Of a stretch of 33,402 nt of DNA, positions 1-33,402 are shown piece by piece (within the stretch, counting starts at the first letter, position 1; the number at the start of each line of letters is the position of its first letter). The notes below the pieces were generated by a model. It saw nothing but the letters and a program-made list of their open reading frames with translations. It searched no databases and had not been told where the DNA came from. The stretch is from Solirubrobacterales bacterium. GTDB lineage: Bacteria; Actinomycetota; Thermoleophilia; Solirubrobacterales; Solirubrobacteraceae. The DNA lies in contig JAFAYV010000034.1 of NCBI GenBank assembly GCA_019240115.1, positions 1 to 33,402 on the forward strand. Reading direction: 5' to 3'. The translations under genes were made by a program, and so were the position numbers.

Positions 1-1
1 C

Positions 2-952
2 CTCGAGCGTGCTGAGATCGAGCTGGTCGAGGAGGTTGATCCGGCGATCGCGGCGGCTGAGCTCGAGCGCGCGCCGGACAAGCGCGGCCGGCGCAAGGCC
101 AAGACCGCGCTTGATCTCAAGCCGGACATGACGACCGACTCGCTGCAACTCTTCTTGAAGGACATCGGCAAGGTGCGGCTGCTGACCGCGCAGGAGGAGG
201 TCGACCTCGCCAAGCGCATCGAGCGCGGCGACCTCGACGCGAAGCAGAAGATGGTCGAGTCCAACCTCCGTCTGGTCGTCTCGATCGCCAAGAACTACCG
301 CAACCAGGGCCTGCCGTTCCTCGACCTGATCCAGGAGGGCACGCTCGGGCTGGTGCGCGCGGCCGAGAAGTTCGACTACCGGAAGGGCTTCAAGTTCTCC
401 ACCTATGCCACCTGGTGGATCCGCCAGGCGATCGCCCGCGCGCTGGCCGACAAGGCGCGGACGATCCGCATTCCGGTCCACGTGGTCGAGAAGCTCAACA
501 AGATCGGCCGGGCCGAGCGCAAGCTGGTCACCGAGCTCGGACGCGAGCCGACCGCCGAGGAGATCGCCGAGGTCACCGGGATCGAGCCCGAGGAGGTCGA
601 GTCGATCAAGCGCTCGGCTCAGGCCCCGGTGTCGCTCGAGAAGCCGGTCGGCGACGAGGAGGAGTCCGAGTTCGGGCAGTTCATCGCCGACGAGCGGGCC
701 GAGTCGCCCTACGAGCGGGCGGCCGAGATCCTCACCAAGGAGGCGCTGCGCGAGGCGCTCGAGAACCTCAGCTATCGCGAGCGTCGCGTGCTCGAGCTGC
801 GCTACGGCCTCGGCGGCGAGCATCCGCGCACGCTCGACGAGGTCGGGCGGACGTTCAACGTCACCCGCGAGCGAATCCGCCAGATCGAGAATCAGTCGCT
901 GAAGAAGCTGCAGTCGCTGGCCGAAGCGCAGAAGCTGCGCGACGTCGCCTAG
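2..952 (+). CDS. rpoD: Primary RNA polymerase sigma factor (RpoD/SigA type), 5'-truncated by the window edge
   Basis: Directs core RNA polymerase to housekeeping promoters. The frame is open to the left edge; 316 codons are visible, so the N-terminus lies outside the window. An internal ATG at 128 would give 274 residues, but the charged, in-frame sequence before it looks like the tail of an acidic/basic N-terminal region, so I read it as coding. Region 1.2 begins at [14 protein letters not shown]. Region 2 carries [12 protein letters not shown], the [13 protein letters not shown] core-binding part and the [13 protein letters not shown] promoter-melting part. Region 3 follows ([12 protein letters not shown]). 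Region 4.2 ends with the helix-turn-helix TRERIRQIE. The extreme C-terminus ([10 protein letters not shown]) departs from the usual alanine-lysine-leucine-arginine ending. A GC-rich hairpin follows the stop. Very sure of the family; that it is the main sigma and not a group 2 paralogue is inferred from complete regions 1.2-4.2 and the extra N-terminal sequence. Confidence 0.95.
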
Positions 953-997
953 CCCCCGCGCTCCGGCGCAGCCCCACCCGCCCGCCCCCAGGCACCC

Positions 998-1025
998 GGC
1001 CCCGCCGCCCGGCCGTGGCGGGGCC
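998..1025 (+). terminator. GC-rich hairpin after the sigma factor gene
   Basis: Perfect 9-bp inverted repeat GGCCCCGCC / GGCGGGGCC with a 10-nt loop, 45 nt after the sigma factor stop codon. There is no T-run, which is common for terminators in very GC-rich actinobacteria. It separates the sigma gene from the HxlR promoter. Confidence 0.55.
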
Positions 1026-1048
1026 CCCGAATCCACCATCACCGAGTC

Positions 1049-1065
1049 ACTTCAGTTGGTGAAGT
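1049..1065. promoter_or_regulatory. Palindromic operator candidate in the HxlR-gene promoter
   Basis: Perfect inverted repeat ACTTCA-gttgg-TGAAGT lying immediately upstream of the -10 box at 1073-1078, so it covers the -35/spacer zone. HxlR-family regulators are dimeric winged-helix proteins that often bind such repeats in their own promoters. The position suggests autoregulation. Confidence 0.55.
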
Positions 1066-1072
1066 CTCGCGC

Positions 1073-1078
1073 TAGACT
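1073..1078 (+). promoter_or_regulatory. -10 box TAGACT for the HxlR gene (leaderless)
   Basis: TAGACT ends 7 nt before the ATG at 1086, so transcription should begin at or next to the start codon. This supports the ATG at 1086 over the in-frame TTG at 1056, which lies inside the operator. Confidence 0.6.
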
Positions 1079-1085
1079 CGATGGT

Positions 1086-1475
1086 ATGGCGATGGACGGG
1101 ACGTGTCCGGTGTGCAGGACCGCGGAGATCGTGTGCGGCAAGTGGACGCTGCTGGTCATCCGCGACCTCGCCGACGGCCGCTCGCGCTTCTGCGAGCTCG
1201 AGCGCTCGCTCGAGGGCATCAGCCCGCGCACCCTGTCGCTGCGCCTGCGGGCGCTGGAGGAGGAGGGCATCGTCCGGCGCCAGACCTATCCCGAGGTCCC
1301 GCCGCGCGTCGAGTACGTGCTCACCGCGAAGGGACGCGCGCTCGTGCCGCTGATCGAGTCGATGCGCGCCTACGGGCGCGAGTGGCTCGGCGGCGAGTGC
1401 GGCGAGCTCGCCGTGCCCGAGGACCGCGACGCGGTCGCGGGCGGCGCGCGCGAGCCCGCGGGCACCGCCCGCTGA
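1086..1475 (+). CDS. HxlR-family winged-helix transcriptional regulator
   Basis: A 129-residue DNA-binding regulator. The family signature is clear: CPVCRTAEIVCGKWTLLVIR (residues 7-26), then the recognition region FCELERSLEGISPRTLSLRL and the wing ending in VEYVLTAKGRALVPLI. HxlR proteins are dimers that sense aldehydes, quinones, redox stress or metabolites. Here there are three N-terminal cysteines (7, 10, 17) plus others further on, so thiol-based sensing as in YodB/HypR is possible but unproven. The start was chosen from the -10 box 7 nt upstream. The isomerase gene follows 16 nt downstream on the same strand and is a likely operon partner. The C-terminal 20 residues are Ala/Gly-rich and probably disordered. 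Confidence 0.9.
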   Translation: MAMDGTCPVCRTAEIVCGKWTLLVIRDLADGRSRFCELERSLEGISPRTLSLRLRALEEEGIVRRQTYPEVPPRVEYVLTAKGRALVPLIESMRAYGREWLGGECGELAVPEDRDAVAGGAREPAGTAR

Positions 1476-1491
1476 TCGAGGTCGCCGGGCG

Positions 1492-1968
1492 ATGCGGATC
1501 GCCGTCGCCACCGACGAGCTGACCGGCATCGCCACCGCGCTGCCCGAGCTGCTGCGCGACCGCGGCCACGAGCCGCTGCTGCACGGTGCCTACGTCGCCG
1601 CCGAGACGCCCGAGTGGGCATGGGCCTCCGAGCGCGCCGCCCGCGACGTCGCCGAGGGATCGGCCGAGCGGGCGATCGTCGCCTGCTGGACCGGCACCGG
1701 CGCGTCGATCGCCGCCAATAAGGTGGCGGGCATCCGCGCCGCCCTCTGCGCCGACGCGGCGACCGCCGCCGGCGCCCGGCGCTTCAACGACGCCAACGTG
1801 CTCGCGCTCAGCCTGCGCACGACCTCGGAGGCCGAGCTGGCCGAGATCGTCGACGCGTGGCTGGCCACGCCGGCCAGCGATGAGGCCGACGACGAGCGCA
1901 ACCTCGCCCATCTCGGTGAGATCGAGGGCGCTGCAAGCCCGGGTGCGGGCGGCAGGATCGCACGCTGA
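1492..1968 (+). CDS. RpiB/LacA/LacB-family sugar-phosphate isomerase
   Basis: A 158-residue protein of the ribose-5-phosphate isomerase B / galactose-6-phosphate isomerase family, which interconverts aldose and ketose phosphates in the cytosol. Visible features are the N-terminal MRIAVATDE strand and the family core CWTGTGASIAANKVAGIRAA, followed by FNDANVLALSLRTTS and the C-terminal ERNLAHLGEIE helix. The usual His-containing N-terminal motif (DHAG) is replaced by DELTG, so the exact substrate may not be ribose 5-phosphate. It probably shares a transcript with the HxlR gene 16 nt upstream. The last 15 residues are Gly/Ala-rich filler. Family assignment is firm, substrate is not. Confidence 0.85.
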   Translation: MRIAVATDELTGIATALPELLRDRGHEPLLHGAYVAAETPEWAWASERAARDVAEGSAERAIVACWTGTGASIAANKVAGIRAALCADAATAAGARRFNDANVLALSLRTTSEAELAEIVDAWLATPASDEADDERNLAHLGEIEGAASPGAGGRIAR

Positions 1969-1986
1969 GAAGGCGAATCCCGCCGC

Positions 1987-3369
1987 GTGCGCAACGCGGC
2001 CCTGCACCGCCTGATGGAGACGTTCACCGTCGAGGCCTCGGGTCGGCTCGCCGCCGAGGCCGCCGCGGGCGCCGAGGTCCCGTTTGAGCTCGCCGAGGAG
2101 CAGAGCGCGAGCGCGGCCGGGCGGCGGACGCTCTACGTCTATCGGCCGCTGCTCGGCGAGTTCATTGGTTCGCACGCCGCGGCGCTGCGGGCGCTGCGCA
2201 GCTACGGGCCGGCCGTCGACGCCATCGCCGACACCGAGGGGACGCTGGAGTACTTGAGCGGGCGCGGGGAGGTCAAGATCCCGCCCGAGCCTCGGCGGCG
2301 GGCGGAGCGCGCGCTCGTCGCCTTCCTGCAGTCGACGTTCGCCCAGCGCGGCGAGTTCGGGTTCGAGCCCGCCCACTTCGAGGCCGCGTACGCCGAGCTC
2401 GAGCGGGCGCTGTACCAGCGCCGGGGCATGGCGACGGTCATCGCCCCGGTGCTCGGGATCGCGCTGCACGCCGACACGATCGAGCTGAGCTTCGGCGAGG
2501 GCCTGTCGCTGATCCGCGGCGAGGCGCTCTGCGACGCGCCCGTGCAGGCGGTCTGGGGCGATGGCGAGGAGCCGCAGGTGCTCGCGATGCTGACGATCGA
2601 TGACGAGCGCTCGCAGCGCCCGGTCATCTCCGTCGCCCGCCCGCGGTTTCGCCGGATCATCAGCGCGCTGCGGCTGCTCGATCGCGGCGCCTACGCGCTG
2701 GGCCCGATCGGCTGGTCGCGCGCGGAGACCGGCGGCTGGCGCCCGGCCGCGCTCGGCGCCGGCGGCCGCGCGGGCGGCGCGCGCCGGTCGACCCTCATCG
2801 ACGCGGCCAGGCACGAGGAGCTGCGGGCGCTGCACCGCCTCGTCTCGCGCCGTCCCCGGGGCGGGGGCGAGCTCGGCTGGGCGCTCGCGCGCTTCGAGAT
2901 GGGCTGCGAGCGACGGGCGGCGTTCGAGGCCCTGACCGACTACCTGCTCGCGCTGCGCGCGCTGCTCGAGCCCGAGGGCCCGGCCTCGGGGCGACTGGCC
3001 CAGCGGCTGGCGATCATCTGCGCCGCCCCCGGCGAGCGCGCGCCGCTGGCGCGCCGGACGGCCCGCGCGGTGTCGCTCGAGCGCGCGATCATCACCGGCA
3101 TGAGCGCCGAGCCGGCGCCCGCCGATGCCCACCCCGTGCTGGCGGGCGGCGGGAGGGGCGATCACGGCGCCGCGAGCATCACCGCGCTCGTCGACGAGCT
3201 CGCCGAGCATCTGCGCGCGATCCTTCGTGATGCGCTCTGCGGCCACCTCGACCCCGACCTGTGTCGCGTCGCCGACGATCTCCTCGCCGAGGTCGCCGAG
3301 GTCGCCGAGGCCGCCGAGGCTGGCGAGGCCGCCGAGGCCGGCGTGGGCGGCGAGGCCGAGGTGGGCTAA
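1987..3369 (+). CDS. Uncharacterised protein with a possible HEPN/Apea-like C-terminal region
   Basis: A 460-residue protein from a GTG start 18 nt after the isomerase; an ATG at 2014 is an alternative start. I do not recognise a named family. Residues about 300-420 (RFEMGCERRAAFEALTDYLL, then ALRALLEP, RLAQRLAIIC, and ELAEHLRAILRDAL) resemble the helical HEPN domain of Apea-type proteins, but the usual R-x4-H ribonuclease motif is not evident, so this is a weak guess. No signal peptide or membrane segment is seen. The last 40 codons contain degenerate 9-bp repeats (GAGGTCGCC/GAGGCCGCC) that encode an acidic EVAEVAEAAEAGEAAEAG tail. Codon usage is like that of its neighbours. An intrinsic terminator candidate follows. 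Confidence 0.75.
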   Translation: MRNAALHRLMETFTVEASGRLAAEAAAGAEVPFELAEEQSASAAGRRTLYVYRPLLGEFIGSHAAALRALRSYGPAVDAIADTEGTLEYLSGRGEVKIPPEPRRRAERALVAFLQSTFAQRGEFGFEPAHFEAAYAELERALYQRRGMATVIAPVLGIALHADTIELSFGEGLSLIRGEALCDAPVQAVWGDGEEPQVLAMLTIDDERSQRPVISVARPRFRRIISALRLLDRGAYALGPIGWSRAETGGWRPAALGAGGRAGGARRSTLIDAARHEELRALHRLVSRRPRGGGELGWALARFEMGCERRAAFEALTDYLLALRALLEPEGPASGRLAQRLAIICAAPGERAPLARRTARAVSLERAIITGMSAEPAPADAHPVLAGGGRGDHGAASITALVDELAEHLRAILRDALCGHLDPDLCRVADDLLAEVAEVAEAAEAGEAAEAGVGGEAEVG

Positions 3370-3383
3370 CCTGAGTCACGGAC

Positions 3384-3418
3384 CGCTCCCTACTCGGTCG
3401 CAAGACCGGGAGTGTTTT
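3384..3418 (+). terminator. Intrinsic terminator candidate after the HEPN-like gene
   Basis: The arm CGCTCCC (3384-3390) can pair with GGGAGTG (3408-3414; one G-U), and within it GGTC-GCAA-GACC forms a tetraloop hairpin. The stem is directly followed by TTTT (3415-3418). It lies 15 nt after the upstream stop codon. Confidence 0.6.
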
Positions 3419-3477
3419 GCCCGCCAGGCTCAACACGTAAGTCCTGGGGCTCGTATGAAGTCAGGGGGAGCGCGATC

Positions 3478-3515
3478 CGCAGTGACGAGCGGGCTCTGAG
3501 TCCGCTCGTTCTGCG
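3478..3515. other. Long hairpin in the 3370-3555 intergenic region
   Basis: CGCAG-t-GACGAGCGG pairs with CCGCTCGTT-CTGCG: 14 base pairs with one G-U and one bulged T, and a 9-nt loop. It lies just upstream of the promoter of the next gene. It could be part of a small structured RNA, or a terminator for transcripts from the right. The rest of this 186-nt gap (3419-3477) shows nothing I recognise. Confidence 0.45.
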
Positions 3516-3542
3516 TCCAGGGGCCCGCGTGCGTCCACGCCC

Positions 3543-3548
3543 TAGTCT
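3543..3548 (+). promoter_or_regulatory. -10 box TAGTCT (leaderless)
   Basis: TAGTCT ends 7 nt before the ATG at 3556. It supports starting the next protein at 3556 instead of at in-frame codons further upstream. Confidence 0.55.
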
Positions 3549-3555
3549 CACCCCG

Positions 3556-4155
3556 ATGTACCACCTCGAGCTGCGCCAGTTCCCGCACGTCCAGCGGGTG
3601 TTCAATCTCGGGCGCGAGGAGCTCGAGACGCGCTTTCTGCGGCCCTGGGTGAGCGGTGCGCTGATCGAGCACGACGACCGCCGGTGGGCGCCCGAGCGGA
3701 CCCGGCTGATCGTTCTCGAGGGTCCCGAGGTCGATCCGGCCGAGCTCGGCCTCGGCCGCGGCTGGGGCGCGATCACGAAGGCCGCGCGCGACGTCACCGA
3801 CGAGGCCATCGCGCAGGCGCGGCGCGGCGCCGAGTCGCGTCCCGCGATCGAGGCGCTCAAGGACGTGCTGCAGGCCCGCGCCGCCGCGCCGATCGGCTTC
3901 GCCGACGCGATCGCGCTGGCCGCCGCCGCGCATCCGGACTGGCGCGCCTCCGAGCAGCTCTCGCTCGCCGAGGAGGCGGTCTGGGAGCTCCTGCACCAGG
4001 ACCGCGTCGTCCTGCTCTCCGCAGGCGAGCCGGTGGCTGCCGCCGGCTGGCAGCCGGTGCTCCTGCGCTGGTCGACCTGGGCCTCAGGCCCCGGCGATCC
4101 GCGGCTCGCGCTGCGCGCGTCGGAGGCCCGCGACGTCGTCGCCGGCGGCGAATAG
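3556..4155 (+). CDS. Conserved-looking protein of unknown function
   Basis: A 199-residue soluble protein beginning MYHLELRQFPHVQRVFNLGR. It is rich in Glu, Arg and Ala and mostly helical by appearance, with no signal peptide or transmembrane segment. The N-terminal part has alternating strand-like segments (RLIVLEGPEVD), followed by helices and a C-terminal WQPVLLRWSTW. I do not recognise the family. The start is fixed by a -10 box 7 nt upstream. Its last 72 bp overlap, tail to tail, the 3' end of the ArsA-like gene on the other strand. An overlap that long between convergent genes is unusual, but both frames have coding character. No function is proposed. Confidence 0.7.
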   Translation: MYHLELRQFPHVQRVFNLGREELETRFLRPWVSGALIEHDDRRWAPERTRLIVLEGPEVDPAELGLGRGWGAITKAARDVTDEAIAQARRGAESRPAIEALKDVLQARAAAPIGFADAIALAAAAHPDWRASEQLSLAEEAVWELLHQDRVVLLSAGEPVAAAGWQPVLLRWSTWASGPGDPRLALRASEARDVVAGGE

Positions 4156-5241
4156 ATGGCGCCGGACCCGCTCGAGGCCGGCGAGATCGTGGACGTCGTC
4201 GTCGAGCTGGGGCACGAGGTGCAGCGGCGCGCCATGCAGCTCGGCGGTCAGAGCCTCCAGGTTGCGCCGGTCGCGCAGCGCCAGCCGGTGGTGGTCGGCG
4301 AAGCTCGCCGCCACCCGGCGCGCGAGCTCTGAGTCGAGCCGGCCGTCCAGCGCGCGGCGCACGCTGCCCGGCTGCACCTCGGCGATGCCGTCGGCGTGAT
4401 AGCGGTTGACGATCACGCCCGCGAACGGCAGCTCGCTCTCCTGCAGCGTGCGGCGAAACCAGATCGCCTCCTCGATCGCGGCCGCTTGGGCGCAGGTGAC
4501 GAGCACGAACGCGCTCGTGGGGGCGCGCAGCAGCTCCTGCACCGCCCGGGCCCGCTGCGCGAAGTCCTCGGTCATTCCGCCGAGCAGCGAGAAGAACGTG
4601 CCCAGATCGGAGACGAGGTCGACGCCCGTGACGCGGCGCAGGGCGGCGAACAGCGGCGCGGCGCCCCGGCCGACGAGGCGCATGCCGAGTCCGGTGGGGC
4701 GCACGAGCGCGCGCAGCGCCCCGCCCTCGAGGAACGACGTCAGGCGGGCGGGAGCCTCGAGGAAGTCCAGCGCGTTGCGCGACGGCGGCGTGTCGAGCAC
4801 GAGCAGGTCGAAGTCGGCCCGGGCGGCGAGCTCGTGCAGCTTGGCCACCGCGGTGAACTCCTGCGAGCCCGAGACGGCCGTGGAGAGCTGGCGATAGACG
4901 CGATTGGCCATGATCGCCGCGGCGCGCTGCGGATCGGGGGCAAGGCGCGCGATCAGCTCGTCGAAGGTGCGCTTGGGGTCGAGCATCATCGCCCACAGCT
5001 CGCCGGCGACCTCCGGACCGAGGTGCGCGGGGTCGATGCGGCGCGGCTCGTTCTCGAGCTCCTCGAGGCCGAGCGCGTTGGCCAGTCGCCGCGCGGGATC
5101 GATCGTGACCACCGCGACCCTGGCGCCGCGCATCGCCATCCCGAGCGCGATCGCCGCCGAGGTCGTCGTCTTGCCGACCCCGCCCGAGCCGCCGCAGACG
5201 CAGACGCGCTTGCCCTCGAGCAGCCCGCTCACGCTGGTCAT
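4084..5241 (-). CDS. ArsA/GET3-family ATPase, Rv3680 (BagB)-like subunit
   Basis: A 385-residue deviant-Walker ATPase of the ArsA/GET3/MinD superfamily. The P-loop is GGSGGVGKTTT (residues 17-27): the catalytic lysine K24 is present, but the signature lysine that reaches across the dimer is Ser19. TIDPARRLANALG is the switch I-like segment and DLLVLDTPPSRNALDFL the Walker B-like segment. The N-terminal half closely matches my recollection of M. tuberculosis Rv3680, which also lacks the signature lysine. The ATG start at 5241 has a strong ribosome-binding site (GGAGG) and is preferred to longer frames. It lies 52 nt downstream of the second ArsA gene and is surely in its operon. These pairs are thought to act as soluble ATPases and not as arsenite pumps; no arsenic genes are nearby. 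Confidence 0.9.
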   Translation of the reverse strand: MTSVSGLLEGKRVCVCGGSGGVGKTTTSAAIALGMAMRGARVAVVTIDPARRLANALGLEELENEPRRIDPAHLGPEVAGELWAMMLDPKRTFDELIARLAPDPQRAAAIMANRVYRQLSTAVSGSQEFTAVAKLHELAARADFDLLVLDTPPSRNALDFLEAPARLTSFLEGGALRALVRPTGLGMRLVGRGAAPLFAALRRVTGVDLVSDLGTFFSLLGGMTEDFAQRARAVQELLRAPTSAFVLVTCAQAAAIEEAIWFRRTLQESELPFAGVIVNRYHADGIAEVQPGSVRRALDGRLDSELARRVAASFADHHRLALRDRRNLEALTAELHGAPLHLVPQLDDDVHDLAGLERVRRHLFAAGDDVAGLRRAQREPRIAGA

Positions 5242-5293
5242 GCGCTCCTCCGACCGGCTCGCGGACCGCATGACGCGTGCGTCATGCAGCTGC

Positions 5294-6259
5294 TCATCCG
5301 CCCACCGCGGCCGCCGCGCGTTCGGGCCGCGGCAGCTCGAGCGCGTCGGCAAGCAGCTCGAGCTCGGGCCGGCCGATCTGCGGGGTGAACAGGCACGGCA
5401 GCTGCGCCACCGGCTGACCGAGGCCGTCGCGCAGGCGGCGCACCTGCTCGGCCTGGCCGCGGGCGCGCGCCTGCTCGGACAGCGCCGCGTCCAGCGCGGC
5501 CGCGACGAGCGGCGAGCGCGCCCGATCGCGCGCCTGCGCCAGCGGCGCCCGGTCGCGCTCGGCGAACCGCTCCGGCAAGCGCGCGTTGACGATCACGGCG
5601 TCGAGTCCCATCCCGTCGCGCGCCAGCGCGTCGCGCAGCCACAGCGTCTCTGAGACCGGCATCTCCTCGGCGATGGCGACCGCAGCCACCGCGGTGAACT
5701 CGCGGTCGGCGATCGTGGCCGCGATCGTGCGGGCCTGGTGGGCGATCGGGCCCACGCGGGCGATCTCGGCGAACGTCTGCGGCGTGCGCAGCAGCCCGGC
5801 GCCGTGCCCGGTGGCCGGCGAGTCGACGATCACCAGGTCGTAGACGTCGGCCCCGCTCGTGCGGCGCTGCAGCTGGGCCAGCTCCCACACCTTGCCCATG
5901 CTCAACAGCTCGCGCATGCCGGGCGTGGCCATGGCCAGCGCCTGGAACAGCCGGCTGGAGCCGAGCGCCTGGCCAACCGAGCCGGTCTTGACGCGCAGGT
6001 ACTCCTCCATCGCCAGCTCGGGGTCGATGGAGATCGTGAACAGGCCGTCGGCGAGCTGCACCTCCTCGAAGGTCGCGCCCGACTCGTGAAACGCGGCCCG
6101 CGCCCGCGATTGGCTCGCCAGCTCGGCGACGATCGTCCGCCGGCCGCGACGCACCGCGACGAGTCCGAGCGCGGTCGCCACCGTCGACTTGCCCACGCCG
6201 CCCTTGCCGGTGACGAAGATCAGGCGGTGGCGCAGAAGGTCCGACACAGCGACCAACAT
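5294..6259 (-). CDS. ArsA/GET3-family ATPase, Rv3679 (BagA)-like subunit
   Basis: A 321-residue ATPase of the same superfamily as its downstream partner but clearly distinct in sequence. Its P-loop is VTGKGGVGKST, with both the signature lysine (K19) and the catalytic lysine (K24). YDLVIVDSPATGHGAGLL is the Walker B/switch II region. The sequence before the ATG at 6259 translates to low-complexity Gly/Ala and is judged non-coding. It is the first gene of a two-gene minus-strand operon and shares a 112-nt divergent control region with the ParA gene. Pairing one signature-lysine-containing subunit with one lacking it suggests a heterodimer with a single canonical active-site geometry. The physiological client is unknown; GET3-like protein targeting or a metabolic-stress role are candidates. 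Confidence 0.9.
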   Translation of the reverse strand: MLVAVSDLLRHRLIFVTGKGGVGKSTVATALGLVAVRRGRRTIVAELASQSRARAAFHESGATFEEVQLADGLFTISIDPELAMEEYLRVKTGSVGQALGSSRLFQALAMATPGMRELLSMGKVWELAQLQRRTSGADVYDLVIVDSPATGHGAGLLRTPQTFAEIARVGPIAHQARTIAATIADREFTAVAAVAIAEEMPVSETLWLRDALARDGMGLDAVIVNARLPERFAERDRAPLAQARDRARSPLVAAALDAALSEQARARGQAEQVRRLRDGLGQPVAQLPCLFTPQIGRPELELLADALELPRPERAAAAVGG

Positions 6260-6371
6260 AGCCCCGCCACCGCCCCCGACGGCGCAGCGGGCGCGGGTCG
6301 CGCAGGAAATCCGCTCCGGCGTGCGAATACTCACCGCGTACGAGTCCCCCACGCATCGGAGCCACAGCCAG
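6260..6371. promoter_or_regulatory. Divergent control region between the ArsA pair and parA-ftsZ
   Basis: A 112-nt gap between two start codons. The hexamer at 6326-6331 reads AATACT on the plus strand and AGTATT on the minus strand; it is the only A/T-rich spot that could serve as a -10 box, possibly in both directions. A weak ribosome-binding site (GGAG at about 6358) precedes parA. Confidence 0.4.
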
Positions 6372-7133
6372 ATGCCCAGCAAGGTGATCGCGCTCGCCAA
6401 TCAGAAGGGCGGCGTCGCCAAGACCACGACGACCCTCAACCTCGCGGTGGCATTCGCCGAGGAGGGTCACCGCGTGCTCTGCTGCGACATGGATCCTCAG
6501 GGCAACCTCACGATGTCCCAGGGGATCGATCCCGACAACCTGGGCCAGTCGATGTACGACGTCCTCGTGCACAAGACCCCGATCCGTGAGGTCATCCGCC
6601 GGCGCGAGGTCGACGTCGCCTGCGCCTCGATCGACCTCGCCGGGGCCGAGATCGCGATGTCGACGATGATCGGGCGTGAGCGCTCGCTGCAGAAGGCGCT
6701 GGCCGAGGTCGCCGACGACTACGACTTCGTCTTCATCGACACCCCGCCGAGCCTCGGCCTGCTGACGATCAACGCGCTGACCGCCTCGCATAAGGTGATC
6801 GTCCCCGTCCAATGCGAGTATCTGTCCATGCGCGGCCTGATCCAGCTGCAGAACACGCTGTCGATGATCCGGGAGAACCTGAACCCGGACGTCGACATCG
6901 AGGGGATCCTGCCGACGCTCGTCGATCTGCGCACGCTGCACGCCAAGGAGGCCATCGAGCTGCTGGAGGAGAACTTCGGCGACCGGGTCTTCGCGTCTCG
7001 CATCCGCAGGACGGTTCGTTTCGCGGAGGCCCCCGTCAAGGGCATGTCAGTGCTCAAGTACGATCCCGACGGACTCGCCGCCCACGCCTATAGGCAGCTC
7101 GCCAAGGAGGTCCTTTCCCATGGCAACCGGTAA
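6372..7133 (+). CDS. ParA/Soj-family chromosome- or division-positioning ATPase
   Basis: A 253-residue Walker-type ATPase. The deviant Walker A motif is NQKGGVAKTTTTLNLA (residues 10-25) with signature K12 and catalytic K17. CDMDPQGNLTMSQG follows, then the Walker B region DFVFIDTPPSLGLLTINAL. The C-terminal half has the usual Soj sequence RTVRFAEAP. ParA proteins dimerise on ATP, bind DNA non-specifically and form gradients that place ParB-origin complexes or, for MipZ-like members, restrict FtsZ. No parB is adjacent. Instead the 3' end overlaps ftsZ by 14 bp, with the ftsZ ribosome-binding site inside parA, so the two are translationally coupled. This makes a role in division-site placement more attractive than plain chromosome segregation, but that is inference. 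Confidence 0.92.
   Translation: MPSKVIALANQKGGVAKTTTTLNLAVAFAEEGHRVLCCDMDPQGNLTMSQGIDPDNLGQSMYDVLVHKTPIREVIRRREVDVACASIDLAGAEIAMSTMIGRERSLQKALAEVADDYDFVFIDTPPSLGLLTINALTASHKVIVPVQCEYLSMRGLIQLQNTLSMIRENLNPDVDIEGILPTLVDLRTLHAKEAIELLEENFGDRVFASRIRRTVRFAEAPVKGMSVLKYDPDGLAAHAYRQLAKEVLSHGNR
7104..7111 (+). promoter_or_regulatory. Strong ribosome-binding site of ftsZ inside parA
   Basis: AAGGAGGT, a near-perfect anti-16S match, lies 8 nt before the ftsZ ATG at 7120 and within the last codons of parA. It fixes the ftsZ start and shows that the long N-terminal extension is meant to be translated. Confidence 0.75.
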
Positions 7134-8715
7134 GCGCGCGAGCATGCGCGAAGGCCCGCTCGCCGACCTGTTCCGCAGGACCACCGAGGACGCGTCGCCG
7201 GCCTCGACCGTCGGCCCGGCCTCGGCTGCCGACCCGGCCTCGGCTGCCGACCCGGCCTCGGGTGCCGACCCGGCCTCGGGTGCCGACCCGGCGTCCGCGC
7301 CCGAGCCGCCGGCCTCGACGCCCGCGGCCTCGGCGCCTCCGGCTCAGCCGGGGCCGCCTGCGCCCGCCGCCGCCCCGCCTCCGCCTCCGCCTCAGCCGGC
7401 GCCGCCTGAGCCTGCCGCCGCAGCGCCCGCCGCCCCCCCACCCGTCGCGGCGTCGGAGGCCACCCTGGCCTCGGCCCAGGAACGCCTGCACCGCGCGTTC
7501 TCGGTCGACATCCCCGACGACGTGCTCGAGCGCGCGCAAGCGACTCCCGCCGCGCCCGCCCGGCCTCCGACCGACGTCTACGCGCGCTCGGAGCGCGAGA
7601 TCGACATCCCGCCGTTCGACGGCCAGATCGCCCAGCCGGTCCTGCGCGTCGTCGGCGTCGGCGGTGCCGGGGTCAACGCGGTCAACCGGATGGTCGAGGC
7701 CGACATCTCCGGGGTCGAGTTCCTCGCGATCAACACCGACCTGCAGTCGCTGCAGCTCTCCGCCGCCCAGGATACGCTGCACATCGGCGACGGGATCACC
7801 CGCGGCCTGGGCTCGGGGTCCGACCCCGATCTCGGTCGCCGCGCGGCGCGCGAGGAGTACGACCGGATCAAGGCGATGCTCCGCGGCTCGGACATGGTGT
7901 TCATCGCCGCCGGAGCCGGTGGCGGCACCGGAACCGGCGCGGCGCCCGTGGTCGCCCAGATCGCCCGCGAGCTCGGCGCGCTGACCGTCGGCATCATCAC
8001 CCGGCCGTTCCAGTTCGAGGGCTCGCGCCGGCGCGAGCAGGCCGAGCTGGGGATCACCGCGCTCGGCGAGGAGGTCGACACCCTCATCGTCGTGCCGAAC
8101 AACCGGCTGCTGTCGGTGCTCGACCGCGGCGTCTCGATGGTCGAGGCGTTCCGGGTCGCCGACGACGTCCTGCGCCAGGGCGTGCAGGGCGTCTCCGACC
8201 TCGTCACGTTGCCGGGGCTGATCAACCTCGACTTCGCCGACGTGCGCACGATCATGGCCGACGCGGGCACCGCGCTGCTGGGGATCGGCATGGGCACCGG
8301 CGAGCGACGCTCGATCGATGCCGCCGAGCAGGCGGTCGCCTCGCCGCTGCTGGAGACGAGCATGGAGGGCGCGCGCTCGATCCTGCTCTCGATCACCGGC
8401 GGACGCGACATCTCGCTGTGGGAGGTCAACGAGGCCGCCAAGGCGGTCGCCGAGGCCGCGCATCCCGAGGCGAACATCATCTTCGGCGCGATGGTCGACG
8501 ACAAGCTCGAGGACCAGGTGTGGGTCACGGTGGTCGCCACTGGGTTCGGGGACCCGCGGCCGCGGCGCCGCGACGCCGAGCCGTTCGGCGCCGCCCGCGA
8601 CGAGCCACCGGCGCGCCGCGAGCTGCGCGAGCCGGTCGGCGAGCCCCGGGTCACCCGCCGGTCGCGCCGGTCCGCGGTCGAGCTCGACGTGCCCGAGTTC
8701 ATCCCCCGCCGCTGA
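7120..8715 (+). CDS. ftsZ: Cell-division GTPase FtsZ with a ~170-residue N-terminal extension
   Basis: Tubulin-like GTPase that polymerises into the division ring. The 531-residue protein has a canonical FtsZ core from about residue 172 (QPVLRVVGVGGAGVNAVNRM). The tubulin signature GGGTGTG is at 267-273 and the T7 loop NLDFAD at 369-374, with the catalytic aspartates D371 and D374. The core ends near VVATGF. A C-terminal linker leads to the conserved tail peptide ELDVPEFIPRR, which normally binds membrane anchors such as FtsA or SepF. The N-terminal extension is unusual: a short basic segment (MATGKRASMREGPLADLFRR), hexapeptide repeats of the PASAAD/PASGAD type, then Pro/Ala-rich sequence. 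Typical FtsZ has only about 10 residues before the core. The start is supported by the strong ribosome-binding site. Coupled to parA upstream; no other dcw-cluster genes are here. Confidence 0.97.
   Translation: MATGKRASMREGPLADLFRRTTEDASPASTVGPASAADPASAADPASGADPASGADPASAPEPPASTPAASAPPAQPGPPAPAAAPPPPPPQPAPPEPAAAAPAAPPPVAASEATLASAQERLHRAFSVDIPDDVLERAQATPAAPARPPTDVYARSEREIDIPPFDGQIAQPVLRVVGVGGAGVNAVNRMVEADISGVEFLAINTDLQSLQLSAAQDTLHIGDGITRGLGSGSDPDLGRRAAREEYDRIKAMLRGSDMVFIAAGAGGGTGTGAAPVVAQIARELGALTVGIITRPFQFEGSRRREQAELGITALGEEVDTLIVVPNNRLLSVLDRGVSMVEAFRVADDVLRQGVQGVSDLVTLPGLINLDFADVRTIMADAGTALLGIGMGTGERRSIDAAEQAVASPLLETSMEGARSILLSITGGRDISLWEVNEAAKAVAEAAHPEANIIFGAMVDDKLEDQVWVTVVATGFGDPRPRRRDAEPFGAARDEPPARRELREPVGEPRVTRRSRRSAVELDVPEFIPRR
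7201..7308 (+). repeat. In-frame 18-bp tandem repeats in the ftsZ extension
   Basis: Six 18-bp units: four nearly identical at 7219-7290 (GCCTCGGCTGCCGACCCG and a GGT variant) flanked by one degenerate unit on each side. Each encodes Ala-Ser-x-Ala-Asp-Pro. Multiples of six codons keep the frame, so copy number can change without breaking FtsZ. Confidence 0.85.
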
Positions 8716-8825
8716 CGGCCGGATACCCGCGCCTGGCGGCGTCCTCGCTCGCTCGTGTGCTGGCGGACACGGCTCACTGCGTTCCGGGACGCGCTGGCTC
8801 TCCGACCGTCAGGGACTGGACCCGT

Positions 8826-8831
8826 GACAAT
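8826..8831 (+). promoter_or_regulatory. -10-like box GACAAT before the gamma-glutamyltransferase gene
   Basis: GACAAT ends 8 nt before the TTG at 8840, matching the spacing of the leaderless promoters elsewhere in the window. It is embedded in a CAGGGA...TCCCTG inverted repeat (8810-8837). It is the main support for the TTG start. Confidence 0.35.
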
Positions 8832-8839
8832 TCCCTGGG

Positions 8840-10336
8840 TTGAGCTCCTCTGAGCACCAGCTCGGCGTCGTCGCCGCCGGGCATCCGGTCAGCGCCGAGG
8901 CGGGCGCCGATGCCCTGCGCGCGGGCGGCAACGCCGTCGACGCGGCGCTGGGGGCGATGCTCGCCTCGTTCGTCTGCGAGCCGCTGCTGACCGGCCTCGG
9001 CGCCGGGGGCTACATGCTCGTCGTCGCGCCCGGGCAGGCGCCCGCGCTGCTCGACTTCTTCGTGCAGGCCCCGGGTCGGGGGGCCGATCCCGCGGCGCGA
9101 GCGAACCTCATCCCGGTCAGCGTCTCGTTCGGCGACGCGATCCAGGAGTTCAACATCGGCTGCGCCTCGGTCGGCACCTACGGGATGCCGGTCGGCGTCT
9201 GTGAGGCGGCGCGACGATTCGGCCGCCTGCCGCTCGCCGATCTCGTGGCGCCCGCGGCGGCGCTGGCGCGCGACGGGGTCGAGCTCTCGCTCCAGCAGGC
9301 CCACATCGTCGACATCCTGCGACCCATCGTCACCTCGACGCCGGAGGCCGCCGCGCTGTTCGCGCCGTCGGGCCCGCTGCTGACCGCGGGTGACCGGATC
9401 CGCCAGCCCGAGCTCGCCGACGCGCTGCAGCGGCTCGGCGCCGAGGGGGCCCGGCCGTTCTACGAAGGCGACATCGGCGCGGCCATCGTCGGCTGGCTCG
9501 CGGACCGCGGCGGCATGGTCACCCGCGAGGACCTCGCCGCCTACACCGTCGTCGACCGCCCCCCGCTGCGCGCCGGGTACCGCGGCTACGAGGTGCTGAC
9601 CAACCCGCCCCCGTCGGCCGGGGGCATCCTCATCGCGCGCGCCCTCTCCCTGCTCGACGCGGCCCCCGGGCCGCCCGGCGTCGCCGAGGTCGTCGACGTC
9701 ATGGAGCGCACGCAGCGCGAGCGCACCGCCGCCTTCATCACCGGCCTTGACGATCCGGCGTTCGTCGAGCGCTTCCTCGGCAGCCCGCTCGGCTCGACCA
9801 CCCACATCGCCGCGCTCGATCGCGACGGCTGGGCGTGCTCGGTCACCTGCTCGGCCGGCTCGGCCTCCGGGGTCATCGTCCCCGGCACCGGGGTCCACCT
9901 CAACAACATGATGGGCGAGCAGGACCTCAACCCCCTCGGCTTCCATCGCCACCCTCCGGGTCGACGGATGCCGAGCATGATGTCCCCGACGATCGTGCGC
10001 GAGGGCTCCGAGCCGGTGCTGGCGGTCGGCAGCGCGGGCTCGAACCGGATCCGCTCCTCGGTCCTGCAGGTGGTCATCCGCTCGCTCGACGATCGCCTCC
10101 CCGCGCAGGCGGCGATCGAGGCCCCCCGCGTCCACTGGGAGGACGGGGTCGTCTACGTCGAGCCGGGAATCGACGACGCGCCCCTGATCCGCGAGGGGCG
10201 CACCGTCAGCCGCTTCGCGGCTCGCAACCTCTTCTTCGGCGGTGCGCAGGCGGTCGCCCGCGAGCCCGGCGGCGGCTTCTCCGGCGGCGGCGACCCACGT
10301 CGCGGCGGCGCCGCGTCGGTGGTGAGGGCGCCGTGA
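8840..10336 (+). CDS. Gamma-glutamyltransferase family (GGT-like) Ntn hydrolase
   Basis: A 498-residue member of the gamma-glutamyltranspeptidase family, whose members cleave the gamma-glutamyl bond of glutathione-like thiols after self-cleavage into two subunits. Signatures are HPVSAEAGADALRAGGNAVDA near the N-terminus, NPPPSAGGILIA, and the autoprocessing site GSTTHIAALD, where Thr320 would become the new N-terminal nucleophile of the small subunit. The usual Ser-Ser-Met-Ser-Pro-Thr segment reads PSMMSPT, so one oxyanion-hole serine is replaced by Met and the substrate may differ from glutathione. There is no signal peptide after the TTG start, unlike classical periplasmic or secreted GGT, so the protein is predicted to be cytosolic unless the start is wrong. 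Its stop overlaps the start of the lipoprotein gene (GTGA). Confidence 0.9.
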   Translation: MSSSEHQLGVVAAGHPVSAEAGADALRAGGNAVDAALGAMLASFVCEPLLTGLGAGGYMLVVAPGQAPALLDFFVQAPGRGADPAARANLIPVSVSFGDAIQEFNIGCASVGTYGMPVGVCEAARRFGRLPLADLVAPAAALARDGVELSLQQAHIVDILRPIVTSTPEAAALFAPSGPLLTAGDRIRQPELADALQRLGAEGARPFYEGDIGAAIVGWLADRGGMVTREDLAAYTVVDRPPLRAGYRGYEVLTNPPPSAGGILIARALSLLDAAPGPPGVAEVVDVMERTQRERTAAFITGLDDPAFVERFLGSPLGSTTHIAALDRDGWACSVTCSAGSASGVIVPGTGVHLNNMMGEQDLNPLGFHRHPPGRRMPSMMSPTIVREGSEPVLAVGSAGSNRIRSSVLQVVIRSLDDRLPAQAAIEAPRVHWEDGVVYVEPGIDDAPLIREGRTVSRFAARNLFFGGAQAVAREPGGGFSGGGDPRRGGAASVVRAP

Positions 10337-10743
10337 GGCGCGTCCTGGCGGCGGCGCTCGCCGGCCTGATCCTCGCGCCCGCGGGGTGCGGCCTCAACGT
10401 CGAGGAGCCCGACCTGTTCGCCCTGACGCGCACCGGCCCGGGGCACGCGCTGTCGATGGTCGTCAACAGCGACGGCGCGATCCGCTGCGACGCCGGCGAG
10501 CAGAAGATGCTCTCGAGCGCGCAGGTGATCCAGGCCCGCGATCTCGCCGACGACCTCTACAACGACTCCAAGCGCACGCTGACGATTCCCCGGGCCCCGG
10601 GGACGGTCTACTACTACCGGATCCGCATGCAGCAGGGGACGATCTCGTTCCCCGACCTCGCGGCGCGCCGGCACAGGGAACTGTCGGAGGCGACCCTGTT
10701 CGCCGCCCAGGCCGCACAGCGGCCGTGCGGCCTGGGCGGATGA
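10333..10743 (+). CDS. Small putative lipoprotein
   Basis: A 136-residue protein that starts on a GTG overlapping the stop codon of the GGT-like gene by 4 nt, so translation is probably coupled. It has a short basic N-terminus, a hydrophobic stretch RRVLAAALAGLILAPAGCG and a cysteine at residue 19 preceded by PAG, an imperfect lipobox, so it is probably lipid-anchored outside the membrane. The mature part (residues 20-136) contains CDAGEQKMLSSAQVIQARDL and YYYRIRMQQGTISFPD and ends with a Cys near the C-terminus. Two cysteines (about 55 and 133) could form a disulfide. I do not recognise the family. A role with the GGT-like protein is suggested only by the overlap. Confidence 0.75.
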   Translation: MRRVLAAALAGLILAPAGCGLNVEEPDLFALTRTGPGHALSMVVNSDGAIRCDAGEQKMLSSAQVIQARDLADDLYNDSKRTLTIPRAPGTVYYYRIRMQQGTISFPDLAARRHRELSEATLFAAQAAQRPCGLGG

Positions 10744-10795
10744 GCGCGAGATGAGCGCCGGCGCGCTCGCTGCGACCGCCCGAGGGGCCGACGGC

Positions 10796-10801
10796 TACCC
10801 T
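10796..10801 (+). promoter_or_regulatory. -10 box TACCCT for uppP (leaderless)
   Basis: TACCCT ends 8 nt before the GTG at 10810, placing the transcription start at or beside the start codon. Confidence 0.5.
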
Positions 10802-10809
10802 GGCGCGTC

Positions 10810-11733
10810 GTGCCGATCCTGGCCGCCACACACCTGATCACGACCTTCCAGGCGGTCGTGCTGGGCGTCCTGCAGGGCGCCACCGAGCTGTTCCCCGTGT
10901 CGAGCCTCGGGCACACGGTGCTGTTCCCGACCCTGTTTCGCTGGCACGACATCGTGGCCTGGCAGTCCGAGCCCGAGTCGCCGTGGCTGGCCTTCGTGGT
11001 CATGCTCCACGTGGGCAGCGCCATCGGGCTGCTGATCTACTTCTGGCGCGACTGGGTCGCGATCATTCGTGCGTTCTTCGCGACGCTCTCCAAGCGTCGG
11101 ATCGAGACCTCGACCGAGCGGCTGGCGTGGCTGATCGTCGCCGCCACGATCCCGGTCGGGATCCTCGGCGTCCTGCTCGAGCACGCCGTCCGCGACGCGC
11201 TGGCCAAGCCGCTGGCGGCGGCGATCTTCCTCATGGTCAACGGCTGCGTGCTGCTGTCCGCCGAGCGCTTCCGCCGGCGCGCCGAGGTGCGCGAGCTCGC
11301 CGTGCGCGAGGGGGTGACGTCCGAGGGAGGCCGCCGTCTGGACACGCTCGAGTACCGCGAGGCGGGGATCATCGGCCTCGTCCAGTCGACCGCCCTGATC
11401 GCCGGGATCAGCCGCGACGGGGTGGTGATGACCGCCGGGCTGGCCCGCGGCCTGGACAACCGCGACGCGGCGCGCTTCGGCTTCCTGCTCGCCACCCCGC
11501 CGATCCTCGCCGCCGGGGTCCTCAAGCTCGGCGACCTGACCGGCCACCTCGGCGACGGCGGCGTGCGCGGGGCCGCCGTGATCGCCGCGGTCTGCGCGGC
11601 GATCACCGCCGTCATCACGGTGCGCTTCCTGACCCGCTACTTCGAGAAGCGCAACCTCGTCCCGTTTGGAATCTACTGCCTGGCCTTCGGCGCCTTCATG
11701 GTGGCGTTCACGCTCATCGCCGGCGCGCCCTGA
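10810..11733 (+). CDS. uppP: Undecaprenyl-diphosphatase (UppP/BacA)
   Basis: A 307-residue multi-pass membrane enzyme that dephosphorylates undecaprenyl diphosphate to recycle the lipid carrier for cell-wall synthesis; overproduction usually confers bacitracin resistance. The first catalytic motif is LQGATELFPVSSLGH (residues 21-35), with Q22/E26 in the (E/Q)xxxE positions and H35. The second is AGISRDGVVMTAG, which carries the conserved Arg of the PGxSRS motif, here with Ala for Pro and Asp for the second Ser. At least six hydrophobic segments are visible. Length is slightly over the usual 265-280 because of a charged cytoplasmic loop (SAERFRRRAEVRELAVREG). The GTG start is supported by a -10 box 8 nt upstream. 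It converges with the LON-domain gene across a 57-nt gap. Confidence 0.95.
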   Translation: MPILAATHLITTFQAVVLGVLQGATELFPVSSLGHTVLFPTLFRWHDIVAWQSEPESPWLAFVVMLHVGSAIGLLIYFWRDWVAIIRAFFATLSKRRIETSTERLAWLIVAATIPVGILGVLLEHAVRDALAKPLAAAIFLMVNGCVLLSAERFRRRAEVRELAVREGVTSEGGRRLDTLEYREAGIIGLVQSTALIAGISRDGVVMTAGLARGLDNRDAARFGFLLATPPILAAGVLKLGDLTGHLGDGGVRGAAVIAAVCAAITAVITVRFLTRYFEKRNLVPFGIYCLAFGAFMVAFTLIAGAP

Positions 11734-11790
11734 CCGCGGCGCCCGCGTTTGCGTGAACGGCGAGCCGACGCTGGTGGTCGGGGACGGCGA

Positions 11791-12408
11791 CTAGAAGCGG
11801 ACCTTGCCGTTGGACCGGGCGCGGGCCTGGGCGCGGTCGACGAAGTCCAGGCGCTTGGTGGCCGCCCGGAACAGGCGGGTGACGAGCGCGAGCCGGGCGT
11901 TCTCGGAGCGCAGGTCGAGCAGGCCCTGCTTGGCGTCGAGCCCGAAGTCGACGGTGGCCGCCATATCGTAGGCGCCCATCTGCTCGAGGTCCTCGGGGTC
12001 GCGGTCGGTGGCCCGCTTGACGAGGTCGGCGTACGCGGCCCGCGCCGTCGCGGCGACCTCCTCGTCGACCGGGTCGACCTCATCGCCGAGGAACTCGACG
12101 ATCCCCGCCGGATAGGCGAGGTGGCCCTGGCGCTCGACGACGCGGAACGGGCGCGTGCCGCGGGTCAGCAGGTTCATGCGCCCGTCCTCCATGCGCTCGA
12201 GCACCTGCTCGATCGCGCACGCGCAACCGACGTCGCGCAGGCCGTCGTCGGACATCCAGACGATCCCGAACTCCGTCTCGGACTCCAGGCACTCGCCCAT
12301 CATCGTCTTGTAGCGCTCCTCGAAGATGTGCAGCGGCACGAGCTCCCCGGGCAGCGCGACGAGCCCCAGCGGGAACAGCGGGAACTCGGGGATCACGTCG
12401 TCGGCCAC
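11791..12408 (-). CDS. LON peptidase substrate-binding domain protein
   Basis: A 205-residue stand-alone version of the N-terminal LON domain, with no AAA+ or protease part. The diagnostic opening is IPEFPLFPLGLVALPGELVPLHIFEERYKTM, here as PEFPLFPLGLVALPGE (residues 8-23) and LHIFEERYKTMM, followed by EFGIVW and the strand GTRPFRVVERQGHLAYPAGIV. A helical C-terminus follows. Such proteins are common in actinobacteria and proteobacteria; they are presumed to bind unfolded or specific protein segments, but their partner is unknown. The start is a GTG with a perfect TAGACT box 10 nt upstream on the minus strand. The gene lies 30 nt from the 3' end of the methyltransferase gene, also on the minus strand. 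Confidence 0.9.
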   Translation of the reverse strand: MADDVIPEFPLFPLGLVALPGELVPLHIFEERYKTMMGECLESETEFGIVWMSDDGLRDVGCACAIEQVLERMEDGRMNLLTRGTRPFRVVERQGHLAYPAGIVEFLGDEVDPVDEEVAATARAAYADLVKRATDRDPEDLEQMGAYDMAATVDFGLDAKQGLLDLRSENARLALVTRLFRAATKRLDFVDRAQARARSNGKVRF

Positions 12409-12418
12409 GACCCCTCGG

Positions 12419-12424
12419 AGTCTA
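12419..12424 (-). promoter_or_regulatory. -10 box TAGACT for the LON-domain gene (leaderless)
   Basis: On the minus strand TAGACT ends 10 nt before the GTG at 12408. It sits between the LON gene and the methyltransferase gene, so the two are probably separate transcripts. Confidence 0.6.
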
Positions 12425-12438
12425 CGGCCGGGGGCCGC

Positions 12439-13359
12439 TCAGCCGCGACGGCCGGTCAGCAGCAGGTTGTAGAAGATCGCCGGCGGTAGCCGGCTCTCGA
12501 GCAGCCGCTCGTCGACCCGCTGCAGCAGCAGATAGCCGTGGAACGCGTACCGGCGCCACAGCATCGGCACGTCGTCGGGATCGGCCGACGCCTCAAGCCC
12601 CCGGTTGAACCACCCGAACCAGTTGGCGGTCAGCTCCTCGCCGCGCACCCGCACGTCGGCGAGGCCGGCCGCGCGGGCGTGCCCGGCGAGCTCGGGTGCC
12701 GTGAACGCGTGGACGTCGACGAACGGCTCGAGGTCGTGGCCGCCGCCGCCCGCGCCGTCGCCGCCGCCGTTGACCCCAGACACCGGGCGGGCGCCGATGA
12801 GTCGCCGCCACAGCGGCGCGGCCGCCCCGGCGCCGCGTTTGGGGACCGCGGCGATCCGGTCCCCGAGCCGCGACGGCTCCCCGGCGAAGGCGATCCGCCC
12901 GCCGGGGCGCAGCACGCGCCGGAACTCCGACAGCGCCCGGGTGGGGTCGGGGAGGTGGTGCAGGACCGCGTGCCCGAGCACGAGGTCAAAGTTCCCGTCG
13001 GCGAACGGCAGCGTCTCGGCGTCGGCCACCGTCGTCTCGACGCTCAGCGCCAGCCGGCGTGCGTTGGCGTTGCACGCCGCGAGCATCCCGGGGGAGATGT
13101 CGGTGCAGACGGCCTCGCGCAGCACGCCGGCGCGGAGCAGGTTCAGCGTGAAGTAACCGGTGCCGGCGCCGACCTCCAGCGAGCGCGCGAACCCGCGGTG
13201 AAGGTCGGGCCCGAGCAGCTTGCGCATCTTGCCGATCACCTGCGCCTGGCCGACCTCGCCGAAGTCGATGCCCCACTTGACGTCGTAGCCGGCTGCCGCG
13301 ACGTCGTGGTAGCGCGTGTTGACGTCGCGGATCGCCGCCGCGGTGCGCAGCCCCTCCAT
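12439..13359 (-). CDS. Class I SAM-dependent methyltransferase
   Basis: A 306-residue methyltransferase of the Methyltransf_11 type. Motif I is SLEVGAGTGYFTLNLL, followed by CTDISPGML as the acidic ribose-binding strand end, VADAETLPFADGNFDLVLGH as motifs II-III, and the post-motif HLPDPTRALSEFRRVLRPGG. The N-terminus (RDVNTRYHDVAAAGYDVKWG) forms the substrate-cap helices. A glycine-rich insert (SGVNGGGDGAGGGG) interrupts the C-terminal half. The substrate cannot be read from sequence; neighbouring glucan genes make a sugar or lipid acceptor plausible. The ATG start is supported by TAATGT 9 nt upstream, and the promoter overlaps that of the divergent methyltransferase gene. Confidence 0.88.
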   Translation of the reverse strand: MEGLRTAAAIRDVNTRYHDVAAAGYDVKWGIDFGEVGQAQVIGKMRKLLGPDLHRGFARSLEVGAGTGYFTLNLLRAGVLREAVCTDISPGMLAACNANARRLALSVETTVADAETLPFADGNFDLVLGHAVLHHLPDPTRALSEFRRVLRPGGRIAFAGEPSRLGDRIAAVPKRGAGAAAPLWRRLIGARPVSGVNGGGDGAGGGGHDLEPFVDVHAFTAPELAGHARAAGLADVRVRGEELTANWFGWFNRGLEASADPDDVPMLWRRYAFHGYLLLQRVDERLLESRLPPAIFYNLLLTGRRG

Positions 13360-13368
13360 GCCGCGCCC

Positions 13369-13378
13369 ACATTACCCT
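13369..13378. promoter_or_regulatory. Overlapping divergent -10 boxes of two methyltransferase genes
   Basis: The minus-strand box TAATGT (13369-13374) lies 9 nt before the ATG at 13359. The plus-strand box TACCCT (13373-13378) lies 6 nt before the GTG at 13385. They share two base pairs, so polymerase cannot occupy both at once. The start codons are only 25 nt apart, which forces both transcripts to be leaderless. Confidence 0.6.
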
Positions 13379-13384
13379 CCGACC

Positions 13385-14155
13385 GTGGCCGCCAGCGCGT
13401 ACGTGCAGCGCGACCAGCCCCCGGGCGTGCCGCCGCTGAAGCTCACGGGCGAGCGCACGCTGCCCGACGTGCCCGCGGAGAACTACTGGTTCCGTCGTCA
13501 CCTGGCGGTCTACGAGTGGATCGGCGCGCGCACGATCGGCGCCCGCACGCTCGATCTCGCCTGCGGCGAGGGCTACGGGTCCGAGGTGCTCGCCCGCGGC
13601 GCGTGCTCGGTCCTCGGCATCGACGGCAATCCCGAGGCCTTCGAGCACGCCCGGCACCGCTACGTGCGACAGAACCTGCGCTTCGAGCGGGGGCTGGTCG
13701 AGAGCGCCGGCGAGCCCGGGGCCTACGACGCGGTCGCCCTGTTGCAGACGATCGAGCACGTCCAGGACCCCGAGGCGGTCCTCGCCCACCTCCGCGCCCT
13801 GCTCGCCCCCGGCGGCGTCGCCTACGTCTCGACCCCGAACCTTCAGACGATCGCCCCGCCGGGCGCCGTCAAGTCCGACAACCCCTGGCACCTGCGCGAG
13901 TACCGCGCGCACGAGTTCCACGCCCTCTGCCGCACCGCGTTTCACCGTGTCCAGCTGCTCGGCCTCGTCCACGCGCGCAAGCTCGCACTCCACGATCTCG
14001 CGCTCGCCTGCGGCTGGGACCACGTGCACCGCCGCCTGCACCTGACCAAGGTGTTCTACGACACCTTCACCCCGGCGATCGCCGCCGGGGACTTCGCGCT
14101 GCGCGCCGGTGGGCTCGACGGGGCGCTCGACTTCCTCGCCGTCTGCCGGGCCTGA
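13385..14155 (+). CDS. SAM-dependent methyltransferase resembling mycobacterial Rv3030
   Basis: A 256-residue class I methyltransferase. The N-terminal segment LTGERTLPDVPAENYWFRRH (residues 19-38) is, by recollection, nearly the same as in M. tuberculosis Rv3030, a methyltransferase of the methylglucose lipopolysaccharide locus. Then come motif I (LDLACGEGYGSEVLA), GIDGNPEAFEHAR, LLQTIEHVQDPEAVL and the motif YVSTPN. The C-terminal part (NPWHLREYRAHEFHALCR) also fits that family. The GTG start is set by the -10 box 6 nt upstream. The GH57 gene lies 377 nt downstream on the same strand with a small gene between, matching the Rv3030-Rv3031 order. A 6-O-methylating role on alpha-glucan is a family-based guess. 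Confidence 0.88.
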   Translation: MAASAYVQRDQPPGVPPLKLTGERTLPDVPAENYWFRRHLAVYEWIGARTIGARTLDLACGEGYGSEVLARGACSVLGIDGNPEAFEHARHRYVRQNLRFERGLVESAGEPGAYDAVALLQTIEHVQDPEAVLAHLRALLAPGGVAYVSTPNLQTIAPPGAVKSDNPWHLREYRAHEFHALCRTAFHRVQLLGLVHARKLALHDLALACGWDHVHRRLHLTKVFYDTFTPAIAAGDFALRAGGLDGALDFLAVCRA

Positions 14156-14243
14156 TCGGCTTCGCCGGGTCTCGGATCCTGATCGGCCTGCGACGGCCGA
14201 GAAGTTCGCGAGGGGGTCAGCCGTTGGTTGACCAGGTGAGCAC

Positions 14244-14453
14244 ATGACCAACACGCCAACGACTTTCGACAACTACATGCGCTACGTCGAGCTCTGCGAG
14301 TGGCTCGCGGATCAGGACGTGCCCGCGCACGAGCCTTCTCCGACGGGTCAGGCCCTCGCCGACCGGCTCAACCGCGGAGCGCCGCTCGACGACTCTCCCG
14401 GGATCCCGGTGGCCTCGCTCGACGCGTACCGGACCGCTCGCCGAGCGGTCTAG
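14244..14453 (+). CDS. Small protein of unknown function between methyltransferase and GH57 genes
   Basis: A 69-residue protein starting MTNTPTTFDNYMRYVELCEW from an ATG preceded by AGGTGA, a fair ribosome-binding site 6 nt upstream. It is acidic overall and helical at the N-terminus (YMRYVELCEWLADQD). The middle is proline-rich and the C-terminus basic (SLDAYRTARRAV). No signal peptide or membrane segment. I do not recognise it. The start region can form a hairpin (GTTGGT at 14223-14228 with ACCAAC at 14247-14252) that would enclose both ribosome-binding site and ATG, so translation may be controlled. A terminator-like hairpin overlaps its last codons, so it may be transcribed separately from the GH57 gene. 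Confidence 0.6.
   Translation: MTNTPTTFDNYMRYVELCEWLADQDVPAHEPSPTGQALADRLNRGAPLDDSPGIPVASLDAYRTARRAV
14432..14450 (+). terminator. Hairpin overlapping the end of the small gene
   Basis: GACCGCT-cgccg-AGCGGTC, a perfect 7-bp stem with a 5-nt loop, ending three nt before the end of the stop codon. No T-run follows. Possible terminator or RNA-stabilising 3' end. Confidence 0.4.
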
Positions 14454-14479
14454 CCCGAACCGGGTCTGCGGGCCCGGCC

Positions 14480-14501
14480 GCCCCGCCCGTCCCGGCGGGG
14501 C
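14480..14501 (+). terminator. GC-only hairpin upstream of the GH57 gene
   Basis: GCCCCGCC-cgtccc-GGCGGGGC, 8-bp stem, 6-nt loop, with an alternative longer pairing using GCGGGCC at 14468. It lies 31 nt before the GH57 start codon. A possible -10 box TACACA (14517-14522) follows, 10 nt before the ATG. Confidence 0.4.
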
Positions 14502-14532
14502 CCGCCGTCCCACCGGTACACATACGTGCACG

Positions 14533-15984
14533 ATGCGCGGAGAGCTCGCGATCGTCCTGCACACCCACATGCCCTACGTCGAAGGCGGGATGTCCTGGCC
14601 CGACGGCGGCATCGCGGGCGACACCGACCGGCTGATGTCATACCTGCGCCACCCGGGGGGCTTCGGGACCTGGCCGTTCGGCGAAGAGTGGCTGTGGGAG
14701 GCGATCGCCACCTCCTATCTGCCGCTGCTCGACGTGCTCGACGCCGCGCCGCCCGGCGCGGTGACACTGTCGGTCACCCCGGTGCTCGCCGATCAGCTCG
14801 AGCATCCGGGGGCGATCGAGCGCTGCCTGCAGTTCCTGCGCATCGTGCGCCCCGAGTCGCACCGGCGCGACGTCGCGGCCACGCGCGACCCGGCGCTGAT
14901 CGCCGAGCTGCAGCGGTCGGCCGCGGAGTACGCCGGCGCGGCGCGGCGGCTGGCCGCACGCGAGCGCGGCGGCGGGCTGCTCCGCGCGCTCGGCGTTCAC
15001 GCGGCATGGACGTCGGCGGCGAGCCACGCCGTGCTGCCGCTGCTGTGCACCGAGCGCGGCGTCGCCCTGCAGGCGTGGACCGGGATCGCGTCGCACCGGC
15101 GCCGGTTCGGGTCCTGGGCGGGCGGGTTCTGGCTGCCCGAGTGCGCGCACGCGAGCTGGCTCGATCCGCTGCTCGCCGAGGCCGGCGTGCGTGGCGGCTG
15201 CGTCGAGCTGACTGCCCGGTTCGGGCGGGGGAACCCCCGTCACCTGCGCCCGCTGCGGTCCCGGTCCGGTCCGGTCCTGTGGCCGATCGACCGGGCCACG
15301 ATCGACCTCGTGTGGGGTCGCGAGGGCTACCCCCGCCGCGGCGTCTACCGCGACTACCACCGCCACACGACGCACCGCCACCGCGCCTGGGCGATCGACG
15401 GACGGCCCTACGACCACGGCGCGGCGCTCGCCCAGGCCGAACGGGACGCCGCGGACTTCGTGGCCCGGGTCCGCGAGCGGGTCGCCGGCGGCGGGGTGTG
15501 CGTGTGCGCGCTCGACACCGAGCTGCTCGGCCACTGGTGGTACGAGGGCGTCGCCTGGCTGGCCGGGGTGCTGCGTGAAGCGCAGCGCCAGAGCCTGCCA
15601 CTGACGACGCTCGACGACGCGGCCCATCGTCACGCGCCCGGTCCCGCCCCGGCGAGAGTCGAGGTGCAGACGACCAGCTGGGGCGAGGGGGAAGACCTCC
15701 GCACCTGGAGCGGTCCCGACGTCGCCGAGCTCGCCTGGCCGCTGCGCACCGCCGAGCTCGAACTCGCCGCGCGCCGCGAGGCCCCCGGTCCGCGCGCGCT
15801 CCGCGAGCTGCTCGGGCTCCAGGCCTCGGACTGGGCGTTCCTGGCGCATCGCCGGCTCGCCGGCGACTACCCGCGCGAGCGGATCCGCGGCCATCTCGCG
15901 GCGCTGCACGCGGCGCTGCAGGCGCCCGATCGCGTCGATCCGCGGCTGCGCGGGCTCGCCCCCGACCTCGCGGGCTGGGGGTGA
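14533..15984 (+). CDS. GH57-family 1,4-alpha-glucan branching enzyme-like protein
   Basis: A 483-residue glycoside hydrolase family 57 protein. It would transfer alpha-1,4-glucan segments to make alpha-1,6 branches in the cytosol. The first metal/sugar-site motif is LHTHMPYVEGG at the N-terminus. FWLPECAHA (residues 199-205 and on) carries the likely nucleophile Glu203. LDTELLGHWWYEG carries the likely acid/base Asp328, and TSWGEGEDLRTW is a further active-site strand. The C-terminal helical domain (LLGLQASDWAFLAHR) is typical of the branching-enzyme subgroup. It matches my recollection of M. tuberculosis Rv3031 in motifs, order and length (about 500). The Rv3032-type glycosyltransferase that normally follows is absent here. 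Confidence 0.92.
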   Translation: MRGELAIVLHTHMPYVEGGMSWPDGGIAGDTDRLMSYLRHPGGFGTWPFGEEWLWEAIATSYLPLLDVLDAAPPGAVTLSVTPVLADQLEHPGAIERCLQFLRIVRPESHRRDVAATRDPALIAELQRSAAEYAGAARRLAARERGGGLLRALGVHAAWTSAASHAVLPLLCTERGVALQAWTGIASHRRRFGSWAGGFWLPECAHASWLDPLLAEAGVRGGCVELTARFGRGNPRHLRPLRSRSGPVLWPIDRATIDLVWGREGYPRRGVYRDYHRHTTHRHRAWAIDGRPYDHGAALAQAERDAADFVARVRERVAGGGVCVCALDTELLGHWWYEGVAWLAGVLREAQRQSLPLTTLDDAAHRHAPGPAPARVEVQTTSWGEGEDLRTWSGPDVAELAWPLRTAELELAARREAPGPRALRELLGLQASDWAFLAHRRLAGDYPRERIRGHLAALHAALQAPDRVDPRLRGLAPDLAGWG

Positions 15985-16042
15985 GCGTCGCTTGACCGCC
16001 GGAGGATGCTCGGGCGCCCCGAGCCCGACAACCGGCTGCCCC

Positions 16043-16163
16043 CGGCTCAGCTCAGCGGGACGTCGTCGGGGCCTGCCGCGTCCGGCTCAGCCCAGCGGGA
16101 CGTCGTCGGGGCCTGCCGCGTCCGGCTCAGCCCCAGCGGAACGTCCTCGGGGCGTGGCGCATC
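16043..16163. repeat. 40-bp tandem repeats that duplicate the 3' end of the acyltransferase gene
   Basis: Copies at 16043-16082 and 16083-16122 are almost identical (one difference). The third, 16123-16163, has five substitutions and one extra base and is the actual coding end of the acyltransferase gene, including its stop codon. The two outer copies therefore look like non-coding tandem duplications of a gene terminus. They fill most of the 142-nt gap between the GH57 and acyltransferase genes; the remainder shows nothing. Confidence 0.85.
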
Positions 16164-16825
16164 CGGATCAGCTTCGCCGGGCTGCCCGCGACGACCGCAT
16201 TGGACGGCACGTCGACGGTGACGACCGAGTTGGTGCCGACGACCGCGTTGTCGCCGACCGTCACCCCGCGCAGGATGCACGCCCCGTAGCCCATCCACAC
16301 GTTGTGACCGATGCTGACGTCGCGCTTGTAGATCCCCTGCTCGCGGATCGGGCGCTCGACCTCGACCATCCCGTGGTCGAAGTCGAGCATCATCGCGCGG
16401 TCGGCGATGATGCACTCGCGGCCGACCGACACGTGCTGGTAGACCGAGATCGTGCACTCCTGGCCGAACACGGTCTTGGCGCCGATCGACAGCTCGCCTT
16501 CGTGGACGCGGAGCTTGGTGCCGTGGCCGATCCAGCACCAGCGGCCGAGGCGGACCCGCGCGTGGCGGCCGATCTCGAACGTGACGCCGGGGCCGACGAA
16601 GCAGGGGCCGTCGGTGATCAGCCGCCCGCGCCAGCGCAGCTTCAGCCAGCACCAGCGGATCGCCAGCATCAGATAGCCGCGGCTGAGCATGTGGTTGGCG
16701 ACGACGAAGCGCAGGAAGGCGAGCGGTCCGCCCCGCAGCGGCGCCGGCGCGCCGCGGACCACGGGAGCCGCAGGGGTGCCGTCGACGACCAGCGGCGGTT
16801 CGGTCCCGGGTCCGGCCGCAGACAC
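16127..16825 (-). CDS. Left-handed beta-helix (hexapeptide) acyltransferase, Rv3034c-like
   Basis: A 232-residue acyltransferase of the LbH/maltose O-acetyltransferase fold, which forms trimers and moves acetyl or other acyl groups from CoA to sugars. From about residue 75 the hexapeptide repeats are obvious: CFVGPGVTFEIGRHARVRLG, then WIGHGTKL, FGQECTISV, VSVGRECIIADRAMM, VSIGHNVWMGYGACILRGVT, VGDNAVVGTNSVVTVDVPSN. DFDHG holds a likely catalytic His. It resembles Rv3034c of the mycobacterial methylglucose lipopolysaccharide locus as I recall it. The GTG start at 16825 is supported by TACGAT 8 nt upstream; a longer frame from 16885 is only Gly/Ser-rich. It converges with the GH57 gene and diverges from the MeaB gene. 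Confidence 0.9.
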   Translation of the reverse strand: MSAAGPGTEPPLVVDGTPAAPVVRGAPAPLRGGPLAFLRFVVANHMLSRGYLMLAIRWCWLKLRWRGRLITDGPCFVGPGVTFEIGRHARVRLGRWCWIGHGTKLRVHEGELSIGAKTVFGQECTISVYQHVSVGRECIIADRAMMLDFDHGMVEVERPIREQGIYKRDVSIGHNVWMGYGACILRGVTVGDNAVVGTNSVVTVDVPSNAVVAGSPAKLIRMRHAPRTFRWG

Positions 16826-16833
16826 GACCCGAG

Positions 16834-16839
16834 ATCGTA
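16834..16839 (-). promoter_or_regulatory. -10 box TACGAT for the acyltransferase gene (leaderless)
   Basis: On the minus strand TACGAT ends 8 nt before the GTG at 16825. It favours that start over upstream in-frame codons. Confidence 0.5.
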
Positions 16840-16883
16840 GGGAACCGGACCCACCTCGGGCGGACGAGCCCGGGCCTGGCATC

Positions 16884-17846
16884 ATGGCGCAGATGAGTCG
16901 CGACGACCGGCCGCTCGCCCGACGCCTGCTCGACGGCGATCGCCGGGCGCTCGCGCGCGCGATCTCGCTCGTCGAGAGTGACGATCCCGAGGGCTGGGAG
17001 CTCGTGCGCGAGATCTATCCCCACACCGGCGGGGCCGCCGTCGTCGGCGTCACCGGGGCTCCGGGGGTCGGCAAGTCGACGCTGCTCTCCGAGCTGGTCA
17101 AGCTCGAGCGCTCGCGTGAGCGGTCGATCGCCGTCCTGTCGATCGATCCCTCCTCGCCGTTCACCAAGGGCGCGCTGCTCGGGGATCGCATCCGCCTCAC
17201 CGACCACTTCCTCGACCCCGGCGTGTTCATCCGCTCGATGGCCAGCCGTGGCGCGCTCGGCGGGCTGAGCGAGGCCGCGCTGCAGGCGGCGCTGCTCATG
17301 GACGCCTCGGGCCGCGATCTCGTGCTGCTCGAGACGGTCGGCGTCGGTCAGGCCGAGGTCGACGTCATCGACCACGCCGACACGGTCGTCCTCGTGCTCA
17401 TGCCGGGCTCCGGGGACTCGGTCCAGGCGCTGAAGGCGGGGGTGATGGAGATCCCCGACATCATCGTCGTCAACAAGGCCGAGCATCCCCTGACCGACAC
17501 CATGGTCCGCGAGATCAAGGCCGTGCTGGCGCTCGGGCCCGACCGCGATTGGAAGGTGCCGATCCTGCGCACCGAGGCCGTCCGCGGCGAGGGCGTGGAG
17601 GAGCTTGCCGACAAGCTCTCCGAGCACCGCGCCTTCATCGAGGCCGAGGGCACGCTGTCGGAGCGCCGGCGACGCAACCTGCTCTCGGAGGTGCTCGCGA
17701 TCGCCACCTTCCGCATGCGCCGCGAGCTCGAGGAGGCGCTGAGCGAGAGCGAGGAGGTCCAGGAGCTGCTCGACCGCGTTGTCGCCCGCGAGCTCGACCC
17801 CGCGTCGGCGGCGACGACGATCCTCGAGCGCGAGGTGAAGTCCTGA
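16884..17846 (+). CDS. meaB: MeaB/ArgK-type GTPase chaperone of methylmalonyl-CoA mutase
   Basis: A 320-residue SIMIBI-class G protein that gates loading and protection of adenosylcobalamin in methylmalonyl-CoA mutase. The family marks are GDRRALARAISLVES near the N-terminus, the P-loop GVTGAPGVGKSTLLSEL, VLSIDPSSPFTKGALLGDRIR, FIRSMASRGALGGLSEAA, LLETVGVGQAEVDV (Walker B/switch II) and the NKAE guanine-specificity motif. A C-terminal dimerisation arm follows. An ATG at 16893 is an equally good start and fits a TGGCAT box at 16877-16882. The small B12-binding mutase subunit is encoded 3.6 kb downstream; the large mutase subunit is not in the window. Confidence 0.95.
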   Translation: MAQMSRDDRPLARRLLDGDRRALARAISLVESDDPEGWELVREIYPHTGGAAVVGVTGAPGVGKSTLLSELVKLERSRERSIAVLSIDPSSPFTKGALLGDRIRLTDHFLDPGVFIRSMASRGALGGLSEAALQAALLMDASGRDLVLLETVGVGQAEVDVIDHADTVVLVLMPGSGDSVQALKAGVMEIPDIIVVNKAEHPLTDTMVREIKAVLALGPDRDWKVPILRTEAVRGEGVEELADKLSEHRAFIEAEGTLSERRRRNLLSEVLAIATFRMRRELEEALSESEEVQELLDRVVARELDPASAATTILEREVKS

Positions 17847-17852
17847 TGGCCG

Positions 17853-17898
17853 CGAGCTAGACCGACCCGGCGGGCCGAGCTAGACCGAGCCGGCGAGG
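17853..17898. repeat. 23-bp tandem duplication at the 3' end of the aminopeptidase gene
   Basis: Units at 17853-17875 and 17876-17898 match at 20 of 23 positions. The second contains the stop codon and last codons of the aminopeptidase gene; the first is a non-coding copy that again contains an in-phase-looking TAG. Confidence 0.7.
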
Positions 17899-19325
17899 GC
17901 CAGCTCGACGAGCAGCCGCACCCCGAAGCCGGTCGCGCCCTTGTCGAGATAGGGGGCGCGTCCGCCGAGCCCGCCGTCGCCGACGCCGGCGATGTCGAGG
18001 TGCGCCCAGGGCACGTCGCCGGCGAAGTGGTGCAGCAGCTCCGCCGCGGTCACCGCGAGCGCCTCGCGCGGCATCGGGCGGTTGGTCAGCTGGGCGTCGC
18101 GGCCCTTGGTCATCTCGGCGTAGGCCGGATGCAGCGGCAGGCGCCAGAGCAGCTCGCCGGTCCGCCGGCCGCAGTCGATCGCCCGCTCGGCGAGCGCGTC
18201 GTCGTTGGCCATGAGCCCGGCGTGCACGCGGCCGAGAGCGGAGATGACCCCGCCGGTCAGCGTCGCGATGTCGACGATCGACGCGCACCCGAGCTGCTGC
18301 GCGTAGGTGATGCAGTCGGCGAGGACGAGACGACCCTCGGCGTCGGTGTTGTCGATCTCGATCGTCGTCCCGTCGAGCGCGGTGACGATGTCCCCGGGCC
18401 GCACCGAGCGGTCGCTCGGGAGGTTCTCGGTCGCCCCGACGAGGCCCAGGACGCGGACGGGCGCCGCGAGCGCGGCGAGCGCCGCCAGCGCCTCGATGAC
18501 CGCGGCGCCGCCGGCCATGTCGAACTTCATCCCGACCTGAGAGGCCGCCGCCTTCAGTGACAGGCCGCCGCTGTCGAAGGTCACCGCCTTGCCGACGAGC
18601 GCCAGCCGTGAGCCGTCGTGCAGCGCGCCCGGCCCGGCGTAGTCGAGCACGATCAGCCGGGCCGGCTCGGCCGAGCCGCGCGCGACCGCGGCGAAGGCCC
18701 CCATGCCCGCGGCGTTGATCTGCTCCTCGTCAAGCACGGTCACGGTCAGCGACGAGCTGTCGGCGGCCGCCGCGCGCGCGTAGTCGGCAAGCGCGGTCGG
18801 GGTGAGATCGTTCGGCGGGCGGTTGCCGAGGTCGCGGGCGCGGTTCTGGGCGTGCGCGAGGGTCGCGGCGCGCGCGACGGCCACCCCGACGTCCTGCGGC
18901 CCGCTGATCGTCAGCGCGCTGAGCGGCGGCTCGCCATCGCCCGACCGAAACCGGGTGAAGCGATAGGCGCCGAGCACGGTGCCGCCGACGATCCCGTCGA
19001 CGGTCTCCGCGCCGGCGCCGTCGGGCAGCGCCCAGCACAGCCGCCGCGCGCCCGTCTCCGCGGCGCGCCGGCCGACGAGCGCGGCGGCGATCCGCGCGCG
19101 CTCGCCGTCGAAGTCCGCTCGCGCGCCGAGGCCGACGACGATCGTCCGCCGACCGTCGACATGCGTTCCGGCGAGATGACGGAAGCTGCCCCTGGCCTCG
19201 CCCGAGCGCACGAGCGCGGTCAGCTCGGGCAGGACCCCCTCCGTGTCGTCGCCCTCGAACAGCCCGATCGCCACCGCCTCGGCGTCGGCGGCGAACGGAG
19301 GCTCGGTGGTCGCGGCGACGTCCAC
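17880..19325 (-). CDS. pepA: Leucyl aminopeptidase, peptidase family M17
   Basis: A 481-residue cytosolic di-zinc exopeptidase (usually a hexamer) that removes N-terminal Leu and other residues from peptides. The catalytic C-terminal domain shows ALVGKAVTFDSGGLSLK with the metal ligands Lys and Asp, MKFDMAGGAAVIEA, NTDAEGRLVLAD (residues 326-337, the family signature with metal-binding Asp/Glu and catalytic Arg), and the C-terminal GATGFGVRLL. The loop usually written VGKG has Ala for the second Gly. The N-terminal domain (to about residue 150) is the variable non-catalytic part. I place the start at the GTG at 19325 because TAGTGT lies 8 nt upstream; GTG at 19337 is the alternative. A frame extending to 19769 is antisense to thiolase and is not believed. 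Confidence 0.93.
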   Translation of the reverse strand: MDVAATTEPPFAADAEAVAIGLFEGDDTEGVLPELTALVRSGEARGSFRHLAGTHVDGRRTIVVGLGARADFDGERARIAAALVGRRAAETGARRLCWALPDGAGAETVDGIVGGTVLGAYRFTRFRSGDGEPPLSALTISGPQDVGVAVARAATLAHAQNRARDLGNRPPNDLTPTALADYARAAAADSSSLTVTVLDEEQINAAGMGAFAAVARGSAEPARLIVLDYAGPGALHDGSRLALVGKAVTFDSGGLSLKAAASQVGMKFDMAGGAAVIEALAALAALAAPVRVLGLVGATENLPSDRSVRPGDIVTALDGTTIEIDNTDAEGRLVLADCITYAQQLGCASIVDIATLTGGVISALGRVHAGLMANDDALAERAIDCGRRTGELLWRLPLHPAYAEMTKGRDAQLTNRPMPREALAVTAAELLHHFAGDVPWAHLDIAGVGDGGLGGRAPYLDKGATGFGVRLLVELALAGSV

Positions 19326-19333
19326 GGCGGTGG

Positions 19334-19339
19334 ACACTA
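19334..19339 (-). promoter_or_regulatory. -10 box TAGTGT for pepA (leaderless)
   Basis: On the minus strand TAGTGT ends 8 nt before the GTG at 19325, the spacing seen at other genes in the window. It would lie inside the coding sequence if the GTG at 19337 were used. Confidence 0.45.
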
Positions 19340-19348
19340 ATGACCGCG

Positions 19349-19354
19349 TAGGAT
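19349..19354 (+). promoter_or_regulatory. -10 box TAGGAT for the thiolase gene
   Basis: TAGGAT lies 38 nt before the thiolase ATG, leaving a leader of about 30 nt with a purine-rich ribosome-binding site (GAGGAGAGAGAG). This gene is therefore leadered, unlike its divergent neighbour. Confidence 0.5.
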
Positions 19355-19392
19355 GAGCCTTACCTGCCAATGACTCGAGGAGAGAGAGCCCG

Positions 19393-20577
19393 ATGCCCAA
19401 GACCGTGATCCTGTCCGCCGCGCGCACCCCGATCGGCAAGCTGGGCGGCGGCCTGTCGTCACTGGAGGCGACCGACCTCGGCGGCAAGGTCATCGAGGCG
19501 GCGCTCGAGCGCGCCGAGGTCGCTCCCGACGAGGTCCAGCACGTCGTGATGGGCGAGGTGCTGCAGGCGGGGGTGGGCATGATCCCGTCGCGCCAGGCCC
19601 AGATCAAGGGGGGCATCCCGAAGAACGTGTCCTCGGAGACCATCAACAAGGTGTGCGCCTCGGGCATCCGCGCCGCGGGCGTGATCGACGCCGCGATCCG
19701 CGCCGGTGACCTCGACGTCGCCGTCGGCGGCGGCATGGAGTCGATGTCCCAGGCGCCGTACATGCTCAAGCAGGCGCGGTTCGGCTATCGCATGGGCGAC
19801 GGCAAGGCGCTCGACGCAATGGTCTCCGACGGCTTGACGAACCCCTTCAGCGGCAAGCAGATGGCCCAGGAGGCGACCGAGGTCGCCGACGAGTTCGAGA
19901 TGACGCGCGCCGACATGGACCAGTGGGCGCTGCGCTCCCACGAGCGGGCGGTCAAGTCCACCGACGACGGCAAGCTGCCCGAGGAGATCGTCGCCGTCAC
20001 CGTCGAGGGCCGCAAGGGCGACACGGTGGTCGAGGTCGACGAGGCGCCGCGGCGCGACGCGAGCCTCGACTCGCTGGCCAAGCTTCCGCCGCTGTACGGC
20101 GAGAACGGCTCGCACACCCCCGGCAACTCGCCCGGGGTCAACGACGGCGCCGGCGCGCTCGTGTTCGCCTCCGACAAGTGGGCCAAGGCCAACGGGAAGA
20201 CCCCGCTGGCGACGATCGTCGCCCAGGCGGCGGTCGCCGACGACTTCGCCTACCTGGCGCGCACGCCCGGCAACGCCGCATTCAAGGCGCTCGAGAAGGC
20301 GGGCCTGCAGGTCTCGGACATCGACCTGTGGGAGATCAACGAGGCGTTCGCGTCGGTGACGCTCAACTCGATGCGGATGCTCGAGGTCGACGAGAACCGG
20401 GTCAACGTCAACGGGGGCGCGGTGGCGCTCGGACATCCGATCGGCGCCTCCGGCGCCCGGATCCTCGGCTCGCTCGTGCTCGAGCTGCGCCGACGCGGCG
20501 GAGGCCTGGGCTGCGCGGCGATCTGCTCGGGCGGCGGCCAGGGCGATGCCGTGATCGTCGAGGTACATGGCGGGTAG
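19393..20577 (+). CDS. Acetyl-CoA C-acyltransferase (thiolase)
   Basis: A 394-residue thiolase, catalysing reversible CoA-dependent cleavage of 3-ketoacyl-CoA in beta-oxidation or condensation of two acetyl-CoA. All three active-site signatures are present: NKVCASGIRAAG with the acyl-accepting Cys near residue 88, the block WEINEAFASV / NVNGGAVALGHPIGASGAR with the catalytic His, and CSGGGQGDA with the second catalytic Cys near the end. N-terminal VILSAARTPIGKLGGGLSS is typical. Length fits the biosynthetic/degradative tetrameric class, and sequence alone does not separate acetoacetyl-CoA from long-chain specificity. The start codon has a good ribosome-binding site. Its last 11 bp overlap the HAD gene, so the two are co-translated. 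Confidence 0.95.
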   Translation: MPKTVILSAARTPIGKLGGGLSSLEATDLGGKVIEAALERAEVAPDEVQHVVMGEVLQAGVGMIPSRQAQIKGGIPKNVSSETINKVCASGIRAAGVIDAAIRAGDLDVAVGGGMESMSQAPYMLKQARFGYRMGDGKALDAMVSDGLTNPFSGKQMAQEATEVADEFEMTRADMDQWALRSHERAVKSTDDGKLPEEIVAVTVEGRKGDTVVEVDEAPRRDASLDSLAKLPPLYGENGSHTPGNSPGVNDGAGALVFASDKWAKANGKTPLATIVAQAAVADDFAYLARTPGNAAFKALEKAGLQVSDIDLWEINEAFASVTLNSMRMLEVDENRVNVNGGAVALGHPIGASGARILGSLVLELRRRGGGLGCAAICSGGGQGDAVIVEVHGG

Positions 20578-21415
20578 CCGACCCGCGGGCCCGTCGCCGG
20601 GAGGCGGGCCCGCTCCGGTCGCAGCTGCGTTCTTCGACCTCGACAAGACGCTCATGCAGGGCTCGTCGGCCTTCCAGGTCGCGCGAGCCGCGTACCGGGC
20701 CGGGCTGCTCAGCCGTCGTCAGCTGCTCGACGACGCGCTCGCCGACCTGCGCTTTCGCGTCCGCGGCGCGACCGACGCCGACTCGCTCGCGCTGCGCGAG
20801 CGGGTCGCCGGCTCGCTCGCCGGAGTGCGCCAGGTGGAGCTCGAACGACTCAGCGTCGACGTGCTCGCCGGGATCCTGCCGCGGGTGTACCCGGAGATGC
20901 TGGCGCTCGGCTACGCCCATCAGGACGCCGGGCGCCGCGTCTACATCGTCACCGCCGCCGCTCAGCCGCTCGCCGCCACGCTCGCGCGGGTGATGGGCTT
21001 CGACGGAGCGATCGGATCCGACCTCTCCGAGGTCATCGACGGGGTCTTCACCGGGCGCGCCACCGGCGTGTTCGTCTACCGCAGCGGCAAAGCGGGGGCG
21101 ATCGAGGCGCTCGCGGCGCGCGAGGGCGTCGACCTGGCCGCGTCCTACGCCTACTCGGACTCCGAATCGGACCTGCCGATGCTCTGGCTCGTCGGGCATC
21201 CGGTGGCGGTCAACCCCGACGGCGCGCTCGCGCGCACCGCGCGCGAGCAGGGGTGGGAGATCGTGCGCCTCGACCGGCTCGGGCGCCGCCTGAAGGCGAC
21301 CGCCGCGATGGCCGGCGCGGCGGCCGCCGGTGGGATGGCCTCGGCGGCGCTGGTCCGCCGTCGCCGCCCGGGGCTCTCCGCGGCCTGGCGCTGGCGACTC
21401 GCCGGGATGCCGTAG
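20567..21415 (+). CDS. HAD-superfamily subclass IB phosphatase
   Basis: A 282-residue hydrolase. Motif I is FFDLDKTLMQGSS, with the nucleophilic Asp and DxD(K)T pattern; motif II falls in VYIVTAAAQPLAATLA; motif IV is YSDSESDLPML. This is the SerB/CicA-like IB group, which dephosphorylates phosphoserine, lysophospholipids or related small molecules; the substrate cannot be told. The C-terminus has an Ala/Gly-rich hydrophobic stretch (AAMAGAAAAGGMASAALV) followed by a basic tail (RRRRPG), suggesting peripheral or single-pass membrane attachment. The ATG at 20567 lies inside the thiolase gene with GAGGT 5-6 nt upstream, so translation is coupled. Not obviously linked to beta-oxidation. Confidence 0.88.
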   Translation: MAGSRPAGPSPGGGPAPVAAAFFDLDKTLMQGSSAFQVARAAYRAGLLSRRQLLDDALADLRFRVRGATDADSLALRERVAGSLAGVRQVELERLSVDVLAGILPRVYPEMLALGYAHQDAGRRVYIVTAAAQPLAATLARVMGFDGAIGSDLSEVIDGVFTGRATGVFVYRSGKAGAIEALAAREGVDLAASYAYSDSESDLPMLWLVGHPVAVNPDGALARTAREQGWEIVRLDRLGRRLKATAAMAGAAAAGGMASAALVRRRRPGLSAAWRWRLAGMP

Positions 21416-21436
21416 CCGCGCCGGCCCACGGGGAGT

Positions 21437-21442
21437 TAGACT
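21437..21442 (+). promoter_or_regulatory. -10 box TAGACT of the B12-subunit gene, inside an inverted repeat
   Basis: TAGACT ends 9 nt before the GTG at 21452, predicting a leaderless transcript. It is embedded in the inverted repeat GGGAGT-tag-ACTCCC (21431-21445), which could be an operator. Confidence 0.5.
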
Positions 21443-21451
21443 CCCGGCGCC

Positions 21452-21859
21452 GTGTCCCCGTCGTCCGAGAAGAAGATCCGCGTCGTCGTCGCCAAGCCCG
21501 GCCTCGACGGGCATGACCGCGGAGCGAAGATCATCGCCCGCGCGCTGCGCGACGCCGGCATGGAGGTGATCTACACGGGGTTGCACCAGACGCCCGAGCA
21601 GATCGTCGAGACCGTCATCCAGGAGGACGCCGACGCCGTCGGGCTCTCGATCCTCTCGGGCGCGCACATGACGCTGGTGCCGCGGATCATGGAGCTCATG
21701 TCCGAGCAGGGGCTCGACGATGTCGTCGTCACCGTCGGCGGCACGATCCCCGATGACGACGTGAGCGAGCTGAAGAACCTCGGGGTGGCCGAGGTGTTCA
21801 CCCCCGGGGCCCCGGCCCAGAAGGCGATCGACTTCATCCGCGGCGCGGTCCGCGCGTGA
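21452..21859 (+). CDS. Methylmalonyl-CoA mutase cobalamin-binding subunit (small, C-terminal-domain protein)
   Basis: A 135-residue protein that is just the B12-binding Rossmann domain of methylmalonyl-CoA (or isobutyryl-CoA) mutase. [17 protein letters not shown] contains the DxHxxG signature, with His21 as the lower cobalt ligand. [14 protein letters not shown] and [11 protein letters not shown] are the other two B12-contact loops. In this split architecture it must pair with a separate catalytic large subunit, which is not in the window. The enzyme isomerises methylmalonyl-CoA and succinyl-CoA during propionate and odd-chain degradation. GTG start supported by a -10 box 9 nt upstream. The mutase GTPase gene meaB is 3.6 kb upstream, with thiolase between. 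Confidence 0.93.
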
Positions 21860-21877
21860 GCGTCGGGCGCTGGGAGC

Positions 21878-22072
21878 GGCACCGTCGGGCGCCGGAGTGG
21901 CAGCTGTCGTGCGCCGGGGGTGGCACTGCCGTGCGCCGGGGTGGCGCCGTCGCGCACCGGGGGTGGCACTGCCGTGCGCCGGGGGTGGCGCCGTCGTGCG
22001 CCGGGGTGGCGCCGTCGTGCACCGGGGGTGGCGCCGTCGTGCCCGAGGATGGCACCGTCGTGCGCTCGGCGG
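21878..22072. repeat. Array of nine degenerate 21/22-bp tandem repeats
   Basis: Units of the form GGCGCCGTCGTGCGCCGGGGT, nine in a row, alternating 21 and 22 bp, with scattered substitutions. The mixed unit length breaks every reading frame periodically, so it is unlikely to encode a repeat protein. It fills the first two thirds of the 330-nt gap between the B12-subunit gene and etfB. No spacers of the CRISPR kind. Confidence 0.85.
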
Positions 22073-22086
22073 GCCGCGTCCCTGCC

Positions 22087-22104
22087 TGACTGACTGGTCA
22101 GTCA
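22087..22104. promoter_or_regulatory. 18-bp TetR-type operator upstream of the ETF operon
   Basis: TGACTGAC-tg-GTCAGTCA is a perfect palindrome with 8-bp arms. It ends 17 nt before the -10 box at 22122, so it covers the -35 region. Its form is like that of TetR-family repressors of fatty-acid degradation genes (FadR, PaaR and related). No TetR gene is in the window. Confidence 0.75.
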
Positions 22105-22121
22105 ATGTCCATCGCCTGCAA

Positions 22122-22127
22122 TAGACT
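22122..22127 (+). promoter_or_regulatory. -10 box TAGACT of the ETF operon
   Basis: TAGACT lies 62 nt before the etfB start codon, leaving a leader with a strong ribosome-binding site (ATAGGAGG at 22176-22183). Together with the palindrome immediately upstream it forms a repressible promoter. Confidence 0.6.
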
Positions 22128-22189
22128 CCCGCGCACCGTCGCTGCGGAGGGGGCGTGTCCCCGCGCGGGGAACCGATAGGAGGCCACCG

Positions 22190-22981
22190 TTGAAGATCTG
22201 CGTCCTGGTCAAAGAGGTCCCGGATGCCGCCGTGCAGAAACGCATCGATCCCTCGACGGGGCGCATGGATCGCTCCGGAGAGCGAAACCTCAACCCGTAC
22301 GACACCCACGCGATCGAGGCCGCGATGCAGATCCGCGAGGGCGGGGAGGTCGAGGTGTCGGAGATCGTCGCGGTGACGATGGGCCCCGATACGGCCACCC
22401 GGGCGCTGCAGAAGGCCGTGTCGCTGGGCGCCGATCGCTCGCTGCACCTGTGTGACGACGCGCTCGCGGGCTCCGACGTCGCCGCCACCGGCTATGCCCT
22501 GGCCCGGGCGGTCGCCTCCGAGTCCCCGGACCTCGTCCTGCTCGGTCAGCAGTCCGACGACGGGGAGTGCTACACGATCGGCGCGGTCGTCGCCGACCAT
22601 CTGCAGATGCCGTCGCTGACCCAGGTGATCAAGATGGACGTCGCCTCGGACACGTTGACCTGCGAGCGCCAGGCCGAGTACGGCTATGACACGGTCGAGG
22701 TGACGCTGCCCGCCGTCATCAGCGTCGGCGACGCGATCAACGAGCCGCGGTATCCCTCGCTGAAGGCGATCATGGGCGCGAAGAAGAAGCCGCTGCAGAC
22801 GGTGGCCGCGGGCGACGTCGGGATCGACACCGCGCTCGTGGGCGCCGACGGCTCGCGCGTGCAGTGCGGCGACTTCCACGATCCGCCGGCCAAGGAGGCG
22901 GGGCAGATCATCGAGGACGAGGACACCGCGGAGACGGTCGAGAGGATCGTCGCCTGGCTCGACGAGAGGAAGCTGATCTGA
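22190..22981 (+). CDS. etfB: Electron transfer flavoprotein, beta subunit
   Basis: A 263-residue ETF beta subunit, which binds AMP and helps carry electrons from acyl-CoA dehydrogenases to ETF:quinone oxidoreductase. The N-terminus KICVLVKEVPDAAVQKRID, the conserved LNPYDTHAIEAAMQIRE, the nucleotide loop VTMGPDTATRALQKAVSLGADR and the interaction loop GQQSDDGECYTIGAVVADHLQMP all match. The C-terminal arm (YPSLKAIMGAKKKPL) is the recognition-loop region. The start is a TTG seven nt after a strong ribosome-binding site. First gene of a three-gene operon, with etfA 33 nt downstream and the quinone oxidoreductase 2 nt after that. Confidence 0.96.
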   Translation: MKICVLVKEVPDAAVQKRIDPSTGRMDRSGERNLNPYDTHAIEAAMQIREGGEVEVSEIVAVTMGPDTATRALQKAVSLGADRSLHLCDDALAGSDVAATGYALARAVASESPDLVLLGQQSDDGECYTIGAVVADHLQMPSLTQVIKMDVASDTLTCERQAEYGYDTVEVTLPAVISVGDAINEPRYPSLKAIMGAKKKPLQTVAAGDVGIDTALVGADGSRVQCGDFHDPPAKEAGQIIEDEDTAETVERIVAWLDERKLI

Positions 22982-23014
22982 TGGTCCGCGGCCGCACACA
23001 CGAAGGAGCCCACA

Positions 23015-23998
23015 ATGGCTGACGTGCTCACCTACGTGCTCCACAACGAGGGCGCGTTCAACAAGAACTCGCTCGGCGCCGTCTCCGAGGCCGCCGCCCG
23101 CGCCGCCGAGGTCGGCGGCGAGGCACATGCGGTCGTCGTCGGCGGCGACGACCTGACCGACGAGCTGTGCCAGTCGCTCGGCGCCTACGGCGCGACCAAG
23201 GTGTTCCGTGCCCACGCCCCCGAGGGGCTTGCCCAGCCAGTCGTCGACGTCATGGCCAAGGTCATCGACGAGCACGGCCACGGGTACGCGCTGTTCGGCG
23301 GCGGACTGCTCGGCTTCGAGATCGGCGCCGGGCTGGCCGCCCGCACGCAGGCCGGGGTCACGATGGAGGTCACCGCGGTGCGCGCGCAGGACGGCAAGCT
23401 CGTCGCCGAGCGCCCGGTCCTGCAGGATTCCAAGATCTCGGTCTCGCACTACCAGGGCGACCTCGGGATCATCATCGGCCGGATCAACGCCTTCGAGGCC
23501 CACGAGCGCGACGGCGCGGCGGCCGAGGTCGTCGACGTCGAGGTGACGCTCTCGCCATGGTCGACGCAGGCCAGGATGGTGACGCGCGGCGAGCAGCGCG
23601 GCGCCGACGTCGACATCGAGGGCGCCGACATCCTCGTCGCCGGCGGGCGCGGCCTGGGCAAGGCCGAGGGCTTCGAGCTCGCCGAGTCGCTCGCCGGCGC
23701 GTTCGGCGCGAGCGCCGCCGTGGCCGCGACGCGCGCGGTCGTCGACGCCGGCTGGTACCCCTACGCCGCCCAGATCGGCCAGACCGGCAAGACCGTCGCG
23801 CCGAAGCTGTACTTCGCCGCCGGCATCTCCGGCGCGATCCAGCACAAGGTCGGGATGCAGGCCTCGGAGAACATCGTCGCGATCAACAAGGACGCCAACG
23901 CGCCGATCTTCGAGTTCTCCGATCTCGGCATCGTCGGCGACCTGAATCGGATCATGCCCAAGCTCACCGAGGCGATCAAAGCCAGGAAGGGCGGCTGA
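23015..23998 (+). CDS. etfA: Electron transfer flavoprotein, alpha subunit
   Basis: A 327-residue ETF alpha subunit, which carries the FAD of the heterodimer. The N-terminal domain has the usual fold ([22 protein letters not shown]). The FAD-binding C-terminal domain shows [80 protein letters not shown] and [16 protein letters not shown], in the canonical order. ATG start with AAGGAG 9 nt upstream. The gene is in the etfB-etfA-ETF-QO operon, and the stop codon is 2 nt from the next start. Confidence 0.97.
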
Positions 23999-24000
23999 GG

Positions 24001-25746
24001 GTGGCGGCGCCCAACGGTCACGGGCCGCCCGCGCCGAGCGACTTCCCGCCGCCGGTCGATTCCGTCGGCGAGTTCATCAAGCGTGAGCTCGACGACGAGG
24101 AGGAGCGGATCGAGGTCGGGGTGGCGATCGTCGGCGGCGGCACCGCAGGCCTGGCCTGCGCCAACCGGCTGCTCCAGCTGCTCGCCGAGGACGAGGCGTT
24201 GCTCGAGCGCCTCGGCGAGGTCCCGGTCGCGGTCATCGAGAAGGCCAAGACGTGCGGCGGGCACACCCTGTCGGGCGCGGTTATGCGCCCCGGACCGCTC
24301 CAGAAGCTGTTCGGAGACCTCTCGCGCGAGGACTGGCGCCGCGAGCGGTTCGCCTTCGGCGAGGTGACCAAGGAGTCGATCTACGCGCTGCCCAACGCCA
24401 AGGCCAAGCTGCCGGTGCCGCTGGCGGCAGTGCCGAACTTCCGCAACCACGGCAACGAGGTCGTCTCGGTCTCGGCGCTCGCGCGCTACCAGGCCGCGCA
24501 GGCCGAGGAGGGCGGCGCCTACATCCTGACCGAGACCGCCGCCTCGCAGCTGATCGTCGTCGACGGACGCGTCGTCGGGGTGCGCTCCGGGGACAAGGGC
24601 CGCGGCAAGGACGGCGAGCCGCAGGGCAACTTCGAGCCCGGCACCGACATCCAGGCGCAGGTCACCGTCCTCGCCGAGGGCAGCTGGGGCCATCTCACGG
24701 GGACGGCGATCAAGGAGTTCGAGCTCGCCGACGGGCGCGAGCCGCAGGTCTGGGAGCTCGGCGTCAAGGAGGTGTGGAAGGTCGAAAAGCCCCTGGACCG
24801 CGTCATCCACACGCTCGGGCCGTGGCCGCTGAAGGCGGCCTCCAAGTACGGCCATGTCGGCGGCACGTGGCTGTACCCGATGAAGGACTTCAAGACCGGC
24901 GACGACCTCGTCTCGATCGGGCTCGTCGTCGACCTCGACTACGCCGACGCGACCACCTCGGCTCACGACCTGCTCCAGCAGTTCAAGCTCCACCCGCTCG
25001 TCAAGGGGATCCTCGGCGGCGGCGAGCGCGTCGCCTGGGGCGCCAAGGCGCTGCCCGGCGGCGGGTATTGGTCGATGCCCAAGCTCTCGATGCCCGGCGC
25101 CCTGCTCGTCGGCGACTCCGGCGGCATGGTCGACGCCGCGGCGCTCAAGGGCGTCCATCACTGCATCAGCTCGGGCATCCTCGCCGGCGAGGCGATCTAC
25201 CGCTCGCTGCGCCACGGCGAGACGCTTGAGAGCTATGAGCGGGCGGTCGAGGAGTCGAGCATCGGCCGCGAGCTCTACCGGGTGCGCAACACCCGCCAGC
25301 CGCTGCAGAAGGGGTTCCTGCGGGGCGCGCCCCTGAGCGGTGCGGCGATCATGAGCCGCGGCCGGGTACCGCGCGGGCGGCTTGCCTGGCACGTCGACGA
25401 CCAGGTGCCGCTGTTCGTCGGCGACACCGCCGACGGTTATCCCAAGCCTGACGGCACCTACACCTTCGACAAGCTCTCGAGCGTGTACATCAGCGGCAAC
25501 GCCACCCGCGACGACGCGCCGAACCACATCCGCGTGCACCGCAACGTGCCGCGCGAGATCGCCGAGGCATGGCGCTGGATGTGCCCCGCCGGCGTCTACG
25601 AGATCCCCGAGGACGCCCCGCAGAGGGGGTTCGTCGACGTCACGGTCAACTACACCAACTGCGTCCAGTGCGGCGCGATCACCGCCAAGGGCGGTCGGCT
25701 GACCCCGCCCGAGGGCGGCGACGGGCCGCTGTACCAGCTGACCTAG
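24001..25746 (+). CDS. Electron transfer flavoprotein:quinone oxidoreductase, with one cluster cysteine missing
   Basis: A 581-residue flavoprotein that passes electrons from reduced ETF to membrane quinone (presumably menaquinone here). The FAD-binding motif is [20 protein letters not shown] (residues 40-59), and the second flavin region is [20 protein letters not shown]. The C-terminal ferredoxin-like domain normally ligates a 4Fe-4S cluster with four Cys. Here I see C528 (CPAGVYE), C554 and C557 (NCVQCGAIT), but the position of the fourth, in C-x2-C-x2-C, is Ile560. The domain otherwise ends normally ([12 protein letters not shown]). The amphipathic membrane-docking segment lies in the middle ([19 protein letters not shown]). 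GTG start, 2 nt after etfA; no obvious ribosome-binding site, so translation is likely coupled. Confidence 0.93.
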
Positions 25747-25796
25747 CCAGGGCGGGGCTGCAACTTCCGGTCCCGTCGTTCGTTTATTGCCGTGTG

Positions 25797-26564
25797 ATGA
25801 GGCGTGGCATGGTGATCGCGAGCCTGTGCTCGGCGCTCGCGTTGGCGGCGGTCGCGCAGGCCGGCACGCCGCCGCGCTCAGCGCTGCAGGGCTTCGCCTG
25901 CCACGCCGCGCTGCGCCCGGCGGACCGGTCGGTCGCGATCCGCGCGGTGATGCGTCCGCTGCCGGGGACGCAGAGCCTCCAGCTGAGATTCCAGCTGCTT
26001 GAGCAGCCGGCCGGTTCGTCGAGCTTCACCGAGGTCACCGGCGGCCGGGGTCTCGGCGTGTGGCTGACCCCGCAGAACCCGACGCTGGGCCAGCGGCCCG
26101 GCGACATCTGGGAGCTGACCAAGCCGGTGCTCGACCTCGCCGCGCCCGCCCGCTACCACTTTCGCGTCTCGTTTCGCTGGATCGGAGCGCACGACCGCGT
26201 CCTTAGCACCGAGGTCCGGACGAGTGCGGCGTGCCGCCAGCGTGAGCTGCGTCCCGACCTGCTCGTCGCGGGCGTGGCGGTCAGCGCGATCAGCGGCCGC
26301 CCCGGCGCGCAGCGCTACACGGCGACGATCGCCAACCGGGGACTGACCGCAGCCGGCCCCTTCCAGGTGCTGTTCACCCCGGGCGACGGCTCGGCGGCCC
26401 AGACCCGGACCCTGCGCCTCGGCGCCCGCGCGTCGCGGCGCGAGGTGTTCGTCGGCCCCGTCTGCAACCCGGCGAGTCCGCCGACGGTCGTCGCGGACTC
26501 CCTTGATCAGGTCGACGACTACGATCGCGACAACAACGCGCTGACGGTCACCTGCCCGGCCTGA
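25797..26564 (+). CDS. Secreted protein with CARDB-like C-terminal domain
   Basis: A 255-residue exported protein. The N-terminus [23 protein letters not shown] is a clear Sec signal peptide with cleavage expected after AQA. Residues 25-145 form a beta-rich region with two cysteines. Residues about 150-255 look like a CARDB adhesion-type beta-sandwich: [32 protein letters not shown], and the acidic [16 protein letters not shown] ending. CARDB modules are extracellular and mediate cell-surface binding. No anchor is visible, so it may be released. The ATG at 25797 is preceded 8 nt upstream by TTTATT, an A/T-rich -10 candidate; GTG at 25794 is an alternative. No functional link to its neighbours. 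Confidence 0.75.
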
Positions 26565-26584
26565 ACAGCGCCACCTCGCCGGGC
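26554..26584. promoter_or_regulatory. Inverted repeat and -35 region upstream of rpmE
   Basis: GCCCGGC and GCCGGGC (7-bp arms, 17-nt loop) flank a -35-like TGAACA (26562-26567) and abut the rpmE -10 box. It could act as terminator for the upstream gene and as a regulatory hairpin/operator. The sequence is not like a typical zinc-regulator (Zur) box. Confidence 0.35.
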
Positions 26585-26590
26585 TAGAAT
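26585..26590 (+). promoter_or_regulatory. -10 box TAGAAT of rpmE (leaderless)
   Basis: TAGAAT, close to the TATAAT consensus, 17 nt after a TGAACA -35 box and 10 nt before the rpmE ATG at 26601. The best-formed promoter in the window. Confidence 0.65.
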
Positions 26591-26600
26591 CGGTCTCATC

Positions 26601-26825
26601 ATGAAGACCGAGATCCATCCCGAGTACACCGAGTCGCACGTCCGCTGCACGTGCGGGAACGAGTTCGTCACCCGCTCGACGCACGGCGACATCCACGTCG
26701 AGATCTGCTCGGCGTGCCACCCCTTTTACACCGGCCGCCAGAAGCTGGTCGACACCGGCGGGCGCGTCGAGCGCTTCCAGCGCCGCGTCGCCAAGGGCCG
26801 GCGCGCCGCGCGCCCCGCGAGCTAG
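26601..26825 (+). CDS. rpmE: 50S ribosomal protein L31 (zinc-binding form)
   Basis: A 74-residue large-subunit ribosomal protein. It starts [20 protein letters not shown] and carries the C-terminal [20 protein letters not shown] signature. Four cysteines in the pattern CxC...CxxC (C16, C18, C37, C40) mark the zinc-containing C+ paralogue, so a C- copy may exist elsewhere for zinc limitation. The C-terminus is extended by a basic tail ([14 protein letters not shown]) typical of actinobacteria. Transcribed from its own -10 box 10 nt upstream. The DUF1385 gene begins 9 nt after the stop. Confidence 0.97.
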
Positions 26826-26834
26826 CTCCGTCGC

Positions 26835-27854
26835 ATGGCGAGCGGCGGGACCGACGGCCGGGTGACCGCCGCACGGCCGTCGGGCTCGCTGAGGGCCACG
26901 CGCGACGCGCCGCTGGGGGGGCAGGCGGTGCTCGAGGGCGTGATGATGCGCGGCATCGCCACCTGGGCGGTGGCCGTGCGCAGGCCTGTGGCCGAGGACG
27001 CCGAACCGAGCCGGGACCTCGGCGAGATCGCGGTCAGTCGCTCGGCGATCGCGGGCCCTGCCCGTCGTCGGCGGTGGGTGCGGCTGCCGGTCGTCCGAGG
27101 CGTCGCCGGGCTCGTGCAGTCGCTGCGGATCGGGATGCGCGCGCTTGCGATCTCCGCCAGCGCGCAGCTTCCACCCGACGAAGCCGGCGAGGCGGCGGAG
27201 ATCGGAGACGGCGCCTGGGCGGGCACGGTGGTCGTCTCGCTGGTGTTCGCGATCGCGCTGTTCTTCGTCGCGCCGGTCGGCCTGACGAGCCTGATCAAGG
27301 ACCAGCTCGGCTCCTCACTGCTGTTCTGGGTCGTCGAGGGGATCCTGCGCACGGCGATCTTCCTCGGCTACCTGACCCTGCTCTCGCGCGTCCGCGACCT
27401 ACGGCGCGTGTTCGAGTACCACGGCGCCGAGCACAAGGTCATCTCCTGCTACGAGGCCGACGACGAGCTCACTCCCGAGCGCGCCGCTCGCTACTCCCGA
27501 TTGCACCCTCGCTGCGGCACGAGCTTCCTGCTCGTCGTGATGGTCGTCGCGATCTTCGTGTTCGCGCCGGTCGGGCTGCCCGCCTGGTGGGTGCTCGTGC
27601 TGACCCGGATCGTCGGCATCCCGCTGATCGCCGGGCTGTCGTTCGAGGTCATCAAGTGGGCGGGGCGCAACCGTCGCCACCGGGTCGTGCAGTGGATCAT
27701 GGCTCCGGGCATGGCGCTGCAGCGGCTGACCACGCGCGAGCCCGACCTCGACCAGCTTGCGGTCTCGATTGCGGCGCTGCAGGCGGTGCTCGAGGTCGAG
27801 CGGCCCAGCGAGCGGTCGGCCGACGACATGCTCGGGCTCGAGGTCGTCGCGTAG
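26835..27854 (+). CDS. DUF1385 (YqhQ-like) multi-pass membrane protein
   Basis: A 339-residue membrane protein of unknown molecular function. Family marks are GGQAVLEGVMMRG (residues 28-40), VRLPVVRGVAGLVQSLRIG, EYHGAEHKVISCYEA and LHPRCGTSFLLVVM, whose conserved His, Glu and Cys suggest a metal site or enzymatic role. Four hydrophobic segments are seen: around 130-152, 162-185, 232-250 and 255-278. The extreme N-terminus and the last 50 residues are soluble. The order rpmE - DUF1385 - prfA is common in Thermoleophilia and some Firmicutes, but the reason is unknown. No ribosome-binding site is evident, so it is probably translated by read-on from rpmE. Confidence 0.9.
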   Translation: MASGGTDGRVTAARPSGSLRATRDAPLGGQAVLEGVMMRGIATWAVAVRRPVAEDAEPSRDLGEIAVSRSAIAGPARRRRWVRLPVVRGVAGLVQSLRIGMRALAISASAQLPPDEAGEAAEIGDGAWAGTVVVSLVFAIALFFVAPVGLTSLIKDQLGSSLLFWVVEGILRTAIFLGYLTLLSRVRDLRRVFEYHGAEHKVISCYEADDELTPERAARYSRLHPRCGTSFLLVVMVVAIFVFAPVGLPAWWVLVLTRIVGIPLIAGLSFEVIKWAGRNRRHRVVQWIMAPGMALQRLTTREPDLDQLAVSIAALQAVLEVERPSERSADDMLGLEVVA

Positions 27855-27910
27855 CCGGTTCCCGGGCCGGGTATCTCAGCGGTACCGGATTCATCGAAAG
27901 GAGAGCGGGC

Positions 27911-28099
27911 ATGTCCGACGGCGACGTCGACAAGACCAAGGGCCGTTTCAAAAAGGCGGCGGGGGAGCTCACCGACGACGAGAGCCTGAAGAACGAGGGC
28001 CGGGTCGACAAGGCGAGCGGCAGGATCAAGGAGGGGATCGGCGACGCCGCCGATGTGGTCAAGGACGCGGTCAACCCGAGGGAGCGCGCGGAGCGCTGA
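27911..28099 (+). CDS. CsbD-like small stress protein
   Basis: A 62-residue hydrophilic protein of the CsbD family: DKTKGRFKKAAGELTDDESL, NEGRVDKASGRIKEGIGDAA. In Bacillus csbD belongs to the general-stress (sigma B) regulon; the protein's function is unknown, and it is thought to be poorly structured with a helical hairpin. The ATG has a clear ribosome-binding site (AAAGGAGAG, 6 nt upstream). A GGGTAT at 27868-27873 resembles a sigma-B -10 element, but no matching -35 is found at the right distance. It is inserted between the DUF1385 and prfA genes on the same strand and probably has its own promoter. Confidence 0.88.
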   Translation: MSDGDVDKTKGRFKKAAGELTDDESLKNEGRVDKASGRIKEGIGDAADVVKDAVNPRERAER

Positions 28100-28139
28100 C
28101 CGACGCCGCCGAGGGGCGGGCCCGGCCGGCGCTCGGTCC

Positions 28140-28145
28140 TACACT
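28140..28145 (+). promoter_or_regulatory. -10 box TACACT of prfA (leaderless)
   Basis: TACACT ends 8 nt before the prfA ATG at 28154, predicting a leaderless mRNA for the prfA-prmC-fusion operon. Confidence 0.5.
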
Positions 28146-28153
28146 CGGCGGGG

Positions 28154-29212
28154 ATGATCGACGACCTCGTCAGCCAGGTTCAGACGCGGTTCGACGAGCT
28201 CGAGTCAGAGCTGTCGGACCCGGAGGTGATCGGCGACCGCGAGCGCTTCGCGGTCGCCAGCCGCGCCTACCGCGAGCTCGAACCGGCCGCCCGGCTGGCC
28301 GGGGAGTACCGGCGGGCGGCCGACGACGTCGCCGGAGCGCGCGAGCTGCTCGCCGAGGACGGCGAGGATCCAGAGCTGCGCGCGCTGCTCGACACCTCGC
28401 TGGCGCGCCTCGGATCCCTCGAGGAGGACATCCGGCTGGCGATGGTCGAGCGCGACCCCAACGACGACAAGAACGTGATCGTCGAGATCCGGCCCGGGGC
28501 CGGCGGCGACGAGGCGGCGCTGTGGGCCGCTGACCTGTACCGGATGCTGACCCGCTACGCCGAGCGCCGTGGTTTCAAGGTCGAGCCGCTCGCGATCGGC
28601 GACGGCGACTACACGTTCGAGATCAAGTCCCGCCCACCCTACGGCGCGTACTCGGTGTTCAAGTTCGAGGGCGGCACCCACCGCGTCCAGCGGGTTCCCG
28701 AGACCGAGTCCCAGGGGCGGATCCACACCTCGACGGCCACCGTCGCGGTGCTGCCCGAGGCCGAGGACGTCGATGTCCAGATCGACGACAACGACCTGCA
28801 GATCGACGTCTACCGCAGCTCGGGTCCGGGCGGCCAGTCGGTCAACACGACCGACTCGGCGGTGCGCATCACCCACAGGCCGAGCGGCGTCGTCGTCTCG
28901 ATGCAGGATGAGAAGTCCCAACTGCAGAACCGCGAGCGTGCGATGAAGGTGCTGCGGGCGCGGCTCTACGAGCGCGCGCTCGCCGAGCAGCGGGCACAGA
29001 CCGCCGCCAGCCGCCTCGCTCAGGTCGGGACGGGGGAGCGCGCCGAGAAGATCCGCACCTACAACTACGGCGAGCGGCGGGTCAAGGACCACCGCATCAA
29101 CCTGCTCGTTCACAACCTCGACGGCATCCTGCTCGGCGAGCTGCACGAGCTGACAGACGCCCTGCAGGACGACGAGAAGCGGCGGCGCCTGGAAGCGCAG
29201 GCGGTTGGCTGA
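28154..29212 (+). CDS. prfA: Peptide chain release factor 1
   Basis: A 352-residue class I release factor that reads UAA and UAG and triggers peptide release. The codon-recognition motif is P-x-T, here PET in HRVQRVPETESQGRIHTS, which identifies RF1 and not RF2. The catalytic GGQ is at 226-228 (SSGPGGQSVNTTDSAVR); its Gln is methylated by PrmC, encoded by the next gene. The N-terminal helical domain (about 1-100) and C-terminal domain (NYGERRVKDHRINLLVHNLDG) are complete. Length is normal (350-360). The start is fixed by the -10 box. The stop overlaps the prmC start by 8 nt. Confidence 0.97.
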   Translation: MIDDLVSQVQTRFDELESELSDPEVIGDRERFAVASRAYRELEPAARLAGEYRRAADDVAGARELLAEDGEDPELRALLDTSLARLGSLEEDIRLAMVERDPNDDKNVIVEIRPGAGGDEAALWAADLYRMLTRYAERRGFKVEPLAIGDGDYTFEIKSRPPYGAYSVFKFEGGTHRVQRVPETESQGRIHTSTATVAVLPEAEDVDVQIDDNDLQIDVYRSSGPGGQSVNTTDSAVRITHRPSGVVVSMQDEKSQLQNRERAMKVLRARLYERALAEQRAQTAASRLAQVGTGERAEKIRTYNYGERRVKDHRINLLVHNLDGILLGELHELTDALQDDEKRRRLEAQAVG

Positions 29213-30041
29213 GCGGGTGGCCGCCGCGCCGCCGACGGTCGGGGCGGCGGTCCGGGCGGGCGCGGCGCAGCTCGCGGAGTGCTCGGCGACGCCGCGGCTG
29301 GACGCCGAGCTGCTGCTCGGCCGCGTGCTCGGCGTCGGGCGCGAGCGGTTGGTGATCGATCGCGCACGGCCGCTGGCCGCTCCGCAGGCCGTGCGGTTCG
29401 ACGCCCTCGTCGAGCGTCGGGCCGCGCACGAGCCGGTCGCCTACATCCTCGGGCGGCGGGCCTTCCGGCGCCTGGAGCTGTCCGTCGACCGCCGGGTGCT
29501 CATCCCGCGCCCGGAGACCGAGCTGCTCGTCGAGGTCGGGCTCCAGTTCGCGGCGGGCAGCTCGGTGCTCGACGTGGGCACCGGCAGCGGCGCGGTCGCG
29601 CTCGCGCTCGCCGACGAGCGCCCCGATCTCGAGGTGCGCGGCGTCGACGTCAGCGTTGATGCGGTGGCCGTCGCGCGCGAGAACGCGGCAAGGCTCGGGC
29701 TCGACGTGAGCTTCAGGGTCGGCGATCTGGTCGAGGGGTGCGCGCCGGCGGACCACGTGCTTGCCAACCTGCCCTACGTCGCGGACCGCGCCCCGCTGCC
29801 CGCCGATGTGGTCGGCTGGGAGCCCGGCGGCGCCTTGTTCGCCGGCCCCGACGGGCTTGCCGTCATCCGCCGGCTGGTCGGGGCGGTGGCCGTCCGGAGG
29901 TGGCCGCGGCTCCTAGCGCTCGAGATCGGCAGCGAGCAGGGGGCCGCGGTGGCCCAGCTCGTGCGTCGGGCCGGGTTCGCGCAGGTCGAGGTACGGCGGG
30001 ATCTCGCCGGTTCAGAGCGGGTGGTGGTGGGGCGGCGGTGA
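29205..30041 (+). CDS. prmC: Release factor glutamine N5-methyltransferase (PrmC/HemK)
   Basis: A 278-residue SAM-dependent enzyme that methylates the Gln of the GGQ motif in release factors. The N-terminal helical bundle ends in TPRLDAELLLGRVLGVGRE, followed by the conserved RAAHEPVAYILGRRAFRRLE and RVLIPRPETELLVE. SAM motif I is VLDVGTGSGAVALALA, then GVDVSVDAVAVARENAARLG. The substrate-amide motif, usually NPPY, reads NLPY (188-191), so the first Pro is Leu. TTG at 29205 overlaps the prfA stop; GTG at 29217 is a second possible start. The gene overlaps the next by 4 nt (GTGA), so prfA, prmC and the TsaC fusion are translationally coupled. Confidence 0.94.
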   Translation: MAERVAAAPPTVGAAVRAGAAQLAECSATPRLDAELLLGRVLGVGRERLVIDRARPLAAPQAVRFDALVERRAAHEPVAYILGRRAFRRLELSVDRRVLIPRPETELLVEVGLQFAAGSSVLDVGTGSGAVALALADERPDLEVRGVDVSVDAVAVARENAARLGLDVSFRVGDLVEGCAPADHVLANLPYVADRAPLPADVVGWEPGGALFAGPDGLAVIRRLVGAVAVRRWPRLLALEIGSEQGAAVAQLVRRAGFAQVEVRRDLAGSERVVVGRR

Positions 30042-31225
30042 GCCTCGTCGGCGAGCATGCCGAGGCGTTCGAGCGCTGCATGCGCGTCGGCGGAGTCGCG
30101 GTGTTCGCGGCCGACACCGTCTACGGGCTCGCCTGCGACGCCGACGAGCGGGTGGCGGTCGAGCGCCTGTATCGCTTCAAGCGCCGGCGGCTCGACAAGC
30201 CCTCGGCGGTCATGCTCTTCGACGTCGCGCTCGCGCTCACGGCGCTGCCCGAGCTCGGCGAGGCCACCCGGGAGGGGCTGCGCCGCCTGCTGCCGGGCGG
30301 GGTGACGCTGCTGCTGCCCAATCCGGCGAAGCGGTTCCCGCTCGCCTGCGGCGACGATCCGACGACGCTCGGCCTCCGCGTCCCGGTCGTGCCGGCGCTG
30401 GCGGGGGTCCGGTGGCCGGTGCTGCAGTCAAGCGCCAACCGCGCCGGCGGCCCCGACGCCCGCGAGCTGTCCGAGGTGCCGGCGCCGATCCGCCGCGCCG
30501 CCGATCTCGTGCTCGACGGCGGCCGGCTGCCGGGGACCCCCTCGACGGTGATCGACCTGCGCGCCTACGAGGACTCCGGCGAATGGCGGATCGTGCGCGA
30601 GGGCGCGGTGTCCGCGGCGGTCGTGGATGCCGCGCTCGACGGCCGCTACCGCTTCGACCCCGCCGGCTACATGGACATGATCCGCGAGGACATCCCGGCC
30701 TACGACCGCTTTCAGGACGAGCTGACCGAGGTCTCGGGCGCCGACGTCGAGCGGGTGCTCGAGCTCGGCACCGGCACGGGGGAGACCGCCGCGCGGCTGC
30801 TTGACCGCCACCCGCGGGCCCGGCTCGTCGGCGTCGACGAGAACGCGGCGATGCTCGCCGCGGCGCGCGCGCGCCTGCCCGCCGACCGGACGTCGCTGCG
30901 GGTCGCACGGCTCCAGGACCCGCTCCCGCCCGGGCCGTTCGACCTCGTCGCCTCGGCGCTGTGCGTCCACCATCTCGACGGCGCCGAGAAGCGCTCGCTG
31001 TTCGCGCGGGTGCGCGACGCGCTCGGCCCCCGGGGCCGGTTCGTGCTCGCCGACGTCGTCGTCCCCGAGGACGCCACGACCGCGCGGATCGAGCTGACCC
31101 CCGGCTTCGACCGCCCCGATTCGGTCGCCGACCAGCTGCGCTGGCTGCGGGACGCCGGGTTTAGCCGCGCGCGCGTCAGCTGGTGCGACGCCGACCTCGC
31201 GGTTGTCGTGGCCGAGCTGGCATGA
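30038..31225 (+). CDS. TsaC/Sua5-type threonylcarbamoyl-AMP synthase fused to a class I SAM methyltransferase
   Basis: A 395-residue two-domain protein. Residues 1 to about 195 are a YrdC/TsaC domain: [61 protein letters not shown] and [11 protein letters not shown], all in order. This domain makes threonylcarbamoyl-AMP from Thr, bicarbonate and ATP for tRNA t6A. From about 205 a full methyltransferase follows: [17 protein letters not shown] cap helices, motif [16 protein letters not shown] (242-256), [36 protein letters not shown] and [10 protein letters not shown]. The frame is continuous, with only a short linker ([14 protein letters not shown]). The GTG start overlaps the prmC stop. TsaC normally stands alone or carries a Sua5 domain; I know no standard family with this C-terminus. 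The methyl acceptor is unknown. Confidence 0.93.
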
Positions 31226-31242
31226 CCGCCGGCGCCCGCCGC

Positions 31243-31248
31243 TAGCAT
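31243..31248 (+). promoter_or_regulatory. -10 box TAGCAT of glyA (leaderless)
   Basis: TAGCAT ends 8 nt before the GTG at 31257. It supports that start over in-frame upstream codons that overlap the fusion gene. Confidence 0.55.
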
Positions 31249-31256
31249 CGAGCGCC

Positions 31257-32558
31257 GTGACCGCCGAGCTGCCGCCCGACCACTTCAACCGGCCGCTGGC
31301 CGAGGTCGACCCCGAGATCGCCGAGGTGCTGGCGCTCGAGCTCGACCGCCAGCAGCGCACGCTCGAGATGATCGCCTCGGAGAACTTCGCGCCCCAGGCG
31401 GTGCTCGACTGCCAGGGGTCGGTGCTGAACAACAAGTACGCCGAGGGCTATCCCGGCAGGCGCTACTACGGCGGCTGCGAGTACATCGACGTCGCCGAGC
31501 AGCTGGCGATCGACCGCGCGCTGGCGCTGTTCGGCGCCGAGCACGCCAACGTCCAGCCGCACGCCGGCGCCCAGGCCAACACCGCCGTCTACCACGCGCT
31601 GCTGACCCCCGGCGACACCCTGATGGGCCTCGAGCTGTCACACGGCGGCCACCTGTCGCACGGCATGAAGATCAATGTCTCGGGCCGGCTGTACGACATC
31701 GTCGCCTACCACGTCGACCGCGAGACATCGCTGATCGACATGGACGAGGTCGAGCGCCTCGCCCACGAGCACCGGCCGACGATGATCATCGCCGGCTGGT
31801 CGGCCTATCCCCGCCAGCTGGACTTCGAGCGCTTCCGGGCGATCGCCGACGCCGTCGGAGCCTACCTGCTCGTCGACATGGCCCACTTCGCCGGCCTCGT
31901 CGCCGCCGGCCGGCACCCCTCGCCGGTGCCGTTCGCCGACGTGGTCACGACCACGATCCACAAGACGATCGGCGGCGGTCGCGGCGGCATGATCCTCTGC
32001 CGCGAGCAATACGCCAAGAAGATCGACTCCGCGGTCTTCCCCGGCCAGCAGGGTGGGCCGCTCGAGCACCTCATCGCCGGCAAGGCGGTCGCGCTGCGGA
32101 TCGCGGCCACCGAGGCCTTTCGCGAGCGCCAGCAGCGCACGATCGACGGTGCCCGCGCGGTCGCCGAGCAGCTGTTGGCGGTCGGTGGCGGCGTCTCGGT
32201 GCTGACCGGCGGCACCGACGTCCACCTCGCGCTCGTCGACCTGCGCGAGTCCCCGCTCGACGGCAAGGAGGCCGAGGACCGCCTGCACGCGATCGGGATC
32301 ACCGTCAACCGCAACGCGGTGCCCTTCGACCCGCGCCCGCCGATGGTCACGAGCGGGCTGCGGATCGGCTCGCCGGCGCTGGCCACCCGCGGCCTCGCGG
32401 TCGAGGACTTCACCGAGGTCGGCCGGATCATCGCCCAGGCGCTGACCGCCGGCGACGCCTTCGAGGACCGTCGCGCCGAGCTCGCCGAGCGCACCGCCGC
32501 GATCGCCGAGCGCTTCCCGCTGTACGCGCACCTGGGCGCGGCCGCGGCCGCGGTCTGA
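31257..32558 (+). CDS. glyA: Serine hydroxymethyltransferase
   Basis: A 433-residue PLP enzyme that interconverts serine and glycine with tetrahydrofolate, the main source of one-carbon units. Motifs are [69 protein letters not shown] and the PLP-lysine region [14 protein letters not shown] (K236). In many homologues this last part is HKTLRGPRGG; the Gly-Gly-Gly variant is noted but probably a lineage trait. Length is normal (about 415-435). GTG start from the -10 box 8 nt upstream. Follows the TsaC fusion by 31 nt, so it can also be read through from the prfA operon. Methyl groups for PrmC and the methyltransferases ultimately come from this pathway. Confidence 0.97.
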
Positions 32559-32563
32559 CCGAG

Positions 32564-32697
32564 GCCGTCGCCCGCGGGTCCCCGGGGCGCGGCTCGCCGG
32601 GGGGTGAAGGTCACCGGGGCCGTCGCCCGCGGGGGGGTGAAGATCCCCTGCTCAGCCCGGGTGCGGCTCGCCGGGGGGTGAAGGTCGCCTGCTCAGC
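32564..32697. repeat. Interspersed direct repeats after glyA
   Basis: A 15-bp word GCCGTCGCCCGCGGG occurs at 32564 and 32619. A 24-bp word beginning GCGGCTCGCCGGGG occurs identically at 32589-32612 and 32663-32686. CCTGCTCAGC occurs twice (about 32647 and 32688). They are arranged as a partly duplicated block in the gap after glyA. No gene or terminator is seen within it. Confidence 0.75.
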
Positions 32698-32752
32698 GGC
32701 TCCACCGCTTGTGCCTCGGTCTCGACGTGTGCCTCTGCCTCGCCACTCGCGA

Positions 32753-33402
32753 ATGGGCGGCCGCCCGTCCCAGCGCGACAAACCTGCACCGCCGCTTCGG
32801 GTTTGGCGCATCACCGACGCTGAGCGGCGCGGATCGGGCAAATCCGGACGTCCGGTCCGGATCTGTCGCATCGGGGGTGCGGAGGGGAGCGGCGACCGGG
32901 GGCTTGCCGAGCTCGCGGCCGCCCAGGAGGGGGTCGTCCACCGCTCCCAGCTGCTCGAGCTGGGAATCGGCGCCGGGTCGATCCGCCACCGCTTGCGCAC
33001 CGGACGCCTCCATCTCACCTTTCCGGCGGTCTACGGCGTGGGTCACCCGCCGACGACCCGGCTGGCGCTGCGCGTCGCCGCGATCCTTCACGTCGGCGAC
33101 GATTGCGTGCTCAGTCACGCGACCGCCGCCGCGATCTGGGGCCTGACCGCCGATCCCGCCGGCCCGATCGAGGTGACCGCCATCGGCCGGCACAAGCGCG
33201 ACCGCCCCGACCTGTGCGTCTACCGGGTGGCCGCGCTGGACCGCCGCGACGTCCGCCTGCGCGACGGCCTGCCGGTCACCAGCCCCGCCCGGACGCTCAT
33301 CGACCTCGCGGCCGCGCCCGCCGCCCCCGACCTCGCCGCCGCCCCCGACCTCGCCGCCGCCCCCGACCTCGCCGCCGCCCCCGACCTCGCCGCCGCCCCG
33401 GC
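32753..33402 (+). CDS. Protein with AbiEi-like N-terminal domain, 3'-truncated by the window edge
   Basis: From about 32903 the frame reads LAELAAAQEGVVHRSQLLEL, GIGAGSIRHRLRTGRLHLTF, PAVYGVGH, LSHATAAAIWGL and SPARTLIDLAAAP. This is the winged-helix N-terminal region of AbiEi antitoxin-like proteins, which in actinobacteria is often followed by a DUF559 endonuclease-like domain; that part would lie beyond the window. Many actinobacterial genomes carry multiple copies not paired with a toxin. The start is uncertain: the first in-frame ATG is at 32753 and GTG at 32711, but the 50 codons before 32903 resemble no protein and contain inverted-repeat DNA. No nearer ATG, GTG or TTG exists in this frame. 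The visible 3' end runs into 18-bp repeats encoding Ala-Ala-Pro-Asp-Leu-Ala. Confidence 0.6.
   Translation, partial: MGGRPSQRDKPAPPLRVWRITDAERRGSGKSGRPVRICRIGGAEGSGDRGLAELAAAQEGVVHRSQLLELGIGAGSIRHRLRTGRLHLTFPAVYGVGHPPTTRLALRVAAILHVGDDCVLSHATAAAIWGLTADPAGPIEVTAIGRHKRDRPDLCVYRVAALDRRDVRLRDGLPVTSPARTLIDLAAAPAAPDLAAAPDLAAAPDLAAAPDLAAAP
32775..32872. repeat. REP-like set of four inverted copies of a GGNTTTGTCGCATC-type motif
   Basis: Minus-strand GGTTTGTCGC (32775-32784) faces plus-strand GGTTTGGCGC (32800-32809). Then a minus-strand copy GTCCGGATTTGCCCGATC (32832-32849) faces plus-strand GTCCGGATCTGTCGCATC (32855-32872). The four copies alternate in orientation and each pair forms an imperfect hairpin. 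This is the layout of repetitive extragenic palindromes. It overlaps the doubtful 5' part of the last gene. Confidence 0.5.
33320..33391 (+). repeat. Four perfect 18-bp in-frame tandem repeats at the right edge
   Basis: Units GCCGCCCCCGACCTCGCC at 33320, 33338, 33356 and 33374, running to the window end in a partial fifth. They extend the AbiEi-like protein by AAPDLA hexapeptides, interrupting what should be the junction to its second domain. Confidence 0.85.

What the first reader, a model, noticed from the sequence alone, without database searches (positions are those of the whole stretch)
25582..25746. ETF:quinone oxidoreductase missing the fourth cluster cysteine
Canonical ETF-QO binds a 4Fe-4S cluster by one Cys followed by C-x2-C-x2-C. 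Here the Cys are 528, 554 and 557, and position 560 is Ile (codon ATC at 25678). The rest of the domain is intact. Either the protein holds a 3Fe-4S or differently ligated cluster, or another residue supplies the ligand, or electrons pass directly from ETF to FAD.
Basis: partly seen in the sequence, partly recalled or inferred. Interest (0 to 1): 0.6.

Follow-up and report, generated by a model that had tools for sequence, protein, structure and literature searches.

The report
ETF-quinone reductase with three-cysteine cluster site
The enzyme that feeds electrons from fat and amino-acid breakdown into respiration normally holds an iron-sulfur cluster with four cysteines, but in nearly a whole class of soil bacteria one of these is always isoleucine, so the cluster there is probably of a different type.

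Summary
The ETF:quinone oxidoreductase at 24001-25743 has Cys528, Cys554, Cys557 and Ile560 where the third Cys of CxxCxxC belongs. It is not a sequencing error. All 111 full-length relatives compared (pairwise identity down to 46%) have Ile there, written ATC, ATT or ATA, and 233 of 300 genomes of the class (nearest named relatives: Thermoleophilia) carry the motif NC[V/I][Q/H]CGAI-x-A[K/R]GG. The other three Cys are invariant, and no other Cys in the protein is conserved. 'The rest of the domain is intact' is wrong. The variant also has Lys-Thr to Gly-Ala before the lost Cys, a fixed 4-residue deletion after it, and a rewritten segment at 499-505. One family of the class keeps the four-Cys form. 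On a tree built without the cluster domain, the variants form one clade (SH-aLRT 99) and need a single change of state. The gene follows etfB-etfA, and the genome has no other Fer4_ETF_QO domain. The most likely reading is a working ETF:menaquinone oxidoreductase with a three-Cys cluster, most likely a [3Fe-4S], as in the succinate dehydrogenase cluster whose E. coli motif also has Ile at the missing Cys. A [4Fe-4S] with a non-Cys fourth ligand is the main rival. Cluster type needs EPR or Mossbauer spectroscopy.

The parts
24001..25746 (+). ETF:quinone oxidoreductase, Cys3 variant (581 aa, GTG start, TAG stop)
   Evidence: Pfam ETFQO_UQ-bd 75.8 bits and Fer4_ETF_QO 48.2 bits, both over cut-off; pig ETF-QO 2gmh E 6.7e-85
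24754..25053 (+). quinone-binding domain (PF21162), residues 252-351
25453..25737 (+). cluster domain Fer4_ETF_QO (PF05187), residues 485-579; the only such domain in the genome
25495..25515 (+). residues 499-505 GNATRDD, rewritten relative to canonical GTNHEED-type segment; N500 and D504 invariant in variants
25582..25584 (+). Cys528 of CPAG, first cluster cysteine
   Evidence: invariant 111/111 variants, 11/11 canonical
25660..25662 (+). Cys554, first of CxxC
   Evidence: invariant 111/111
25669..25671 (+). Cys557, second of CxxC
   Evidence: invariant 111/111
25675..25677 (+). Ala559, in place of canonical Thr (T558 of pig) next to the cluster
   Evidence: 111/111 Ala against 11/11 Thr
25678..25680 (+). 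Ile560 (ATC) in place of the fourth cluster cysteine
   Evidence: 111/111 Ile, codons ATC 103, ATT 7, ATA 1; 11/11 Cys in canonical
25693..25698 (+). Gly565/Arg566: point where four residues of the canonical loop are absent
   Evidence: 0 inserted residues in 111/111 variants, 4 in 11/11 canonical
22190..22981 (+). etfB, electron transfer flavoprotein beta subunit
   Evidence: PF01012 137.9 bits; adjacent in relatives
23015..23998 (+). etfA, electron transfer flavoprotein alpha subunit
   Evidence: PF00766 108.2 bits, PF01012; directly upstream of the ETF-QO in relatives

Best explanation
The gene encodes a working ETF:menaquinone oxidoreductase of the ETF-QO family, the third gene of an etfB-etfA-etfQO operon. 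It takes electrons from ETF through a cluster held by only three cysteines (528, 554, 557), passes them to FAD and reduces menaquinone. The cluster is most likely a cuboidal [3Fe-4S]: Ile560 fills the corner where the fourth iron and its cysteine would sit, and the neighbouring loop was shortened and rewritten to fit. The variant arose once and has been kept across nearly the whole class. Shown: the sequence change, its fixation, the invariance of the three Cys and the loop, single origin on the tree, the operon, and a menaquinone-type genome. Inferred: that a cluster is bound, that it is [3Fe-4S], and the electron path.
For: Three Cys invariant in 111/111, no other Cys conserved. In the loop 553-576, 54% of positions are invariant against 13% in residues 36-480, so the site is under strong selection rather than decaying. 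The replacement is always Ile, never a polar residue that could ligate. The variant DNA motif is in 233 of 300 class genomes, and the reversed-pattern control counts read 0 in the listed rows. One clade, SH-aLRT 99, one change of state on a tree built without the cluster domain. etfBA lies directly upstream in all 41 loci whose flank reaches it. No canonical paralogue in the genome. Precedent: E. coli SdhB reads CHSIMNC, Ile at the missing Cys; in quinol-fumarate reductase the [3Fe-4S] is held by three Cys, two of them from a CxxCxxC-type loop (PMC1459171). Menaquinone: menB over cut-off in the genome, MK-7(H4) in Conexibacter and Solirubrobacter (PMC3035278; PMC10722151).
Against: No direct evidence of any cluster. 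In SdhB the missing Cys is the second of CxxCxxC; here it is the third, as in aconitase-type sites, which hold a labile [4Fe-4S] (aconitase topology from own knowledge). Going from [4Fe-4S] to [3Fe-4S] usually raises the potential, which does not obviously suit menaquinone, a low-potential acceptor; and the family of the same class that keeps four Cys presumably also uses menaquinone (not tested), so the quinone does not by itself explain the change. The structure model was too poor in this domain to rule out a ligand from elsewhere, such as invariant Asp504.
Confidence: 0.5

Rival explanations
1. The site holds a [4Fe-4S] cluster with three Cys and a non-cysteine fourth ligand (Asp504, Thr/Asn/Ser561, a backbone group, water or hydroxide).
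For: Asp504 and Asn500 are invariant in variants and differ from the canonical residues (Glu or His, Thr or Ala), with linked changes at 502-503. Three-Cys [4Fe-4S] sites with Asp or water exist (P. furiosus ferredoxin, RirA, aconitase; PMC11138216).
Against: Residue 560 is always Ile, not a ligand. Canonical proteins already have an acidic residue at 504, so it is not a new one. Residue 561 changes among Thr, Asn and Ser. An open iron would be labile in aerobic soil bacteria.
Confidence: 0.3
2. The cluster is lost and ETF reduces the FAD directly.
For: One ligand and the neighbouring Thr are gone, and the loop is shortened.
Against: Three Cys and their surroundings are among the most conserved positions of the protein over the whole clade; ligands of a lost cluster should drift, as Cys53, Cys85 and Cys388 do. 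From own knowledge (not checked here), a human ETF-QO cluster-ligand mutant lost ETF-linked activity.
Confidence: 0.08
3. The three Cys hold another centre (Cys3 [2Fe-2S] with one other ligand, or a structural metal such as zinc).
For: Some three-Cys sites hold [2Fe-2S] (dihydroxyacid dehydratases, PMC11138216).
Against: Cys spacing and surroundings (CPA-VY, NCxxC, PEGGxGP) match the cubane site of ETF-QO.
Confidence: 0.1
4. Sequencing or assembly error, or a decaying copy.
For: None found.
Against: 111/111 relatives have Ile with three different Ile codons; 233 of 300 genomes carry the motif.
Confidence: 0.005

Closest known systems
ETF:ubiquinone oxidoreductase (ETF-QO, EC 1.5.5.1; pig structure 2GMH)
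   Same: FAD domain, quinone-binding domain, C-terminal cluster domain, three of four cluster Cys, linkage to etfBA
   Different: fourth cluster Cys is Ile, adjacent Thr is Ala, 4-residue deletion in the cluster loop, rewritten 499-505 segment; 32-42% identical to the 11 canonical ETF-QOs compared
[3Fe-4S] cluster of succinate dehydrogenase / fumarate reductase (SdhB/FrdB)
   Same: quinone-reducing respiratory enzyme; three Cys, with Ile at the missing Cys in E. coli SdhB (CHSIMNC)
   Different: different fold; the missing Cys is the second, not the third, of CxxCxxC
FixC/FixX
   Same: homologous flavoprotein plus ferredoxin-like part; found in two families of the class that lack the variant
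   Different: separate subunits; the FixX-like sequence read (L098) keeps the Cys at this place
EtfD (mycobacterial ETF:menaquinone oxidoreductase)
   Same: same task, ETF to menaquinone; carries an unusual (linear) [3Fe-4S] cluster (PMC13083937)
   Different: not homologous (CCG domains, transmembrane helices, heme). The window's genome has a separate EtfD-like protein

Membership tests
ETF-QO (EC 1.5.5.1) | FAD domain and ETF-QO quinone-binding domain | tested here: met
   PF21162 75.8 bits over cut-off; 2gmh E 6.7e-85 over residues 37-578
ETF-QO (EC 1.5.5.1) | C-terminal Fer4_ETF_QO domain | tested here: met
   PF05187 48.2 bits over cut-off of 24
ETF-QO (EC 1.5.5.1) | four cysteine ligands C...CxxCxxC for a [4Fe-4S] | tested here: not met
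   third Cys of CxxCxxC is Ile in 111/111 variants. Hence filed as a Cys3 variant subfamily, not as canonical [4Fe-4S] ETF-QO
ETF-QO (EC 1.5.5.1) | genetic link to ETF | tested here: met
   etfB-etfA directly upstream
ETF-QO (EC 1.5.5.1) | ETF-dependent quinone reduction | not testable with these tools
   needs purified protein
[3Fe-4S] protein | three Cys ligands and a non-ligand at the fourth place | tested here: met
   Cys528, 554, 557 invariant, Ile560 invariant
[3Fe-4S] protein | three irons, S=1/2 EPR when oxidised | not testable with these tools
   needs spectroscopy
FixC | matches curated FixC models at cut-off, ferredoxin as separate gene | tested here: not met
   52.9 bits against cut-off 610; cluster domain is fused

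The most novel reading that the evidence does not exclude
A class-wide subfamily of ETF-QO that swapped its [4Fe-4S] for a [3Fe-4S] (or a site-differentiated [4Fe-4S]) once in evolution, by one ligand loss plus a remodelled loop, and has kept it in menaquinone-respiring bacteria. It would be a natural counterpart of the [3Fe-4S] of complex II in the ETF branch of respiration.
Probability: 0.6. Interest if true: 0.6.

Novelty: new variant of a known kind. Interest (0 to 1): 0.5.

Why it matters
ETF-QO is the single entry of fatty-acid and amino-acid electrons to the quinone pool in many organisms, and its cluster is usually taken as a fixed four-Cys [4Fe-4S]. A stable natural three-Cys form shows that cluster type is not fixed in this enzyme. 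It gives a ready comparison (variant against four-Cys form within one bacterial class) for asking what the cluster does in ETF oxidation and quinone reduction, and it warns against annotating a [4Fe-4S] here by homology alone.

Tried and rejected
Sequencing error: rejected. Substitute Cys elsewhere: rejected, none conserved. Hidden canonical paralogue in the genome: none found. AlphaFold model from 12 sequences: mean pLDDT 62.9, and about 24-64 over residues 440-581, so the geometry of the site was not read from it, and no fold search or second model was run. Only 12 loci came from the genome-contig scan, and loci from the genome search fall outside the stated rule for structure jobs. Search outside the phylum: the genome search takes only genome handles as centre. 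The plasmid records gave no match of 60% identity or more to the cluster region, but chromosomes of other phyla were not scanned, so the limits of the variant are not known. Within the phylum, 296 genomes gave the fused domain only in this class, plus six weak matches elsewhere, in short frames or at lower scores, that look like FixX. Papers: nothing found on a three-Cys ETF-QO, but most ETF-QO biochemistry papers are not held. Covariation between the lost Cys and the 499-505 segment cannot be tested statistically because there is one change on the tree.

Full report
What is there. The window holds etfB (22190-22981), etfA (23015-23998) and, two bases on, an ETF:quinone oxidoreductase from GTG 24001 to TAG 25746, 581 aa. 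It matches the quinone-binding and cluster domains of ETF-QO over their cut-offs, and its nearest solved structure is pig ETF-QO, 2gmh. It is the only Fer4_ETF_QO domain in the genome.

Is it real. The same protein was taken from relatives in the genus, family and order and in the class, with canonical ETF-QOs from one family of the same class and from five proteobacterial plasmids. In 111 distinct full-length variants (pairwise identity down to 46%, median 57%) residue 560 is Ile without exception, written ATC 103, ATT 7 and ATA 1 times; in 11 canonical ones it is Cys. A degenerate DNA pattern for NC[V/I][Q/H]CGAI-x-A[K/R]GG is in 233 of 300 genomes of the class. The genomes without it include all those of three family groups: f8, part of which has the four-Cys ETF-QO, and f6 and f9, where only FixC/FixX-like matches were seen. 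Titles of the nearest named relatives place this in Solirubrobacterales / Thermoleophilia.

More than one residue. The variant differs from the canonical form in a set of fixed ways: Lys-Thr-Cys became Gly-Ala-Ile, four residues after Gly565 are missing in 111/111 (present in 11/11 canonical), and segment 499-505 changed from a GTNHEED type to GNATRDD with Asn500 and Asp504 invariant. So 'the rest of the domain is intact' does not hold. The Thr that became Ala is, from own knowledge of the mammalian and Rhodobacter enzymes, a residue that hydrogen-bonds to the cluster and tunes its potential; Tyr533, the other such residue, is kept.

Why a cluster is probably still there. The three remaining Cys are invariant, while the protein's other Cys (53, 85, 388) are not conserved. 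In residues 553-576, 13 of 24 positions are invariant, against 13% of residues 36-480. A dead site would drift. A tree built from residues up to 480, without the cluster domain, puts all variants in one clade (SH-aLRT 99) and needs a single change between Cys and Ile. That is one event, so statistics of covariation cannot be done.

Which cluster. Ile, never a polar residue, sits at the lost ligand. E. coli SdhB has Ile at the lost Cys of its CxxCxxC-type motif (CHSIMNC), and in the homologous quinol-fumarate reductase a [3Fe-4S] is held by three Cys, two from the loop motif and one from a helix (PMC1459171). This favours [3Fe-4S]. The missing position is, however, the third and not the second of the motif, and three-Cys sites with Asp or water as fourth ligand also exist (PMC11138216). 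Asp504 is the candidate I could not exclude, because the structure model was poor in this domain. I put [3Fe-4S] at about one half and [4Fe-4S] with another ligand at about 0.3.

How it works. By position in the operon, conserved in all 41 loci of L002-L043 with enough flank (some of these are the same genome fetched twice), and by homology, it takes electrons from the neighbouring ETF and passes them to quinone. The genome has menB over its cut-off, and cultured relatives contain MK-7(H4) (PMC3035278; PMC10722151), so the acceptor is most likely menaquinone. The genome also codes for an EtfD-like protein (hydrophobic N-terminal part, a two-cluster ferredoxin region and two CCG domains), the type that does this job in mycobacteria (PMC13083937), so the ETF-QO may not be the only route.

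Verdict. A real, fixed, class-wide variant of a known enzyme, ordinary in its task and unusual in its cluster site. Nothing was found in the held papers describing it, but the main ETF-QO papers are not held. Cluster type is untested.

Noticed in passing
L177 (G000:C68, around 87375-87632): EtfD-like protein in the same genome: hydrophobic N-terminal segments, a two-cluster ferredoxin region and two CCG domains, a possible second ETF:menaquinone route.
   Followed up: partly
L064-L069, L147-L152: One family of the class (f8) has a four-Cys ETF-QO, in the five loci with enough flank behind an etfBA pair only about 36-44% identical to the window's; possibly a separate acquisition.
   Followed up: partly
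L153-L166 and families f6, f9: Families lacking the variant have FixC-like proteins with separate FixX-like ferredoxins instead of the fused enzyme.
   Followed up: partly
genomes G171, G256, G269, G544: Some genomes carry two copies of the variant motif; the purpose of the second copy, or whether it is contamination, was not studied.
   Followed up: no
window 16689-20577: MeaB and thiolase genes upstream, consistent with a fatty-acid and propionate breakdown neighbourhood.
   Followed up: no
window 20408-23845 (-) and 23761-25539 (-): Very long antisense open frames opposite etfA and the ETF-QO, as expected from high G+C; probably not genes.
   Followed up: no
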